Source: Histidinibacterium lentulum (GTDB lineage: Bacteria > Pseudomonadota > Alphaproteobacteria > Rhodobacterales > Rhodobacteraceae). Taken from it: 64,000 nt of DNA. The notes beneath the pieces were generated by a model that saw only the letters and a list, made by a program, of their open reading frames with translations, did no database searches and was not told the origin of the DNA. The translations under genes and the position numbers were made by a program. The stretch is taken from assembly GCF_003789055.1 (NCBI RefSeq), contig NZ_ML119081.1, forward strand, positions 124,001 through 188,000, written 5' to 3'. Shown piece after piece: positions 1-64,000 of this stretch (positions are counted from its first letter, which is position 1; the number at the start of each line of letters is the position of its first letter).

Positions 1-866
1 TCGGCCTCGCCCGCAGGCTGCGACAGGCCCACGGCGCCGAGAAAGGCGTCCGCATCGAAGCCCAGCCCGTCCCATTGCGCACGGATTTCCGCGGGGATCT
101 CGGGGACGCCGTCATAGAAGCCGGGCACGGTGACGCGGCCCTGATCGTCGTGGAGCGCCGCAAGCACCCGCGAGAGCACCCGGATCGGGTTGCGGGCAGG
201 CCCGCCGTACATGCCCGAATGCAGGTCGATGCGCGGTCCGGTGATCGTCAGCTCCTCGCCGAGGAGGCCGCGCAGCATCGTGGTGATCGCCGGCGTCTCG
301 GAGTCGAAGAGGCCGGTGTCGCAGATCAGGGCGAGGTCCGCCCGGATCGCGTCGGGATTTTCCTTCATCCACGGCACGAGGCTGGGCGAGCCCGATTCCT
401 CCTCACCCTCGAAGAACATGGTGACCTTGCAGGGCAGGGCGCCATGGACCGCGATCCAGGCGCGGCAGGCCTCGACGAAGGTCATCAGCTGGCCCTTGTC
501 GTCCGCGGCGCCCCGGCCCCGGATCACGCGGCCGGTGTCGGTCTCCTCCACCGCCGGGTCGAACGGGTCGCGGTGCCAGAGCGACAGCGGGTCCACGGGC
601 TGCACGTCGTAATGGCCGTAGAACAGCAGATGCGGCGCGCCGGTCCCGGCTGTGCCCACGACCATCGGATGGCCCGCCGTGGAATGCGCCTGCGCATCGA
701 ATCCCATGGACCTGAGATCCTCTACCAGCCAGTCCGCCGCCCGGGCGACCTCTCCGTCATAGGCGGGGTCGGTTGAGATCGACGGAATGCGCAGAAGCGC
801 CATCAGCCGCTCCAGCGCGGAGTCGAGGTCACGGTCGATACGGTCGAGCACTGGGGCGAGTGTCAT
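1..866 (-). CDS. M20 family metallopeptidase (dipeptidase-like), C-terminus cut by window edge
   Basis: Zinc-dependent exopeptidase/amidohydrolase of family M20, probably cytosolic and hydrolysing dipeptides or N-acyl amino acids. The leftward reading frame from the ATG at 866 is open to the edge (288 codons visible; about 460 expected, so the C-terminal third is missing). The M20 metal-ligand motifs are visible in order: FYGHYDVQP with His about 85, GRGAADDKGQ with Asp about 122, and the EGEEESGSP segment with the catalytic Glu and a ligand Glu about 155-156. A dimerisation-domain segment follows (TGPRIDLHSGMYGG). The closest recognised types are the carnosinase/DUG-like M20 dipeptidases; the substrate cannot be read from sequence. 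It is divergent from hemA, with which it shares the 277-bp upstream region. Confidence 0.88.
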   Translation of the reverse strand, partial: MTLAPVLDRIDRDLDSALERLMALLRIPSISTDPAYDGEVARAADWLVEDLRSMGFDAQAHSTAGHPMVVGTAGTGAPHLLFYGHYDVQPVDPLSLWHRDPFDPAVEETDTGRVIRGRGAADDKGQLMTFVEACRAWIAVHGALPCKVTMFFEGEEESGSPSLVPWMKENPDAIRADLALICDTGLFDSETPAITTMLRGLLGEELTITGPRIDLHSGMYGGPARNPIRVLSRVLAALHDDQGRVTVPGFYDGVPEIPAEIRAQWDGLGFDADAFLGAVGLSQPAGEA

Positions 867-938
867 GAAGGCTCCTTCGGCGGGTTCGCCGCGAGCCTAG
901 CAGCGCGGCCGCGCGAGGGGGAGAGGTCGCGCCGCGGC

Positions 939-952
939 TTGACCTGAGTCAA
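939..952. promoter_or_regulatory. Fnr/FnrL-type box upstream of hemA
   Basis: TTGACCTGAGTCAA fits the TTGA-N6-TCAA core expected for an FNR-family dimer, and the flanking C and G extend the symmetry by one base per side. It lies about 190 bp before the hemA start. FnrL control of tetrapyrrole genes, including hemA, is established in Rhodobacter sphaeroides; that this particular site is used is inference. Confidence 0.5.
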
Positions 953-1143
953 GGTCCGCACCCGCCCGCACCGGTAACCAGTCTGCACCGGCATGTCGCC
1001 GGACCGCTGAACCCGTTGTTCACCATGGGAAACGCGGAAAATTCCCGGTCCCGGAGATGCGACATGTGGCGCATCCTCGGGCGGTTGTTCATGGTCCGGG
1101 GGGACTATATGAGGCTTAGAAACGTTCCAGAAGGGGAAGCGGC

Positions 1144-2370
1144 GTGACCAATTACGAGGCGCACCTGGACCAGGCCATTGCCAGGCTGCACGAGGAAGGC
1201 CGCTACCGCACCTTCATCGACATCGAGCGCAAGCGCGGGCAGTTTCCCCACGCGACCTGGCGCCGGACCGACGGGACGGAGCGGCCGATCACCGTCTGGT
1301 GCGGCAACGACTACCTTGGCATGGGCCAGCACCCGGCCGTCCTCGAGGCCATGCACGAGGCGCTCGACGCCACCGGGGCGGGTTCGGGCGGCACGCGCAA
1401 CATCTCGGGCACCACGGTCTACCACAAGCGGCTCGAGGCCGAACTCGCAGATCTGCACGGCAAGGAGGCGGCGCTGGTCTTCACCTCCGCCTATATCGCC
1501 AACGACGCGACGCTCTCGACCCTGCCGAAGCTGTTTCCCGGCCTCATCATCTATTCCGACAGCCTCAACCACGCCTCTATGATCGAGGGCATCCGCCGCA
1601 ACGGCGGGGCGAAACGCATCTTCCGCCACAACGACCTCGCCCACCTGCGCGCGCTGCTCGAGGCGGACGATCCCGCGGCGCCCAAGCTCATCGCCTTCGA
1701 GAGCGTCTATTCGATGGACGGCGATTTCGGCCCGATCCGCGAGATCTGCGATCTCGCCGACGAGTTCGGCGCGCTGACCTATCTCGACGAGGTCCATGCC
1801 GTGGGCATGTACGGCCCCCGCGGCGGCGGCGTGGCCGAACGCGACCGGCTGATGCACCGGGTCGACATCATCAACGGCACGCTGGGCAAGGCCTTCGGCG
1901 TGATGGGCGGCTACATCGCCGCGTCCGACCGGATGTGCGACGCGATCCGCTCCTATGCGCCGGGCTTCATCTTCACCACCTCCCTGCCGCCGGTCGTGGC
2001 CGCCGGCGCCGCGGCCAGCGTGCGCCACCTGAAGACCGACCAGGAGCGGCGCGACCAGCACCAGACCCAGGCGAAGATCCTCAAGACCCGGCTGAAGATG
2101 CTGGGCCTGCCGATCATCGACCACGGCAGCCACATCGTGCCGCTGATCGTGGGCAACCCCCTGCACACCAAGGCGATCTCCGACCGCCTGCTCGAGGAGC
2201 ACGGGATCTACGTCCAGCCCATCAACTTCCCGACCGTGCCGCGCGGGACGGAGCGACTGCGCTTCACCCCCTCGCCGGTTCACGGACCGCGCGAAATGGA
2301 TGCACTGGTGCGTGGTCTCGACGCCCTCTGGTCGGCCTGCGCGCTGAATCGTGCCGAACTTGCCGGTTAG
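1144..2370 (+). CDS. hemA: 5-aminolevulinate synthase
   Basis: PLP enzyme that condenses glycine with succinyl-CoA to 5-aminolevulinate, the first committed step of haem and (bacterio)chlorophyll synthesis by the Shemin pathway typical of alphaproteobacteria. The length of 408 aa is normal. Conserved stretches include WCGNDYLGM near the N-terminus, [11 protein letters not shown], the PLP-aspartate region [12 protein letters not shown], and the Schiff-base lysine in [12 protein letters not shown] (Lys about 249). The start is a GTG preceded by an AAGGGGA ribosome site. A Fnr-type box lies upstream, suggesting oxygen control. The gene stands alone, followed by the RodZ-like gene after about 115 bp. 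Confidence 0.97.
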
Positions 2371-2484
2371 TCATTTTCGGCGGGTGCGCAGGTCCTCCGG
2401 CTATGCTACCCACTGATTAATCCCTTGCTGGATCGAATCGACGGCTCGCGGATATCTTGGGGAACAAGGGCAGCAGGACGGCGA

Positions 2485-3816
2485 ATGATCGGGCGCACCC
2501 CCTGGCGCAGTAAGGAAGTGCACGTCGAGGAACCTGTCGGTTTCGACGCGTTCGACCTCCGGCTCGGCGATCTGATGCGGGGCGAGAGGGCCACGCTTGG
2601 AAAAAGCCTGCTCGACGTTCAGCGCGAGCTGAAGATCAAGGCCGCCTACATCGCCGCGATCGAGAATGCAGATCCCTCCGCCTTCGAGACGCCCGGTTTC
2701 ATCGCGGGATACGTCCGGTCCTATGCCCGGTATCTCGGGATGGATCCGGAATGGGCCTTCTCCACGTTCTGCGCCGAAAGCGGCTTTCAGACGACCCACG
2801 GCATGTCGCCCGCGGCCTCCGCCGTGAAGCAGAAGCGCGAACAGCGCAAACCTGCGACGGACACCGACATGTTCGCGTCGCCCACCACGCCCTTCGTCCC
2901 CGCCGGAGAGGCGTTCCTGTCCCGGGTGGAGCCCGGGGCGGTGGGCTCCGTGCTCGTGCTCCTCGCGCTGATCGGCGGGCTGGGCTACGGCGGCTGGACC
3001 GTCCTGCAGGAGGTGCAGCGCGTCCAGTTCGCCCCGGTCGAGCAGGCCCCCACCGTGGTGGCGGAGGTCGATCCGCTCGCCGGCGGCGCGGCCCTCTCCG
3101 CGCCGGGCAGCGAACGGGCCGCCATCGGGTCCGGATCCGCCCCGAGCCCCGAGGCGCTGGACCGTCTGTACCGTCCGCAGGCCCTTGACGTCCCGGTCAT
3201 GGTCGCGCGGGATGCGCCGATTTCCACACTGAGCCCGTCTGCGGTCGGTGCACTGGTGGCGGGCATAGAGACCGATCCCGCCCAGCCGGCCTCCGCCTAT
3301 GCGGCCCTCGCGACGTCCGACCCGATCGCGGCGGCGCTGGCCGAGGCGACCGGCTCGCTCCCCGCCACGGACGAGTCCGCCGAGGTCGCCGGCCTGAGCG
3401 ACCCCGCGGTTCCGGCGCTGTCGCCCTCCGGCGTGCAGGTTACCCAGGACCCGACCCCTGCGGTGGAACTGGTGGCGGTGCGCACCGCCTGGGTCCGCGT
3501 GACCGGGCCGGATGGCTCCACGATCTACGAACGGATCATGGAACCGGGCGACACCTATGTGGTGCCCCAGACGGAAGAGCCCGCGCGCCTTCGGATCGGC
3601 GAGTCGGGCGCGGTCTATTTCGCGGTCAACGGCCAGCACTACGGCCCGGTCGGCCCCAACGGATCGGTCAGTTCCAACGTCGCGCTCTCCGCCGATGCCC
3701 TCCGGGACCGCTACGAGGTCGCTGATCTGAACGCCGACAACGACCTTGCGGAATGGGTGCGCGTGGCCCAGGCCCGCCAGGTCGGACCGGCCGACGAGGC
3801 TCCCGCGTCGGAGTGA
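2485..3816 (+). CDS. RodZ-like helix-turn-helix membrane protein
   Basis: Likely cytoskeleton or cell-shape associated bitopic inner-membrane protein of the RodZ/DUF4115 type. Domains: an N-terminal HTH_25-like domain (about residues 15-85, with [19 protein letters not shown] and the [14 protein letters not shown] helix), one transmembrane helix (about 150-170, [14 protein letters not shown]), a long Ala/Pro-rich periplasmic linker, and a C-terminal DUF4115-like beta domain ([10 protein letters not shown]...GPNGSVSS). I prefer the ATG at 2485, which has AGGACG 4-9 bases upstream, over the upstream TTG at 2425 in the same frame. The gene precedes ispG by about 60 bp, so the two may be co-transcribed. 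The HTH in this family is structural rather than DNA-binding in characterised members. Confidence 0.8.
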
Positions 3817-3877
3817 CGGCTTGTCCGGTCCGCCGGAGGGGCATAGGTTCCCGTCGCAGAGCATTCTGAGAGGTCCG

Positions 3878-4999
3878 ATGTCGCTCAATCCCGTCCGTCC
3901 CTGGCGCAACATCTACCGCCGGGAGAGCCGCAAGATATGGGTAGGCTCGGTTCCCGTGGGCGGCGATGCGCCGATCTCGGTGCAGACGATGACCAACACC
4001 CTGACCACCGACGTGAAGGCGACTGTCGAGCAGATCCGGCGCTGCGCCGAGGCAGGCGCGGATATCGTCCGCGTCTCCGTCCCCGACGAAGCGTCATCGA
4101 AGGCTCTGAAGGAGATCGTGCGCGAAAGCCCGGTGCCCATCGTGGCCGATATCCATTTCCACTACCGCCGCGGCATCGAATCCGCCGAGGCCGGGGCGGC
4201 CTGCCTGCGGATCAATCCCGGCAACATCGGCGATGCGAAACGCGTCAGGGAGGTCATCCAGGCCGCCCGCGATCACGGCTGCTCCATCCGGATCGGCGTG
4301 AACGCAGGGAGCCTCGAGAAACACCTCCTCGAGAAGTACGGCGAGCCCTGTCCCGAAGCGATGGTCGAGTCGGGGCTCGATCACATCCGCATCCTGCAGG
4401 ACAACGACTTCCACGAGTTCAAGATCAGCGTGAAGGCCTCCGACGTCTTTCTCGCCGCCGCCGCTTATCAGGGCATCGCCGACGCCACCGACGCGCCCAT
4501 TCACCTCGGTATCACCGAGGCGGGCGGCCTCATGTCCGGGACGATCAAGAGCGCGATCGGCCTCGGCAACCTGCTCTGGATGGGGATTGGCGACACGATC
4601 CGCGTGTCGCTCTCTGCCGATCCGGTGGAGGAGGTGCGTGTCGGCTACGAGATCCTGAAATCCCTCGGACTGCGCCACCGTGGCGTCAACATCATTTCCT
4701 GCCCGTCCTGCGCGCGGCAGGGCTTCGACGTCATCAGGACCGTGGAAATCCTCGAGGAGCGGCTGGCCCACATCAAGACGCCCATGAGCCTGTCGATCAT
4801 CGGCTGCGTCGTGAACGGCCCCGGCGAGGCGCTCATGACCGATGTCGGCTTCACCGGTGGCGGCGCGGGCGCGGGCATGGTCTATCTCGCCGGCAAGCAG
4901 AGCCACAAGATGTCGAACGACCGGATGATCGAACACATCGTGGAAGAGGTCGAGAAGAAGGCCGCCGAACTGGACGCTGCGAAGGCCGCGGCGGAATAG
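3878..4999 (+). CDS. ispG: 4-hydroxy-3-methylbut-2-en-1-yl diphosphate synthase
   Basis: Iron-sulfur enzyme of the non-mevalonate (MEP) pathway, converting MEcPP to HMBPP with reducing equivalents from flavodoxin or ferredoxin. The 373-aa product has the TIM-barrel N-terminal domain ([32 protein letters not shown]) and the C-terminal 4Fe-4S domain with cysteines in [13 protein letters not shown] and [13 protein letters not shown]. The start at 3878 gives the standard N-terminus MSLNPVRPW; a longer reading frame extends upstream but overlaps the end of the RodZ-like gene. The downstream end borders a lower-GC patch carrying an orphan repressor gene. A second MEP-pathway gene, ispF, is at the other end of the window. 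Confidence 0.97.
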
Positions 5000-5326
5000 G
5001 TCAGCCTCTAGGGGCCGCAGGACGTCAACTCTTCAGGATACTCCTTTCAGGACGAAGCTGGCGATCGCTAGAGTGACGCAAGGTAAAGGCATGAGCAGTG
5101 TCTGGCGCCGCACAACCCCCATGATGACCGTAGAATGACGGCTCCGAGCGGGTACTGGAACCGCACCGAGGCTGGGGCGAAGTCGTGCAGCGGGTCGTCT
5201 CCATATGTCGTCCTGGCAGAACTCTGCCCATAAACCTGATGTTCTTGTAAAGTTGCGGGCGAGATCGGTCCCCTCCTTGCAGGGGAGACAGTAAGCGTAA
5301 TTCTGCATCTTAACCTAATGGAGCGG

Positions 5327-5363
5327 TTGATTTATGGGAGTTTGCGGTATATTTTCGTCCCAT
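5327..5363 (+). promoter_or_regulatory. Promoter with inverted-repeat operator before the S24-like repressor gene
   Basis: TTGATT (5327-5332) and TATTTT (5350-5355) are 17 bp apart, a good sigma-70 geometry; TATATT at 5348-5353 is an alternative -10. ATGGGA (5334-5339) and TCCCAT (5358-5363) form an inverted repeat that brackets the -10 region, as expected for an autorepressor operator. Binding by the downstream protein is inference. Confidence 0.45.
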
Positions 5364-5391
5364 GCGGTTGAGGTTGGCTGACCGCCCTTTC

Positions 5392-5396
5392 GGAGG
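5392..5396 (+). promoter_or_regulatory. Shine-Dalgarno GGAGG deciding the start at 5403
   Basis: GGAGG directly abuts the ATG at 5397 (no spacer) but lies 6 bases before the ATG at 5403, so the second ATG is the likely start. Confidence 0.6.
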
Positions 5397-5402
5397 ATGA
5401 CG

Positions 5403-6080
5403 ATGGTATTGAAAGAAATGCTCGCTCGGGTGGAAGAGCGTCGCAAAGCCAAGAACCTGTCGAAGCGCCAAGTTGGCATTCTGGCCGGTCGCTCGGGCGA
5501 CTTGATCCGCAACTGGGAGCGCCGGGCAGAGAGCGGGAAGCCGGTGGAGCGTGGGGCTGACAACGAGGCCATCGACGCCGTGGCGAAGGTGTTGGGAGTG
5601 ACCGGGGACTGGCTTCGCGAGGGCGGCGATCTCGACGGCGACAGTTTGAAATTGACGCAAAGCACTGATAATATTACGTATGTTCCCCTTTTTGAGATTG
5701 ATGCAATCGAATGTCGAGGGGATCGCCTACATGTGCCGAATGAACTTAAGGCTTTCGGGTTTCCATCTGATTTCCTGCGGCGGCTGACCAATTCACCCTA
5801 TCAGGAGCTTTGTGTTGTCGCTGTACGTGGAGAGGCGATGGTGCCCGTTCTGATGGACGGCGATGTAGTTCTTCTAGATCGGTCCCGGAACAGTACTGAC
5901 CGGGACGGTCTGTTTGCCGTGGGCTACGGTTCTGCGGTTAAGATACGGAAACTGGATCGGGCACCTAATGGATTCCAAGTGAGCGTCCTGGCAGCCAATC
6001 CCGCATACGCTAGTTATGAAGTTGACACTGACGCACTACACGTTGTCGGGCAGGCTGTCTGGATTGGCAGGCGCGTGTAA
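5403..6080 (+). CDS. Orphan XRE-type HTH / S24 peptidase-like repressor, nucleophile serine replaced
   Basis: Phage-repressor/LexA-like protein of 225 aa: an N-terminal HTH (about residues 3-65; KNLSKRQVGILAGRSGDLIRNWE) and a C-terminal S24-type beta domain (about 95-225). In the segment VRGEAMVPVLMDGDVVLLD the position normally held by the self-cleavage serine (usual form G-D-S-M-x-P) is alanine; a lysine that may correspond to the catalytic base is present further on (GSAVKIRKL). If the alignment is right it cannot self-cleave and would be a constitutive or differently induced repressor. Codon use is less GC-biased than in neighbouring genes, and no other phage gene is nearby, so it looks like a transferred or relic gene. 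Its target is unknown apart from a possible operator in its own promoter. Confidence 0.8.
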   Translation: MVLKEMLARVEERRKAKNLSKRQVGILAGRSGDLIRNWERRAESGKPVERGADNEAIDAVAKVLGVTGDWLREGGDLDGDSLKLTQSTDNITYVPLFEIDAIECRGDRLHVPNELKAFGFPSDFLRRLTNSPYQELCVVAVRGEAMVPVLMDGDVVLLDRSRNSTDRDGLFAVGYGSAVKIRKLDRAPNGFQVSVLAANPAYASYEVDTDALHVVGQAVWIGRRV

Positions 6081-6131
6081 CTGCTTCCGGCTGACTTTGT
6101 CTGAAAATTATCTTTCAAAGAAAAGACTTAA

Positions 6132-6155
6132 GGGGCGTCCACGTGTGGACGCCCC
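6132..6155 (-). terminator. Perfect hairpin terminator between convergent genes
   Basis: A GGGGCGTCCA stem and its perfect complement form a 10-bp hairpin with a four-base loop (CGTG). On the minus strand it is followed by TTAAGTCTTTT, so it best terminates the DsbA-family gene; on the plus strand it also closes the repressor-like gene. Confidence 0.75.
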
Positions 6156-6169
6156 CGGGACCCCGGCGT

Positions 6170-6928
6170 TCAGCCGTCGCTTGAGGCCCGGACCTCGTCC
6201 ACCACCACCTGCATCTGCGCTGCCGGCAGGTAGCCCCGCAGGAGCTCGTCGCCCACGACGAAGGTGGGCGTGCCCGAAATCTGCATCCTCTGGGCAAGCG
6301 CTCGGTTCTCCTCGATCACCTGCGCCACGGCGACCGACCCCATCTCGTCCAGGATCGGCTGCGGCTCGAACCCGAACCCCTCCGCAAGCTGCGCCAGCGT
6401 CTCCGGCGTCGCATCGGCGCGCAGGCTGATGAGCGCGTCATGAACGTCCTTGTAGGCCGCGTCCCCATGCAGACGCTTGACCGCGATGGCGAACTGGGAG
6501 CTCGCAAGGGAGGACTCTCCGAGGATCGGATATTCTTTCATGATCAGGCGGATATTGCCGTCCTGTTCAAGCAGTGCCTCAACTTCGGGATGCGCCCGCC
6601 GGCAGAATCCGCAGCGGTAGTCCACGAACTCCACGATGGTCACGTCCCCGTCCGGATTGCCCCCGACCCAGGAATGCCCGTCGTTCCACAGGGCCTCGCG
6701 GTTTTCCCGGGCCAGCATCCGGTCCGCCTCGGCCTGTGCCATCGCCTCGCGCTGTTCCAGCACCCCGATCGCCTCCATCAGCACCTCGGGATTGTCGAGC
6801 AGGTAGGCCCGCACCTCCGCGCGGAAGGCCGCGCGCTCGGCATCGGTCATCGCCTCGAGATCGAAGGCCGCGGCGGGCGTGGCGAGGCTCGCGGCAAGGG
6901 CGAGGGCGGCAAGGCGGCTGCGGGTCAT
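6170..6928 (-). CDS. Periplasmic DsbA-family thiol oxidoreductase
   Basis: Exported thioredoxin-fold protein (252 aa). It has a signal peptide with cleavage near residue 21 (LATPAAA|FDLEAM), a helical N-terminal region rich in Glu/Ala (about 25-80), then a thioredoxin domain with the redox motif CGFC (Cys106, Cys109) after FVDYR and the cis-proline loop SGTPTFVVG near residue 225. The arrangement resembles the DsbA-like/ScsC-type proteins of alphaproteobacteria, with a possible oligomerising N-terminal stalk. Probable role: disulfide formation or isomerisation in the periplasm. It is divergent from the aminotransferase gene, with a 125-bp shared upstream region, and ends at a strong hairpin terminator. 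Confidence 0.9.
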   Translation of the reverse strand: MTRSRLAALALAASLATPAAAFDLEAMTDAERAAFRAEVRAYLLDNPEVLMEAIGVLEQREAMAQAEADRMLARENREALWNDGHSWVGGNPDGDVTIVEFVDYRCGFCRRAHPEVEALLEQDGNIRLIMKEYPILGESSLASSQFAIAVKRLHGDAAYKDVHDALISLRADATPETLAQLAEGFGFEPQPILDEMGSVAVAQVIEENRALAQRMQISGTPTFVVGDELLRGYLPAAQMQVVVDEVRASSDG

Positions 6929-7053
6929 TCAGGGTCTCCAGGGCTCGGGCGACGCGGCCCTTCCATCACGAAACGGTGCCACTGCCAAGGCCGCGGCGCA
7001 TTGACGAGCCCGTGCGGCCCTTGGCACACCGGGACAAAGCTTGAGGTAGGGTC

Positions 7054-8211
7054 ATGCGAACATCAAGGCGCGGCGCCGTCGATCCCTTCATCGTGATGGA
7101 CGTGATGGAGGCCGCCCGCGCCGCCGAGGCGGCGGGCCGCTCCATCATTCACATGGAGGTCGGCCAGCCCGGCACCGGCGCGCCCGCGGCCGCGCTGGAC
7201 CGGCTTGCCCGGGACATGGCGGCGGGGCCGCTCGGCTACACGGTGGCCCTCGGACTGCCCGAGCTGAGGGCCCGCATCGCGCGCCACTACCGCGACTGGT
7301 ATGGCCTCGACCTCGACCCGAACCGTGTTGTCGTGACCGCGGGCGCCTCGGGCGCCTTCATCCTCGCGTTCACGGCGCTGTTCGACGGCGGCGCGCGGGT
7401 CGGCCTGGGCGAGCCGTGCTACCCGTCCTACCGGCAGATCCTTCATGCGCTGGGGATGACGCCGGTCGGGATACCCACCTCGCTCGGCGCCCGCTTCCAG
7501 CCTGTCCCCGATGATGTGGCGGCCCACGCGCTCGACGGGCTGCTGGTGGCCTCCCCGGCCAACCCGACCGGCACGATGCTGTCGCGGCAGGACCTCGCCG
7601 GCCTGGCGGCGGCCTCTGCGGAAAGCGGCGCCGCGCTGATCTCGGACGAGATCTACCATGGTCTGACCTATGGAGAGAGGGCCGTGAGCGCGCTCGAGGT
7701 CACCGACGAGGCGGTCGTCGTCAACTCCTTCTCGAAGTACTTCTCCATGACCGGCTGGCGGGTGGGCTGGATGGTGGTGCCCGAGGCCATGGTCCGCACG
7801 GTCGAGAGGCTGTCGCAGAACCTCTTCATCTGCCCGTCCCATGCCGCGCAGAGGCTGGCGCTTCATGCGATGGACTGCACCGAGGAGCTCGACGCGAACG
7901 TGGCGGTTTATGCCGAGAACCGGCGGCTGATGCTGGAGGGGCTGCCGCGGGCGGGGTTCGCCGCTCTCGCGCCGCCGGACGGGGCGTTCTACGTCTATGC
8001 CGACGTGGGCGACCATACCGACGACGCGCTGGCCTTCTCGCGCGAGATCCTCGACGGCGCGGGGGTGGCGGTGACGCCGGGGGTGGATTTCGACCCGGCC
8101 CGCGGAAGGCGGTGGCTGAGGTTCTCCTACGCTCGCTCGACCGCCGATATCCGCGAAGGACTGGCGCGGCTCGAACGGTTCATGGCCGCGCGCCGGGCGG
8201 CTGCCGAATGA
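7054..8211 (+). CDS. Class I/II PLP-dependent aminotransferase
   Basis: Fold-type I aminotransferase of 385 aa. Visible landmarks are VVTAGASGAFILAF (cofactor phosphate loop), SPANPTGTMLS, the Asp/Tyr of LISDEIYHGLTYG, the Schiff-base lysine in NSFSKYFSMTGWRVGW (Lys228), and the substrate carboxylate Arg in WLRFSYARS near the C-terminus. It resembles the aspartate/aromatic aminotransferase group; the amino-acid substrate is not determinable. Its stop codon overlaps the ATG of the amidase gene (ATGA), so the two are translationally coupled. Confidence 0.92.
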   Translation: MRTSRRGAVDPFIVMDVMEAARAAEAAGRSIIHMEVGQPGTGAPAAALDRLARDMAAGPLGYTVALGLPELRARIARHYRDWYGLDLDPNRVVVTAGASGAFILAFTALFDGGARVGLGEPCYPSYRQILHALGMTPVGIPTSLGARFQPVPDDVAAHALDGLLVASPANPTGTMLSRQDLAGLAAASAESGAALISDEIYHGLTYGERAVSALEVTDEAVVVNSFSKYFSMTGWRVGWMVVPEAMVRTVERLSQNLFICPSHAAQRLALHAMDCTEELDANVAVYAENRRLMLEGLPRAGFAALAPPDGAFYVYADVGDHTDDALAFSREILDGAGVAVTPGVDFDPARGRRWLRFSYARSTADIREGLARLERFMAARRAAAE

Positions 8212-9416
8212 GGAGGCTGGTGGCGGCGCTCGTCGCGCTGTGGCTCGGGGGCGCTGCGACGGCGCAGGATTTCACGGGGCTGGCGCGACTGGACCTGACC
8301 GGCAGCGTCGTGGCGGACCTGGGCGAGGACCTCGAAGTGCGGCTCGCGCTGTCGCAGGCGGTACCGTGGCGGGTCTTCACCCTCGACGGGCCGCCGCGGC
8401 TGGTGATGGACTTTCGCGAGGTCGACTGGGGCGGCGCCGAGCCGGCGGCGCTCCTGCGAGCCGAGGGGGCGACGGCGCTGCGGATGGGCCGCTTCGCCCC
8501 CGGCTGGAGCCGGATGGTTGTGGATCTCGCAGGGCCGCTGGCGGTGAGGACGGCGGCGATGCGGACCGATGCGGCGACGGGGGAGGCGGTGGTGGAGCTG
8601 CGGCTGTCGCGCGTCGATCCGGAAGAGTTCGCGGCACGGTCGGGGGCGCCGGAGACGGGGCTCTGGGACCGGCCGCTGCCCGCGCCGCCGGCGGAGGCTC
8701 TCACGGCCGACGACGGGGTCGTGGTGGTGGCGATAGATCCGGGCCACGGCGGCGTGGATCCGGGGGCGGAATACGAGGGGGTGACGGAGGCCGACCTGAT
8801 GCTGCAGCTGGGCCTCGAGCTAGCCGAGGCTGTGGCGCGGGCGGGGATGGTGCCGGTGCTGACGCGGGCCGACGATACCTTCGTTCCCCTGTCGGCGCGG
8901 ATGAGTCTCGCGCGGGAGGCGGGGGCGGATCTGTTCGTCTCGCTCCATGCCGACGCGCTGGAGGGGCCGCAGGCGACGGGGGCCTCGGTCTACACGCTGG
9001 CGGAGGAGGGCGCGGAGGAGGCCAACGATCGGCTGGCGGAGCGGCACGGGCGGGGCGACCTGCTGGCGGGGCTCGACCTGAGCGGGCAGGACGACGAGGT
9101 GGCGGCGGTTCTGATGGATCTGGCGCGGATCGAGACCGCGCCAGAGGGGCTGCGGCTGGCCGACGCGCTGGTGGAGGGTCTGCGCGGGTCGGGGGCGACG
9201 CTTAACTCGCGGCCGCGGCGGGAGGCGGTGCTGGCGGTGCTGAGGGCGGCGGACTTTCCCTCCGTGCTGGTCGAAGCGGGCTTTCTGAGCCATCCGGACG
9301 ATAGGGAGCGGCTGACCGATCCGGCGGGGCGGGCGACGATCGTGGAGGGGCTCGTTAGGGGGATCGAAGCCTGGGCGGATGAGGAGGCGGCGCGGGCGCC
9401 GCTGCGGCGGCAGTGA
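8208..9416 (+). CDS. N-acetylmuramoyl-L-alanine amidase (AmiC type, AMIN + Amidase_3)
   Basis: Periplasmic zinc amidase that cleaves the stem peptide from peptidoglycan during septum splitting. The 402-aa product has a signal peptide (LWLGGAATAQ), an N-terminal AMIN-like beta domain (about 30-145) and a C-terminal Amidase_3 domain (about 175-395) with AIDPGHGGVDPGAEY (His ligand), the Glu in GVTEADLML, VSLHADA (His ligand) and VLVEAGFLSHPDD (catalytic Glu). The start at 8208 overlaps the aminotransferase stop. In many Rhodobacterales this gene sits directly before mrcA; here three unrelated genes lie between them. Confidence 0.93.
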   Translation: MRRLVAALVALWLGGAATAQDFTGLARLDLTGSVVADLGEDLEVRLALSQAVPWRVFTLDGPPRLVMDFREVDWGGAEPAALLRAEGATALRMGRFAPGWSRMVVDLAGPLAVRTAAMRTDAATGEAVVELRLSRVDPEEFAARSGAPETGLWDRPLPAPPAEALTADDGVVVVAIDPGHGGVDPGAEYEGVTEADLMLQLGLELAEAVARAGMVPVLTRADDTFVPLSARMSLAREAGADLFVSLHADALEGPQATGASVYTLAEEGAEEANDRLAERHGRGDLLAGLDLSGQDDEVAAVLMDLARIETAPEGLRLADALVEGLRGSGATLNSRPRREAVLAVLRAADFPSVLVEAGFLSHPDDRERLTDPAGRATIVEGLVRGIEAWADEEAARAPLRRQ

Positions 9417-9528
9417 GGCGGTCCCACGTTGAGACCGGATGGAAGAACATGAAAAGAAGCATGAAAAGTGTTAATGGACCGATCCGCGGGGCGGACCCGC
9501 ACAGGGGAATCGGCCCGGGGAGCGACCG

Positions 9529-9966
9529 TTGAGGACAGCCTGGCCCGAGAACCTGCATCCGCTGACGGAGGCGCTGGCCGAGCCGTCCTCGGCGTTTCAG
9601 GAGCATCTGGGGCACCGGCTGACCGGCTGGGGGCCGGGCTATGCCCGGTTCGAGATGGCGGTGACGCCGGCGCTGATGAACCGCCACGGCGTGCCCCATG
9701 GCGGGGTCCACGCGACGATCCTCGACAGCGCCATGGGCTATGCCGGGGTGTTCCCCGGCGAGGCGGAGGGAGCGGAGCGGCCGATGTCGCAGACCCTGTC
9801 GCTCAGCGTGAACTACCTTGCCCCGGCCCGGGGCTCCGCCCTGATGGCCGAGGGGCGGGTGACGGGGGGCGGACGGCGGACCTATTTCACCGAGGCGCGT
9901 CTCTGGGACGGGGCGGGCACGCTGGTGGCCACGGCCACGGGTGTCTTCCGTGTCCGGGGAGGATGA
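9529..9966 (+). CDS. PaaI-family hotdog thioesterase
   Basis: Small (145 aa) hotdog-fold acyl-CoA thioesterase, cytosolic. The diagnostic stretch is NRHGVPHGGVHATILDSAMGYAG, containing the H-G-G-x3-T-x2-D active-site pattern of the PaaI/YdiI group, followed by beta strands SLSVNYLAP and GGRRTYFTEARLWDGAGTLVATATGVFR. The start is a TTG preceded by GGGGAG at a 6-base distance; there is no nearby in-frame ATG with a better site. The gene lies about 110 bp after the amidase and 67 bp before the histidine kinase gene. Its natural substrate is unknown. Confidence 0.87.
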   Translation: MRTAWPENLHPLTEALAEPSSAFQEHLGHRLTGWGPGYARFEMAVTPALMNRHGVPHGGVHATILDSAMGYAGVFPGEAEGAERPMSQTLSLSVNYLAPARGSALMAEGRVTGGGRRTYFTEARLWDGAGTLVATATGVFRVRGG

Positions 9967-10033
9967 AGGACCCCGTATTGCGCCGGTTGCGTCGCGGCTC
10001 TAGGGTCCACTCCTGCTGGGATGGAGGCCGTGA

Positions 10034-11212
10034 ATGAGCGCGACCAGGGAGGTCACGACCGGGGCGCTGCTCGCGCAGCGCAGCGTGATCGTGGAATTCG
10101 GACGAATTGCGCTCCAGTCGGAGTCCCTCGACGAGATCCTGACCAAGGCCTGCGAATGCTGCGCGGAGGCATTGGAAACGGATCTGTCGAAGGTCCTGCG
10201 ACTCGAGGATGACGGGCAGCACCTGCGCGTCGTGGCGGGGATAGGCTGGGAGGACGGCATCGTCGGCGAGGAGGTCGTGCCGCGGCCGGAAACGTCCTCG
10301 GAGGGGTTCGCGCTCTATCACGGAAAGCCGGCGGTCTCGTCCAAACTCGAGGAGGACGGGTTCGACTATCCGGCCTTCCTGAAGCGCCACGGGGTCAAGT
10401 CCATGGTCAACGTGATCATCCCGGGCAGCGAGGGCGCGCCGCCGTTCGGCCTCCTGGAGGTGGATAGCCGCGAGGAACGGGAGTTCACGCAGTCGGACGT
10501 GGAGTTCCTGCAGGGCTACGCCAATATCGTGGGCGCGGCGATCGAGCGGTTCTCGAAATCGGACGCCCTGCGCCGCGCCGTGCAGGAACGGGAGCGGGCG
10601 CTGGGGGAATTGCAGCACCGGGTCAGGAACAACCTGTCGGTCCTGCAAAGCCTCATCCGCACGCGGAACACCCGGACCGATCATCCGGAGGTGCGCAACG
10701 AGACTGCGCTGATCCTCGGGCAGATCGAGACCCTCGTGCAACTGCACGAGTTGCTGACCAGTTCGAGCGATATCGACGAGATCGAGCTGGGCGGGTTCCT
10801 CTCGGCGCTCTGTTCGCAGATCGCGTCGTTCGGGTCCGACAGGACCACCCGTTGCGACCTGCGCACGCGGATCGAGTCGATCGTCGTCGAGAGCGGCGCC
10901 GCGATCCCCCTCGGCATCATCGCCAACGAGTTCATGACCAATTCGCTGAAGCACGCGGTGCGGGAGAACCGATGCGACGTCTTCCTGTCCGTGGTGAACG
11001 GCGAGGAGGGCGTCGAGGTCGAGCTCAGCGACGGCGGCGACGGGCTGGGTGATGCGCTCGATCAGCCGCGGACGAGCGGGAGAGCGTCGGGGCTGAGCTA
11101 TATCGAGGCGCTGATCCGGCAGATCGGCGCGGAGGGAAGCTGGAACAGCGAGGGCGGCACGACCCTGCGGATCCTGCTGCCACACGAGCGGAGACGCGGC
11201 GCCGGGGGGTGA
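10034..11212 (+). CDS. GAF-HisKA_2 sensor histidine kinase, orphan
   Basis: Soluble cytoplasmic two-component kinase of 392 aa. A GAF sensor domain (about 30-175) is followed by a HisKA_2 dimerisation domain with the phospho-acceptor His in LGELQHRVRNNLSVLQSLIRTRN (about residue 197), then a HATPase domain with the N-box IIANEFMTNSLKHAV and G-box elements DGGDGLG and GRASGLSYIEALIRQIG. Kinases of this subclass commonly feed PhyR/LovR-like or single-domain response regulators; no regulator gene is adjacent, so the partner must be elsewhere. The signal bound by the GAF domain is unknown. It is convergent with the methyltransferase gene. Confidence 0.9.
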   Translation: MSATREVTTGALLAQRSVIVEFGRIALQSESLDEILTKACECCAEALETDLSKVLRLEDDGQHLRVVAGIGWEDGIVGEEVVPRPETSSEGFALYHGKPAVSSKLEEDGFDYPAFLKRHGVKSMVNVIIPGSEGAPPFGLLEVDSREEREFTQSDVEFLQGYANIVGAAIERFSKSDALRRAVQERERALGELQHRVRNNLSVLQSLIRTRNTRTDHPEVRNETALILGQIETLVQLHELLTSSSDIDEIELGGFLSALCSQIASFGSDRTTRCDLRTRIESIVVESGAAIPLGIIANEFMTNSLKHAVRENRCDVFLSVVNGEEGVEVELSDGGDGLGDALDQPRTSGRASGLSYIEALIRQIGAEGSWNSEGGTTLRILLPHERRRGAGG

Positions 11213-11226
11213 TCCCGCGTGCCTGA

Positions 11227-11246
11227 GGCTGTCGCGCGCGACAGCC
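11227..11246. terminator. Hairpin between convergent kinase and methyltransferase genes
   Basis: GGCTGTCGCGCGCGACAGCC is a perfect 20-bp palindrome placed just after the kinase stop. It has no clear U-tract, so terminator function is inferred from position and stem strength. Confidence 0.45.
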
Positions 11247-11269
11247 GGAGGTGCCGGTTCGGACGGCGG

Positions 11270-11914
11270 TCAGCCCTCGGGCGGCAGATCCGCCGGGCGG
11301 CGGCGGCGGGCGAGCCAGACGGTATGGCCGCCGCAGCTTTCGTCCTCGGGGACGAAGGCCAGTACGTCGAAGCCCGCCTCGGTCAGCAGCGTGCGGTATT
11401 CGCCCGGATCGAGGCTTGCGTGCCAGACCGGCTCTCCGGCGACCTCGCCCCAGGCCTCGCCGGCGCGGTGGCCGGTGGTGAGCATGAGCGCGGCGCCCGG
11501 CGCGGCATGGGCCGCCATGGTCCGCACGGCCGCGCGCTGATCGTCGGGGCCGAGGTGAAAGAGGCTGTCCCAGGCGAGAAGGCCCTCGAAGGTCTCGCCC
11601 AGGTCGAGGCTGCGCATGTCGCCCTTCACCGCCGCGTGCCCGGGCATGTTCTCCGCGAAGAGCGCGACCATGGCGGGCGCGGCATCGACGCCCGTGACCG
11701 AGGCGCCCCGTTCCGCGAGGTAGCGCGCCATGGGCCGGCCCGCGCCGCATCCGAGATCGAGGACCCGCTGCACCCGGCCGGTGACGGGCATGTGGGCGCG
11801 AAAGCGGTCGAGCCACCGGCGCTCGGTCAGGGCCTGGCTGCGGGCGGAGGCCCAGTCGGGCGCGATGCGGTCGTAGAGGGCGGCGATCTCTTCGGGGGTC
11901 ATGGCGTCTGACAT
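11270..11914 (-). CDS. Class I SAM-dependent methyltransferase
   Basis: Rossmann-fold methyltransferase of about 214 aa. Motif I is VLDLGCGAGRPMARYLAERG, followed by VTGVDAAPAMVALF (acidic residue binding the ribose) and KGDMRSLDLGETFEGLLAWDSLFHL, the pattern of Methyltransf_11/25 enzymes. I place the start at the ATG at 11914 (MSDAMTPEEI); the frame stays open 15 codons further upstream but that stretch looks untranslated. Substrate unknown. It is divergent from mrcA and convergent with the histidine kinase. Confidence 0.85.
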   Translation of the reverse strand: MSDAMTPEEIAALYDRIAPDWASARSQALTERRWLDRFRAHMPVTGRVQRVLDLGCGAGRPMARYLAERGASVTGVDAAPAMVALFAENMPGHAAVKGDMRSLDLGETFEGLLAWDSLFHLGPDDQRAAVRTMAAHAAPGAALMLTTGHRAGEAWGEVAGEPVWHASLDPGEYRTLLTEAGFDVLAFVPEDESCGGHTVWLARRRRPADLPPEG

Positions 11915-12070
11915 GGCCTTGATCTCGCGCGCGGCGGGCCGCGGTGCAAGGGCACGCAAGCGTGATCGTTGCGGCAGGCGGAAAAGGGCCGGGCAGGCCG
12001 CCCCGGCTTTTGACCCGGGGCGGACCCGCGCCTATAAGCGGGCAACCCTTGCGCCGCGTGGAGCCTGACG

Positions 12071-14590
12071 TTGATCCTCCGACCGATCATGAACATTCTC
12101 GGCGCGCTGTTTTCGCTGGTGGTGCTGGGCGTCTTCATGGCGGGTCTCACGGTGGGGGCCGTGTTCCACATGTACGGGCGGGACCTGCCGAGCTATGACA
12201 CCCTCGCGTCCTACACGCCCAAGACGATAAGCCGGATCTACAATCCCGAAGGCGACATCATCGACGAATTCGCCACCGAGCGGCGACTGTTCACGCCGGC
12301 GGAGGAAATCCCGGACCTCGTGAAGCAGGCCTTCATCTCGGCCGAGGACAAGAACTTCTATCAGCATTCGGGCTATGACGTGCGCGGCATGGTCGTGGCG
12401 TTCTACGACGCGGTGCGCACCCGGGGGGAGAACCTGCGGGGCGCCTCCACGATCACCCAGCAGGTCATGAAGAACTTCCTTTTGTCGAGCGACCGGACGG
12501 CGGAGCGCAAGATCAAGGAGATCCTGCTCGCCGCGCGGATGGAAGAGTCGATGTCGAAGGAGCGCATCCTCGAGCTCTATCTCAACGAGATCTTTCTGGG
12601 GCAGAACTCCTACGGCGTCACCGCGGCGGCGCAGACCTATTTCAACAAGTCGCTGGACGAACTGACGCCGGGCGAGGCGGCCTACCTGGCCTCGCTGCCC
12701 AAGGCGCCGTCGAACCGGCACCCGGTGCGCGACTACGACGTGGCGGTCTTCTGGCGCGACAACACGCTGCGCGAGATGTTCGAGAACGGCTATATCGACG
12801 AGCAGACCTACCGGGCCGAGGTGGCGCTGCCGCTGCGCACGGTGCAGTCGGGGGATATCCCCTCGTTCCGCTCGGACCTGCCGCCGCGGGACTATTTCAC
12901 CGACGAGATCCGGCGGCAGCTGAGCCTCGAGTTCGGGGAGGAGGAGTTCTTCTCGGGCGGGCTTGCGATCCGGGCGACGATCGACCCGGAGATGCAGGAG
13001 GTGGCGACCGAGAGCCTGCGCATTGCGCTGGAGTCCTACGACCGGAGCCTCGGGCGCTGGCGCGGGACGGGGGAGAGCATCGACCCGGCTCTGCTGGAGA
13101 CCGAGGCGGCGTGGCGCGTGGCGCTGGCCGAGGTGGACGTGGCGCGGGACATCGTGCTGGAGAACCCCTGGCTGCCGGCCGTGGTGATCGAGCGGCAGGA
13201 GGGCCAGATGATCCTCGGGGTCGAGGGTGTCGAGGGCCGGGTGAGCGTGCCGCGGGAGGATATCTCGTGGCTCCCGGGCGATTTCTTCGCCGAGTTCGAG
13301 GTGGGCGACGTGGTGCATGTGCGCCAGATGACCTCCGACAGCGACGGCAGCCTGATCCGCTGGACACTCAGGCAGGTGCCGCAGGTGCAGGGCGCCTTCA
13401 TGGCGATGGACGTGAACACCGGGCGCGTGATCGCCATGCAGGGGGGCTTCAGCTACCAGGATTCGGTGTTCAACCGCGCCACGCAGGCGCTGCGGCAGCC
13501 GGGCTCGGCGTTCAAGCCCTTCGTCTTCGCGGCGGCGCTGGACAGCGGCTACACGCCCGCGTCGATCATCGTGGACGCGCCCATCGAGATCAACACGCCC
13601 CAGGGTCTGTGGCGGCCGCAGAACGCCTCGAACCAGTTCTACGGCCCGACGCCGATGCGGACCGGGGTGGAGCAGTCGCGGAACCTGATGACCATCCGGC
13701 TTGCCCAGGAGATCGGGATGGACACGGTCGCGCGCTATGCGGAACGGTTCGGGGTCTACGATAACATGTCCCGGGTCCTGTCGACGGCCCTCGGTGCCGA
13801 CGAGACCACGCTGTTCCGCATGGTCGCCGCCTATGCGATGTTCGCCAACGGCGGCGAGCGGGTGGAGCCGACGCTGGTGGACAGGGTGCAGGACCGCTAT
13901 GGCCGCACGGTCTACCGTCACGACCAGCGCACCTGTGTCGACTGCTCGGTCGCCGATCTGCCGGAGGGCCAGGCGCCACGGATCACCTCCAGCCGGGAGC
14001 GGGTCATCAACCCGATCACCGCCTATCAGCTCGTCTCGATGCTGGAGGGGGTGGTCGAGCGGGGCACCGCGGCGCGGACCGTGAACCTGCCGGTGCCGGT
14101 CGCGGGCAAGACCGGCACCACCAACGACGCCAAGGACGTGTGGTTCGTGGGCTTCTCCTCGAACATCGTGGCGGGCTGCTACATCGGCTACGATACGCCG
14201 CGCAGCCTGGGGTCGGGCGCGTCGGGCGGCGGGATCTGCGGGCCGGTCTTCAACCGATTCATGGCCGAGGCGATCGGGCGCTACGGCGGGGGCGAGTTCG
14301 TCGTGCCGGAGGATTGTCAGTTCATTCCGATCGACCGCTTTTCCGGGGCCCGGCTGCCCGCGGGCGCCTCGGGCGGCAACGTGGTCAACGAGTGCTTCCG
14401 CCCCGGCGAGGAGCCGATCTTCGGGATCACCTTCGACGGCGGCTTCGCCATGGCCGGCGATCTGCCGCTGGTGGACGAGGTGAGCGCGGCGCGCGGCGTG
14501 TCGACCACGGTGACCACCTCCACCGGGCGCAACGTGGAGGTCGGCCCGCGGGCGTCCTTCGGCACCCTGTCCTCGGGCGGGCTGTACTGA
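12071..14590 (+). CDS. mrcA: Penicillin-binding protein 1A (bifunctional transglycosylase/transpeptidase)
   Basis: Class A PBP that polymerises lipid II and crosslinks peptidoglycan at the inner membrane. The 839-aa product has an N-terminal transmembrane helix (about 8-35), a GT51 domain with catalytic Glu in FISAEDKNFYQH (Glu92) and ASTITQQVMKN, an OB-like insert (about 300-430), and a transpeptidase domain with the nucleophile in GSAFKPF (Ser479, Lys482), SRN (Ser536) and KTGTTNDAKDVWFVG (Lys680). The start is a TTG with GGAG 7 bases upstream; an in-frame ATG six codons later is the alternative. It likely acts with the nearby amidase in wall remodelling. Confidence 0.96.
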   Translation: MILRPIMNILGALFSLVVLGVFMAGLTVGAVFHMYGRDLPSYDTLASYTPKTISRIYNPEGDIIDEFATERRLFTPAEEIPDLVKQAFISAEDKNFYQHSGYDVRGMVVAFYDAVRTRGENLRGASTITQQVMKNFLLSSDRTAERKIKEILLAARMEESMSKERILELYLNEIFLGQNSYGVTAAAQTYFNKSLDELTPGEAAYLASLPKAPSNRHPVRDYDVAVFWRDNTLREMFENGYIDEQTYRAEVALPLRTVQSGDIPSFRSDLPPRDYFTDEIRRQLSLEFGEEEFFSGGLAIRATIDPEMQEVATESLRIALESYDRSLGRWRGTGESIDPALLETEAAWRVALAEVDVARDIVLENPWLPAVVIERQEGQMILGVEGVEGRVSVPREDISWLPGDFFAEFEVGDVVHVRQMTSDSDGSLIRWTLRQVPQVQGAFMAMDVNTGRVIAMQGGFSYQDSVFNRATQALRQPGSAFKPFVFAAALDSGYTPASIIVDAPIEINTPQGLWRPQNASNQFYGPTPMRTGVEQSRNLMTIRLAQEIGMDTVARYAERFGVYDNMSRVLSTALGADETTLFRMVAAYAMFANGGERVEPTLVDRVQDRYGRTVYRHDQRTCVDCSVADLPEGQAPRITSSRERVINPITAYQLVSMLEGVVERGTAARTVNLPVPVAGKTGTTNDAKDVWFVGFSSNIVAGCYIGYDTPRSLGSGASGGGICGPVFNRFMAEAIGRYGGGEFVVPEDCQFIPIDRFSGARLPAGASGGNVVNECFRPGEEPIFGITFDGGFAMAGDLPLVDEVSAARGVSTTVTTSTGRNVEVGPRASFGTLSSGGLY

Positions 14591-14601
14591 GGGCGGGACG
14601 G

Positions 14602-14618
14602 GGGCGCGGCGCGCGCCC
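14602..14618. terminator. Short GC hairpin at convergent gene ends
   Basis: GGGCGCG and CGCGCCC pair across a 3-base loop between the mrcA stop and the end of the leftward secreted-protein gene. No U-tract; function inferred from location. Confidence 0.35.
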
Positions 14619-14953
14619 TAGGGCCGGGCGTAGGAATTCAGGACACGGCCGATGAAGGGCGAGGCGGTGGCGAAGGAGCGGCCGCGGGTGCTGCGCATGG
14701 CAAAGGGTCCGGGCAGCGGCGTGGCGCCGGGAGAGGTCGGAGCCGCGGTGCCCGAGCCCGTGGGCGGCGGCTGGCCTCCGGGAGCGATCATCGTCGGCAG
14801 CGGCGCCGCATTCAGCTGAGCGGCCACGGCGCCCGCGCCCGGCTGCTGGACCGCGCCGCCGGGCAGGTTGTCGGTCACGGTGTCGCCGGCGCGCGCGGCG
14901 GCGGGCAGGGCGAGCCCGAGGGCGACGGCGAGGACGAGGGGTTTGCACGACAT
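14618..14953 (-). CDS. Small secreted Pro/Ala/Gly-rich protein, unknown function
   Basis: The 111-aa product begins with a clear signal peptide (MSCKPLVLAVALGLALPAAARA|GDTV) and continues as a low-complexity Gly/Pro/Ala/Thr-rich chain with no recognisable domain or cysteine in the mature part. It follows the outer-membrane-like gene by 23 bp in the same direction, so the two are probably one transcription unit and may act together at the cell surface. The reading frame keeps strong third-position GC and a proper signal sequence, which argues it is a real gene. I do not recognise a family. Confidence 0.6.
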   Translation of the reverse strand: MSCKPLVLAVALGLALPAAARAGDTVTDNLPGGAVQQPGAGAVAAQLNAAPLPTMIAPGGQPPPTGSGTAAPTSPGATPLPGPFAMRSTRGRSFATASPFIGRVLNSYARP

Positions 14954-14976
14954 GGCATGTCCTTTCGGGAAGGCGG

Positions 14977-15753
14977 TCAGAACCCGAGCGCGATGGAGAG
15001 GCTGACCTGCCGGTGATCCGTCGCATCGGCGGCATCGAGAACGCCGAGGCTGAGGCTGGCCCCGGTCCGGGGGATCGAGACCGTCGCGCCGAGGTTGACC
15101 TGGGTTTCGGTCGCCGAGACGCTGCCGCTGACGAAGGGGGTCAGCCCGAGGCCGAGACCGAGGAAGGCGCCGTCGTCGAGGCGGCCCGAGCCGTCCGCGG
15201 CGCGGGTCGTGTCGGTGCCGTAGCCGAGGCTGATCTGCAGCGGCAGTTCCGCGCCCGCGGCCGGCAGGCCGACAAGGTGGGAGACGTAGACCGATGACAT
15301 CTCGGGCCGGTCCGCGGCCTCTCCCCAGGGGGCGAGATTCGACAGCGAGACCCCTGCGAAGGTCGCCGATGCGCCGCCCGCGCGCAGGAGGCGGGAGGCG
15401 GAGACGCTGAATGCGCCCGCGTCGCCGAACGGCTCCAGCCCCGTCAGGGCGAGGCCGAAGGTCAGGCTGACGCCGTCGATCGGATCGCCGGTATTGTAGC
15501 CGAGGACGAGGTCGCCGTCGCTGCCGAGCCCCTTCATGCCGGCGCGGGGGTGGGCGAAACTGGCGCCGACGAAGGCGGTTCCGGCGCGGGGGGCGACCGC
15601 GCTCGGAACGCCGAACGTCGCGGGAAACGAGAGCTGGGCCGGCGGTGCAGCCCGTAGCGCCGGGGGCGGTTCGACGACGGTCTGGGCGGGGGAGAGCCCC
15701 GGGAGGAGAAGTGCGACCACGAAGGGGACAAGAGGGGGGCAGGTCCTGAACAT
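14977..15753 (-). CDS. Putative outer-membrane beta-barrel-like protein
   Basis: The 258-aa exported protein has a signal peptide (MFRTCPPLVPFVVALLLPGLSPAQ). The rest alternates short hydrophobic strands with Gly/Asp/Ser turns (for example DGVSLTFGLALTG, SATFAGVSLSNLAPW, LPLQISLGYGTD, GASLSLGVLDA) and ends in VSLSIALGF, a C-terminal phenylalanine strand typical of BamA substrates. It has no recognised family. The start at 15753 was chosen because it begins the signal peptide; the frame extends 61 codons upstream without coding character. It is divergent from prfB and probably co-transcribed with the small secreted protein downstream. Confidence 0.65.
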   Translation of the reverse strand: MFRTCPPLVPFVVALLLPGLSPAQTVVEPPPALRAAPPAQLSFPATFGVPSAVAPRAGTAFVGASFAHPRAGMKGLGSDGDLVLGYNTGDPIDGVSLTFGLALTGLEPFGDAGAFSVSASRLLRAGGASATFAGVSLSNLAPWGEAADRPEMSSVYVSHLVGLPAAGAELPLQISLGYGTDTTRAADGSGRLDDGAFLGLGLGLTPFVSGSVSATETQVNLGATVSIPRTGASLSLGVLDAADATDHRQVSLSIALGF

Positions 15754-15972
15754 CGCGCGCGTCGTCTCCCTCGTCTCAAGCTGCCGGGCCGCCGGACGAG
15801 AACCGCCCCCGGCCGCCTTTACCAATTGCGCGAAATTGGTTGCCGTTTGGTTAATTCCGCTGGCCGTAATGCGGCGGCGGTGCGTCACGCCGCGCGGCCG
15901 GCGGTCCGCGGCGTCCCTTGTGACGGAAATACGCATTGTCTATCAGGGCCCCCAGACCGCAAAGAGGGCAAC

Positions 15973-17097
15973 ATGCGCGCCGAGATCCAGAGCATCGTCG
16001 AGGACATCCGCAAGTCGCTGGGCCTGCTCGCCCAGCGGATGGACCGGGAGACCGCGGCCCACCGGCTCGAGGAGTTCAACGCGCGCGTGGAGGATCCCGC
16101 GCTGTGGAACGACCCCGCCGCTGCGCAGAAGCTGATGCGGGACCGGCAGGCGCTGCTGGATTCCATCGAGACCTACGAGAGCATCGCCCGGGAGCTCGAC
16201 GACAACATCGAACTGATCGAGATGGGCGAGGCGGAGGAGGATGCCGATGTGGTGCGCGAGGCGGAGGAGGCCCTGCGCGCCCTGAAGGCGCGGGCCGGGC
16301 AGAAGGAGCTCGAGGCGCTGCTCGACGGCGAGGCGGACGGCAACGACACCTTCCTCGAGATCAACGCGGGCGCGGGTGGCACCGAGGCCTGCGACTGGGC
16401 GCAGATGCTCCAGCGCATGTATGTCCGTTGGGCCGAGGCCCATGGCTACAAGGTGGAGCTGCAATCCGAGGAAGCCGGCGGCGAGGCGGGGATCAAGTCG
16501 GCGGCCTATAAGATTTCGGGCGCCAATGCCTATGGCTGGCTCAAGTCCGAGAGCGGCGTGCACCGGCTGGTGCGGATCTCTCCCTTCGGCAAGGGCACGC
16601 GGGAGACCTCCTTTGCCAGCGTCTGGGTCTATCCGGTGGTCGACGACAACATCGAGATCGAGGTGAACCCGGCCGATATCCGCATCGACACCTACCGCTC
16701 CTCGGGCGCGGGCGGGCAGCACGTCAACACGACCGATTCGGCGGTGCGGATCACCCACCAACCCACCGGGATCGTCGTGACGAGTTCGGAGAAGTCCCAG
16801 CACCAGAACCGCGACATCGCCATGAAGGCGCTGAAATCGCGGCTCTACCAGATGGAGCTGGAACGGCGCACCGCCTCGATCCAGGAGGCCCATGACGCCA
16901 AGGGCAGCGCGGGCTGGGGCAACCAGATCCGCTCCTATGTGCTGCAGCCCTACCAGATGGTGAAGGATCTGCGCACGGGGGTGGAGACCTCGGACACGTC
17001 GGGGGTGCTCGACGGGGATCTCGATCGGTTCATGGCCGCGACCCTGGCGCAGGAGGTTTCGGGCAAGTCCCGGGCCGAGGCGCGGGCCGAGGAGTAG
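15973..17097 (+). CDS. prfB: Peptide chain release factor 2
   Basis: RF2 (374 aa) recognises UGA and UAA stop codons and triggers peptide release on the ribosome. Landmarks are the PCRF domain (about 70-190, GAGGTEACDWAQMLQRMY), the stop-codon discriminator tripeptide SPF in VRISPFGKGTRETSF, and the catalytic loop SGAGGQHVNTTDSAVR with GGQ. The reading frame is continuous from ATG 15973, so the autoregulatory +1 frameshift found in Escherichia coli prfB is absent here. Its stop is 2 bases from the start of the P-loop protein gene. Confidence 0.97.
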   Translation: MRAEIQSIVEDIRKSLGLLAQRMDRETAAHRLEEFNARVEDPALWNDPAAAQKLMRDRQALLDSIETYESIARELDDNIELIEMGEAEEDADVVREAEEALRALKARAGQKELEALLDGEADGNDTFLEINAGAGGTEACDWAQMLQRMYVRWAEAHGYKVELQSEEAGGEAGIKSAAYKISGANAYGWLKSESGVHRLVRISPFGKGTRETSFASVWVYPVVDDNIEIEVNPADIRIDTYRSSGAGGQHVNTTDSAVRITHQPTGIVVTSSEKSQHQNRDIAMKALKSRLYQMELERRTASIQEAHDAKGSAGWGNQIRSYVLQPYQMVKDLRTGVETSDTSGVLDGDLDRFMAATLAQEVSGKSRAEARAEE

Positions 17098-17099
17098 GC

Positions 17100-17657
17100 T
17101 TGGGCCCGCGCGTCTACATCACGGGGGGCGCGGGGACGGGGACGACGACCCTCGGCCGCGCTCTGGCCGGGGAGCTGGGCGTCGCGCATCTCGACACGGA
17201 CGCGTTCTACTGGGCGCCTGTGGACCCGCCCTACACGGTCAAGCGCAGCGTGTCGGAGCGGCTGGCGCTCATCGCGGCGGCGCAGGGTCCGGAAGGCTGG
17301 GTGCTCTCGGGCTCGGCGGACGGCTGGGGCGATCCGGTGCTGGCGGGGCTCGACCTCGTCATCTTCCTGCGGCTTCCGACGGCGCAGAGGATGCTGCGGC
17401 TCAGGCGACGCGAGCAGGCGCGGTTCGGCGCGCGCGTCGGCCCCGGCGGCGACATGGAGCGCACCCACCGGGCGTTTCTCGACTGGGCGTCCTCCTATGA
17501 CGATCCCTATTTCGGCGGGCGGTCGCTCCACCGCCACCTGAGCTGGCTCTCGACGCGGAGCGAGCCCGTGCTGGAGCTGTCCGGCGCGGTGACGACCGAG
17601 GCCCAGGTGGAGGCCTGTCTCGGCGCCCTCGCCCCGCGACGGGTGACGGGCGGGTAG
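17100..17657 (+). CDS. Small P-loop NTPase (adenylate-kinase/shikimate-kinase-like)
   Basis: A 185-aa cytosolic P-loop protein beginning VYITGGAGTGTTTLGRALA, a variant Walker A with Thr-rich end, followed by HLDTDAFYW (nucleotide-kinase-like acidic motif), VLSGSADGW, and a lid-like Arg-rich helix RMLRLRRREQARFG. This pattern resembles the AAA_17/AAA_18-type kinases of unknown substrate. The TTG start lies two bases after the prfB stop and uses a GAGGAG site inside the end of prfB, suggesting translational coupling. Confidence 0.78.
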   Translation: MGPRVYITGGAGTGTTTLGRALAGELGVAHLDTDAFYWAPVDPPYTVKRSVSERLALIAAAQGPEGWVLSGSADGWGDPVLAGLDLVIFLRLPTAQRMLRLRRREQARFGARVGPGGDMERTHRAFLDWASSYDDPYFGGRSLHRHLSWLSTRSEPVLELSGAVTTEAQVEACLGALAPRRVTGG

Positions 17658-17699
17658 GGACATGGTGCGGCCTGCGGCCGCGTCGGGGCCGCCCCAAGG

Positions 17700-18116
17700 C
17701 CTTGCCGAAGCCGGTTTCGGCATCGCCCGCGGCGCGGTGGCGGGCTTCCGGGTCGCCGAGGTCCTTGTGCGCGGTGAAGCGCAGGAAGGCGGCGAACTCG
17801 GCATGGCGCACCACCTCGACCACGGAGACAGGGGCGACGACCTCCAGCGCCTCCGCGGGCGCCGCCACGTTGAGGGCGGGCTGTCCCCGAGCCGCCCCTC
17901 GACCGGCCCGATCTGCCCGCCGGTCGCCAGGCCGAGGCGGGTGCACCGCCGGGGGAGGTCGGAATGGGTGACGCCTCCGAAGGTCTCGCCGTTGACGAGG
18001 TGGCCGGTGACGTTACCGTCCGCGACGATCCGGCAGGCGAGGTGTTCGATCCGGAAGTCGTGCGCCGCGGCGGAGACGGTGACCGCGGCAAGCCCAGCGA
18101 GAAGGCGAGGATGCAC
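17700..18116 (-). pseudogene. Probable frameshifted small exported protein gene
   Basis: Leftward from a GTG at 18116 the translation is HPRLLAGLAAVTVSAAAHDF, a signal-peptide-like start, followed by about 60 residues with native codon use. Near 17878-17888 coding character jumps to another frame that reads ALNVAAPAEALEVVAP and then VVEVVRHAEFAAFLRF and AHKDLGDPEARHRAAGDAE, again with high third-position GC. The two halves join if one base is restored in the run AGCCCGCCC. No convincing stop follows in the second frame before the end of the neighbouring P-loop gene, so the 3' boundary is uncertain. It may be a decayed gene or a sequencing error. I do not recognise the family. Its start abuts the start of the rightward HupE/UreJ-like gene. 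Confidence 0.35.
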
Positions 18117-19433
18117 ATGACGATCTTCCCGTGGTTCGCCCGCAAGCTGCGGTCCTGCGTCCCCGCGTCAATCCTCGCCGTGACGGTGATGGCGGTCCTC
18201 TGCGCGCCGCGGGCGGCCCTGGCCCACGAGGTGAGCCCCGCCATCGCCGACATGGAGCGGCAAGGCGGGGCGCTCGTCTTCACCGTTGCGGCCAATCTCG
18301 AGGCCTTCGTGGCGGGCATCGATCTCGAGGGACTGACCGACACGTCCGAAGCGGAGCGCGACGATGCCTACGACGCGCTGCGCGCCCTGCCGCCGGAGGA
18401 GCTTGCCGCCGCCTTCCGCGCGTTCTGGCCCCGGATGGCGGAGGGCATCGTGGTCCGCGGCGATGGCCGGCCTCTCGATTTGCGGCTCGTCTCGGTGGAG
18501 CCCGGGGACGTGGGCGATCCCGATCTGGCGCGTCCCTCGATCTTCCTGGTGGAGGCCGCTCTGCCCCCGGGCACGCGGGCCGTCGAGGTGGGCTGGGCGC
18601 CGCGCTTCGGCGACCTGGTGCTGCGTCAGCAGGGGGTGGAGGCGCCCTATACGGGCTATCTCGAGCCGGGCCTGATCTCGGAGCCCATCCCGCTGGGCGG
18701 CGGCGCGAGGGCGGGGTTGGAGCGCGTCGCTGTGGCGGTGGTGGCGGGCATCGACCGCATCCTGCCGCTGGGCGCCGTCCATGCGGCGCTCGTCGCGTCG
18801 CTGGCGCTGCTCGCGCCGGGGCTCGCGGGCATGCTGCGGCTGGGGGCGGTCTGGGGCGGTGCCGCGACGCTGGGGCTGGTCGCCGCGGCGGGCGTCAGGG
18901 TCGTGCCGGGGTCAGCGTTCGGCACCGGGCTCGCGGGCGCGGGGCTGATGCTCGTGGGGGCGGATGCGCTCCTGCGGGGGGCGGCGGCGCCCGGTCGGGT
19001 TCCGCTCGCGGCCGGGCTGGGGCTCGTGCAGGGGGCCGTCCTGGCGCGCGATCCGATGGAGTTGCGGCCGCTCGATCTTCTGGCTGATCCGCTGACGGTC
19101 GCGGGGATCGCGGCGGGGGTGCTGGTCGCGGCGCTGGCGGTGGGGGCGGCGCTCTATGTGCTGACCTCGGGCTTGCGCGGCCGAAGTGCGGGGCAGGGCG
19201 GGTTCTGGATCGGGCTTGTGCTGATGCCGGTCCTAGCCCTCTCGATCACCGCAGCGGCCGGCCCGGAGGCGGCGCGCGCGCTCCTGCCGCTGGCGGCGCT
19301 CGCCGCGGCGGTGCTGACGCTGCCGGCGCTGGCGGGCTCGCGCGATCCGGAGGGCCTGCGGCGCAGCGGCGGCGCGCTCGCGGCCCTTGCGGGAGCGTAC
19401 TGGCTGGCGCAGGGGCTGACCGGCTCCGGCTGA
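18117..19433 (+). CDS. HupE/UreJ-like multi-pass membrane protein
   Basis: A 438-aa protein with an N-terminal signal (VMAVLCAPRAALA|HEVSPAIADM), an extracytoplasmic beta-rich domain of about 190 residues (ADMERQGGALVFTVAANLEA...GTRAVEVGWAPRFGDLVLRQQG) and then about six hydrophobic helices rich in Gly/Ala/Leu. This organisation resembles HupE/UreJ_2-type proteins, which are associated with metal (often nickel) import in characterised cases, but no urease or hydrogenase gene is nearby. The ATG at 18117 has GAGG 6 bases upstream and is preferred over the ATG at 18111 and longer versions. Confidence 0.65.
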   Translation: MTIFPWFARKLRSCVPASILAVTVMAVLCAPRAALAHEVSPAIADMERQGGALVFTVAANLEAFVAGIDLEGLTDTSEAERDDAYDALRALPPEELAAAFRAFWPRMAEGIVVRGDGRPLDLRLVSVEPGDVGDPDLARPSIFLVEAALPPGTRAVEVGWAPRFGDLVLRQQGVEAPYTGYLEPGLISEPIPLGGGARAGLERVAVAVVAGIDRILPLGAVHAALVASLALLAPGLAGMLRLGAVWGGAATLGLVAAAGVRVVPGSAFGTGLAGAGLMLVGADALLRGAAAPGRVPLAAGLGLVQGAVLARDPMELRPLDLLADPLTVAGIAAGVLVAALAVGAALYVLTSGLRGRSAGQGGFWIGLVLMPVLALSITAAAGPEAARALLPLAALAAAVLTLPALAGSRDPEGLRRSGGALAALAGAYWLAQGLTGSG

Positions 19434-19604
19434 CGGGCGGGGCAGGGGGAACCCTTGCGTCCGGGAGCCGAGTGGTCTAAGGGCGCGGCACCTAACCCGC
19501 AGGCGGGGGCGGGCGGTTCGGGGAGACATCCCGCACCGTCCACCGGTTGGGACCATGACGGCCCTGATCCCCCGCCGAGGCTGAAACCGGAAAAGGACAC
19601 GACC

Positions 19605-20489
19605 ATGGCTCTTCCAGAGTTCTCCATGCGTCAGCTGCTCGAGGCTGGCGTGCACTTCGGCCACCAGACCCAGCGCTGGAACCCGAAGATGGGCCCCTTC
19701 ATCTACGGCGCCCGCAACGGCATCCACATCCTCGACCTCACGCAGACGGTCCCGATGCTGGACCGCGCGCTTCAGGCCGTGCACGACACCGTCGCCAAGG
19801 GCGGCCGCATCCTGTTCGTCGGCACCAAGCGTCAGGCCCAGCGGCCGATCGCCGAGGCGGCGGAGCGCTGTGCGCAGTACTACATGAACCATCGCTGGCT
19901 CGGCGGCACGCTGACCAACTGGCAGACCGTGTCGAAATCCATCGGCCGGCTGAAGGCCATCGACGAGGCCGCGGGCATGGGCTTCGAGGGGCTGACCAAG
20001 AAGGAACGCCTCGGCATGGAGCGCGAGCAGCAGAAGCTGACCGCCTCTCTGGGCGGCATCCGCGAGATGGGCGGCGTTCCGGACCTGCTGTTCGTGATCG
20101 ACGTCAACAAGGAAGACCTCGCCATCGCGGAAGCCAAGAAGCTGGGCATCCCGGTCGTGGCCGTGGTCGACAGCAACTGCTCGCCCGAGGGCGTGGACTA
20201 CCTGATCCCCGGCAACGACGACGCTGCGCGCGCGATCTCGCTCTACTGCGATCTCGTGAGCCGCGCCGCGCTCGAGGGCATGTCGGCCCAGCTCGGCGCC
20301 GCGGGCGTCGACATGGGCGAGATGGAGGCCTTCGCCGAGGAATACCTCGCCGAGGAAGCCGCCCAGGCCGCCGGGGAAGCCGGGGTCGAAACCGGTCACG
20401 ACACGCCGAGCGACGCCACCGTGGCCAATGTGCCCGAGGACGCGCCCCTCGATCTCGACAACAAGGAGCCGGGCGAGAAGGTCGACTGA
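19605..20489 (+). CDS. rpsB: 30S ribosomal protein S2
   Basis: Small-subunit protein S2, 294 aa. Hallmarks: [22 protein letters not shown] at the N-terminus, [43 protein letters not shown] and [23 protein letters not shown]-terminal acidic Ala/Glu-rich extension (about 40 residues past the S2 core, ending EPGEKVD) is typical of alphaproteobacterial S2. The start has AAAAGGA upstream. The usual rpsB-tsf pair is intact; a perfect palindrome lies between the two genes. Confidence 0.98.
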
Positions 20490-20521
20490 CCCGCCCGGTG
20501 ACCCGTCACCCCGTTGTCGTG

Positions 20522-20541
20522 GGCCGGGCTTAAGCCCGGCC
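20522..20541. repeat. Perfect 20-bp palindrome between rpsB and tsf
   Basis: GGCCGGGCTTAAGCCCGGCC is fully self-complementary and lies 32 bp after the rpsB stop and 26 bp before the tsf start. It has no U-tract, so a processing or attenuation stem-loop, or a dispersed REP-like element, fits better than a full terminator. Confidence 0.6.
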
Positions 20542-20567
20542 TACCCAGATGCCAAAGGAGAAGAGCA

Positions 20568-21443
20568 ATGGCCATCACCGCTCAACAGGTGAAAGAGCTC
20601 CGTGAAAGCACGGGCGCCGGCATGATGGACGCCAAGAAGGCGCTGACCGAGACCGGCGGCGACATGGACGCGGCCGTCGACTGGCTGCGCACCAAGGGCC
20701 TCGCCAAGGCCGCGAAGAAATCCGGCCGCACCGCCGCCGAGGGCCTGGTCGCCGTTGCCGTCGAGGGCGGCACGGGCGTGGCCGTCGAGGTGAACTCCGA
20801 GACCGACTTCGTCGCCAAGAACGCCGATTTCCAGGAGATGGTGCGCGGCATCGCGGCCAAGGCGCTGACCGTGTCCTCGCTCGAGGAACTGCTGGCGGCC
20901 GACATGGGCGGCAAGACCGTGCAGGACGTGGTCACCGACAAGATCGCCACGATCGGCGAGAACATGACCGTGCGCCGGATGGCGAAGCTCACGGGCGGCA
21001 AGGTCGTGTCCTACGTCCACAATGCCGCGACCGAGGGCATGGGCAAGATCGGCGTGCTCGTTGCCATCGACGGCGCGGACGAGACCTTTGCCCGTCAGGT
21101 CGCCATGCATATCGCGGCGGTCAACCCCGCGGCGCTCGACGAGTCCGATCTCGATCCCGCCGTGGTCGAGAAGGAGCGTCAGGTCCAGATCGACATTGCC
21201 CGCGAGAGCGGCAAGCCCGAGCAGGTGATCGAGAAGATGATCGAGGGCCGCATGAAGAAGTTCATGGCCGAGGTCACCCTGTTGAACCAGGCCTTCGTGG
21301 TGAACCCCGATGTCACCGTCGGCCAGGCGGCCACCGAGGCGGGCGTGACGGTCACGGGCTTCGTCCGGCTCGAGGTCGGCGAGGGCATCGAGGTGCAGAA
21401 GGAAGATTTCGCGGCCGAGGTCGCGAAAGTTTCCCAAGGCTGA
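20568..21443 (+). CDS. tsf: Elongation factor Ts
   Basis: EF-Ts (291 aa), the nucleotide exchange factor for EF-Tu. It has the N-terminal UBA-like domain ([24 protein letters not shown]), the conserved [14 protein letters not shown] core motif, and two EF_TS subdomains (about 55-190 and 190-280) followed by a C-terminal tail. AAAGGAGAAGAGCA provides the ribosome site before ATG 20568. It is followed by a strong intrinsic terminator, so the rpsB-tsf unit ends here. Confidence 0.98.
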
Positions 21444-21467
21444 AATCTTCTTCAGATCAACGTCTTG

Positions 21468-21500
21468 CGGGCGGGTCCTAACGGGCCCGCCCGTTTTCTT
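21468..21500 (+). terminator. Intrinsic terminator of the rpsB-tsf operon
   Basis: CGGGCGGGTCC (21468-21478) pairs with GGGCCCGCCCG (21483-21493) across a 4-base loop with one G-T wobble, followed directly by TTTTCTT. Confidence 0.9.
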
Positions 21501-21604
21501 CGGGATCTGGCGCCACCCGCGCAGGGGACGACTTGACGCGGGCGCGGGCGATCTGTCAACGTAAAGAGATGTTGTTGTCAGTTCATCGCCCGTTTTGCGG
21601 GTTC

Positions 21605-21624
21605 CTGTGCAATCGTTTGCACAG
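21605..21624. promoter_or_regulatory. LacI/PurR-type operator before the orphan binding-protein gene
   Basis: CTGTGCAATCGTTTGCACAG is an inverted repeat with two perfect 8-bp arms and a CpG at the exact centre, the geometry of LacI/GalR-family operators. It lies 66 bp upstream of ATG 21691. No LacI-family regulator gene is in the window. The regulator and signal are unknown. Confidence 0.55.
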
Positions 21625-21690
21625 ATCGAAGCTCAACGAATCGCGTTCGGTCGGGCGGACGTGCCCGCCGGATGCCGGGAGGACCACCAC

Positions 21691-22728
21691 ATGCAGACAT
21701 CGAGAACCCTCGTCGCGGCCGCGCTGGCCGCAGGCATCCTGCCCGTGTCGGCGGCGGCGCAGGAGCTGACCACGGTCACCATGATCAACCCGCTTCCGCG
21801 CTCCACGATTTTCTATCCGCTGATCGCCGGGGAGGCGCTGGGGTATTTCGAGGAAGAAGGCATCCAGGTGGAGCTGCTGCCATCGGAGACCTCGATCCCC
21901 TATGTGGCCTTCGTGCAGAACGGGCAGGCGGACCTCGCGATCCTCGACGCCAGCGAGACGCTCTCGGCCGTCTCGGCCGATGTCGCGGTCGAGGTGATCT
22001 ACGAGGCGAACCAGAAGGCGCCCGAGGGCATCGCGGTCGCGGCGGGCAGTCCGGTGCAGAGCATCGAGGAACTGGCCGGGACCACCGTGGGCCTCGTGAC
22101 CGACCGCGACCGGGCGTTCCTCGCCCAGGCGCTCTATGCCGTGGGCATGTCGCTCGACGACGTCGAGACGGTCGTGGTGGGTGAGGGCGGTCCGACGCTG
22201 GCCGCCGCGTTCCAGAACCAGACCGTGTCCGCGATCTCGGGCGCCTCCTCGGACTGGCTGGCGCTGCAGGCCAACGGGATCGAGATCCGGCTGATCACCC
22301 CCGAGGCGGTGCTGCTGAGCCCCGCGGGCAACTTCGTCATCAGCACCGACCGCAAGGACGAGCTGCGCGACATCGTCGAAGGCTTCCTGAGGGCCTGGTC
22401 CAAGGGGGCCTATGTGGGCGAGCTCGACCGCGAGGTGCTGGCCGAGATCTCCCGCCGGGCGGTGCCCGAGGAATGGGAGAGCGAGGAGTTCGGACAGAAC
22501 TTCCTGACCGCCTCCATCGAGGTGACGCTGCCGCAGACGGAGCAGTTCGGCGGACTGCAGCCGGAGGTCTGGGAAGGGCTCCAGGAGCGACTCGTCGCGA
22601 CCGGGGCGTTCGAGGAGGTCGTGCCGGTGGACACGTTCCTTGACGACAGCTTCGTCGGGCCGGCGAACGACTGGTCCCGGGAAGAGGTGGCGGCAGAGGT
22701 CCAAGCCTGGGCTGACGCGAACATGTAG
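21691..22728 (+). CDS. NMT1/SsuA-type ABC transporter substrate-binding protein, orphan
   Basis: Periplasmic solute-binding protein of 345 aa with a signal peptide (MQTSRTLVAAALAAGILPVSAAAQ). The mature part starts TVTMINPLPRSTIFYPLIAGEALGYFEEEGIQVELLP and shows FVQNGQADLAILDASE and a second-lobe segment GTTVGLVTDRDRAFLAQALYAVGM, characteristic of the NMT1/THI5-like and SsuA (nitrate/sulfonate/taurine/thiamine-precursor) group. The ligand cannot be deduced. No permease or ATPase gene flanks it, so it must use a distant transporter or act as a sensor. A LacI-type operator lies upstream and a stem-loop follows. Confidence 0.88.
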   Translation: MQTSRTLVAAALAAGILPVSAAAQELTTVTMINPLPRSTIFYPLIAGEALGYFEEEGIQVELLPSETSIPYVAFVQNGQADLAILDASETLSAVSADVAVEVIYEANQKAPEGIAVAAGSPVQSIEELAGTTVGLVTDRDRAFLAQALYAVGMSLDDVETVVVGEGGPTLAAAFQNQTVSAISGASSDWLALQANGIEIRLITPEAVLLSPAGNFVISTDRKDELRDIVEGFLRAWSKGAYVGELDREVLAEISRRAVPEEWESEEFGQNFLTASIEVTLPQTEQFGGLQPEVWEGLQERLVATGAFEEVVPVDTFLDDSFVGPANDWSREEVAAEVQAWADANM

Positions 22729-22787
22729 CGCCGGAAGGGCAACAATCCCCAAGACTTGCGGGGGGTTCCTCGCAAACTGCATGACAT

Positions 22788-22819
22788 GCGCCGGTCGGCG
22801 GGGTGCTGCCGACCGGCGC
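22788..22819. terminator. 12-bp perfect stem-loop after the binding-protein gene
   Basis: GCGCCGGTCGGC and its perfect complement are separated by an 8-base loop in the 200-bp gap before the DUF4168 gene. No U-tract follows; it may terminate, or stabilise the upstream message. Confidence 0.45.
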
Positions 22820-22930
22820 CGAGCGGGACGGCGCATCGCCGCCGGCCCGTTTGCGCGGTTCCGGGCAGGTCCATAGGTGCCAAGGCAGCCCCGAAGGGGT
22901 TCTGACCGATCACACCCGAAAGGACACCAC

Positions 22931-23341
22931 ATGATCACCACCCGGATTTTCGCCGCCGCGGCGCTGGCAGGCCTCGTCTCGATGCCCGCGCTGGCCCAGG
23001 ACAGCGACATGGACATGCCGATGACCGGCGACGCGCCGATGGCGGGCGATGCGCCGATGGGCACGGCCGAGGTGACCGACGAGATGGTCGCATCCTTCAT
23101 CGCTGCGGCGCTGAATGTCGAACAGGTGGCTCTCGAATACCAGCCGCTGATCGAGGCGGCCGCCGACGACGCTGCCCGGACGGCTCTCGTCGAAGAGGCT
23201 CAGGTCGCCATGGCCGAAGCTGTGGAAACGACCCAGGGCATCACCGTCGAGGAGTACATGGCGATCAGCACGGCGGCGCAGACCGATGCCGCTCTGAACG
23301 CGCGGCTTCAGGCGCAGCTCGAGACCGAACTCGAGAGCTGA
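22931..23341 (+). CDS. Exported DUF4168-like protein
   Basis: A 136-aa exported protein with a signal peptide (MITTRIFAAAALAGLVSMPALAQ). A short Met/Asp/Pro-rich repeat region follows (about 24-45, with GDAPM occurring twice in tandem), then an alpha-helical domain resembling DUF4168 (VTDEMVASFIAAALNVEQVALEYQPLIE...ITVEEYMAISTAAQTDAALNARLQAQL). Function unknown. The methionine-rich stretch could bind copper or be a linker; this is speculative. It is convergent with the M24 enzyme gene. Confidence 0.75.
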   Translation: MITTRIFAAAALAGLVSMPALAQDSDMDMPMTGDAPMAGDAPMGTAEVTDEMVASFIAAALNVEQVALEYQPLIEAAADDAARTALVEEAQVAMAEAVETTQGITVEEYMAISTAAQTDAALNARLQAQLETELES

Positions 23342-23352
23342 CATGTGACGCA

Positions 23353-23381
23353 GCCACCGGTGCCCGGGCGGCCCCGGTGGC
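23353..23381. terminator. Hairpin between convergent DUF4168 and M24 genes
   Basis: GCCACCGG (23353-23360) pairs with CCGGTGGC (23374-23381). An A+T-rich stretch about 25 bp further on (23400-23425) separates it from the end of the leftward gene. Confidence 0.45.
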
Positions 23382-23452
23382 GCAACCGCCCGCTTTCCGA
23401 ATATTTGACATAATACTGATTATCCGACTTATGGAGGCTGCGCCACGGCCCC

Positions 23453-24640
23453 CTAGTCCTTGACCACAAGGCCTCCGGGCGTTCCTGCAAGCTTCTCGTA
23501 ACCGGTCTCGGTGATCAGGATCGGCTCGGTGATCTCGATGCCCCCGTCGTCGAGCCAGAGCGCGGGCATGAAGTGGAAGGTCATCCCCGGCTGCAGGATC
23601 GTGCGGTCGCCTGCCCGGAAGGACATGGTGCGCTCGCCCCAGTCCGGCGGATAGCTGAGCCCGATCGCGTAGCCGCACCGATTGTCCTTCACATAGCCGA
23701 ACCGCGCGAGCGTCGCGTTGAAGGCCGCGGCGATGTCCTCGCAGCGGTTGCCCGGCAGCGCCTGTTCCAGCGCCACCTCCGTGGCCTCGGTCACCGCCTT
23801 CTCCGCGTCGATGTATTTCGTCGGCGGCGCGCCGAGGAACAGCGTGCGCGACTGCGGACAATGGTAGCGCCGGTGCGCGCCCGAGATCTCGAAGAAGGTC
23901 GCCTCGCCCGTCCGGAGCGGCGTGTCGTCCCAGGTCAGGTGCGGCGCGGTGGCGTCGAGGCCCGAGGGGGCCATGGGCACGATGGCGGGATAGTCGCCCC
24001 AGTGACCGCCAACACCCGCGATGCCGGTGCGGTAGATCTCGGCCACGAGCTGATGCTTCGGCAGGCCCGGCGCGGCCATCTCGCGGATGCGGGCATGCAT
24101 GGCGGTGACGATGTCGGCCGCGCGACGCATGTAGATGATTTCCGTGTCGGACTTGATCGCGCGCTGCCAGTTGACGAGCCCGGTGGCGTCGACCAGCTTC
24201 GCCTTCGGAAGATGCTTTGAGAGTGCCTGGTAAGCCTTTGCGCTGAAATAGTAATTGTCCATCTCGACGCCGATCCTCTGCCCGCCGTGACCGTAGGCCT
24301 CGATGAGCTTCGCCAGGTCCTCCATAGGATGCTTGTCCGGGTTCTGGACGTAGTCGTCGGCATAGCCGAAGATGCTGTCCTCCTCCATGAAGACGGTCCT
24401 GAGCGCCCCCGCCGCGTCGATGCCCCGGCCCCACCAGAGCGGTTCGCCCTCGTGGCTGAGAAAGACCGCCTGATGGACGTAGAAGGACCAGCCGTCATAG
24501 CCCGAGAGCCAGGCCATGTTGGACGGGTCCGAGACGATGATCGCGTCGAGCCCCTCGGCCTCCATGGCCGCGCGGGTCTTCTCGACGCGATCCCAGTATT
24601 CGGCATCGGGAAAGGATGGTGACGTGCGACTCGATGGCAT
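23453..24640 (-). CDS. doeA: Ectoine hydrolase-like M24 family enzyme (DoeA/EutD type)
   Basis: A 395-aa pita-bread-fold protein of the M24 (creatinase/prolidase) family. The stretches DPSNMAWLSGYDGWSFYVHQ, IGVEMDNYYFSAKAYQAL, GDYPAIVPMAPSGLDATAPHLTWDD, GEATFFEISGAHRRYHCPQSRTLF and PGMTFHFMPALW match the ectoine hydrolase subgroup as I know it; that enzyme opens the ectoine ring to N-acetyl-diaminobutyrate isomers so the osmolyte can be used as carbon and nitrogen source. The rest of the usual doe/eut/uehABC cluster is not in the window, so the assignment rests on sequence alone; a general Xaa-Pro-peptidase or creatinase relative is the alternative. It lies 91 bp downstream of phoB in the same direction. 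Confidence 0.75.
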   Translation of the reverse strand: MPSSRTSPSFPDAEYWDRVEKTRAAMEAEGLDAIIVSDPSNMAWLSGYDGWSFYVHQAVFLSHEGEPLWWGRGIDAAGALRTVFMEEDSIFGYADDYVQNPDKHPMEDLAKLIEAYGHGGQRIGVEMDNYYFSAKAYQALSKHLPKAKLVDATGLVNWQRAIKSDTEIIYMRRAADIVTAMHARIREMAAPGLPKHQLVAEIYRTGIAGVGGHWGDYPAIVPMAPSGLDATAPHLTWDDTPLRTGEATFFEISGAHRRYHCPQSRTLFLGAPPTKYIDAEKAVTEATEVALEQALPGNRCEDIAAAFNATLARFGYVKDNRCGYAIGLSYPPDWGERTMSFRAGDRTILQPGMTFHFMPALWLDDGGIEITEPILITETGYEKLAGTPGGLVVKD

Positions 24641-24704
24641 GAAGGTCCCCCGGCGGTTTTCGGGAGGGTGACGTCATTTTTCCGGGGATGCCAGTGCCGC
24701 TCGT

Positions 24705-24722
24705 CCGGCCCTTGCGGGCCGG
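24705..24722 (-). terminator. Short hairpin after phoB
   Basis: CCGGCCC-TTGC-GGGCCGG lies just past the phoB stop on the minus strand. It is a weak terminator candidate at the end of the pst-pho operon because no U-tract follows. Confidence 0.4.
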
Positions 24723-24731
24723 TCTCGCGGT

Positions 24732-25421
24732 TCAGCCGAGCGCGTAACCCGCGCCGCGCACGGTGCGCACGGGATCGCTGCCGCCGTGCTGGGTGAGCAC
24801 CTTCCGCAGCCGCCCGATGTGGACGTCCACCGTGCGCGTGTCGACGTAGATGTCGCGGCCCCAGACCCGGTCGAGGAGCTGCTCGCGCGACCAGACGCGG
24901 CCGGGCTTTTCCATAAAGGTGGACAGGAGGCGGAACTCGGTCGGCCCCAGCTTCAGCGGCTTGTCGCCCCGGCTGACGCGGTAGGTCTCGCTGTCGAGGA
25001 CGATATCCTCGTAGGTCAGCACCTGCCCAACCGTCGAGGGCCTCACCCGGCGCAGCTGGGTGCGCACGCGGGCCATGAGTTCCGACACGGAATAGGGTTT
25101 CACGACATAGTCGTCTGCGCCGGTCTCCAGCCCGCGGACCTTGTCCACTTCCTCGGATTTCGCGGAGAGCATGATGATCGGCACGCCGCGCGTCTCTGGC
25201 CTGGTCTTCAGCTGCCGGCAGACCTCGATCCCCGACAGATTGGGCAGCATCCAGTCCAGAACGATCACGTCGGGCGTGTCTTCCTCCACCAGCGCCAGCG
25301 CCTGTTCGCCGTCCTCGGCCTTGGAGGTGCGGAACCCCTCGGCCTCGAGGTTGTAGCCCAGCATCTCCCGCTGGGCCATCTCGTCCTCCACGATCAACAC
25401 ATGGGGCTGCGCCGGGCTCAT
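24732..25421 (-). CDS. phoB: Phosphate regulon response regulator
   Basis: OmpR-family regulator (229 aa) activated by PhoR under phosphate limitation; it binds Pho boxes. The receiver domain (about 5-122) has the acidic pair VEDE, phospho-acceptor VLDWMLPNLSG (Asp56), Ser/Thr and Lys switch residues in MLSAKS and DYVVKPYS. The winged-helix DNA-binding domain (about 135-229) has LKLGPTEFRLL, SREQLLDRVWG, YVDTRTVDVHIGRLRKVL and VRTVRGAGYAL. It is the last gene of the pst operon, 10 bp after phoU. Confidence 0.96.
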   Translation of the reverse strand: MSPAQPHVLIVEDEMAQREMLGYNLEAEGFRTSKAEDGEQALALVEEDTPDVIVLDWMLPNLSGIEVCRQLKTRPETRGVPIIMLSAKSEEVDKVRGLETGADDYVVKPYSVSELMARVRTQLRRVRPSTVGQVLTYEDIVLDSETYRVSRGDKPLKLGPTEFRLLSTFMEKPGRVWSREQLLDRVWGRDIYVDTRTVDVHIGRLRKVLTQHGGSDPVRTVRGAGYALG

Positions 25422-25431
25422 CCGTCCTGCC

Positions 25432-26157
25432 TCACTGGCTTTCGTCGTCGAAATTCATGAACGGCGTCTCGTCGCCCTTCTGGCGGGTGTCGTCGGGAAC
25501 CTTGCCAGTGACGAGATAGATCACCTGCTCGGCCATGTTGGTGACGAGATCGCCCATGCGTTCCACGTTCTTGGCGATGAAATGCAGGTGCATGCAGGCG
25601 GTGATGTTCCGCGGGTCCTCCATCATGAAGGTCAGGAACTCGCGGAACAGCGCGTTGTACATCTGGTCGACGTCGAGATCGCGCTGGCGCACGTCCTCGG
25701 CGAGGTCGGCGTCGCGGCGGACGTAGGCGTCGAGCGTGTCCTTCAGCATCAGCTGCACCTCGCGCGACATCCGGCGCAGGGCGGCGTCGGAGCCCTGGAT
25801 CGGGCGCATCTCCACGAGGACGGAGGTGCGCTTGGCCATGTTCTTGGCGTAGTCCCCCACCCGCTCGAGGCTGCCCGAGAGGCGGAAGACCGTCAGCAGC
25901 ACCCGCAGGTCCTGGCTCACGGGCGCGCGCAGCGCGATGGTGCGCGCGCATTCCTCGTTGATGCGCTCCTCGAGCTGGTCGATCGTCTTGTCGCCCTTGC
26001 GCACCTTCTCGGCCAGTTCGAGGTCCCGGGTCTCGAGCGCGCGGGCGGCGTCGAGGATCGCGGCCTCCACGAGACCGCCCATGCGCATCACATGGGCCTG
26101 GATCGCCTCGAGATCCCGGTCGTAGGCCGAGACGATATGCTGTTCGTCACTGATCAT
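25432..26157 (-). CDS. phoU: Phosphate transport accessory/signalling protein PhoU
   Basis: A 241-aa all-helical protein with the duplicated PhoU three-helix repeat. Metal-binding motifs are visible as ELAEKVRKGDKTIDQLEERI in the first half and ERVGDYAKNM and ERMGDLVTNMAEQVIYL (E-x-x-x-D-x-x-x-N type) in both halves. PhoU couples the state of the PstSCAB transporter to PhoR and keeps the kinase off when phosphate is ample. It sits between pstB and phoB. Confidence 0.95.
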   Translation of the reverse strand: MISDEQHIVSAYDRDLEAIQAHVMRMGGLVEAAILDAARALETRDLELAEKVRKGDKTIDQLEERINEECARTIALRAPVSQDLRVLLTVFRLSGSLERVGDYAKNMAKRTSVLVEMRPIQGSDAALRRMSREVQLMLKDTLDAYVRRDADLAEDVRQRDLDVDQMYNALFREFLTFMMEDPRNITACMHLHFIAKNVERMGDLVTNMAEQVIYLVTGKVPDDTRQKGDETPFMNFDDESQ

Positions 26158-26197
26158 TGCACTGCCCTTCGAGGCTGTTGCGGCAAGGCGCCCTGCC

Positions 26198-26995
26198 CTA
26201 GCCGATCCGTCCGGAGATGTAGCTTTCCGTCCGCTTGTCTTCGGGATTGGTGAAGATCTTGCCGGTCTCGCCGTATTCCACGAGGTTTCCGAGATGGAAG
26301 AAGGCGGTCTTCTGGCTGACGCGGGCGGCCTGCTGCATCGAGTGGGTCACGATGACGACCGAGTAATCCTGCTTCAGCTCGTCGATGAGCTCCTCCACCT
26401 GGCCCGTGGCGATCGGATCGAGCGCCGAGCACGGCTCGTCCATCAGCAGGACCTCGGGTTCGGTCGCCACGGCACGCGCGATGCAGAGCCGCTGCTGCTG
26501 GCCGCCCGAAAGGCCCGTTCCGGGGGTCTGGAGCCGGTCCTTGGCCTCGTTCCACAGCGCGGCGCGGCGCAGGGCGCGTTCGACGATCTCGTCGAGCTCG
26601 GCCTTGTTCTTTGCCAGACCGTGGATTTTCGGGCCGTAGGCGACGTTGTCGTAGATCGACTTGGGGAACGGGTTCGGCTTCTGGAACACCATGCCGACCT
26701 TGGCGCGGAGCTGCACCGGGTCCACGCGCCTGTCGTAGATGTCCTCTCCGTCTATGGTGATGTCGCCCTCGACGCGGCAGATGTCGATCGTGTCGTTCAT
26801 CCGGTTGAGGCAGCGCAGGAAGGTCGATTTCCCGCAGCCCGAGGGGCCGATGAAGGCGGTGACCGTCTTGTCCTCGATATCGACGTCGACGTCCTTGATC
26901 GCATGGGTGTCGCCGTAGAACACCTGCACGTTGCGGGCGGAGATCTTGATGTCGGTCTGGTCCACGCTGCGCTCCGTCAGTCTGAGATCGTCCAT
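26198..26995 (-). CDS. pstB: Phosphate ABC transporter ATP-binding protein
   Basis: ATPase of the high-affinity phosphate importer (265 aa). Motifs in order: Walker [20 protein letters not shown], the PstB-typical Q-loop region [19 protein letters not shown], signature [14 protein letters not shown], Walker [16 protein letters not shown], and the H-loop [14 protein letters not shown]. Gene order pstS-C-A-B-phoU-phoB is standard; it starts 21 bp after pstA. Confidence 0.97.
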
Positions 26996-27016
26996 GTTGC
27001 AGGTCCTTGTCCGGAA

Positions 27017-28366
27017 TTACCAGCGACGCTCGAAGCGGCGGCGAAGGATGATGGCGATGATGTTCATGGTCAGCAGGAAGCCCAGCAGGATGATGATGCC
27101 GCCCCAGGCGCGCTCGTAGAATGCGGGGTCCGCCCGCTTGGCCCATTCGTAGATCTGCGCGGGCATCGCCGAGTTCGGATCGAGAAAGCCCGAGGCCACG
27201 CCGTCGGGGTAGTTCGAGGCGATGAAGCCGACCATGCCGATGAGGAGCAGCGGCGCGGTCTCTCCCAGGGCCTGCGCGAGGCCGATGATCGTGCCGGTGA
27301 GGATGCCGGGCATCGCCAGCGGCAGGACGTGGTGGAACACCGACTGCATCTTGGAGGCGCCGACGCCGAGGGCCGCGTCGCGGATCGAGGGCGGCACCGC
27401 CTTCAGCGAGGCCCGTGTGGAGATGATGATGGTGGGCAGAGTCATCAGCGTCAGCACGAGGCCACCCACGAGAGGCGCGGACTGCGGCAGGCCGATGAAC
27501 TGGATGAAGATCGCGAGGCCGAGGATGCCGAAGACGATGGAGGGCACCGCCGCAAGATTGGAGATGTTCACCTCGATGAAATCGGTGATCCGGTTCTTCG
27601 GCGCGAATTCCTCGAGGTAGATCGAGGCCGCCACGCCGATCGGCAGCGACAGGAACAGCACCACCAGCATCATGAAGAACGAGCCCAGCATCGCCACGCC
27701 GATCCCGGCCTGTTCGGGCCGCGCGTCCGAGGCGTCGGAGCCGGTGATGAAGGCGAGGTTGAAGCGGCGCTCCACGATGCCCGCCTCCTCGAGCTGGTCG
27801 ACGAGGTCGAGATGGGCGGGCGAGAGGTTCGAGTCCCGCGCGAGACTTTCCCGGGTCACGCGCCCCTTCGCATAGCCGTCCACCCGCGACGCCGCGAGGA
27901 AGGGAAGGGTCACGGTTGCGCCCTCGGTCATGGACGACGGGTTCTCGAGAACCCAAGTCCTCAGCTGGTTCGCCTCCCCCGAGGACAGAAGCTGACCGAG
28001 GACTTCGGGAGTCATGTCGGTCTCGATGCCGTTGAGCTCCATCTGTTCGATCAGCTCTGCGCGGATCATGTCGCGGTAGGCCGAGGTCTTGACCACCGAG
28101 GCTTCGGCGGCGGCGACCTCTTCCGCGCTCAGCTCCATCTCGAGCGTCACGAAGGTCTGGGTGAAGGCCGGCACGCCGTTGCGCACGATGGCCGAGAGCA
28201 GCCAGACGAGGAAGAAGAGCCCGAGGCAGATCGCGATGATTCCGTATGTCTTGAACCGCGCTTCGGCGGCGTTGCGGCGCCGTGTTCGGGCGTCGAGCTC
28301 GAGGATGGAACTCGACTTCCTGCCGGTCGCACGGGCCGCGGGAAGGGGCGCTGTCGCGTCGGTCAT
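27017..28366 (-). CDS. pstA: Phosphate ABC transporter permease PstA, extended form
   Basis: Inner-membrane permease of 449 aa, longer than the roughly 290-aa classic PstA because of an N-terminal extension (about residues 1-200, one TM at 40-62 then a soluble segment) of the DUF3333 type known in alphaproteobacteria. The C-terminal half carries the BPD_transp_1 permease domain with LPIGVAASIYLEEFAP, NLAAVPSIVFGILGL and the cytoplasmic EAA-like loop IRDAALGVGASKMQSVFHHVLPLAMPGILTG. The start ATG overlaps the pstC stop by one base (TAATG). Confidence 0.95.
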   Translation of the reverse strand: MTDATAPLPAARATGRKSSSILELDARTRRRNAAEARFKTYGIIAICLGLFFLVWLLSAIVRNGVPAFTQTFVTLEMELSAEEVAAAEASVVKTSAYRDMIRAELIEQMELNGIETDMTPEVLGQLLSSGEANQLRTWVLENPSSMTEGATVTLPFLAASRVDGYAKGRVTRESLARDSNLSPAHLDLVDQLEEAGIVERRFNLAFITGSDASDARPEQAGIGVAMLGSFFMMLVVLFLSLPIGVAASIYLEEFAPKNRITDFIEVNISNLAAVPSIVFGILGLAIFIQFIGLPQSAPLVGGLVLTLMTLPTIIISTRASLKAVPPSIRDAALGVGASKMQSVFHHVLPLAMPGILTGTIIGLAQALGETAPLLLIGMVGFIASNYPDGVASGFLDPNSAMPAQIYEWAKRADPAFYERAWGGIIILLGFLLTMNIIAIILRRRFERRW

Positions 28367-29847
28367 TATTCGTACTGCTCCCGGTAACGGCGCACGATCC
28401 AGAGTGCGAGGACATTGAGGCCGAGGGTGATCACGAAGAGGGTCATCGCCAGGGCGAAGGCGACCAGCGCTTCGGGCGAGGTGAAATCGGCGTCACCCGT
28501 CAGCTGGCTGACGATCTTGGCGGTGATCGTCGTCATCGCCTCGAACGGGTTGAGCGACAGGGCGGCCGCGGCCCCTGCCCCGAGCACGACGATCATGGTC
28601 TCGCCGATGGCGCGGCTCGCAGCCAGCAGGATGGCGCCCACGATGCCCGGCAAGGCGGCGGGCAGGACAACCTGCCGCACGGTTTCCGAATGGGTGGCGC
28701 CGAGGCCGAGGCTGCCGTCCCGCATCGCCTGGGGGACCGAGTTGATGATGTCATCCGACAGCGAGGACACGAAGGGGATCAGCATGATGCCCATGACGAG
28801 GCCGGCGGTCATCACCGCGGTCCCGCCGCGCATCCAGCCTACGCCCAGCAGGCCGCCGGCGCCGAAGACGTCCACGAGGAGCGGGCCGACCGTCAGCAGG
28901 GCGAAAAGGCCGTAGACGATGGTGGGGATGCCGGCCAGCACCTCGAGGAGCGGCTTGGCGAAGGATCGGACTGTGGGCGAGGCGTATTCGGACAGGTAGA
29001 TCGCGGCGAAGAGGCCGATCGGAACCGCCACCAGCAGCGCGACGACCGAGATGTAGAGCGTGCCCCACAAGAGTGGCAGGATGCCGAGCTGAGAGCCGCC
29101 GCCGCGCCCCGTGAACGAGGGCGACCAGGTGGTGCCGAAGAAGAACTCCGCAGGCGGGAAAAGCCGCAGGAACTCGATCGTGTTGAAGATCAGCGAGAAG
29201 AGAATGCCAAGGGTCGTGGCGATGGCGATGCAGGCCGCCGCGATCAGGAGGACGAGCACGCCGCGCTCCACCGTGGGGCGGGCGCGGAAGTCCATGTTGG
29301 TCCGGGCGAGCGCGATGGCCGTGCCGCCCAGCGACAGCGCGAGGACCAGGATCGTCTTCCACAGATCGCCGGTCGCGGACATGGCGCGGTATCGCTGCGC
29401 GGCCCGCAGGGTCGCGGCCGTGACGTTCGATCCCAGGGCCACCCCGATCTCGCCGAGCCGGGTGCGGATATCGGTGAACTCCGTCCGGATATCGCGCGAG
29501 GCCTGTTCGGTCATCGCGCCCTGCTCGACGGCCTGATCCAGCCCGTTCGCCACCCGGCGCACATCGGCCATCATCAGCGAGCGTTCGGCGGTGGAGGCAT
29601 AGGAGTCCGGCGGCAGGCTGTTGGCGACGGAACGCTCGATCAGCACGGGTTGCGCCACCGTCCAGACGGCGAGAACGACGAGTGCCGCGACAAGGCCGCT
29701 CAGGGCGACGTTGGTGCCGTAGAAGCCCGGCAGCGAGTGCAGGTTGCGGATGTCGCCCCCCGCCGAGACCATCGCGCGCCTGCGTCCGAGGACGTAGCCC
29801 GCGGCCGCGACGGCAAAGACGATGATTAGGATCCAGAAGGCGGGCAT
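28366..29847 (-). CDS. pstC: Phosphate ABC transporter permease PstC, extended form
   Basis: Inner-membrane permease of 493 aa, again longer than the roughly 310-aa classic form. The N-terminal 220 residues have two to three extra TM helices and a periplasmic helical segment (YASTAERSLMMADVRRVANGLDQAVEQG), resembling the DUF3708/PstC_N extension. The permease core shows VAVPIGLFAAIYLSEYASP, LEVLAGIPTIVYGLFA and the EAA-like loop MRDGSLGLGATHSETVRQVVLPAALPGIVGA. It begins 146 bp after pstS, behind a strong stem-loop. Confidence 0.95.
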   Translation of the reverse strand: MPAFWILIIVFAVAAAGYVLGRRRAMVSAGGDIRNLHSLPGFYGTNVALSGLVAALVVLAVWTVAQPVLIERSVANSLPPDSYASTAERSLMMADVRRVANGLDQAVEQGAMTEQASRDIRTEFTDIRTRLGEIGVALGSNVTAATLRAAQRYRAMSATGDLWKTILVLALSLGGTAIALARTNMDFRARPTVERGVLVLLIAAACIAIATTLGILFSLIFNTIEFLRLFPPAEFFFGTTWSPSFTGRGGGSQLGILPLLWGTLYISVVALLVAVPIGLFAAIYLSEYASPTVRSFAKPLLEVLAGIPTIVYGLFALLTVGPLLVDVFGAGGLLGVGWMRGGTAVMTAGLVMGIMLIPFVSSLSDDIINSVPQAMRDGSLGLGATHSETVRQVVLPAALPGIVGAILLAASRAIGETMIVVLGAGAAAALSLNPFEAMTTITAKIVSQLTGDADFTSPEALVAFALAMTLFVITLGLNVLALWIVRRYREQYE

Positions 29848-29956
29848 GAAGGCTCCTGCGGGGACATCTCGTGGTGCGGTCGACCGCCCGGGGTCCGGTC
29901 AGCCTGTCCCGCGACCGCGGCGGGATCCGATGCGCGTTTTTCGTCCGCGCGACGGG

Positions 29957-29986
29957 TGCGGGAGCGGCCCGGGGGCCGCTCCCGCA
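29957..29986 (-). promoter_or_regulatory. Stem-loop between pstS and pstC
   Basis: TGCGGGAGCGGCC (29957-29969) is complementary to GGCCGCTCCCGCA (29974-29986), giving a 13-bp stem with a 4-base loop a few bases past the pstS stop on the minus strand. There is no U-tract. Such a structure commonly protects the binding-protein mRNA or partly attenuates transcription, giving excess PstS over permease; function here is inferred. Confidence 0.6.
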
Positions 29987-29993
29987 TGGGACC

Positions 29994-31028
29994 TCAGAGG
30001 GTCTCTTCGGCTTCGATCTTCGCTTGGGTCTCGGCGATCGCCGGGTCGGGCACGAGGCCATAGTTCGACAGCGGGCCGCCGGGGCCGGCGATCTCGTCGG
30101 ACATGAAGAACTGGGCGTATTCCTTCACGCCGGGGATCACGCCGATGTGGGCCGCCTTGATGTAGAAGAACAGCGGACGCGACACGGGATATTCGCCGGA
30201 GGCGACGGTCTCGGTCGAGGGCGCGACGCCGCCCATGGTGGCGACCTTCAGGGTGTCGGTGTTGTTCTCGTAGAACGACAGGCCGAACACGCCGATGCCG
30301 TCGGGGTTGGCGGCGATGCGGGCCAGGGTCTCGGTGTAGTCGCCGTCGATGTCGACCGACACGCCGTCGGTGCGGACGGAGATGCAGGCGCCCTCGGCGT
30401 CATCCTCGGACATGCCCATGTCGATCATCGCCTGGAGCGCGCCCGACTCCTCGCAACCGACGAGAAGCACGTTCTCTTCGAACACTTCGCGCGTGCCGTG
30501 ACGGGTGCCGGGGATGAAGGTGTTGATGGCGACGTCGGGCAGCGACGAATCGACCTCGGCCCAGGTGGTATTCGGGTTGGCGACCATCTCGCCGTCCACC
30601 GGCAGCTCGGCGGCCAGCGCGTTGTACCACTGCTCCTGGGTGAAGGCGGTAAACTCGGGGCCGTCGATCTGGCTCGCGAAGACGATGCCGTCATATCCGA
30701 AGCGGACCTCGATGATGTCGGTCACGCCGTTGGCGGCGCAGGTCTCGATCTCCGACTCGCGGATGGCGCGCGACGCATTGGCGATGTCGATGGTGTTCTC
30801 GCCCACGCCTTCGCAGAACCGCGCGAGGCCGGCCGAGGAGCCGCCGCCTTCGACAACGGGGGTCGGGAAGTCGGTGTTCTCGCCGAACGCCTCGGCCACG
30901 ATGGAGGAGTAGGGCAGAACCGTCGACGAACCCGAGATCTGCACGTTGTTGCGCGACTGGGCGACGGCGGCGGACGCACAGACAGCCGCGATGGCGACCG
31001 ACGAGGCAGTCAGTTTCGCAAAGGACAT
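29994..31028 (-). CDS. pstS: Phosphate ABC transporter substrate-binding protein
   Basis: Periplasmic phosphate-binding protein (344 aa) with a signal peptide (SSVAIAAVCASAAVAQ). Ligand-loop motifs include VQISGSSTVLPYSSIVAEAF, VVEGGGSSAGLARFCEG, IANASRAIRESEIETC and a long-PstS form PGTRHGTREVFEENV. Two cysteine pairs fit the alphaproteobacterial long PstS group. It is the first gene of the pst operon and lies about 90 bp downstream of the Pho box. Confidence 0.97.
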   Translation of the reverse strand: MSFAKLTASSVAIAAVCASAAVAQSRNNVQISGSSTVLPYSSIVAEAFGENTDFPTPVVEGGGSSAGLARFCEGVGENTIDIANASRAIRESEIETCAANGVTDIIEVRFGYDGIVFASQIDGPEFTAFTQEQWYNALAAELPVDGEMVANPNTTWAEVDSSLPDVAINTFIPGTRHGTREVFEENVLLVGCEESGALQAMIDMGMSEDDAEGACISVRTDGVSVDIDGDYTETLARIAANPDGIGVFGLSFYENNTDTLKVATMGGVAPSTETVASGEYPVSRPLFFYIKAAHIGVIPGVKEYAQFFMSDEIAGPGGPLSNYGLVPDPAIAETQAKIEAEETL

Positions 31029-31114
31029 GGGAAGCTCCTGTCAGTTGTTGCGAGCGGGGCGGCAACCCGGCCGCCCCCTCGCGGCGACCGCTATGGATCG
31101 GACGCTTCACCTAT

Positions 31115-31143
31115 GTGACATTCATGTAAAAGTTTGATGACAT
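31115..31143 (-). promoter_or_regulatory. Pho box array upstream of pstS
   Basis: Read on the minus strand: ATGTCAT-CAAA-CTTTTAC, then ATGA and ATGTCAC. These are three 7-bp half-repeats spaced by 4 bp (11-bp period), resembling the CTGTCAT direct repeats bound by PhoB and forming two overlapping Pho boxes. The proximal edge is 87 bp from the pstS start. Confidence 0.72.
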
Positions 31144-31266
31144 GCCGGGAAGCCGCCGCGTAAATTGCGGCAGGAAGGCGCGGGTTGCGCGATATCTTGT
31201 GGTGTGACCCGCGACATCATCCCCGATCATGCCTGAAACCCCGCCGCCCGGCGCCGTTCCGCTACG

Positions 31267-32334
31267 TCAGAGGACGCCGCCCGATCCCGGATCGCCGCTT
31301 GGCAGAATCACCGTGAAGCGGCTCCCCTGCCCCGGCTCGCTCTCGATTCGCAGGCGGCCACGGTGGCGATTCACGATATGCTTGACAATGGCGAGGCCGA
31401 GCCCGGTGCCACCCACCTCGCGGGAGCGGTGGCTGTCCACGCGATAGAACCGCTCGGTCAGCCGTGCGATGTGGTGGCTCGCGATGCCCTCGCCGTGATC
31501 GCGGACCGACAGGCGCACCCCCTGCGTCCGGAGCGGGCTCTCCGGCTGGGGCTTGCCGAGGGACAGCTCCACCGCAGGGCCGCCGCGGCCGTACTTGATC
31601 GCGTTCTCCAGCAGGTTGCTGATGACCTGCCGCAGCTGCTCGGCGTCGCCCGGCACCTCCACCCGTTCGTCGGGGACGCGCACCCGCAGCTCCAGACCCG
31701 CCTGAAGCGCGAGCGGGCGGACCATCTCGGCCACCTCGAGCACGAGGTCCGACAGGACCACCGGCTCCACCGGGCGCAGCCGCTCGTTCTCCTCGACCCG
31801 GCTCAATGACAGCAGATCCTCCACCAGCCGGGCCATCCGGGCGGCCTCCCGCTCCATGATGCCGAGGAAGCGGTCCCGGGCCGCCGCATCCTCCCGCGCG
31901 GGGCCGCGCAGGGTCTCGACGAAGCCGAGCAGGGCCGTCAGCGGCGTGCGCAGCTCGTGGCTCACGTTGGCTACGAAATCCCGCCGGATCTGCCCCGCCT
32001 CCTCCACCGCCGTCACGTCCTCGAAGGTCAGCAGCACCCCGGTGCCGCCCGCCAGACGCGCAGGCGCCGCGGTCACCCGCCAGGTCGTGTCGCGCCGCCC
32101 GGCCGTGCCGAGATACCGGGTCTTGCGCGGTGCGTGATCCGCGAAGGTCTGCTCCACCACGTCGAGAAGCTCGGGCTGGCGCAGGGCCGTGATGTAGTGC
32201 CGGCCCCTGCCCTCGTGCCCCATCAGTCCCGTCGCCGGCGGGTTCGCGGCGAGGATGCGCCCGTCGGGGCCGAGAAAGATCACCGGCACCGGCATCGCCG
32301 AGACGAGGGCCTCGATATCGCTCAATGTGCTCAT
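31267..32334 (-). CDS. phoR: Phosphate regulon sensor histidine kinase
   Basis: A 355-aa kinase lacking obvious transmembrane helices: a PAS domain (about 8-100; PVPVIFLGPDGRILAANPPATGLMG), a HisKA domain with phospho-acceptor in FVANVSHELRTPLTALLGFVETL (about His 143), and a HATPase_c domain (RQVISNLLENAIKYG, VRDHGEGIA, GGTGLGLAIVKHIVNRHRG). Position upstream of the pst-phoU-phoB operon supports PhoR. It appears to be transcribed separately, because the Pho box lies between it and pstS. The lack of a membrane anchor in the annotated frame is a difference from enterobacterial PhoR. Confidence 0.9.
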   Translation of the reverse strand: MSTLSDIEALVSAMPVPVIFLGPDGRILAANPPATGLMGHEGRGRHYITALRQPELLDVVEQTFADHAPRKTRYLGTAGRRDTTWRVTAAPARLAGGTGVLLTFEDVTAVEEAGQIRRDFVANVSHELRTPLTALLGFVETLRGPAREDAAARDRFLGIMEREAARMARLVEDLLSLSRVEENERLRPVEPVVLSDLVLEVAEMVRPLALQAGLELRVRVPDERVEVPGDAEQLRQVISNLLENAIKYGRGGPAVELSLGKPQPESPLRTQGVRLSVRDHGEGIASHHIARLTERFYRVDSHRSREVGGTGLGLAIVKHIVNRHRGRLRIESEPGQGSRFTVILPSGDPGSGGVL

Positions 32335-32516
32335 CTGATCCTCACATGGCCGGAGCCGCCCGGAAAACGGTTGCCTCAGGCCCTCCGCTGCACGGGACCC
32401 GTCTCACATAAATGTTGACAGCCCGGCCCGCGACCGAAAATCCTGATCTCCGAGGGACAGAAACGGCCCTTGGGGCAGCCTTCCGGGGCTGATGGGCCGG
32501 TGAGGGGGACGGACCG

Positions 32517-32909
32517 ATGTGTCAGGCGGTGCGGCTAGCGCCCATGCTGGAGCCTGTGGTTCTCGTGGTGGGCTCACGGGCGGCCTGGAGCGGACACCGC
32601 GGACGCCCCGCGCAGATGCCCGGCTTCCACTTCTGCGACTACGGCGAGCTGGGCCGCTTTCTCGGTACGGGGCCCGAGGTGGACATGGTCCTGTCGCCGC
32701 TCATGGCCAATGGCTTCGACGCGCTCGACGTGGCGCAGCAACTGGCCAGTTTCGGCTTCCTCGGACGCTATCGCGCGGTGGCCAACGACCTGCCGAACCC
32801 GGGCCTCGTGCGGCGTGAGGTCCGCCGCGCCGCGCCCTGCATCGATTTCGACGTCGTGCTCGCCGCCGACGTGGTCACCCTGCGCCGCCCCGCGCCGCCG
32901 CCGCACTAG
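32517..32909 (+). CDS. Conserved Rhodobacteraceae-type protein of unknown function
   Basis: A 130-aa cytosolic protein with no named domain. The core EVDMVLSPLMANGFDALDVAQQLASFGFLGRYRAVANDLPNPGLVRREVRRAAPCIDFDVV has an alternating strand/helix pattern reminiscent of a degenerate receiver-like or flavodoxin-like fold; I recognise similar uncharacterised sequences in related bacteria but cannot assign a function. Start: ATG 32517, with ATG 32544 as the alternative. It is divergent from phoR and its last 35 bases overlap the convergent PLP-enzyme gene. Confidence 0.65.
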   Translation: MCQAVRLAPMLEPVVLVVGSRAAWSGHRGRPAQMPGFHFCDYGELGRFLGTGPEVDMVLSPLMANGFDALDVAQQLASFGFLGRYRAVANDLPNPGLVRREVRRAAPCIDFDVVLAADVVTLRRPAPPPH

Positions 32910-34062
32910 CCGCCTCGACTCCGCGCCGGAAGGCGGCGATCAGGTCCTCGGGGGGCTCGATCCCCACGGAGACGCGAAAGAAGCCCTCGGAGATACCGAC
33001 CCTTGCACGCGCCTCCGCCGGGACCGCCCGGTGCGAGGAGGAGGCGGGATGCGACAGAGTCGTGGAGACATCCCCCAGCGTCGGCGCGAAGGCGATGCCC
33101 TCTGCCCCCCGCACCAGAGCATTCGCCGCCTCGCGGCCGCCCTCGACCTCGAAGCTGAGCATGTTGCCGCCGCGCCCGCCCAACACGGCCATGGCGCGGT
33201 TGTGATCCGGGTGATCCGCGCGCCCCGGCCAGAGCACGCGCCGGACGCCGGGCATCCCCGTCAGCGCCTCGGCCAGCGCCTCGGCATTCGCCTCCGCCCG
33301 GGCGAGGCGCAGCTCGAAGCTCATCATGCCCCGCTCCGCCAGCCAGCAGTCGAAAGGCGAGGGCGTGAGGCCCCAGGTCTCGTTGGCCTCCCACATCGCA
33401 CGGGTCAGCGCCGGATCGCGCGCCGCGACATAGCCCAGCGTGGTGTCGGAATGACCTGACAGCAGCTTCGTGACAGAATGGATGACGATATCGGCGCCCT
33501 CGGCAAGGGGACGGTAGAGCGCGGGCGTGGTGAACGTGTTGTCCACCGCCAGAAGCACACCTGCCTCCCGCGTGGCGGCGACGATGCCCTCCATGTCCGC
33601 GATGCGGATGGTGGGGTTGGAGACGACCTCCACCACCACGAGCTTCGTCTCAGGCCGGATCGCGGCACGGATCGCGGCGGCGTCCGTCACATCGGCGAGC
33701 GTGGTGTCGATGCCCAGCCGCGGCAGCTCGGCGTTCATCATCCGGAGCGTGCGGCCATAGAGCTGGTCCGCCCCCACGACATGATCGCCCGCCCTGAGAA
33801 GGCCGAGGAACATGGCCGAAATCGCCGCCATGCCAGACCCGGTGACGAAACCGCCATCGGCGCCCTCCATGCCGTCGATCAGCCCTGCCAGCACATCGGC
33901 GTTGGGATGTCCCTCGCGGGCATAGGTATAGCCCGCGCCGCTGGCATATTGCGCATCGAGCGCGTCGGGATCGGCGGAGCGATAGACGACCGAGGGCTGG
34001 AGCGGCGAGACGAGAGGGATGGCGCCGGCATGGCCGGGCCAGGCGGGACGGCGCGGGCTCAT
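32875..34062 (-). CDS. PLP-dependent trans-sulfuration enzyme (Cys/Met metabolism family)
   Basis: Fold-type I PLP enzyme (395 aa) of the cystathionine gamma-synthase/beta-lyase/methionine gamma-lyase family. Landmarks: [37 protein letters not shown] (cofactor phosphate cup), [42 protein letters not shown] with the Schiff-base Lys199, and the C-terminal [14 protein letters not shown] substrate-carboxylate segment. The exact reaction (cystathionine cleavage, O-acylhomoserine sulfhydrylation or gamma-elimination) is not decidable by eye. Its ATG overlaps the stop of the upstream gamma-carbonic anhydrase gene. Confidence 0.9.
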
Positions 34063-34580
34063 GTCAGCGCCCTCAGCTCTGCGCGGAAGAGGCGCGCGCG
34101 CTCCTGATAGCGGCGGGCCGAGGTGCGCAGACCCTCGATGGCCTCCTCGTCGAGCGCGCGGATCACCTTGCCTGGCATGCCCATGACAAGGCTGCCGTCG
34201 GGAATGTCCTTGCCCTCGGTGACCAGCGCGCCCGCGCCGATGAGACAGTTCGCGCCGATCCGCGCGCCGTTCAGGATCGTGGCGCCCATGCCGACCAGCG
34301 TGTTTTCCCCGATGGTGCAGCCATGCAGCATCGCCTTGTGCCCGATGGTGCAGCCCGCGCCGATGGTCAGAGTAAAGCCCGGATCGGTGTGAAAGACGCA
34401 GTTCTCCTGCACGTTCGAGCCCTGCCCCACCTCGATGGGCTCGTTGTCGCCGCGCAGGGTGGCGCCGAACCAGACCGAAGCATCGGCGCCGAGGATCACG
34501 GTTCCGATCACATGGGCGCCGGGTGCGACCCAGGCGCTGTCGTCAATGTCGGGGCGGCGGTCGCCCAGGGCATAGAGCAT
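34059..34580 (-). CDS. Gamma-class carbonic anhydrase-like left-handed beta-helix protein
   Basis: A 173-aa hexapeptide-repeat protein of the PaaY/YrdA/gamma-CA group. Left-handed beta-helix repeats run from about 15 to 145, with the three candidate zinc histidines in CVFHTD (His64) and [10 protein letters not shown] (His81, His86). A C-terminal helix follows ([21 protein letters not shown]). Possible activities are carbonic anhydrase or, as in PaaY relatives, thioesterase. It is translationally coupled on both sides (TAATG with gmk, ATGA with the PLP enzyme). Confidence 0.88.
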
Positions 34581-35218
34581 TACAGGCTCTCCTCGAATTC
34601 GGTCTGAAGCCGGCGGACATGGTCCACGAGCCCCGGCTGCTGCGGCCGGCGCAGGCGCTCGGCGGTCACGATGGTCTTCAGCTGCGCCTCGGTGGCGTCG
34701 AGATCGTCATTGACGAGGACATAGTCGTAGGCGTCCCAGTGGCTGATCTCATCCCAGCTTTTTTCCATCCTTTTTTCAATAACTTCCGTAGTGTCCTTGC
34801 CGCGTTCCTCGAGCCTGCGGCGCAGCTCCGTGATGGAGGGCGGCAGAAGGAAGATCGACAGGACGGAATCCTTCAGGGGCGAGTTGCGCACCTGCTGCGC
34901 GCCCTGCCAGTCCACGTCGAAGAGCACGTCGCAGCCCTGCCCGATGGCCTCCTCCACGGGGCCGCGGGGGCTGCCGTAGAAATTGCCGAAGACATGGGCA
35001 TGTTCAAGCATCCGACCTTCCCTGACCATCTGCTTGAACTCCGCCTCGCTGCGGAAATGGTAATCCTGCCCGTCCACCTCGCCGGGGCGCGGAGGTCGGG
35101 TGGTGGCGGAAACGGAGAACCGGATCGTCGGGTCCCAGGCCCGCAGCCGCAGCGAGAGGGTCGACTTGCCCGCCCCCGAGGGCGACGAGAGGATGATCAG
35201 AAGTCCACGGCGGGCCAA
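34580..35218 (-). CDS. gmk: Guanylate kinase
   Basis: GMP kinase (212 aa) converting GMP to GDP with ATP. Motifs: P-loop [16 protein letters not shown], the GMP-binding [36 protein letters not shown] and [14 protein letters not shown]. The start is a TTG with GGAG seven bases upstream, located at the very end of yicC; the frame has no suitable ATG. The lower-GC run near 34760-34800 ([19 protein letters not shown]) is within the coding sequence and not a boundary. Confidence 0.96.
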
Positions 35219-35222
35219 GGGC

Positions 35223-36095
35223 TTACTCCACGTTCTGGATCTGTTCGCGCATCTGCTCGATGGCGGCCTTCAGCTCCAGCCCGAGGGCCGTCAGCGCCTT
35301 CGACTGCGCCTTGGAGCAGAGCGTGTTGGCCTCGCGGTTGAACTCCTGCGCAAGGAAGTCGAGGCGGCGCCCCACGGGCTTCCCCTCGGCGAGAAGCGCG
35401 CGGGCGGCGGCGACATGGGTGCGCAGGCGGTCGATCTCCTCGGTCACGTCCTGCTTCACCGCCAGAAGCGCCAGCTCCTGCGCCACTCGCGCCTCGTCGG
35501 CCTCCACCTCGGCCATCACCCGGGCCAGAGCCTCGCGCAGGGCGGTGCGGGCCTCGTCGCGGCGGGCCTCGGCGGCCTCGGCGGCGGCGTCGACGAGGCG
35601 CGCGATCTCCGAGAGCTGCCCCTCGATCAGCCGCTCCAGCGCCGCGCCCTCGCTGGCGCGCATCGTGACGAACTCGTCCAGCAGCGTCTCGAGATCGGCC
35701 ATCAGCGCGGGCAGGAGCTCTGCATCGTCCTCGGCCTCCTTGGTGGCGATCACGCCCCGCGTGGCGAGGATGTCGGCGGCCGTCGCGGGCGCCAGCGCAT
35801 GGCCCGTGGCCGCCGCCCGCTCCTCGATTCGGTGCAAGGCGCCCAGGACCCGGTCGAGCTGTGTCGCGTCGAGCGACAGCGACGCCGCCCCCCCGTCGCG
35901 CCCCAGCTTCAGCGACAGCGTCACCGCGCCCCGCGCAAGCCGCGCCGAGATCGCGGCCCGTGCCGCTGCCTCGAGACCCGGCACGCTGTCGGGAACCCGG
36001 AGCCGCAGATCGAGCCCGCGGGCGTTGACGCCGCGCAGGTCCCAGGCCCAGCTGCGATCCTCGTGGGTGCCGCGCCGGCTGGCGAAGGCGGTCAT
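35223..36095 (-). CDS. yicC: YicC/YloC family endoribonuclease
   Basis: A 290-aa cytosolic protein with the YicC_N domain ([36 protein letters not shown]) and the C-terminal DUF1732 domain ([25 protein letters not shown]...[21 protein letters not shown]). Characterised members are endoribonucleases or RNA-decay adaptors. The start at 36095 gives the family N-terminus; an upstream extension in the same frame lacks coding character. The yicC-gmk pairing is widely conserved, and the next four genes downstream are packed without gaps. Confidence 0.93.
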
Positions 36096-36277
36096 GGAAA
36101 GGGTCACGGTGGCAGCGCTCCCATCGGCTCGTCCGGCTCCGGCGGACTTACGAGGACAGCTGCACGGGGGCAAGGCGTTAACCCGTTAACACTTCGATAG
36201 CCATCTTCCCGCGAATCCCGCGTAGACTTAATGAAGAATGAAGATCGAAGCCGACTGCGGTGGGGGAGGCACCTGAC

Positions 36278-36952
36278 ATGCGCGATCACGAACCGAACGG
36301 GGATGCGCCGGTCCCGTCTGCCGCCGTCTTCGCGCAGGTCGAGGCCGCATGGTCCGAGCTCCGCCAGCACGCCGGCACCGTCCCGCTGCGCCGGGACCTC
36401 GACCTCACCCGGGTCGGAGAGGCCCTGCCCCATGCGTTCCTGATGTCGCGCGTCGCGCCCGGCGTCGCCCGCCTGCGCGTGGCGGGACGGGAGGTGACCG
36501 CGCTTCTGGGCATGGATCCCCGGGGCATGCCGCTGTCGGTGTTCTTTTCGGGCGCCGCGCGCGCACCGCTTGCGACCCATCTGGCGCGCCTGTTCGACGA
36601 TCCCTCGATCCTCGACCTCCCCCTGCGCAACCCCGGGCGTTTCGGCCTCGGCAGTCGCGCGGGGCGGCTGCTTCTGCTGCCGCTCCGCGGCGACGACGGG
36701 GCGGTGATCCATGCGGTCGGCGTGCTCGCCGTCTCCGGGCGCACGAGACCGGGCCGCCTGTCGCTCGAGATCGCGCCGGGGCCGATGCGCCTCGAGACCG
36801 TGACCTTGACCGGTCCGACCCGGCGCCGGGGAGACCGACCCGGCATCCCGGCCGCACGGTTACGTCGTGCACCGTCGCGACCCGGACTCGCAGAACCCGG
36901 ACTCGCAGAGGCGGAGCGTCCGTTCCTCAGACTGGTGGTCGACAACGACTGA
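36278..36952 (+). CDS. PAS-like domain protein (PAS_5 type)
   Basis: A 224-aa cytosolic protein whose first 150 residues match the alphaproteobacterial PAS_5 pattern (LTRVGEALPHAFLMSRVAPGVARLRVAGREVTALLGMDPRGMPLSVFF...RLLLLPLRGDDGAVIHAVGVLAV). The C-terminus is a basic, low-complexity tail containing a tandem 15-bp duplication encoding repeated PGLAE. The start at 36278 has GGAGG eight bases upstream. Such proteins are mostly uncharacterised; a sensory or adaptor role is plausible. It is divergent from yicC. Confidence 0.75.
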   Translation: MRDHEPNGDAPVPSAAVFAQVEAAWSELRQHAGTVPLRRDLDLTRVGEALPHAFLMSRVAPGVARLRVAGREVTALLGMDPRGMPLSVFFSGAARAPLATHLARLFDDPSILDLPLRNPGRFGLGSRAGRLLLLPLRGDDGAVIHAVGVLAVSGRTRPGRLSLEIAPGPMRLETVTLTGPTRRRGDRPGIPAARLRRAPSRPGLAEPGLAEAERPFLRLVVDND

Positions 36953-36974
36953 GGCCGGGCCGCGCGCCCCGGCC
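36953..36974. terminator. Hairpin between convergent PAS-protein and DAHP synthase genes
   Basis: GGCCGGG (36953-36959) pairs with CCCGGCC (36968-36974) directly after the PAS-protein stop; GC-only stem without a U-tract. Confidence 0.4.
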
Positions 36975-36987
36975 CCGGTCGGCCGTC

Positions 36988-38358
36988 TCAGCCCGCGCGG
37001 GCCGCGGTGAGGGTCGCCCGCCGCGCGGTCAGCTCCTCGGCCACGAGGAACGCGAGTTCCAGCGATTGCGAGGCGTTGAGCCGCGGATCACAGGCGGTGT
37101 GGTAGCGGGCGGAGAGATCCTCGTCCGTGACCGCGCGCACCCCGCCGGTGCATTCGGTGACGTCCGCGCCCGTCATCTCGAAATGCACGCCGCCCGGGAT
37201 CGTGCCCTCGGCGCGGTGCACATCGAAGAATTCCCGCACCTCGCGCAGCACCGAATCGAAGGGACGCGTCTTGTAGCCCGTCGCCGACTTGATCGTGTTG
37301 CCGTGCATCGGGTCGCAGGTCCAGACGACGTTGGCGCCCTCTTCCTGCACGGCCTTGATCAGCCGCGGAAGATGCTCGCCCACCGCCCCCGCGCCGAAGC
37401 GGGTGATCAGCGTCAGCCGCCCCGCCTCGTTCCCCGGGTTCAGCTTCGCCATCAGGGCCTTGAGGTGGCCCGAGGTCATCGAGGGTCCGCATTTCAGCCC
37501 GATCGGGTTCTGCACGCCAGCGCAGAATTCCACATGGGCGCCGTCGGGCTGCCGCGTGCGGTCGCCGATCCAGATGAAATGGCCCGATCCGGCCAGCCAC
37601 TTGCCGGAGGTGGAGTCGATCCGCGTCAGCGCCTCCTCGTATTCCAGCAGCAGCGCCTCGTGCGAGGTGTAGAATTCCACCGTGGCCAGTTCATGGTTGG
37701 TGTCGCCGTTGAGGCCGGCGGCGTTCATGAAGTCGAGCGTGTCGGAAATCCGGTCCGCCATGGCACGGTACTGCTCGCTCTCCTCGCGGTCGGTAAAGCC
37801 GAGCGTCCACTGGTGCACCCGGTGCACGTCGGCGAAGCCACCGGTGGAGAAGGCGCGAAGGAGGTTCAGCGTGGCGGCGGCCTGGGTGTAGGCCTGGAGC
37901 ATCTTCTCGGGGTTCGGCAGCCGCGCGGCCTCGGAGAAGTCGAGCTCGTTGATGATGTCGCCGCGGTAGCTCGGCAGCTCGAGGTCGCCCTTCATCTCGG
38001 TCGGGGCAGAGCGCGGCTTGGCGAACTGGCCCGCCATGCGGCCCACCTTGATGACGGGAACCTTGGCGCCGTAGGTCAGCACCATCGCCATCTGCAGCAT
38101 GACCTTGAAGGTGTCGCGGATCGCGTCGGCGCTGAAATCCTTGAAGCTTTCGGCGCAGTCGCCGCCCTGCAGCAGGAACGCCTCGCCGCGGGAGGCCTTG
38201 GCGAGGTGGCTGCGCAGGCGGCGCGCCTCGCCGGCAAAGACGAGGGGGGGATATTTCGAGAGCTTCTCCTCCACCGCGTTCAGCGCCGCGGTGTCGGGAT
38301 AATCGGGCATCTGCACCCGAGGCTTCCTGCGCCAGTCGGTTTTCTGCCACTCGCTCAT
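36988..38358 (-). CDS. aroG: 3-deoxy-7-phosphoheptulonate synthase, class II
   Basis: First enzyme of the shikimate pathway, joining erythrose 4-phosphate and PEP. The 456-aa length and motifs are those of the class II (plant/Mycobacterium-type) enzyme: [79 protein letters not shown] and [18 protein letters not shown]. The genus-specific gene symbol for the class II enzyme varies, so only the function is certain. It is divergent from the GlxA-type regulator gene. Confidence 0.95.
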
Positions 38359-38538
38359 GTCTGGTCTCCCGCGTCTGGTCCCATGCGCATCCGGCCATGG
38401 GGCTCCGGGCGCCTCCTATAGACCGGTCAACCCCCAGCGCCAACCGCGAAAAGCGGCGGCGCGGCCGGGCTTCCCTTGATCCGGGCGGGGAAAGCTGATG
38501 TGGTCCCGCGACGTTTTCGGAAGCCTGGACCTCCCGCC

Positions 38539-39543
38539 ATGGACATCGAGATACAGACGGTCCCCATCGCGGATCCGCCGTCGAGGCCGCGCCGCTTCGT
38601 CTTCGTGCTACTGGACCGGTTCACGCTGCTCTGCTTCTCCTGCGCGGTGGAATCCCTCCGCATCGCCAACCGCATGGCGGGGCGGGAGCTCTATTCCTGG
38701 GAGCTGTCCGGCGAGGGCGGCGAGACGGCGACCTGCTCGGCCGGCATCTCTCTGGCGCTGACCATGGACCTCGGCGAGCTCGACCGGGAGGATACGGTCC
38801 TTCTGTGCGGCGGCATCGACGTGCAGCAGGCCACGACGAAGCGGCTGATCTCCTGGCTCCGGCGCGAGGCGCGCAAGGGGGTGACCATGGGCGGGCTCTG
38901 CACCGCGGGCTACAGCCTCGCCAGGGCGGGGCTGCTCGAGGGCAGGCGGGCGACGATCCACTGGGAGAACCAGGACAGCTTCGCCGAGCAGTTCGACGAG
39001 GTGACGCTGACGAAATCGGTCTTCGTGATCGACGGCAACCGCATCACCACCGCGGGCGGCACCGCCTCCATCGACCTCATGCTGAAGATCATCGCGGACG
39101 ACCATGGCGAGGAGCTGGCCACGGCCGTGGCCGACCAGCTCATCTATTCGTCGATCCGCACCGACCAGGATACCCAGCGGCTCTCGATCCCCACCCGGAT
39201 CGGCGTGCGGCACCCGAAGCTCAGCCAGGTCATCCAGATGATGGAGCACAACATAGAAGAGCCGATCAGCCCCTCGATCCTCGCGCGGGACGTGGGCATG
39301 TCCACGCGGCAGCTCGAGCGGCTGTTCCGGCGCTATCTCAGCCGTTCGCCCAAGCGCTACTACATGGAGCTGCGCCTGCAGAAGGCGCGGAACCTGCTGA
39401 TGCAGACCGACATGAGCGTGATCAACGTGGCGCTGGCCTGCGGCTTCACCTCGCCGTCGCATTTCTCGAAATGCTACCGCGCCCATTACGACACGACGCC
39501 CTATCGCGAACGCGGCGCCCACGGGGCGCGGATGGCGGTCTGA
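38539..39543 (+). CDS. GlxA-family AraC-type transcriptional regulator
   Basis: A 334-aa regulator with an N-terminal DJ-1/PfpI-like glutamine-amidotransferase-type sensor domain (about 20-200; VFVLLDRFTLLCFSCAVESLRIAN, and MGGLCTAGYSLARAGLLEGRRATIHWEN at the nucleophile-elbow region) and a C-terminal AraC double helix-turn-helix (about 225-325; ISPSILARDVGMSTRQLERLFRRYLSRSPKRYYMELRLQKARNLL...VALACGFTSPSHFSKCYRAHY). It is similar to the GbdR/CdhR group that controls glycine-betaine or carnitine catabolism in Pseudomonas; the target here is not shown by context. Confidence 0.9.
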   Translation: MDIEIQTVPIADPPSRPRRFVFVLLDRFTLLCFSCAVESLRIANRMAGRELYSWELSGEGGETATCSAGISLALTMDLGELDREDTVLLCGGIDVQQATTKRLISWLRREARKGVTMGGLCTAGYSLARAGLLEGRRATIHWENQDSFAEQFDEVTLTKSVFVIDGNRITTAGGTASIDLMLKIIADDHGEELATAVADQLIYSSIRTDQDTQRLSIPTRIGVRHPKLSQVIQMMEHNIEEPISPSILARDVGMSTRQLERLFRRYLSRSPKRYYMELRLQKARNLLMQTDMSVINVALACGFTSPSHFSKCYRAHYDTTPYRERGAHGARMAV

Positions 39544-39586
39544 GGGCCCGAGGGGATCAGGGCGGACGGCCTCCCGCGGCGCGGGA

Positions 39587-40033
39587 TCAGAACTGCTGCA
39601 TGATGTAGCCCGCGCTCGTGTTCACCTCGAAGCGGATCACGACGAGCTCTTCGCCCCGGTCGTGCAGCAGCGCGTAGAAGTAGCCGTACTGCTTGCCCGT
39701 CCAGAACGCCCGCGCCTCCTCGCGAAACCCGTTCCCGTGATCCACCGCCCTCATGAGCGACTGGTTCTCGAAATCTCTCGGCAGGGCCCGGGTGAGCTGG
39801 GCGTTCACCGCCACGAGCTCCTCGGCGGAGTATTCGTTGCCCCCTCCGAGGGCCACCACCAGTCCGGCGAAGTCGCGGACGCTGATCGTGTCGACGACAT
39901 AGCTCTCGTAGCTGTCGTAATCGGCGAAGACGGCGGGCACGATGGGCTCCGCCGCGGAGGACTGTCCGAGGCAGAGGGCGAGAACGGCGGCGAGTCGGGC
40001 GGCGCGGGGGGAAGCTGTGGCGTCGACGGGCAT
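39587..40033 (-). CDS. Secreted protein of unknown function
   Basis: A 148-aa product with a probable signal peptide (AARLAAVLALCLGQSSAAE) and a compact mature part (PIVPAVFADYDSYESYVVDTISVRDFAGLVVALGGGNEYSAEELVAVNAQLTRALPRDFEN...YGYFYALLHDRGEELVVIRFEVNT). No cysteine pairs or known domain. The start at 40033 (MPVDATASP) begins the signal sequence; the longer frame to 40090 is unlikely. It is convergent with the GlxA-type regulator and divergent from the HAAT binding-protein gene. Confidence 0.6.
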   Translation of the reverse strand: MPVDATASPRAARLAAVLALCLGQSSAAEPIVPAVFADYDSYESYVVDTISVRDFAGLVVALGGGNEYSAEELVAVNAQLTRALPRDFENQSLMRAVDHGNGFREEARAFWTGKQYGYFYALLHDRGEELVVIRFEVNTSAGYIMQQF

Positions 40034-40150
40034 CGGAACCTCCGGTGATATCGCTCGCGGAAGGCTAGCCCCGGGTGCGCGCCGGGCCAAGCGTCTGCCC
40101 GCCGCTACGCTGCTTCTTTCCTTTTGCGGCGGGCCGTTTTAGGTTTCCGG

Positions 40151-40168
40151 ATGGAATAACGGTTCCAT
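40151..40168. promoter_or_regulatory. Inverted repeat immediately before the HAAT binding-protein gene
   Basis: ATGGAA-TAACGG-TTCCAT lies 14 bp upstream of ATG 40183, just before the GGGAG ribosome site. It may be an operator or a leader stem; purely positional inference. Confidence 0.35.
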
Positions 40169-40182
40169 CAGGGAGTAACTGA

Positions 40183-41376
40183 ATGAAAAGACTGCTTCTC
40201 GCCTCCGCGGCGACCCTCGCCGGCAGCATGGCCTTCGCCCAGTCCGACGGTGAGACCGTCAAGATCGGCGTCATCCTGGGCTTCACCGGCCCGATCGAAA
40301 GCCTGACGCCCCACATGGCCGATTCGGCCGAACTCGCGATCAACGAGATCAACGAGGCCGGCGGCGTGCTCGGCGGCATGATGCTCGAGTCCGTGCGCGC
40401 GGATTCGACCTGCATCGACAACGCCGCCGCCACCGCCGCGGCCGAGCGTCTCGTGACCTCGGACGGCGTCGTCGCGATCATGGGCGCGGACTGCTCCGGC
40501 GTGACCGGCGCGGTGCTCTCGAACGTCGCGGTGCCGAACGGCATCCCGATGATCTCGCCCTCCGCCACCTCGCCCGCGCTCTCCACGGCCGAGGACAACG
40601 ACCTCTTCTTCCGCACGGCTCCGTCCGACGCCCGCCAGGGCGAGGTGCTGGCGCAGATCGCCATGGACGCCGGCGTGTCAGAAGTGGCGGTGAGCTACAC
40701 CAATTCCGACTACGGCAAGGGCCTCTCGGACAGCTTCACCGCGGCCTTCGAGGCGATGGGCGGCACCGTGACGATCGCCGCGCCCCATGAGGACGGCAAG
40801 GCGGACTATTCCGCCGAGGTCGCCGCGGCCGACGCCGCGGGCGGCGAGGTGCTGGCCGTGCTCGGCTATTCCGACGGCGGCGGCGCGGGCATGATCCAGG
40901 CCGCGACCGACACCGGCGCCTTCGACACCTTCCTGATGGGCGACGGCATGTATGGCGAGGCCCTGCTGGCCAGCTTGGGCGACGTGATGGAAGGCTCCAT
41001 GGGCGCCGTGCCCTGGGCCGAAGGCGAAGGCACCGATGCGTTCAACGACGCCGCAGAGGCCGCGGGCATCAACTTCGGCAGCTCCTTCACCCGCGAGAGC
41101 TATGACGCCGCGGCCCTGATCGCGCTCGCGATGCAGGCCGGCGGAGAGGCGACCCCCGCCGCCATCGCCGCCAACATCATGAACGTGGCCAATGCGCCGG
41201 GCGAGCCGATCCTGCCGGGCGAGCTGGCCCGCGGGCTGCAGATCCTCGCCGACGGGGGCGAGATCGACTATGTCGGCGCCACCAACGTGGAACTGATCGG
41301 ACCCGGTGAAGCCGCCGGCACCTATCGCCACTACACGGTGACCGATTCCGCCTACGAAACGGTCGAATTCAAGTAA
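40183..41376 (+). CDS. Branched-chain amino acid type (HAAT) ABC transporter substrate-binding protein
   Basis: Periplasmic-binding protein of 397 aa (Peripla_BP_6) with a signal peptide (MKRLLLASAATLAGSMAFAQ). The mature protein begins VKIGVILGFTGPIESLTPHMADSAELAINEINEAGGVLGG and contains ADSTCIDNAAATAAAERLV, GADCSGVTGAVLSN and PMISPSATSPALS, typical LivJ/LivK-type segments. The ligand could be a branched-chain or other amino acid, an amide or urea derivative. It is the first gene of the transporter cluster and is separated from the ATPase gene by two stem-loops. Confidence 0.92.
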   Translation: MKRLLLASAATLAGSMAFAQSDGETVKIGVILGFTGPIESLTPHMADSAELAINEINEAGGVLGGMMLESVRADSTCIDNAAATAAAERLVTSDGVVAIMGADCSGVTGAVLSNVAVPNGIPMISPSATSPALSTAEDNDLFFRTAPSDARQGEVLAQIAMDAGVSEVAVSYTNSDYGKGLSDSFTAAFEAMGGTVTIAAPHEDGKADYSAEVAAADAAGGEVLAVLGYSDGGGAGMIQAATDTGAFDTFLMGDGMYGEALLASLGDVMEGSMGAVPWAEGEGTDAFNDAAEAAGINFGSSFTRESYDAAALIALAMQAGGEATPAAIAANIMNVANAPGEPILPGELARGLQILADGGEIDYVGATNVELIGPGEAAGTYRHYTVTDSAYETVEFK

Positions 41377-41390
41377 GGCCGGACGGCCTG

Positions 41391-41454
41391 CCGGTCCCCG
41401 TGCGGGGCCGGTCTTGACCCAATTGACGGCGCGGGGCATACCCCGCGCCGTTTA
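41391..41454 (+). terminator. Two consecutive stem-loops after the binding-protein gene
   Basis: First hairpin: CCGGTCCCC with GGGGCCGG (41391-41411, one bulge). Second: CGGCGCGGGG-CATA-CCCCGCGCCG (41427-41450), a perfect 10-bp stem followed by TTTA. The second is a plausible partial terminator, giving more binding protein than membrane components. Confidence 0.6.
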
Positions 41455-41531
41455 TCCATGCACCGCAGTGTTTTCCGGGGCAGGATGAAGGATACCGCGG
41501 ACGGGACCGCGGAGGGGCGAAGGGGACAGGG

Positions 41532-42335
41532 ATGGCCGGACCGATGATCGAGGTGCGCGACGTGGTGAAGGCCTTCGGCGGCTTTCGCGCCGTCGACGGC
41601 GCCAGCCTCGAGATCGCGCGCGGCTCTGTGACCGGTCTCATCGGTCCCAACGGCGCGGGCAAGTCCACGCTCTTCAACGTCATCGCCGGGCTGCTGCCGC
41701 CCACGTCGGGCTCCGTGATCCTCGACGGCGACGACATTACCGGCCTGCCGCCGCACCAGCTCTTTCACAAGGGCCTGCTTCGCACCTTCCAGATCGCCCA
41801 CGAGTTCAGCTCCATGACCGTGCGCGAGAACCTGATGATGGTGCCCGGCGGCCAGTCCGGGGAAACGCTCTGGAACGCCTGGTTCCACCGCGGACGCATC
41901 GCGCAGGAGGAACGCGCCCTCGCGCAGAAGGCCGACGAGGTGCTGGACTTCCTGACCATCGATCATCTGGCCGACGAGAAGGCGGGGAACCTTTCGGGCG
42001 GCCAGAAGAAGCTGCTGGAACTGGGCCGCACGATGATGGTCGACGCCCGCATCGTCTTCCTCGACGAGGTGGGCGCCGGCGTGAACCGCACGCTGCTGAA
42101 CACGATCGGCGACGCCATCCTTCGGCTGAACGCGGAGCGCGGCTACACCTTCGTCGTGATCGAACATGACATGGATTTCATCGGACGGCTCTGCGACCCG
42201 GTCATCTGCATGGCCGAGGGCAAGGTGCTTGCCGAAGGCACGCTCGACGAGATCAAGGCCAACGAGCAGGTGATCGAGGCCTATCTCGGCACCGGGCTCA
42301 AGAACAAGGGCAAGCTGGCGGGGGCCGGCGCGTGA
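41532..42335 (+). CDS. livG: HAAT ABC transporter ATP-binding protein (LivG type)
   Basis: A 267-aa ATPase with Walker A GPNGAGKSTLFNVIAGLLPP, Q-loop RTFQIAHEFSSMTVRENL, signature NLSGGQKKLLELGRTMMVDARIVFLDE (Walker B) and the family-typical C-terminus EIKANEQVIEAYLGTG. It begins after AGGGGA; its stop overlaps the GTG start of the first tandem secreted protein (GTGA), so the ATPase and the three unknown proteins are translationally coupled. Confidence 0.93.
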   Translation: MAGPMIEVRDVVKAFGGFRAVDGASLEIARGSVTGLIGPNGAGKSTLFNVIAGLLPPTSGSVILDGDDITGLPPHQLFHKGLLRTFQIAHEFSSMTVRENLMMVPGGQSGETLWNAWFHRGRIAQEERALAQKADEVLDFLTIDHLADEKAGNLSGGQKKLLELGRTMMVDARIVFLDEVGAGVNRTLLNTIGDAILRLNAERGYTFVVIEHDMDFIGRLCDPVICMAEGKVLAEGTLDEIKANEQVIEAYLGTGLKNKGKLAGAGA

Positions 42336-42856
42336 TCCGGACGCTCCTGCCCTCCCTCGGTCTCGCGCTCCTCGCCCCGCCTCTTGCCGCGCTGGAATGC
42401 TACGACCTCGCCGGCACGACGGTGAGCTTCTGCCCGGACGCCGAGGTCTTCGACGGCTGGACCTTCGCGGAGATGGAGACCCGCATCCAGGGTGCGGACG
42501 CCGGGACCGTGCAGCTCGTCACCATCATGCGCCACGATCCCGAGCGGCTGACACCGGAGGCCCTGCGCGAGGCCGCGAACGAGGTGGCGCAGAGTTTCCT
42601 CGACCGCGGGATGGACGCGATGCAGCCGCTCCTCCAGGACCGGCCGGCGCATCCCGGCGCCGAGACCGCGCGTCTCGCCTTCCTCGTCGGGGGCGGCGAC
42701 AGCATCTCGGCGATCACCGTGACCCTGGTCGGCGCGCCGGCGGGCACGTTCCTCGTCCAGACCGGCGTCCGGGAGGCCGGCTACGTCACCGAGGCCCATT
42801 CCGGCTTCGCGGCCGCCGCGCTCGAGGCCCTGCGCGGCCTGGAGGGCGTGGATTGA
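42332..42856 (+). CDS. Tandem secreted two-cysteine protein 1, unknown function
   Basis: A 174-aa exported protein (signal MIRTLLPSLGLALLAPPLAA). Its mature N-terminus ECYDLAGTTVSFCPDA has two cysteines 11 residues apart, probably a disulfide. The rest is alpha/beta: TVQLVTIMRHDPERLTPEALREAANEVAQSFLDRG, LLQDRPAHPGAETARLAFLVGGGD, and a closing helix GYVTEAHSGFAAAALEALRGL. The next two genes share this plan, so they look like diverged duplicates. The GTG start overlaps the livG stop. No named domain recognised. Confidence 0.72.
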   Translation: MIRTLLPSLGLALLAPPLAALECYDLAGTTVSFCPDAEVFDGWTFAEMETRIQGADAGTVQLVTIMRHDPERLTPEALREAANEVAQSFLDRGMDAMQPLLQDRPAHPGAETARLAFLVGGGDSISAITVTLVGAPAGTFLVQTGVREAGYVTEAHSGFAAAALEALRGLEGVD

Positions 42857-43365
42857 GACCGATGCTGCCGGTCCTCGCGCTCGGCCTCGCTATCGGGCCG
42901 GCGGCGGCCTTCGCGCAGGAGGGCTGCACCGAGCTGGGCGCGGACCTTGCCTTCTGTCCCGGGGGCACCGGATGGGAGGGCGTTCCGCTCGAGACGGCGG
43001 AGATCGGCCTCACCCTGACATCCGGAGACGTCACCCTCTCGATCCAGGCCGTCGAGGTGCCCGAGGACCCTTCCGCGGAGGAGCTGCGCCTGACGGTGAC
43101 CGACATGGCCGAGCGGCTGATCGGCGACGACCTGTCCGCCTTCCGGCCGATCCTCGAGGACCGCCCCGAGACCGGCGCCGGCCTCGCCCTGCGCGTCGCC
43201 TTCGTGTCGGGCAGCTTCGACGAGCCGCTGGTCTTCGCGCTTACCATCGTGTCCACCGGCGGCGGCGTGGCGTTGATCCAGACGCGCGCCGAGGCGGAAT
43301 ATCTCGACGAAACCCATTCCGCGCTCCACAGGGACGCCATCTCGGCCCTGGGGGTGCGTCCGTGA
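42853..43365 (+). CDS. Tandem secreted two-cysteine protein 2, unknown function
   Basis: A 170-aa exported protein (signal LPVLALGLAIGPAAAFAQ). The mature start EGCTELGADLAFCPGG repeats the two-cysteine pattern of its neighbours; mid-protein RPILEDRPETGAGLALRVAFVSG aligns with LLQDRPAHPGAETARLAFLVG of protein 1, and the C-terminal YLDETHSALHRDAISALGV matches YVTEAHSGFAAAALEALRG. The TTG start at 42853 overlaps the preceding stop (TTGA) and has GGAGG seven bases upstream; ATG 42862 is too distant from that site. Confidence 0.72.
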   Translation: MRPMLPVLALGLAIGPAAAFAQEGCTELGADLAFCPGGTGWEGVPLETAEIGLTLTSGDVTLSIQAVEVPEDPSAEELRLTVTDMAERLIGDDLSAFRPILEDRPETGAGLALRVAFVSGSFDEPLVFALTIVSTGGGVALIQTRAEAEYLDETHSALHRDAISALGVRP

Positions 43366-43955
43366 AGCTCCCGGCCGTTCTCGCGCTCGCGCTGATCGTG
43401 GGGCTCGACCTGCGGGCCGAAGAGGGCTGCACCGCCCTGCCCTCCGGCGTGGCCTTCTGCGGCGCCGCGGCAGGTCTCGCTCCCGATGCGATCGAGCAGA
43501 CGCCCGACGGCACCGCGCTTCTGGCCGCGCTCGGCCCCTACGGCCTCAGGGTGGAGGTGGCCGTGCTCTCGGCCTCCGCCACGACCGATCCGTGGTTCGT
43601 GCGCCGCGAGCTCGACGCCTTTCTCGCCGCGGAGCGTGGTCTCACGGAGGGCCTGCCGGAGCTGGCGCGCGACCGCGTCGCCCTCACCGACCGCGCCGCC
43701 GAGCAGGTCGTCTATGCGCTGGGCGATGGCGACGAGGCGGTGACCGTGGCCGATACCGTGGTGCTGGGCGACGGCTTTGCCGTCTACGTGCTGACCTACG
43801 ATACCGGCGCAGCCTTCACGGCCGATCATGCCCGCACCCATGACGCGGCGCTTGCCGCCCTGCGCCTGCCGCCGCCCCGCGATCCGGATCTCTGGACGGT
43901 GCCCTCGGACCGCCCCGATCCGCGCCCGCTGAACCCGATGCCGCCCGGCGGCTGA
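43362..43955 (+). CDS. Tandem secreted two-cysteine protein 3, unknown function
   Basis: A 197-aa exported protein (signal VKLPAVLALALIVGLDLRA). The mature start EEGCTALPSGVAFCGAA matches the two-cysteine motif of proteins 1 and 2. The body is more diverged, with a Pro/Asp-rich C-terminal tail (DRPDPRPLNPMPPGG) after the helix FTADHARTHDAALAALRLP that corresponds to the closing helix of the others. The GTG start overlaps the preceding stop (GTGA). It is followed by the LivF-type ATPase gene after about 45 bp. Confidence 0.7.
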   Translation: MKLPAVLALALIVGLDLRAEEGCTALPSGVAFCGAAAGLAPDAIEQTPDGTALLAALGPYGLRVEVAVLSASATTDPWFVRRELDAFLAAERGLTEGLPELARDRVALTDRAAEQVVYALGDGDEAVTVADTVVLGDGFAVYVLTYDTGAAFTADHARTHDAALAALRLPPPRDPDLWTVPSDRPDPRPLNPMPPGG

Positions 43956-44000
43956 GCCATGTGCCCTCCCGCCCGGGACGGCACGACGGAGGACGAGCCT

Positions 44001-44819
44001 GTGACCGACGCCTATTCCGACCGCGGCAACAAGGACCGCTCCATCGCCAATCCGCGCGACGGGGCGAGCATGTCCTCGTCGCTGAAGGGCGAGGCCACGC
44101 CCTCGACCGAGACGGCCTTTCTCGCCGGAATCGACATGACCGGCGGCTATGGCAGGGGGGCGGATATCCTGCACGCCTGCACCGTCTCGGTGGACCCGGG
44201 CGAGATCGCCGTGATCGTGGGCCCCAACGGCGCGGGCAAGTCCACGGCGATGAAGGCCGTCTTCGGGATGCTCGACCTGCGCGAGGGCCGGGTCGTGCTC
44301 GACGGCCAGGACATCAGCCGCCTTTCGCCCCAGGACCGCGTCGCCGCCGGCATGGGCTTCGTGCCGCAGGTGCGCAACATCTTCACCTCGCTCACCGTCG
44401 AGGAGAATCTCGAGATGGGCGCCTTCCTGCGCCGCGACGACATCCGCCCCACCATGGAGCAGGTCTACGACCTCTTTCCCATCCTGCGCGACAAGCGCCG
44501 CCAGCCCGCCGGAGAGCTGTCGGGCGGACAGCGCCAGCAGGTCGCCGTGGGCCGCGCGCTGATGACCCGGCCCAAGGTGCTGATGCTCGACGAGCCCACC
44601 GCCGGCGTCAGCCCCATCGTCATGGACGAGCTCTTCGACCGGATCATCGAGGTCAGCCGCACCGGCATCCCGATCCTGATGGTCGAACAGAATGCCCGCC
44701 AGGCCCTCGAGATCGCCGACCGCGGCTATGTGCTGGTCCAGGGCCGCAATGCCTTCACCGGCACCGGGCGCGAACTCCTCGCCGACCCCGAGGTGCGCAA
44801 GAGCTTCCTCGGCGGCTGA
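44001..44819 (+). CDS. livF: HAAT ABC transporter ATP-binding protein (LivF type)
   Basis: A 272-aa ATPase with an unusually long N-terminal lead (about 40 polar residues, TDAYSDRGNKDRSIANPRDG) before the core. Core motifs: GGYGRGADILHACTVSVDPGEI, Walker A GPNGAGKSTAMKAVFGM, Q-loop VPQVRNIFTSLTVEENLEMG, signature LSGGQRQQVAVGRALM, Walker B VLMLDEPTAGVSP and H-region ILMVEQNARQALEIADRGYVL. I prefer the GTG at 44001 with GGAGG eight bases upstream over the ATG at 43959. Confidence 0.92.
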   Translation: MTDAYSDRGNKDRSIANPRDGASMSSSLKGEATPSTETAFLAGIDMTGGYGRGADILHACTVSVDPGEIAVIVGPNGAGKSTAMKAVFGMLDLREGRVVLDGQDISRLSPQDRVAAGMGFVPQVRNIFTSLTVEENLEMGAFLRRDDIRPTMEQVYDLFPILRDKRRQPAGELSGGQRQQVAVGRALMTRPKVLMLDEPTAGVSPIVMDELFDRIIEVSRTGIPILMVEQNARQALEIADRGYVLVQGRNAFTGTGRELLADPEVRKSFLGG

Positions 44820-44931
44820 CACCGGCCTCGCCCGGACGATCGCCACACCGACGCCGCGCCCGCGCCCCATTCGCGACCCATTGGGCACTCACGATCCCTG
44901 CGGAACGAGCCCCAGAACGGATGTTTCGCCG

Positions 44932-45426
44932 ATGACCCGCCTGTTCCCTGCCCTGCCCGCCGCCGCCGCGATGGCCGTCCTCGCCGGTCCCGCCGCGGCC
45001 GAGAGCTACGCCTGCGCCTATGTCCGGGCCTGCGTGCCCGATGGGCTTTGCGCCCCTCACGAGACCGGTCTGACCCTCTTCGCGCCGCAGGTGGCGGTCG
45101 AGGGCGAAGGAAATGCGAACGACGGGGCGGACCAGACCCCCGGTACGGTCGTCGAGGGGAGCGACTCCGGTGCGGGCGGCACCCAGCAGTTCGGCGCCGA
45201 CCAGCAGGGCAGCGTGCACTGGGGCATCCAGATCGTGCCGGTGTTCGAACCCGCCCGCGACCGGGACGACAGCACCCGCGCCTTCCTGTCGCTCGGGTCG
45301 TCGGAATACGTGCTGACCCTGCTGCCCGATCTGACCTCCGAACTCGCCTATTTCGTCAACAGCGAACTCGTCTCGACGCTCGAAGGCGCCTGCCTTCCCA
45401 TCGGCGAGGACGACGGCGACGCCTGA
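44932..45426 (+). CDS. Secreted cysteine-containing protein in the HAAT cluster, unknown function
   Basis: A 164-aa exported protein (signal ALPAAAAMAVLAGPAAA). The mature start ESYACAYVRACVPDGLCAPHETGLTLF has three closely spaced cysteines, then a Gly/Asp/Gln-rich stretch and a beta-rich region (WGIQIVPVFEPARDRDDSTRAFLSLGSSEYVLTLLPD) with a fourth cysteine near the C-terminus (LEGACLPIGED). It does not obviously belong to the two-cysteine trio. Position between livF and livH suggests it is expressed with the transporter, but its role is unknown. Confidence 0.65.
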   Translation: MTRLFPALPAAAAMAVLAGPAAAESYACAYVRACVPDGLCAPHETGLTLFAPQVAVEGEGNANDGADQTPGTVVEGSDSGAGGTQQFGADQQGSVHWGIQIVPVFEPARDRDDSTRAFLSLGSSEYVLTLLPDLTSELAYFVNSELVSTLEGACLPIGEDDGDA

Positions 45427-45547
45427 TCGCGGCGTCGTGGCCCCGCACCGTCCGGGTTTTTCGTTGCAGCCTCCCCGGCCACGGCCTACAACCGCTGCCT
45501 GATCCGGGTCGTCGCGACGACCCGTCCGGGGGCGGGGGACGCTGAGC

Positions 45548-46561
45548 TTGACGGATATGCTGAACGCCCTCGTGGCGCTTATGAACTTCGTGGTCATCCC
45601 GGCCACCGCCTATGGCGCGCAGCTGGCGCTCGGCGCGCTCGGCGTCACGCTCATCTACGGCATCCTGCGCTTCTCGAATTTCGCCCATGGCGACACCATG
45701 GCCTTCGGCACCATGGTGACGATCCTCCTGACCTGGGCGCTGCAGGCGGCGGGCGTCAGCCTCGGCCCCCTGCCCACCGCCCTCATCGCCATGCCCGTGG
45801 GCATCCTGGGCGCGGCCGCGCTGCTCCTGCTGACCGACCGCTTCGTCTACCGCTTCTACCGCGCGCAGCGGGCGGCGCCGGTGATCCTCGTGATCGTCTC
45901 CATGGGGGTGATGTTCGTCTACAACGGTCTCACCCGCTTCGTGATCGGCGTGGACGACCAGCGCTTCGCCGATGGCGAGCGCTTCATCCTGTCGGCGAAC
46001 GCCTTCCGCGACTGGTCCGGCCTCGACGAGGGCCTCGCGCTCCGGACCACCCAGGCCATCACCATCGTGACCGCGATCATCGTCGTCGCGGCGCTCTTCT
46101 GGTTCCTGAACCGCACCCGCACCGGCAAGTCGATGCGCGCCTTCTCCGACAACGAGGACCTGGCCCTGCTGTCGGGCATCAGCCCGGAACGGGTCGTCAT
46201 GGTGACCTGGCTTCTGGTGGCCGCGCTCGCGACCATCGCGGGCACGCTTTACGGACTCGACAAGACCTTCAAGCCCTTCACCTATTTCCAGCTCCTGCTG
46301 CCGATCTTCGCCGCGGCCATCGTCGGCGGGCTGGGCTCGCCCATCGGAGCCATCGCGGGCGGTTTCATCATCGCCTTCGCTGAGGTCGCGATCACCTATC
46401 CGCTGCGCAAGATCCTCTCCTACCTCCTGCCGGAGGCATGGGAACCCGCGGGCCTCGTCCAGCTTCTGGCGACGGAATACAAGTTTGCAGTCTCCTTCAT
46501 CATCCTGATCGTGGTGCTGCTGATCCGGCCCACGGGCCTCTTCAAGGGCAAGGCCGTATGA
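45548..46561 (+). CDS. livH: HAAT ABC transporter permease (LivH type)
   Basis: Inner-membrane permease of 337 aa with about eight hydrophobic helices. Typical LivH stretches: ALGALGVTLIYGILRFSNFAHGDTMAFG near the N-terminus, and the coupling region FLNRTRTGKSMRAFSDNEDLALLSGISPERVVMVTWLLVAALATIAGTLYG, followed by LLLPIFAAAIVGGLGSPIGAIAGGFIIAFAEV. The TTG at 45548 with GGGGGAC upstream is the likely start; ATG 45557 is possible. Its stop overlaps the livM start (ATGA). Confidence 0.93.
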   Translation: MTDMLNALVALMNFVVIPATAYGAQLALGALGVTLIYGILRFSNFAHGDTMAFGTMVTILLTWALQAAGVSLGPLPTALIAMPVGILGAAALLLLTDRFVYRFYRAQRAAPVILVIVSMGVMFVYNGLTRFVIGVDDQRFADGERFILSANAFRDWSGLDEGLALRTTQAITIVTAIIVVAALFWFLNRTRTGKSMRAFSDNEDLALLSGISPERVVMVTWLLVAALATIAGTLYGLDKTFKPFTYFQLLLPIFAAAIVGGLGSPIGAIAGGFIIAFAEVAITYPLRKILSYLLPEAWEPAGLVQLLATEYKFAVSFIILIVVLLIRPTGLFKGKAV

Positions 46562-47859
46562 GCAACTCCCTTCGCATTCCGCTCTTTTCGGGGCTCGTGG
46601 CGCTGCTGATCCTCGGAACGGGGATGGTGCAGGGCTGGAACTCGGCGCTGCTGATCCTGAACATGGGCCTCGTCTCGGCGATCATGGCGCTGGGGGTGAA
46701 CCTGCAGTGGGGCTTTGCGGGGCTGTTCAACGTGGGCGTGATGGGCTTCGTGGCTCTCGGGGGCCTCGCCACGGTGCTCATCGCCATGGATCCCGTGGGC
46801 CCGGCCTGGGAGGCGGGGGGCCTCGGCATCCTCGCGGCCATGGCGCTCGGCGCCGCGACCATCGTGGCCGCGATCCTGACGTTCCGGGCGGCGCCGGCCC
46901 GCTGGCGGGGATGGGCCACCTTCGCGGTGATCGTCGTGGGCTTCACGATCTACCGTTCGGTCTTCGATCCGGCGCGGACCGCGGTCGAGGCCGTGGACCC
47001 GGCGGCCACCGGCTTTCTCGGCGGGCTCGGCCTGCCGGTGGTTCTCGCCTGGCCCGTGGGCGGGCTCCTTGCCGCGGGCGCGGCCTGGATCATCGGCAAG
47101 ACCGCCCTCGGCCTGCGCTCGGATTACCTCGCCATCGCCACGCTCGGCATCGCCGAGATCATCATCGCGATCCTGAAGAGCGAGGACTGGCTGTCGCGCG
47201 GCGTCAAGAACGTCAACAACATCCCCCGCCCGGTGCCCGACGCGGTGGAACTCCAGGCCGATCCGGGCTTCATCGCCTTCGCCTCGGACTGGGGGGTCAG
47301 CGTGGTGGACGCGGCCAACATCTCGATCAAGCTCGGCTACACGGCGATGTTCTCCGTCGTGCTGGTGGCCCTGCTGATCCTGGCCCAGCTCGCGCTGAAC
47401 TCGCCCTGGGGCCGCATGATGCGCGCGATCCGCGACAACGAGACCGCTGCCGGGGCCATGGGCAAGGACGTCACCCGCCGCCACCTGCAGATCTTCATCC
47501 TCGGCTCCGCGGTCTGCGGCATGGCGGGGGCGATGATGACGACGCTCGACGGGCTTCTCGTGCCCTCCACATACCAGCCCCTGCGCTACACCTTCCTGAT
47601 CTGGGTGATGGTGATCGTGGGCGGGTCGGGCAACAACTACGGCGCGGTGATCGGGGGGTTCCTCGTCTGGTGGCTCTGGGTCCAGGTGGAGCCCATGGGC
47701 GCCGCGCTCCTTGCCGCGGTCACCTCGCTGATGCCCGAGGGCAGCGCGCTCGCGGACCATCTGATGGGCTCCGCAGCCCACATGCGTCTGCTGACCATGG
47801 GCCTCGTCCTGCTCCTGGTGCTGCGGTTCAGCCCGCGCGGCCTCGTCCCCGAGCGCTGA
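46558..47859 (+). CDS. livM: HAAT ABC transporter permease (LivM type)
   Basis: Inner-membrane permease of 433 aa with about ten helices. Hallmarks: MALGVNLQWGFAGLFNVGVMGFVALGG, GLRSDYLAIATLGIAEIIIAILKSEDWLSRGVKN, the coupling helix SPWGRMMRAIRDNETAAGAMGKDVTRRHLQIFILGSAVCGMAGAMM, and MVIVGGSGNNYGAVIGGFLVW. It completes the transporter (binding protein, two ATPases, two permeases). Ends about 30 bp before a repeat-rich intergenic element. Confidence 0.93.
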   Translation: MSNSLRIPLFSGLVALLILGTGMVQGWNSALLILNMGLVSAIMALGVNLQWGFAGLFNVGVMGFVALGGLATVLIAMDPVGPAWEAGGLGILAAMALGAATIVAAILTFRAAPARWRGWATFAVIVVGFTIYRSVFDPARTAVEAVDPAATGFLGGLGLPVVLAWPVGGLLAAGAAWIIGKTALGLRSDYLAIATLGIAEIIIAILKSEDWLSRGVKNVNNIPRPVPDAVELQADPGFIAFASDWGVSVVDAANISIKLGYTAMFSVVLVALLILAQLALNSPWGRMMRAIRDNETAAGAMGKDVTRRHLQIFILGSAVCGMAGAMMTTLDGLLVPSTYQPLRYTFLIWVMVIVGGSGNNYGAVIGGFLVWWLWVQVEPMGAALLAAVTSLMPEGSALADHLMGSAAHMRLLTMGLVLLLVLRFSPRGLVPER

Positions 47860-47884
47860 CCCTTCCCAGGGGGCCGCGCCTCCG

Positions 47885-47996
47885 GTTTTTCTGGCCTGAA
47901 GTATCCCGGGGGCGTCGAAAGCCCCGGGCCTTCGACGAAGGGGGCAGCGCCCCCTCCGCCGGGCTCCGCCGGAGGCGGGGGCCGGCACAGGCAGCG
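47885..47996. repeat. GC-rich intergenic repeat element with nested hairpins, copy 1
   Basis: Contains TTCTGGCCTGAAGTATCCC (from 47889), also found with one change at 52479, followed by stems CCCGGGGGC/GCCCCGGG, GGGGGC/GCCCCC and a CCGCCGG/CCGGAGGCGG cluster. It resembles the dispersed intergenic elements common in Rhodobacteraceae genomes and may also act as the end of the HAAT operon transcript. Confidence 0.5.
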
Positions 47997-48026
47997 CGGC
48001 CCAGCGGGCCGCACCGCATGCCTCGG

Positions 48027-48650
48027 CTACGCCAGCGACGTCACCCAGAGGATCGTCGCATCCTCGGGGCTGACGGAGACCACGTTGTGCCCCATGGCCG
48101 CATCGTAATAGGCACTGTCGCCACGACGCATGTCCACCGGTTCGTAGAACTCGGTGTAAAGACGGATCTCCCCGGTCAGCACATAGAGGAACTCCTCCCC
48201 GTCGTGCCGGACCCAGCCGTCGAACTCCTCGATCCTGCGCGCGCGGATGCGGGCGCGGTAGGGCAGCATCCGCTTCTGGCTCAGCTCCTCGGCAAGGAGC
48301 GTATGCTCGTAGGTGGCCGTGGCGTGGGCCGTCCCCTCTCCCATCTTCGTCAGCACCCGCCGCCCCGCCGCCGAGGTGTCGGAGGGGGGCGTGAAGAGCT
48401 GGGGAACCGTGATGCCGAGGCCGAGCGCGAGCTTCTTCAGCGCCTCGTAGGTGGGCGACATCTGCCCGTTCTCGATCTTCGAGAGCGTCGAGCGCGCCAG
48501 TCCCGCCTCCCGCGCCGCCTGCTCCAGCGTCCAGTCCCGCTCCTTGCGGAGCGCCCGCACCCGCTGCCCGAGATCCAGAGGCGGCGCGAGCTCGGTGCGC
48601 CCCCCGGCGCGGGCGATGCGGATGAGGCTCATGGGATCCCGGGTGGTCAT
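48027..48650 (-). CDS. XRE-family regulator with C-terminal cupin domain
   Basis: A 207-aa regulator: helix-turn-helix (about 27-85; VRALRKERDWTLEQAAREAGLARSTLSKIENGQMSPTYEALKKLALGL) followed by a cupin_2 effector-binding domain (about 130-205; WVRHDGEEFLYVLTGEIRLYTEFYEPVDMRRGDSAYYDAAMGHNVVSV). Members of this group often repress divergent catabolic or transport genes. It is divergent from the acyl-CoA synthetase gene with a 66-bp shared promoter region, so that operon is the obvious candidate target. ATG 48632 is an alternative start. Confidence 0.9.
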   Translation of the reverse strand: MTTRDPMSLIRIARAGGRTELAPPLDLGQRVRALRKERDWTLEQAAREAGLARSTLSKIENGQMSPTYEALKKLALGLGITVPQLFTPPSDTSAAGRRVLTKMGEGTAHATATYEHTLLAEELSQKRMLPYRARIRARRIEEFDGWVRHDGEEFLYVLTGEIRLYTEFYEPVDMRRGDSAYYDAAMGHNVVSVSPEDATILWVTSLA

Positions 48651-48716
48651 GCGCCTGCCAGTAGCCCCAAGCCTCAATTCTTGCAACTCCGTCCACCCGG
48701 CGCTAGCCCCTTGTCC

Positions 48717-50183
48717 ATGCCGCGCCCCCCTGCCGTGTCCTTCAACCTTGCGGAGCATGTGCTGGCCGCAGGCGCGGCCATGCCCGACCGGGTGGCGCTC
48801 TGCGTCCTCGGCCCCTCCCGCGCCGACCGCTGGTCTTACGGGCGGCTGATCTCCGCGGTTCGCGGTACCGCGACCGGCCTTCTCGAGGCGGGCCTCGTCC
48901 CCGGCGACCGCGTGCTGATGCGCCTCGGCGACACGCCGGGGTTCCCCGTCGCCTTCCTCGGCGCAATCGCGGCCGGCCTCGTGCCCGTGCCGACCTCCGC
49001 CGCCCTGACCGTGCCCGAGATCACCGCCATCGCCGCGGACCTCGCGCCAGCCGCGGTCCTCGCGGGCGAGGGCCCCGCCCTGCCCGACCATCCGGCCCCG
49101 GTCCTCGCCGGCGAGACCCTCCGGACCATGGCCGCCCTGCCCCCTGCACCCTGGCACCGGGGGGATCCCGAGCGGCCGGGCTACATCGTCTACACCTCGG
49201 GCACCTCCGGCCGCCCCCGCGGCGTCGTCTATGCCCACCGTGCGATCCTCGCCCGCGCGGCCATGCACGCTGGCTGGACCGGCCTCCTGCCGTCGGACCG
49301 CCTCCTCCATGCCGGCGCCTTCAACTGGACCTTCACGCTCGGCACCGGTCTTCTGGACCCCTGGACGCTCGGGGCGACCGCGCTCATCCCGGCAGCCGGC
49401 AGCGCCCCCGATCTTCTGCCGCTGCTGTTGCGCCGCCATGACGCCACGATCTTCGCGGCCGCACCCGGGGTCTTCCGCCGGATGCTGCGGCAGCCCCTGC
49501 CGACCCTGCCGACCCTCCGCCACGGTCTCTCGGCGGGCGAGAAGCTCCCCGAGACGATCCGCAGGGCCTGGGCGACAGCCACCGGCACGGCGCTCCACGA
49601 GGCCTACGGCCTGTCCGAATGCTCCACCTTCGTGTCGGGCTCACCCCTGCGCCCGGCACCCCCGGGGACCCTCGGCTTTCCCCAGCAGGGCCGGCGCACG
49701 GCGCTGCGCTCCGGCCAGATCGCCGTGCATCGCGGCGACCCCGGCCTGATGCTGGGCTATCTGAACGCGCCCGAAGAGACCGCCGCCCGGTTCGACGGCG
49801 ACTGGTTCCTCACCGGCGACCTTGCCCGCGAAACCGAAGAGGGCGCCCTGATCTACGAGGGGCGCGCCGACGACATGCTCAACGCCGGCGGGCTCAGGGT
49901 CTCGCCCCTCGAGATCGAGACCGCGATGGAGGCCCATCCCGGCATCGAGGAGGCCGCAGCCTGCGATCTCCGCCCCCGCCCCGACACCACGGTCATCGGC
50001 CTCTTCTACACCGGTACGCCCCTCGACGAAGCGACGCTCGCGGCCCATGCCGCGACGCGTCTCGCCCGTTACAAGCACCCCCGCCTCTACATCCACCGCG
50101 AGACCCTGCCCCGCAGCGCGAACGGCAAGCTCCAGCGCCGGACGCTCAGAACCCATTGGGAGGCCGACCATGGTCAGGCTTGA
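48717..50183 (+). CDS. AMP-dependent acyl-CoA synthetase/ligase
   Basis: ANL-superfamily enzyme (488 aa) that activates a carboxylate through an acyl-adenylate. Motifs: phosphate loop YIVYTSGTSGRPRGVVYAH, acyl-binding region HEAYGLSECSTF, adenylate-binding GDWFLTGDLARETEEGALIYEGRADDMLNAGGLRVSPLEIE, and the C-terminal catalytic lysine in PRSANGKLQRRTLR. The substrate (short/medium fatty acid or aromatic acid) is unknown. Start ATG 48717 follows the divergent promoter; the 3' end overlaps the next gene by 14 bp. Confidence 0.9.
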   Translation: MPRPPAVSFNLAEHVLAAGAAMPDRVALCVLGPSRADRWSYGRLISAVRGTATGLLEAGLVPGDRVLMRLGDTPGFPVAFLGAIAAGLVPVPTSAALTVPEITAIAADLAPAAVLAGEGPALPDHPAPVLAGETLRTMAALPPAPWHRGDPERPGYIVYTSGTSGRPRGVVYAHRAILARAAMHAGWTGLLPSDRLLHAGAFNWTFTLGTGLLDPWTLGATALIPAAGSAPDLLPLLLRRHDATIFAAAPGVFRRMLRQPLPTLPTLRHGLSAGEKLPETIRRAWATATGTALHEAYGLSECSTFVSGSPLRPAPPGTLGFPQQGRRTALRSGQIAVHRGDPGLMLGYLNAPEETAARFDGDWFLTGDLARETEEGALIYEGRADDMLNAGGLRVSPLEIETAMEAHPGIEEAAACDLRPRPDTTVIGLFYTGTPLDEATLAAHAATRLARYKHPRLYIHRETLPRSANGKLQRRTLRTHWEADHGQA

Positions 50184-50811
50184 CATCATCTCCGATCCGA
50201 TCTGCCCCTGGTGCCTGATCGGCAAGACCCAGCTCGACCGCGCGCTCGAGACCGCGGGCAACCCGTTCGAGATCGTCTGGCACCCGTTCCAGCTCAATCC
50301 CGACATGCCGCCCGGAGGCATGGACCGCGCCGACTATCTTCGGGCCAAGTTCGGCGATCCCGCCGGCGGCGACGCCTACAGGGCGGTGCGCGAGCGGGCC
50401 GAGGCAGCGGGCGTGGTGCTGGACCTCGACGGCATCACCCGGGTGCCCAATACCGTCGACGCCCAGCGGCTGATCCACTGGGCCGGGATCGAGGGCTGCC
50501 AGAGCTTCGTCGTCCAGCGCCTCTTCGAGGCCTATTTCCGCGACGGCCGCGACATCGGGGAGACCGACGTGCTCGCGGACGTGGCCGACGGCGCGGGCAT
50601 GGACGCGGCGGTGGTGCTGCGGCTCCTGGCCAGCGACGCGGACCGGGAGGAGATCGCCGAACGCGAGGCCCGCGTCCGCGAGATGGGCGTGACGGCGGTG
50701 CCCACCTTCATCGTCGGCGGCCGCCATGCGGTGCCCGGCGCGCAGCCCCCCGAGCTCTGGCGTCGGGTCATCGCCGAACTGATGGACGGGCCGGACGACT
50801 CCGCGCCGTGA
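50170..50811 (+). CDS. DsbA-family oxidoreductase (FrnE type)
   Basis: A 213-aa cytosolic thioredoxin-fold protein with an inserted helical domain. The N-terminal redox motif is CPWC in LDIISDPICPWCLIGKTQLD and the cis-proline loop is GVTAVPTFIVGG near the C-terminus. FrnE/2-hydroxychromene-2-carboxylate-isomerase-like proteins carry out disulfide exchange or glutathione-linked reactions. Its start lies inside the end of the acyl-CoA synthetase gene and its stop overlaps the GTG of the channel gene, so all are coupled. Confidence 0.9.
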   Translation: MVRLDIISDPICPWCLIGKTQLDRALETAGNPFEIVWHPFQLNPDMPPGGMDRADYLRAKFGDPAGGDAYRAVRERAEAAGVVLDLDGITRVPNTVDAQRLIHWAGIEGCQSFVVQRLFEAYFRDGRDIGETDVLADVADGAGMDAAVVLRLLASDADREEIAEREARVREMGVTAVPTFIVGGRHAVPGAQPPELWRRVIAELMDGPDDSAP

Positions 50812-51173
50812 CGGGCCGCCGCGCCCTCCTGCTCGTGCTCATCGTGATCCTCGTGGTCGCGGGCAGCACCGTGTTCTTCCGCCACGTCGAGGGGTGGACC
50901 TGGCTCGAGTCCTACTTCTTCACGGTGGTGACCCTGTCGACCGTGGGCTATGGCAACCTCATCCCCGCAACGGCGCTGGGAAAGATCGCGACGACGGTCC
51001 TGATCTTCTTCGGCATCGCGGTGGTGGTGGTGGCGATCCAGCAGCTGGGCCAGTTCGCCATCATCCGCAAGGCCGAGACCCGGCGCACGCTGCGCCGCGC
51101 CGAGGCCGAGCGTCAGAAGCGCCACGACCGGCAGCAGGCGCGCCAGAAACCGGCGGACGAGGACGACCGATGA
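50808..51173 (+). CDS. Two-helix potassium channel protein
   Basis: A 121-aa membrane protein of the Ion_trans_2 type: TM1 (ALLLVLIVILVVAGSTVFF), a pore helix and selectivity filter LSTVGYGNLIP with the K+-selective TVGYG signature, and TM2 (ATTVLIFFGIAVVVVAIQQLGQFAII), then a highly basic/charged C-terminal tail (RRTLRRAEAERQKRHDRQQARQ). No RCK/TrkA_N domain is present. The GTG start overlaps the preceding stop (GTGA) and the stop overlaps the MFS start (ATGA). Confidence 0.88.
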   Translation: MTGRRALLLVLIVILVVAGSTVFFRHVEGWTWLESYFFTVVTLSTVGYGNLIPATALGKIATTVLIFFGIAVVVVAIQQLGQFAIIRKAETRRTLRRAEAERQKRHDRQQARQKPADEDDR

Positions 51174-52408
51174 CCGACACCACCCGGCCCGCCGCGGCGA
51201 CCGACCCCCGACGACGCCTCTCGGAGATCGAGTTCATCGCCCTCGTGGCAATGCTCACGGCGACCGTGGCCTTCTCCATCGACGCCATGCTGCCCGCCCT
51301 GCCGCAGATCGGCGCCGAGCTGTCGGCCGCGGCGCCCAATCGCGCGCAGCTGATCCTGTCTGCCTTCATCGCCGGCATGGGATTGGGCACGCTGATCACC
51401 GGGCCGATGTCCGACCGTTTCGGCCGCAAGCCTGTCATCCTCGGCGGGGCGGTGCTCTATATCGGCGGTGCGCTTCTCGCCTGGGCCGCGCCCACGCTGG
51501 AGACGATGCTCGCGGCGCGGCTGATCCAGGGCCTCGGCGCCGCGGCGCCGCGGGTGGCGGCCATGGCCATGGTGCGCGATCTCTATTCCGGGCGGCAGAT
51601 GGCGCGGACACTGTCCTTCGTGATGATGGTCTTCGCGCTGGTCCCGGCCATCGCGCCCACGCTCGGTTACGGCATCATCGCCACGGTGGGCTGGCGCGGC
51701 ATCTTTCCCGCCTTCGTGGTCTTCGCGCTTCTCGGCGCGGCCTGGCTCGCCCTGCGTCAGCCCGAGACCCTGCCCGAGGCCGCCCGCCGCCGCTACAGCC
51801 CGACCGATATCGCCGCCGCCCTGCGCGAGATGTGGGCCCATCCCACCGCGCGGCTCTCGACCATCGTGCAGACAATCGTGCTCGGAATGCTCTTCGCCAC
51901 GCTGCAGACCACCCAGCTCGCCTTCGACCAGACCTACGGCCGGGGCGACAGCTTTCACCTCTGGTTCGGCCTGATCGCGGTGCTGGCCGCGAGCTCCAGC
52001 TTCGTGAACGCGCGCTATGTGGTGACCTTGGGCATGCGGGCGATGATCAAGGGCATGTTCACCGCACAGATCGCGTTCTCCGCCACGATGATCGCCGTGC
52101 TCGCCCTGCCCCTGCCGCAGGCGGTGGAATTCCCGCTCTACGTGATCTGGACGGTCAGCCTGTTCTTCCAGGCCGGGCTCTGCATCGGCAATCTCAACGC
52201 GCTGGCGCTGGAGCCGATGGGCCATGTCGCGGGGCTTGCAGCCACTGTGGTGAGCGCCGTGGGCACCCTCGGCGCCGTTGCGATCGCCGTGCCCGTGGGT
52301 CTCGCCTTCGACGGGACGCCCCTGCCCCACGCGCTCGCCACCTTCACCCTCGCCGCGCTCGCCCTCTGGCTCACGACGAAGATCCGCCGCGACACCGATC
52401 CGGACTGA
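51170..52408 (+). CDS. MFS transporter, Bcr/CflA drug-resistance type
   Basis: A 412-aa major facilitator with 12 predicted helices. Typical elements: TATVAFSIDAMLPALPQIGAEL in TM1, the motif-A loop GPMSDRFGRKPVILGG between TM2 and TM3, and RLIQGLGAAAPRVAAMAMVRDL, the hallmark of Bcr/CflA exporters. Likely proton-driven efflux of a small molecule. Last gene of a four-gene overlapping operon with the acyl-CoA synthetase; converges on ntrX. Confidence 0.9.
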   Translation: MTDTTRPAAATDPRRRLSEIEFIALVAMLTATVAFSIDAMLPALPQIGAELSAAAPNRAQLILSAFIAGMGLGTLITGPMSDRFGRKPVILGGAVLYIGGALLAWAAPTLETMLAARLIQGLGAAAPRVAAMAMVRDLYSGRQMARTLSFVMMVFALVPAIAPTLGYGIIATVGWRGIFPAFVVFALLGAAWLALRQPETLPEAARRRYSPTDIAAALREMWAHPTARLSTIVQTIVLGMLFATLQTTQLAFDQTYGRGDSFHLWFGLIAVLAASSSFVNARYVVTLGMRAMIKGMFTAQIAFSATMIAVLALPLPQAVEFPLYVIWTVSLFFQAGLCIGNLNALALEPMGHVAGLAATVVSAVGTLGAVAIAVPVGLAFDGTPLPHALATFTLAALALWLTTKIRRDTDPD

Positions 52409-52474
52409 CAGCAGGTCCCGACCGGGCCAGTGCCCCGATATGCGCGCCGTGCGGCCCGAAGCGCCTCACCCCGG

Positions 52475-52530
52475 CTTCTTCTGGCCTGAAATATCCCCGC
52501 CGGAGGCTCCCGCCCAGTCACCCGCGCCAC
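52475..52530. repeat. Intergenic repeat element, copy 2
   Basis: TTCTGGCCTGAAATATCCC (52479-52497) matches the element at 47889 with one base difference, and is again followed by GC-rich sequence (CCGCCGGAGG) in the gap between the MFS gene and ntrX. Confidence 0.5.
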
Positions 52531-52599
52531 CCTCCGAAAGAGAGGCGCGAGGTCGTCACCCATGTCAGGTGGGGTTTGACCCCACCCACCCGCTCCGGA

Positions 52600-53997
52600 T
52601 CACCCCTCGACATGCGCCACCCGCGCGCCCGCCTTGTTCGAGGTCACCACGCCGAGGCTCTTCAGCTTGCGGTGCAGCGCCGAGCGCTCCATGCCCACGA
52701 AGGCCGCGGTGCGGCTGATGTTGCCGCCGAAGCGGTTGATCTGGGTCAGCAGGTATTCCCGCTCGAACAGCTCCCGCGCCTCGCGCAGCGGCAGCGTGGC
52801 GAGCCCGCCCGACAGGACCACGCGGTCCTCCTCCGGTCCCGAGCGGTCGTCGGTGGAGGGCAGCTCCCGCGCCGTGATCTCGCCCGTGCTGTCGCCGAGG
52901 ATCAGCACCCGCTCCACCACGTTCCGCAGCTGCCGCACGTTGCCGGGCCAGGTCATCGTCTGCAGAAGCGCCCGCGCGTCCTCGGCCAAGGGCCGCAGCG
53001 GCAGGCCCTGGGTGCGGTTGAACATCTCGATGAAATGCTCCGCCAGAAGCGGGATGTCCTCGCGCCGCTCCTCCAGCGAGGGCACCGAGATCGGCACCAC
53101 GTTCAGCCGGTGATAGAGCTCCTGCCGGAACCGCCCGTCGGCGATCTCGGCGGGCAGGTCGCGGTTGGTGGAGGAGATGACGCGGATGTCCACCTGCACC
53201 TTCTCGTGTCCGTTGACGCGCTGGAAGCGCTGGTCCACCAGCACCCGCAGGATCTTCGACTGGGTGCCGAGCGGCATGTCCGCCACCTCGTCGAAATAGA
53301 GAACGCCCCCGTTCGCCTCCTCGAGAAGCCCGCGCTCGATCCCCCGCTCGGGGCTTTCACGGCCGAAAAGGACCTCTTCCATCCGATCGGGCTCGATCGA
53401 GGCGGAGTTGACGCAGATAAAAGGCGCCTGCGCCCGTGTGGATTTCGCGTGGATGTAGCGCGCGGCAATCTCCTTGCCGGCGCCCGCCGGCCCGGTCAGC
53501 ATCACCCGCCCGTTCGAGCGCGTCACCTTCTCGAGCTGCGACCGCAGCGATTTCAGCGCGGCGCTCTCGCCCAGAAGCTCCGTGGTGCCCCGCTCGCCGC
53601 GCTTCAGCTCGAGGTTCTCGCGACGCAGGCGGCTCGTCTCCATGGCGCGGCGGATCACCACCAGAAGCTGGTCGATCTTGAACGGCTTCTCGATGAAGTC
53701 GTAGGCCCCCTGCTTGATCGCGGCGACCGCGATCTCGATGTTGCCGTGGCCCGAGATGATGACGATCGGAATGTCGGGATGCTCGCGCTTGACCTTCGAC
53801 AGGATGTCGATGCCGTCCATGGCGCTGTCCTTGAGCCAGATGTCGAGGATCAGCATGGCGGGCGGGTCCTTGGCGATCTCGGCCATGCAGGCGTCGGACG
53901 TGCCCGCGACGCGGGTGGAATACCCCTCGTCGTGCAGGATCTCCGCGATCAGCTCGCGGATGTCCCGCTCGTCGTCGGTGATGAGAATATCGCCCAT
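52600..53997 (-). CDS. ntrX: Nitrogen regulation response regulator NtrX
   Basis: A 465-aa NtrC-family regulator: receiver domain (about 1-120; DDERDIRELIAEIL, phospho-acceptor LILDIWLKDSAMDG, VIISGHGN, EKPFKIDQL), AAA+ domain (about 140-370; GPAGAGKEIAARYIHAKS in place of the usual GESGTGKE) and a C-terminal Fis-type HTH (ISRTAAFVGMERSALHRKLKSLGV). The sigma-54-contacting GAFTGA loop is missing: LFGRESPERGIERGLLEEANGG stands there. Partner of NtrY. Nine bases separate it from ntrY. Confidence 0.94.
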   Translation of the reverse strand: MGDILITDDERDIRELIAEILHDEGYSTRVAGTSDACMAEIAKDPPAMLILDIWLKDSAMDGIDILSKVKREHPDIPIVIISGHGNIEIAVAAIKQGAYDFIEKPFKIDQLLVVIRRAMETSRLRRENLELKRGERGTTELLGESAALKSLRSQLEKVTRSNGRVMLTGPAGAGKEIAARYIHAKSTRAQAPFICVNSASIEPDRMEEVLFGRESPERGIERGLLEEANGGVLYFDEVADMPLGTQSKILRVLVDQRFQRVNGHEKVQVDIRVISSTNRDLPAEIADGRFRQELYHRLNVVPISVPSLEERREDIPLLAEHFIEMFNRTQGLPLRPLAEDARALLQTMTWPGNVRQLRNVVERVLILGDSTGEITARELPSTDDRSGPEEDRVVLSGGLATLPLREARELFEREYLLTQINRFGGNISRTAAFVGMERSALHRKLKSLGVVTSNKAGARVAHVEG

Positions 53998-54006
53998 GAA
54001 TCTACC

Positions 54007-56283
54007 TCATACTGCTTCTTTTTCCGCCTCGCGCACCCTCGCGGGCGCGGTCGGCAGGGTGACGACGGCCGAGGCGCCCTGCCTGCCGTCGGGCCCGAAG
54101 GGCTCGGCGTCGGTCAGGGTCAGCGTCCCGCCATGTTCCTCGATGATCTTCCTGACGATGGGCAGGCCGAGGCCCGTGCCCTTCTCGCGGGTGGTCACAT
54201 ACGGCTCGAAGAGCCGCGCGCGGTCCTCGGGGAGGCCGATCCCGTTGTCGGAGATCTCGATCCGCGCCTCGCCCTCTCCGAGGGTCATGACGACCCGCAC
54301 CTCGCCCTCGACCTCTGCTCCGGTTTCACGATAGCTTTCAATTGCTTCTCCGGCGTTCTTGATCAAATTCGTCAGCGCCTGGCCGATCATCGTGGCATCG
54401 ACCTGGGCGATCACCGCCACCTCGGGCAGGTCGGCGCGGAAGCGGACCTCGGGCTGTCCCGCCTCCTGCAGCGTCACCGCCCCCTTCACCAGCGCCGTGA
54501 GATCGTTCGTCAGTCGCTCCGGGGTCGGCATCCGGGCGAACTTGCTGAACTCGTCCACGATACGGCGCAGATCGTCTGTCTGACGCACGATGACCCCGGT
54601 CATCTGCTCGAGCGCCTCGGCGTCTGCCCCCTCGAGGCTGCGGCCGAACTTGCGCTTGATCCTCTCGGCGGAGAGCTGGATCGGGGTGAGCGGGTTCTTG
54701 ATCTCGTGGGCGATGCGCCGCGCGACGTCGCCCCAGGCCGCCATCCGCTGGGCGCTGACCAGGTCCGTCACGTCGTCGAAGGCCACGACGTAGCCCTCGA
54801 CCTTGCCCGAGGCCACGCGCCGGGGCGACATCCGCACGAGGAGGCTCTCCTGTTTGCCCGACCGCACGAGGTCGATCTGGTCCTGCACCACGGCGCGCTT
54901 TTCCCGGCGAAGCCGGTCGAAGAGAGGCCCGAACTCTGGCACGGCGACTGCCACGGAAACCGCTTCGCCCGCCGGATCGAAGTCGAGGAGCCGCTGGGCG
55001 GAATGGTTGACGAAGGTCACCCGGCCCCGGGGATCGAGCCCCACGACCCCGGAGCTGATCGACGACAGCACGCTGTGAAAGAGCCGCTGACGCCGCTCGA
55101 TCTGCTCGGTGCGGTCCAGAAGCTCCCGGCGCTGGGTGTTGAGCTGCGCGGTCATCGCGTTGAAATGACGTCCGAGCTGGGCGATCTCGTCGTCGCCCGA
55201 CTCCTCGCGCACACGCACGTCGAGATCGCCCGCGCCGACCTTCTGGCTGGCCACGACCAGCCGGCCTACCGGCCGCGACAGCCGTTCGGCGAACCAGAGG
55301 CCCAGCCAGATCGCGGCGAGGATCAGGATCACCGCGAAGCCGAGATAGATCAGGCCCACCTCGAAGAGCACCCGCCCGCGTTCGCGTTCGAGCTGCTGAT
55401 AGAGCGCCACCGTCTCCTGCGTCTCGTCGAGCAGTGCGAGGATCGAGCCGTCCACGGCCCGGCTCACATAGAGAAAACGGTCCACGAAGCCGTCGAGCGG
55501 GATCAGGGCGCGGAATTCGTTGTTGGACCAGTCCTCTATGATGGCGATGCCGTTCTCGAGCGCGGCCTCGATCACCTCGGGCTCGGGGCGCTCGAAATCG
55601 AAGAGGTAGGACTGCGCGCCGCGGGCAACGATCTCGCCGGTGCCGTCGATCACGAACGCTTCCGTCAGCCCGCGCTCGATCTGCGCCTCGACCCGGCCGA
55701 GGGCCTGCCGGATCTCGCCCGGCGACATGTAGAGCTCGCCGCGCCGCTCGTTCTCCAGGTAGTTGGCCAGCGCCTGCCCGTCCCGGGAGACCTGCTGTCG
55801 GTGCTCTTCCTCATAGGCCTGCGCCGCGGCGAGGGAGGAACCCACGACGTTGCGCACCCTGTCGGAGAACCAGCCCTCGAGACCGATGTTGATGGTGACG
55901 ACGGCGAAGACCGCCACCAGCACCGTCGGGATCAGCGCCAGCAGCGCAAAGACGCCGGTCAACCGCAGGTGCAGCCGCGAGCCTGCGGAGCGCTGCCGCC
56001 GCGCCACCACCATGAAGAAGACTCGCTGCCCGACAAGGGCCGCGATCACCAGGACATAGACGAGGTCGGCGGTCAGGATCAGTCGCAGCCAGCCGGAGGC
56101 GCCGCCGTCCCCGAACGGCCCGAACGCCATCAGCGTGAGGATCGCGAGGATCGGGCCCAGGGCCACCAGTGTGAACGTCATCATGGTCTCGGCGGGCCTC
56201 TTGCGGCGCCACCGACTCAGCCGGCCGAGCTTGAGATCCATGAGGGACCGCCGCACCTGTTCGCCCTGTCCTGCGGGCCACAC
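54007..56283 (-). CDS. ntrY: Nitrogen regulation sensor histidine kinase NtrY
   Basis: A large membrane kinase of 758 aa: N-terminal TM helices (about 40-130) and a periplasmic domain (about 135-300), a further TM, a HAMP domain (about 330-385; RLSRPVGRLVVASQKVGAGDLDVRV), a PAS domain (about 395-490; VLSSISSGVVGLDPRGRVTFVNHSAQRLL), HisKA with VARRIAHEIKNPLTPIQLSAERIKRKFG and HATPase_c (NLIKNAGEAIESY, ISDNGIGLP, KGTGLGLPIVRKI). It senses nitrogen- or redox-related cues and phosphorylates NtrX. The start is a GTG at 56283; ATG 56241 is possible. Confidence 0.94.
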   Translation of the reverse strand: MWPAGQGEQVRRSLMDLKLGRLSRWRRKRPAETMMTFTLVALGPILAILTLMAFGPFGDGGASGWLRLILTADLVYVLVIAALVGQRVFFMVVARRQRSAGSRLHLRLTGVFALLALIPTVLVAVFAVVTINIGLEGWFSDRVRNVVGSSLAAAQAYEEEHRQQVSRDGQALANYLENERRGELYMSPGEIRQALGRVEAQIERGLTEAFVIDGTGEIVARGAQSYLFDFERPEPEVIEAALENGIAIIEDWSNNEFRALIPLDGFVDRFLYVSRAVDGSILALLDETQETVALYQQLERERGRVLFEVGLIYLGFAVILILAAIWLGLWFAERLSRPVGRLVVASQKVGAGDLDVRVREESGDDEIAQLGRHFNAMTAQLNTQRRELLDRTEQIERRQRLFHSVLSSISSGVVGLDPRGRVTFVNHSAQRLLDFDPAGEAVSVAVAVPEFGPLFDRLRREKRAVVQDQIDLVRSGKQESLLVRMSPRRVASGKVEGYVVAFDDVTDLVSAQRMAAWGDVARRIAHEIKNPLTPIQLSAERIKRKFGRSLEGADAEALEQMTGVIVRQTDDLRRIVDEFSKFARMPTPERLTNDLTALVKGAVTLQEAGQPEVRFRADLPEVAVIAQVDATMIGQALTNLIKNAGEAIESYRETGAEVEGEVRVVMTLGEGEARIEISDNGIGLPEDRARLFEPYVTTREKGTGLGLPIVRKIIEEHGGTLTLTDAEPFGPDGRQGASAVVTLPTAPARVREAEKEAV

Positions 56284-56353
56284 TGTGACCCCACCGCCAT
56301 GCTGCCGTGGTCTTCTCGCGACATGGTCGCTTCGCCACGGTTCTGTGGCGGCT

Positions 56354-57721
56354 TTACATCAACTTGCGGCGGCGTGTCACGCGAATATCGAGGTCCGTTA
56401 TCTTTTTACGCAAGGTATTGCGGTTGATCCCGAGGAGGTCGGCACATTTGGCCTGATTGCCGCCCGTCGCATCCAGCGCGATTTCGATGAGCGGCAGTTC
56501 CACCTCCTTCAGGATGCGCTGATAGAGGCCCATGGGCGGCAGGACGCCCCCGTGCAGGTCGAAATACCGACGCAGATGCTTGGCCACGGAGGCGGAGAGC
56601 TTCTCGCCCTCCGCGGCGCCCGACAGGGGCTCCATCGCGGGCTGGTTGCCGAGCACATGCTCGACCTCCGTCCGGGTTATCTCGTCCTCCGTCGCGGTAT
56701 AGACCAGCCGGCGCACGGCGTTCTCCAGTTGCCGGACGTTGCCGGGCCAGGAGTAGGCCCGCACCAGATCGAGCGCCTGGGGGCTCAGACGCTTGAGATT
56801 GGCGCCCTCCCGCTCGGCGCGGACAAGGAAATGCTCCGCCAGCAGGGGAATGTCGTCGACCCGCTCCCGCAGGCTCGGCACGGTCAGCGTGACGCCGCTC
56901 AGCCGGTAATAGAGGTCCTCGCGGAAATGCCCGGCCTCGAGCCGCCCCATCAGGTCGACTTGGCTCGTGGACATGATCCGCGGTCCGCTGTCCGACAGCG
57001 CGTCGAGCATCCGCACGATCCGCGCCTGCGCCTCCTCCGGGAAATCGCCCACCTCGTCGAAGACGAGGCTGCCGCCCCGGGCCCGGCTGATGAGCGCAGA
57101 AGGCCCGTCCGCCCCCGCCAGATCGGCCGCGGTCGCCACCACGAAGGGCAGCGTGCGCCGGTCGGAGAAGTCGTGGATCGCCCGCGCGATGAGCGACTTT
57201 CCGGTCCCGCTCTCGCCGACGATCATCACCGGAAGCTGGGTGTTCATCACCCGCGCCACCAGCCGGTAGAGCGCCTGCATTGCGGGCGTCCGCCCCACGA
57301 GCGGCAGATCGCCCTCGCCGCTCTCCGTGGTCTCGGGCCGCGGCGCGGGCGCGCGGCGCTTGACCTCGAGCGCCCTGCCCGCCCGCTTCATCAGGTCCGG
57401 CAGGTCGAAGGGTTTCGGCAGATAGTCGTAGGCTTCCTTCTCCGCCGCCTGGATCGCCGTCATGATCGTGTTCTGCGCCGAGATCACGATGACCGGCAGC
57501 CCCGGCCGTTTCTCGGAGATCAGCGGCAACTGCTCCAGCCCGTTGCCGTCGGGCATGATGACGTCGGAGATGACGAGGTCGCCCTTGCCCTCCTCCACCC
57601 AGCGCATCAGCGTGACCAGCGACGAGGTCGCATGGACCTTGCAGCCCGCGCGGGTCAGCGCCTGGGTCAGAACGGTGCGGATGGTGCGGTCGTCGTCGGC
57701 GACCAGAACGGTTCCGTCCAT
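56354..57721 (-). CDS. ntrC: Nitrogen regulation response regulator NtrC, GAFTGA-less form
   Basis: A 455-aa regulator: receiver (about 1-120; [14 protein letters not shown], phospho-acceptor [28 protein letters not shown]), AAA+ domain (about 135-375; [44 protein letters not shown]) and Fis-type HTH ([25 protein letters not shown]). Between the second conserved block and GGSLVFDE the usual ESELFGHEKGAFTGA segment is absent ([19 protein letters not shown] instead). In Rhodobacter capsulatus NtrC the same deletion goes with activation through the housekeeping sigma-70 polymerase. Three bases after ntrB. Confidence 0.95.
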
Positions 57722-57724
57722 GGG

Positions 57725-58807
57725 TCAGTCCTCTTCCACGTCTTGAGCGTCTTTGGGCACGAGCGGCAGCGACAGCCGGAACACGGTCCGCCCCGGGATG
57801 CTGTCCACCGAGATCCAGCCCCCGTTGTCCGCGATGATCTTCGACACGAGCGCGAGGCCGAGCCCGGTGCCGTTCTCGCGCCCCGACACGAAGGGCTCGA
57901 AGATCTCTCCCGCGATCTCGGGCGGGATACCCGGCCCGTCGTCGATGATCTCCACCTGGAGCGGCAGCCGCACCGGCTCCCCGTCCTTGCCGCGCACCCT
58001 CAGGCTCTGTTCGTAGAAGGTGTGCAGCTTGATGACGCCGCCCTCGCCCCCCGCCTCGCTCGCGTTCTTCAGCAGGTTCAGGAAAACCTGCAGAAGCTGG
58101 TCCGGATCGGCCCATGTCTGCGGCAGCGAGGGATCGTAGTCGTCGAGAAAGACCATGTGCGCGCCGAAGCCCACGCTGGCCGACTGCCGCGCCCGGTCGA
58201 GGAGGTCATGCACGTTGACCGCCCGCGTCTGCGGCGGGCGCAGGTTGCCGAACTCCTCGACCTGCTCGAGAAGTTTCACGATGCGGCGGCTCTCCTCGAC
58301 GATCAGATCCGTCAGCTCCAGGTCCCCGTTCGTCAGCCCCATGGACAGAAGCTGCGCCGCCCCGGTGATCCCGGCGAGCGGGTTCTTGATCTCGTGGGCC
58401 AGCATCTCCGCCATGCCGATGGCCGAGCGCGCGGCCTTGCCCGACTGGGCGTTCAGCGTCACCCGGCTGGCCAGTTCCCGCGGGGAGATCATCATCAGCA
58501 TGTAGCCGTCCGACCCCTGCAGCGGCGCGAACTGGATGTTGCACTGCACCGGTGGCCGCTCGCCCGAGCCCACGTCCACGTCGTTGACGAAGAGCGAGGT
58601 CCGCTGCGCCCGCGCCCGCGCATAGGGCTCCTCGATCGCAGCGTCGATCATGACCTTGTCCCAGAGCGGCGCACCCGCGAGGCTCTTCGACGACAGGTTC
58701 AGGAACAGCTCCGCCGCCGGGTTCGTCTCCGCCAGCGTGTCGTCGGGCGCGATGAGCAGCGCGGGGACCGGCAGCGAATTCCACAGCCCGGGATCGAGGA
58801 TCGTCAT
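57725..58807 (-). CDS. ntrB: Nitrogen regulation sensor kinase/phosphatase NtrB
   Basis: A 360-aa soluble kinase: PAS domain (about 8-115; SLPVPALLIAPDDTLAETNPAAELFLNLS), HisKA with phospho-acceptor MAEMLAHEIKNPLAGITGAAQLL (about His 138), and HATPase_c (LLQVFLNLLKNASEAGG, IIDDGPGIPPEI, GRENGTGLGLALVSKI). It phosphorylates NtrC under nitrogen limitation, under PII control. The ATG at 58807 overlaps the dusB stop (ATGA), so translation is coupled. Confidence 0.95.
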   Translation of the reverse strand: MTILDPGLWNSLPVPALLIAPDDTLAETNPAAELFLNLSSKSLAGAPLWDKVMIDAAIEEPYARARAQRTSLFVNDVDVGSGERPPVQCNIQFAPLQGSDGYMLMMISPRELASRVTLNAQSGKAARSAIGMAEMLAHEIKNPLAGITGAAQLLSMGLTNGDLELTDLIVEESRRIVKLLEQVEEFGNLRPPQTRAVNVHDLLDRARQSASVGFGAHMVFLDDYDPSLPQTWADPDQLLQVFLNLLKNASEAGGEGGVIKLHTFYEQSLRVRGKDGEPVRLPLQVEIIDDGPGIPPEIAGEIFEPFVSGRENGTGLGLALVSKIIADNGGWISVDSIPGRTVFRLSLPLVPKDAQDVEED

Positions 58808-59808
58808 GCCGCGGCCTCTGCCATCAGCGCAGGCCGCAGGTCGCGCAGCACCCGGCCCGGATCGTCGCCGGTCAGCACCGGCCGGCGCAGCTCCCCCGGC
58901 GTGCCCGCCTCGTCCATGTACCACCCGAGGTGCTTGCGCGCGACCTTCACGCCCAGCGCCCGCCCGTAGAACCTCAGCATCGCCTCGTAATGCCCTGACA
59001 CCATGTCGAGAAACGCCGCTCCCCGTGGCACCTTCGGGGCCGGTGCGCCGAACACGGCATGGCCGATCTCCGCCACCGCCCAGGGCCGCCCCTGCGCGCC
59101 CCGTCCCACCATGACCCCCGCCGCCCCCGAGGCCGCGAGCGCGCGCCGCGCGGCCGCCGGTCCGGTGATGTCTCCGTTCGCGATCACCGGAACGGGCACC
59201 GCCTCGACGACGGATCGGATGGCGGCCCAGTCTGCGGCGCCCTTGTAGAACTGGCAGCGCGTGCGGCCATGGATCGTCACCATCCGGACGCCCGCCTCCG
59301 CCGCGCGCCGCGCGATGTCGGGCGCGTTCAGGCAGGCGTCGTCCCAGCCAAGCCGCGTCTTCAGGGTCACGGGCACCCTGACGGCCCGCACCACCGCCTC
59401 GATGAGCGAGAGCGCATGGTCGGGCTCGCGCATGAGCGCCGATCCCGACAGCCCCGTCGTCACCTTCTTCGCGGGACAGCCCATGTTGATGTCGATGATC
59501 CGCGCGCCGTTCGCCTCGGCGATCCGCGCGGCCTCGGCCATCCAGTGCGCCTCCCGCCCGGCAAGTTGCACCGCCGTCCGCGCCTCGCCGAATCCCAGCT
59601 CCGCCCGCGCGCGAAACCCGAGGTGACCCTGCACCATTTCCTGGCTCGCCACCATTTCGGACACGACCCAGCCCGCACCGAAACCCGCGACGAGCTGCCG
59701 GAACGGCAGATCGGTGATGCCCGCGAGAGGGGCGAGCGCCACGGGCGGCGTCAGCCGCTCCGATCCGAGATCGAGCCCCGGCGATTCTTGTGCTGCGAAG
59801 GCGGTCAT
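58804..59808 (-). CDS. dusB: tRNA dihydrouridine synthase (NifR3/DusB)
   Basis: FMN enzyme (334 aa) that reduces uridines in tRNA to dihydrouridine. TIM-barrel motifs: VALAPLAGITDLPFRQL, VVSEMVAS, GREAHWMAEAARIAEANGARIIDINMGCPAKKVTTGLSGSALM with the catalytic Cys, VTLKTRLGWDD, VTIHGRTRCQFYKGAADW and VIANGDITG...GVMVGRGAQGRPWA. It is the first gene of the nifR3-ntrB-ntrC operon, as in R. capsulatus. Upstream in-frame starts exist, but ATG 59808 gives the normal N-terminus. Confidence 0.95.
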   Translation of the reverse strand: MTAFAAQESPGLDLGSERLTPPVALAPLAGITDLPFRQLVAGFGAGWVVSEMVASQEMVQGHLGFRARAELGFGEARTAVQLAGREAHWMAEAARIAEANGARIIDINMGCPAKKVTTGLSGSALMREPDHALSLIEAVVRAVRVPVTLKTRLGWDDACLNAPDIARRAAEAGVRMVTIHGRTRCQFYKGAADWAAIRSVVEAVPVPVIANGDITGPAAARRALAASGAAGVMVGRGAQGRPWAVAEIGHAVFGAPAPKVPRGAAFLDMVSGHYEAMLRFYGRALGVKVARKHLGWYMDEAGTPGELRRPVLTGDDPGRVLRDLRPALMAEAAA

Positions 59809-60102
59809 GTGCCAAAACTTTGTGCGAATGCTCAAGAGACCTATCATCCCGGCGCCGAACCTCAATATCCTGCGGCGGGAAGCCGGTGCGCCTCCTGCCT
59901 TTGCCTGTTTTTTGTGCGGCGTTGAAGTGCATACGGCTCCCGATGCCCAAAGTTCAGGCCGGCCAGACGATGTGCGATCATCGGCCGCCCGTCGCGCAGC
60001 AACCGAATTTCGCGTATCCCGGGGCTGGACGTGGCCGCGCAGGACGGCAAGGAAGGGCGAGAGCACAAGCCGCGCTCCGGCGCGCGCCCCAGGGAGTGAC
60101 CC

Positions 60103-60582
60103 ATGGACATCCGCACCGGCAACGGTTTCGACGTGCACCGCTTTCGTCCGGGGGACTCGGTGATCCTCTGCGGCGTGAGCATTCCTCATGACCGCGCGCT
60201 CGAGGGTCACTCGGACGCCGATGTGGGCCTGCACACGCTGACCGATGCGATCTACGGCGCGCTGGCCGCCGGCGACATCGGCCGCCACTTCCCGCCGAGC
60301 GATCCTCAATGGAAGGGAGCGGCCAGCGAGATCTTCCTGCGCCACGCCTGCGGCCTCGCCCGCGAACGCGGTTACGCCATTTCGAACGCCGATCTGACGC
60401 TGGTCTGCGAGCGGCCGAGGATCGGCCCCCATGCCGCGGCGATGGTCGCCGCCACCGCCGAGATCATGGAGATCGCTCCGGACCGCCTGAGCATCAAGGC
60501 CACCACGTCCGAGCGGCTGGGCTTCACCGGACGCGAGGAAGGCATCGCGGCGCTGGCCACCGTCACCCTGGTGCGCCCGTGA
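60103..60582 (+). CDS. ispF: 2-C-methyl-D-erythritol 2,4-cyclodiphosphate synthase
   Basis: MEP-pathway enzyme (159 aa) forming the cyclodiphosphate that IspG later reduces. Motifs: [13 protein letters not shown] (metal ligands Asp/His), [32 protein letters not shown] and the C-terminal [31 protein letters not shown] precedes ATG 60103. Unlike the fused ispDF of some alphaproteobacteria it stands alone; no ispD is visible upstream. Its stop overlaps the pgpA start (GTGA). Confidence 0.97.
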
Positions 60583-61067
60583 CGCGCCTGATCGCCACCT
60601 TCTTCTATGTGGGCCTGCTGAAGCCCGCCCCGGGCACCTGGGGCTCCCTCGCCGCCCTGCCCGCGCTTCTGCTGCTGCACTGGGCCGGCGGTCCGTTCCT
60701 GGTGCTGGCGGTGCTCGTTCTGGTCATCGCGGCGGGCACCTGGGCCACGACCGAACTGACCCGAGGCGCCCATGAGGACCCGTCCTGGATCGTCATCGAC
60801 GAGGTGGCGGGCCAGTGGGTGGCGCTGCTGCCCGTCAGCTTCGGCGCCTGGTGGGTGGGGTCGGAGATCACCGCGCTCTGGCCGGGCTGGATCGCGGCCT
60901 TCCTGCTCTTTCGCGCCTTCGACATCTGGAAACCGGGGCCCGTGGGCCGGGCCGACCGGCTGCAGACCCCTTGGGGTGTGATGCTCGACGACCTGATCGC
61001 GGGGGCGATGGCCGGGCTCTGCGTGATCGTGCTGGCCGCGCTGGCCCATCTGCCGGTGATCCTGTGA
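60579..61067 (+). CDS. pgpA: Phosphatidylglycerophosphatase A
   Basis: Inner-membrane phosphatase (162 aa) making phosphatidylglycerol from PG-phosphate. It has four hydrophobic segments and the PgpA motifs [51 protein letters not shown] and [15 protein letters not shown]. The GTG start overlaps the ispF stop and the stop overlaps the GTG of the next gene, making a three-gene coupled unit. Confidence 0.95.
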
Positions 61068-61531
61068 GCCGGCTGGTGGAACTGGCACGCGCCCGCGGCC
61101 TGAAAGTGACCACTGCGGAAAGCTGCACGGGTGGTCTCCTCGCGGGCCGGGTGACCGACGCGGCGGGGGCCTCCGCCATCTTCGACTACGGGTTCGTCAC
61201 CTATTCGAACGACGCGAAACGCGACCTGCTGGGGGTGCGTAGCGAGACGCTCGCCGCCCATGGCGCCGTCTCCGAGGAAACCGCCGGCGAGATGGCCGAG
61301 GGCGCGCGCACGCGCGCACGCGCGGACGTGGCGGTTTCCGTCACCGGCATCGCGGGGCCCGGCGGCGGCACGCCGGAGAAGCCCGAGGGGCGTGTCTGTT
61401 TCGGACTGTCGACGCGCTCCGGGACGATGACGGAGACCGTGGACTTCGGCGCCCTCGGTCGGGACCGGGTCCGGGCGGCCACGGTGGATCATGGAATGGC
61501 GCTGCTGATCCGGGGCATCGAGAGCTGCTGA
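61064..61531 (+). CDS. pncC: CinA-family nicotinamide-nucleotide amidase (PncC type)
   Basis: A 155-aa stand-alone CinA C-terminal domain, expected to deamidate nicotinamide mononucleotide in pyridine nucleotide recycling. Motifs: VTTAESCTGGLLAGRVTDAAGAS, YGFVTYSNDAKRDLLGV, AVSEETAGEMAEGA and VSVTGIAGPGGGTPEKPEGRVCFG. The molybdopterin-binding N-terminal domain of full-length CinA is absent, as in other PncC proteins. Third gene of the ispF-pgpA-pncC unit. Confidence 0.95.
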   Translation: MSRLVELARARGLKVTTAESCTGGLLAGRVTDAAGASAIFDYGFVTYSNDAKRDLLGVRSETLAAHGAVSEETAGEMAEGARTRARADVAVSVTGIAGPGGGTPEKPEGRVCFGLSTRSGTMTETVDFGALGRDRVRAATVDHGMALLIRGIESC

Positions 61532-61860
61532 GCCTCGGGCGCGGGCGGATCGGAAATTCCCGCTCCATTGGACGGACTCCACGGGCGAGGCCATAAAATA
61601 CAATGAAAACATGCAGTTACATGCCGTTTCATCGTGTAACGCTGCCACGGACGTGCAGCCGGTCCCGCCGGACAGGTCGCCCACGACGGGCCGATCCGTC
61701 GCCTCGGGCCATGGCCCCGACCCCCGGCAGCCCCTACTCTGACCCCGAGACCAGTACCCGGAGGCCCCCGGATGAAAACGCATGCCCAGCCCCGCGTCGA
61801 GACCCCGCCCTCTTCCGCCGGTCCAACTCCCGGGAGGCCACGGACCGCCAAGGTCGGCCT
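61532..61860. other. Intergenic region with an inverted repeat in an A+T-rich patch
   Basis: No gene identified. Around 61590-61640 the sequence is A+T-rich (CCATAAAATACAATGAAAAC) and contains the inverted repeat ATGAAA (61603-61608)/TTTCAT (61627-61632). The remainder reads as non-coding in all frames despite open frames caused by high GC. Probably holds the promoter of the following two-gene unit. Confidence 0.4.
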
Positions 61861-62691
61861 GTGCGTAACTCCGTCGGCAAGAACGAACTGCAGAACTTCG
61901 GGAAATTCCGCGTGTCCGGCCGGAACGCGCGCGGCTGGCTCGACCGGATCATGGCGGGCCGAGTCCCGCGGCCCAACCCGCTCGCCCTCCCGCCGATGCT
62001 GTCGCCCTCCGGCCGGCTGATGAGCGATCTCACGATCTCCTGCCTGAGCGAGACCGAATTCCGGCGTGCCGGCAGCTATGGTGCGCAGGAAATCCACCTG
62101 CGATGGTTCGAGACGCATCTCGAGGATGACGTCGATGTTGAGAATGTATCAGTCAGGGTCACCGGCTTTCAGATTGCCGGCCTCCGGACGCACGATCCGC
62201 TCGCCTTGGCGACCCGCGATCCGACTGATCCGCGCCTTCTCGATGTTCGACCCATGGCGGTACGCCAGGTGACCTGCCTCGTGCATCGGATGAGCTATGG
62301 AGACGACCCCGGCTTCCGGCTCTACTGCCCCCCGATGAACCAGTGCAGCCTGTGGAAAACCCTGTGGGAAGCCGACAGGCCCATCAGCGCAGGAGCGGAC
62401 AGCGAGAGAGCGGTGCTGCGCGACCGCGTGCTTGAGGCTTTCACGGCGGCCGTGGACGATGCCCATGTACAGGGCCATGAGCCCATCTGGATCGACGGTC
62501 GGGTGCAGGGGCTCTGCACCTCGGGCGGGTATCCGCCCCGGGCGGGCGTGTCGGTCGCTTCGGGGTTCGTCCCGCGCGACCGGGCCCGGGACGGTCTCGG
62601 GATGAGAAACGAGTTCCTGGACGAGCGGCGGCCGGCGCGGCCTGCGACGCGGCCTCCGTTCCATGCCGAAGGGGAAAGGACGCTCGGGTGA
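61861..62691 (+). CDS. Hypothetical protein, unknown function, coupled to MobA-like gene
   Basis: An open frame of up to 276 aa from a GTG at 61861 (AAGG about 8 bases upstream); other candidate starts are ATG 61951, 61999 and 62020. The part after 62020 looks most protein-like: SDLTISCLSETEFRRAGSYGAQEIHLRWFETHLEDDVDVENVSVRVTGFQIAG and MAVRQVTCLVHRMSYGDDPGFRLYCPPMNQCSLWKTLWEAD with four cysteines. No known domain or signal peptide recognised. Codon use is less GC-biased in the middle. The stop overlaps the GTG start of the next gene (GTGA), which supports it being translated. Confidence 0.5.
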   Translation: MRNSVGKNELQNFGKFRVSGRNARGWLDRIMAGRVPRPNPLALPPMLSPSGRLMSDLTISCLSETEFRRAGSYGAQEIHLRWFETHLEDDVDVENVSVRVTGFQIAGLRTHDPLALATRDPTDPRLLDVRPMAVRQVTCLVHRMSYGDDPGFRLYCPPMNQCSLWKTLWEADRPISAGADSERAVLRDRVLEAFTAAVDDAHVQGHEPIWIDGRVQGLCTSGGYPPRAGVSVASGFVPRDRARDGLGMRNEFLDERRPARPATRPPFHAEGERTLG

Positions 62692-63299
62692 TGACGGAAG
62701 GGCCGCTGATCCTCATACCCGCCGCAGGGGCTTCGTCACGCATGAGAGGCGCCGACAAGCTGACCCGGCCGGTGGAGGGCGTGCCGCTCCTAGGGCGGCA
62801 GGTCGCTCAGGCGCTCGGGACCGGGTGGCCCGTCCTCGTCACCTTGCCCCCCGATCGACCGGCACGAACCGCGCTGGTGCTGCGGCTGATGGCGACGGCA
62901 GGAGGGCGGCTCCGCTCGGAGACCCTTGCGGATGCCAACGAGGGCCTGTCCCGTTCCCTGCGCGCGGGCGCACTGGCAGCGTTGGAGGCCGACCGCGATC
63001 TGCTGGTGATGCTGCCGGACATGCCGGGTATCGAAACCGCCGATCTCCAGCGCCTCGTCGCGGCCCGCACACCCGGCATCCTTATCTGCCGCGCCACCGC
63101 CGAGGACGGCACGCCGGGTCATCCGGTCCTTTTCGCGCACGACCTGCTGCCGGAGTTCGCGCACCTCTATGGGGACCATGGCGCGGCCGCGGTGGTCAGG
63201 GCTCACCGGGAGGAGCTGACGGAGGTTCCGCTGGAAGGCCGGCGGGCCTGCGAGGATCTCGACAGCCCCGAAGACTGGGAGGCCTTCCTCTCGAGGTAG
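62688..63299 (+). CDS. MobA-like NTP transferase (MocA/NboR group)
   Basis: A 203-aa nucleotidyltransferase with PLILIPAAGASSRMRGADKLTRPVEGVPLLGRQ (nucleotide-binding loop) and LLVMLPDMPGIETADLQRLV (metal-binding Asp), GHPVLFAHDLLPEFAHLYGDHGAAAVVRAHREEL, the pattern of molybdenum-cofactor cytidylyl/guanylyltransferases. It may add CMP to molybdopterin for xanthine-dehydrogenase-type enzymes, though no such oxidase is in view. GTG 62688 overlaps the preceding stop; ATG 62691 is the alternative. GGGGAAAGGA is the ribosome site. Confidence 0.85.
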   Translation: MMTEGPLILIPAAGASSRMRGADKLTRPVEGVPLLGRQVAQALGTGWPVLVTLPPDRPARTALVLRLMATAGGRLRSETLADANEGLSRSLRAGALAALEADRDLLVMLPDMPGIETADLQRLVAARTPGILICRATAEDGTPGHPVLFAHDLLPEFAHLYGDHGAAAVVRAHREELTEVPLEGRRACEDLDSPEDWEAFLSR

Positions 63300-63305
63300 G
63301 CGCGG

Positions 63306-63794
63306 TCAGGCGGGTTCGTCCGCCCCGGCCCTCGCACAGGCCCTGTCGCAGGCAAGGGCCGAGCCAAGCCAGGCGCCGTTGGCGAGGATCGCCACGGGAC
63401 CCTCGACGAGAAGCTCAAGCCGGATCAACGTGTTCTCCTCGACGTGGCGGGCGACCGCCAGCTCCGCCGCCGCGACGAACCGGTCACCGGCGTTCCCGGC
63501 GCGCGCGCCGAAGACAAGGAGCCGCTGATCCCCGATGACGGTCAGTTCGCGTTCCGGAAGGCCCTGGCCGAGGGCCCCCGGCGGCAGAATGACCGCCTTC
63601 GGACCTTTCGGGCCGCGTCCCGGATCGGTGCCCACCGTAAGCACCCGGACCAGCCCTGCCGCGCGGGTCAAGACCCGAAGCCCCGGCTGCAGCTGTTCGA
63701 CCGGCATTTCCCCGCGCACCGTCGCGACAAGCGTCCGCGCGGCGAGCCAAAGGGGCCGCGTGCGAGCCGGGTCGGGGGGAGTGTCGAATGTCAT
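63306..63794 (-). CDS. Degenerate Hint-domain (Hint_2-like) protein
   Basis: A 162-aa protein resembling the Hint_2 domain common in Rhodobacteraceae: LAARTLVATVRGEMPVEQLQPGLRVLTRAAG corresponds to the CFTPGTxIATxxGExPVExLxxGDxVLT opening, then VILPPGALGQGLPERELTVIGDQRLLVFG and NTLIRLELLVEGPVAILANGAWLGSAL. The residue that should be the autoprocessing cysteine is replaced (PLWLAARTL), and there is no long N-terminal exporter or passenger part, so it is probably non-splicing. It is convergent with the MobA-like gene with only 6 bp between stops. Confidence 0.7.
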   Translation of the reverse strand: MTFDTPPDPARTRPLWLAARTLVATVRGEMPVEQLQPGLRVLTRAAGLVRVLTVGTDPGRGPKGPKAVILPPGALGQGLPERELTVIGDQRLLVFGARAGNAGDRFVAAAELAVARHVEENTLIRLELLVEGPVAILANGAWLGSALACDRACARAGADEPA

Positions 63795-64000
63795 GGGCCT
63801 CTTTCGGATCGGGCGTCGCGGAGTCTCGCCCGCTGCGACTGCCTTTGCCTATTCTCGCCAAAAATGCAAATGATGTCAGGTCTTTGGCTGTTTTCCCCGA
63901 ACAGTCGCGCCCGCTGGTCCTGCATCGTTGCGCGGTTTACGATTCACCCTCTGGAACCGGTCTGACCCATGTACGAACGGTGGCGAAGCCCGGGCTGGAC

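Follow-up and report, generated by a model that had tools for sequence, protein, structure and literature searches.

Three tandem genes lying between the livG-type and livF-type ATPase genes of an ABC importer operon in the 64-kb window (the whole stretch of DNA analysed here) encode related proteins of exported type, P1, P2 and P3. We propose, with moderate confidence, that they represent a new family dedicated to this HAAT-type importer as its periplasmic accessory proteins, whose plain role would be to tune or stabilise it. The observations on which this reading builds are common descent, export-type N-termini as judged by eye, a shared pair of cysteines, a fold seen in one structure model, and the placement of the genes between livG and livF.

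The importer operon and its inserted genes

The operon runs livK, livG, P1, P2, P3, livF, P4, livH, livM, with all genes on the forward strand (Table 1). Diagrams of HAAT-type ABC importers usually show five fixed components, and all five subunit types of the LIV-I importer (LivKHMGF) are found here: a type I binding protein, closest in sequence to Leu/Ile/Val-binding proteins among solved structures (E 5e-25), LivG and LivF ATPases, and LivH and LivM permeases. These components are those of a HAAT-type importer; binding protein, ATPases and permeases all score under the curated Liv/Urt cut-offs, and Leu/Ile/Val are at most candidate substrates. The window operon differs from LIV-I in the interleaving of three two-cysteine genes and one four-cysteine gene; to our knowledge, the E. 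coli LIV-I system has no gene of the P1-P3 kind.

Table 1. Genes and cysteine pairs of the importer operon in the window.
Feature	Position	Strand	Basis or remark
livK-type substrate-binding protein	40183..41376	+	Peripla_BP_6, E 2e-44
livG-type ATPase	41532..42335	+	NCBIfam UrtD/LivG matches, E ~1e-59, under curated cut-offs
P1, exported-type two-cysteine protein, 174 aa	42332..42856	+	Mog1/PsbP/DcrB-like through homology to P2
P1 cysteines Cys23 and Cys34, C-x10-C	42398..42433	+	
P2, exported-type two-cysteine protein, 170 aa	42853..43365	+	TTG start overlapping P1 stop
P2 cysteines Cys25 and Cys35, C-x9-C	42925..42957	+	one at each end of a short modelled strand pair
P3, exported-type two-cysteine protein, 197 aa	43362..43955	+	proline-rich C-terminal tail
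P3 cysteines Cys23 and Cys33, C-x9-C	43428..43460	+	
livF-type ATPase	44001..44819	+	NCBIfam UrtE/LivF matches, under cut-offs; genus identity 85-88%
P4, exported-type, four-cysteine family	44932..45426	+	profile of other loci (genus ortholog included), E 1e-9; alignment A6
livH-type permease	45548..46561	+	NCBIfam profile match
livM-type permease	46555..47859	+	start placed at MSNSL by inference, which overlaps the end of livH

The three frames of exported type that the earlier note had placed between the two ATPase genes are confirmed, with hydrophobic, signal-peptide-like leaders by eye. The same note had starts overlapping stops throughout, which holds for livG/P1 (GTGA at 42332), P1/P2 (TTGA at 42853) and P2/P3 (GTGA at 43362) but not for P3/livF, where the P3 stop ends at 43955 and livF begins at GTG 44001 or ATG 43959. 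The GTG opens the N-terminus conserved in the genus, within the frame that is open from the ATG; for P2, ATG 42862 is an alternative to the overlapping TTG. In LivF itself an N-terminal extension of some 50 residues (YSDRGNKDRSIANP...; 44001-44160) precedes the ATPase domain; the genus retains it, and a number of relatives have it too. Upstream, a gene for a regulator with DJ-1/PfpI and AraC-type parts (GlxA-like; 38476-39543, forward strand) adjoins the importer operon and could regulate it, and a small, probably exported protein without a Pfam match is encoded on the opposite strand between this regulator and livK (39587-40090).

Kinship, cysteine pair and fold

P1 and P2 are 32% identical (E 3e-18), and P2 and P3 27% identical (E 3e-7). 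When local alignments of the mature parts were compared with 1000 shuffles each, no shuffle reached the observed score for P1-P2 (z 21.2; 0/1000) or P2-P3 (z 10.4; 0/1000), and 5/1000 did so for P1-P3 (z 3.7); hhalign joined the P1/P2 type to the P3 type with a probability of 98% (E 9e-15, leaders included). The proposal of a duplicated family of exported-type proteins is supported by both the shuffle tests and hhalign: the common two-cysteine N-terminus lies far beyond chance in the shuffle tests, and the kinship claimed along P1 and P2 is exceeded, P3 also belonging to the family over its length.

The alignment of the family holds 34 members, namely 12 from the genus, ten found with a genus-only profile and 12 slot genes added by eye. 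The two cysteines are its only invariant columns, an invariance that is partly the product of selection because the cysteine pair was one reason for choosing the 12 by-eye members. They are separated by nine residues in 32 members and by ten in two, P1 being one of the latter, and P1, P2 and P3 have no cysteines beyond the pair. A profile of the first 22 members matched ten of the 12 by-eye ones at E<=6e-8 (best decoy 0.18). Two are left unconfirmed by this profile: the L096 gene scored 0.17, and the second gene of L200 gave no match. With leader and hairpin taken out, eight of the 12 were still matched at E<=3e-4, while two others scored 0.03 and 0.1 (best decoy 6.2). In the tree, L096 pairs with the confirmed L210 member (support 100/98). 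The doubt is carried by all counts that include L096 and by the copy number of two for L200 (Vannielia litorea), which may have a second copy. Ahead of the cysteine pair, many members outside the genus (L200:5652-6260; L097, L110, L130, L224) have an additional N-terminal stretch that includes a VGTAVVGGKKVELLSDGTWRY-like motif.

Four subtypes are seen in the genus, whose genome set includes Roseisalinus antarcticus. The window has P1, P2 (B) and P3 (C), genomes G001 and G002 have B and C, G004 has B, C and D, and the slot of G003 holds an 82-residue gene without a leader followed by C and D, so that each genome has two to three two-cysteine copies. P3 has an ortholog in five of five genus genomes, the window's included, and clusters with the remaining four proteins of type C (support 100/97); P2 groups with the B protein of G002 (97/93), near the remaining B proteins, and the diverged P1, whose branch is long, falls near the B type (83/92). 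Among the 34 members, 17 have HxxxH in their C-terminal part (residues 155-159 of P2 and 156-160 of P3; absent from P1), a motif that could be a metal site, though not a universal one.

Unrelated folds among the three proteins, which the earlier note had set against its own proposal, were not found: the one structure model, of P2, has the alpha-beta sandwich topology of the Mog1/PsbP/DcrB fold, and P1 and P3 are assigned this fold through profile homology. Identity to PsbP, DcrB, LpqN, Mog1 and SciW/EagR chains is 8-11%, and the family differs from the superfamily formed by these proteins in its N-terminal C-x9/10-C and its HAAT operon placement. A Pfam search with 13 members gave no DcrB, PsbP, Mog1 or LpqN family among the matches at E<=5, under HMMER filters that drop most weak matches, NCBIfam gave no match of this kind either, and no description of the family's function was found. 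Judged from sequence, P1-P3 are a known fold and a new family, outside the profile libraries searched (Pfam, NCBIfam).

DcrB of E. coli and Salmonella is a lipoprotein, whereas no canonical lipobox precedes the first cysteine of P1, P2 or P3 (the preceding residues are LE, EG and EG, respectively), and P1-P3 also differ from DcrB in forming tandem copies inside a transporter operon. Proteins of the PsbP fold typically serve in docking or as adaptors, and comparison of the structure model brought up no prominent enzyme-like fold match. The earlier note had offered a chaperone, a ligand modifier or an envelope sensor as candidate roles; the modelled fold speaks more for a docking module than for an enzyme (compare PMC6338753).

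Two variable slots in one operon

With the genus-only profile, ten genomes of as many genera outside the genus were found among 295 family genomes (E<=2.1e-7), all ten with the gene between livG and livF. A broader profile matched 28 of 394 genomes at E<=1e-4, of which 24 have the match in the slot (the exceptions are G236, G383, G294 and G385); among the ten genomes that had not fed this profile, six have it there. In 289 genomes of the class the broader profile gave three matches: the window's own, one more in the family, and G591, which belongs to another family and lies off the slot. By tblastn, none of the five divergent members off the slot lies within about 1.5 kb of a liv gene, and their neighbours, read by eye, have no theme common to the five. 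Only some of the first-look candidates were scored in these whole-genome searches, so members may have been missed. The two-cysteine family is encoded with the importer in independent lineages, and its genomic tie to this one importer appears, from the profile matches, to be tight. The tie to an amino-acid-type importer that the earlier note had proposed is upheld by this placement, which is not random with respect to HAAT genes; its question of whether homologues always sit between livG and livF is answered in the negative by the five that lie apart.

Most orthologous operons are also too tight for such a gene. Orthologs of livG (E<=1e-115) are present in 131 of 149 family genomes. In a first survey of 100 regions, taken roughly by score order from 132 listed livG places, livF was called downstream in 95, with a gap of at most 181 bases in 80 and of at least 331 in 15; a scan with the LivF N-terminus yielded 80 named loci, 12 of them with 300 bases or more. 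After removal of nine duplicates (184 to 175) and setting aside of five loci without a livF call, 170 distinct loci remained, a set that includes the four other genus genomes and leaves the window out. In 143 of them fewer than 300 bases separate livG from the aligned livF start, leaving no room for a gene of this kind. The slot is occupied in the other 27, and the two-cysteine family is present in 19 of the 170 (the doubtful L096 counted). The eight occupied slots without it comprise three with four-cysteine genes (L065, L143, L163), four with other genes or frames of neither cysteine family (L066, L137, L150, L191), and L196, where the frame (L196:6645-6953) resembles the end of a four-cysteine gene that has lost most of its cysteines and looks degraded. 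An 82-83 residue protein without signal peptide (VWHGA...YHAIKHQLPEDTAL...) occurs in the slot in two genera (L023:6759-7004, L066:6507-6755); its L023 copy has no Pfam match.

Parsimony on a LivG/F/H tree, run without a shuffled control, gives at least 14 gains or losses of the two-cysteine family, with 20 of 175 rows positive. Within the genus the family evolves far faster than the transporter, with identities of 36-61% against 83-91% for LivG. Mean identities are 51% for the C type, 43% for B and 36% for D (one pair), and 87% for LivG, 86% for LivF, 84% for LivH, 76% for LivM and 71% for LivK.

The finding is wider than first stated, as another family has a slot of its own in this operon. 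Genes of the four-cysteine family to which P4 belongs are present in the livF-livH interval at 75 of 170 loci (a cysteine-pattern count) and form arrays of up to five tandem genes (uncultured Roseicyclus, L176; Rhodobacterales bacterium HKCCE4037, L207); the raw array counts include an over-long L207 frame, with the fifth gene at its end by eye, and a 56-residue L131 frame. Four cysteines are invariant (A6 members in L159-L238), the one member modelled is an eight-stranded barrel, six members have no Pfam match, and parsimony without a shuffled control gives 45 changes.

A proposed accessory of the importer and competing readings

In the accessory reading, translation coupled to livG would match the production of P1-P3 to that of the importer. 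Once exported, the proteins would have the N-terminal hairpin closed by a disulfide between the two cysteines. In their folded state they would bind the permeases LivH/LivM from the periplasmic side, or else LivK, much as PsbP docks on a membrane complex, and would stabilise or tune the importer, the several diverged copies being several docking or specificity variants. Since most orthologous operons are without them, P1-P3 would be lineage-specific modulators and not obligate subunits. That absence also counts against the reading, as do the five divergent members away from liv genes, together with the slot placement of only six of the ten newly found genomes. The livG-livF slot is, moreover, a partly permissive site, given the other genes that sometimes occupy it, and a subunit whose partner surface is fixed would not usually diverge so fast.

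The same divergence could be the trace of an arms race. Contact-dependent toxins, bacteriocins or phage DNA might enter through the importer, with fast-evolving proteins covering or altering its periplasmic face; this is unlikely, even though the low identities, tandem copies and frequent gain and loss are what such a shield would leave, and the four-cysteine family varies too. We know of no toxin or phage that uses this importer, PADLOC returned no match for P1-P4, and fast evolution can equally be relaxed constraint. ABC permeases do act as toxin doors, GltJK in Burkholderia being an example (PMC9291907). The extended form of this idea takes both slots, the two-cysteine PsbP-fold proteins in arrays of up to three and the four-cysteine beta-barrels in arrays of up to five, as a variable periplasmic coat hiding the importer from toxins and phages: two unrelated exported disulfide families would be produced together with the importer and show the turnover of genes in an arms race. 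We regard this as rather unlikely.

A helper of the binding protein, acting in ligand handover or modification as AztD does for AztC, is quite unlikely. P1-P3 share an operon with the binding protein, the HxxxH motif could bind metal, and AztABCD of Paracoccus denitrificans offers a precedent for a periplasmic accessory protein of an ABC importer. However, LivK resembles Leu/Ile/Val binders and not metal binders, half of the members, P1 included, are without the motif, and the model comparison gave no prominent enzyme-like match. AztABCD is a zinc importer, Paracoccus denitrificans belongs to the same bacterial family as the window organism, and AztD is a beta-propeller, unlike P1-P3.

P1-P3 might also be orphan immunity proteins like Tli4/Tsi3 that happen to be parked in an operon with good expression and neutralise incoming periplasmic effectors, with no relation to the importer. 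We consider this very unlikely, as a parked gene would be expected in many places and the genus-only profile finds one slot throughout. The type VI immunity proteins Tli4/TplEi and Tsi3 differ from P1-P3, which occupy a fixed transporter-operon slot and, in the window and the genus, adjoin liv genes and no cognate effector. Lastly, that the genes are passengers of a coupled junction that tolerates inserts, using its expression without a functional tie, is highly improbable: the four slots of 27 with neither cysteine family, the apparently degraded gene that is all L196 holds and the many relatives without an insert fit it, but the two-cysteine family was found mostly in this slot, and overlapping starts are available in divergent lineages.

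Accessory proteins of ABC importers are already known as a kind; what is found here is a known fold, a new family and an unusual turnover. Because the genes are naturally present in some close relatives and absent from others, the accessory claim can be tested directly. The two-cysteine set in marine Rhodobacteraceae looks like importer docking partners, and a widespread amino-acid-type importer is accompanied by fast-changing exported-type partners from two families absent from the profile libraries searched. If these partners bind the importer, a core uptake system would be modulated or defended lineage by lineage, and proteins without a family would gain a testable function.
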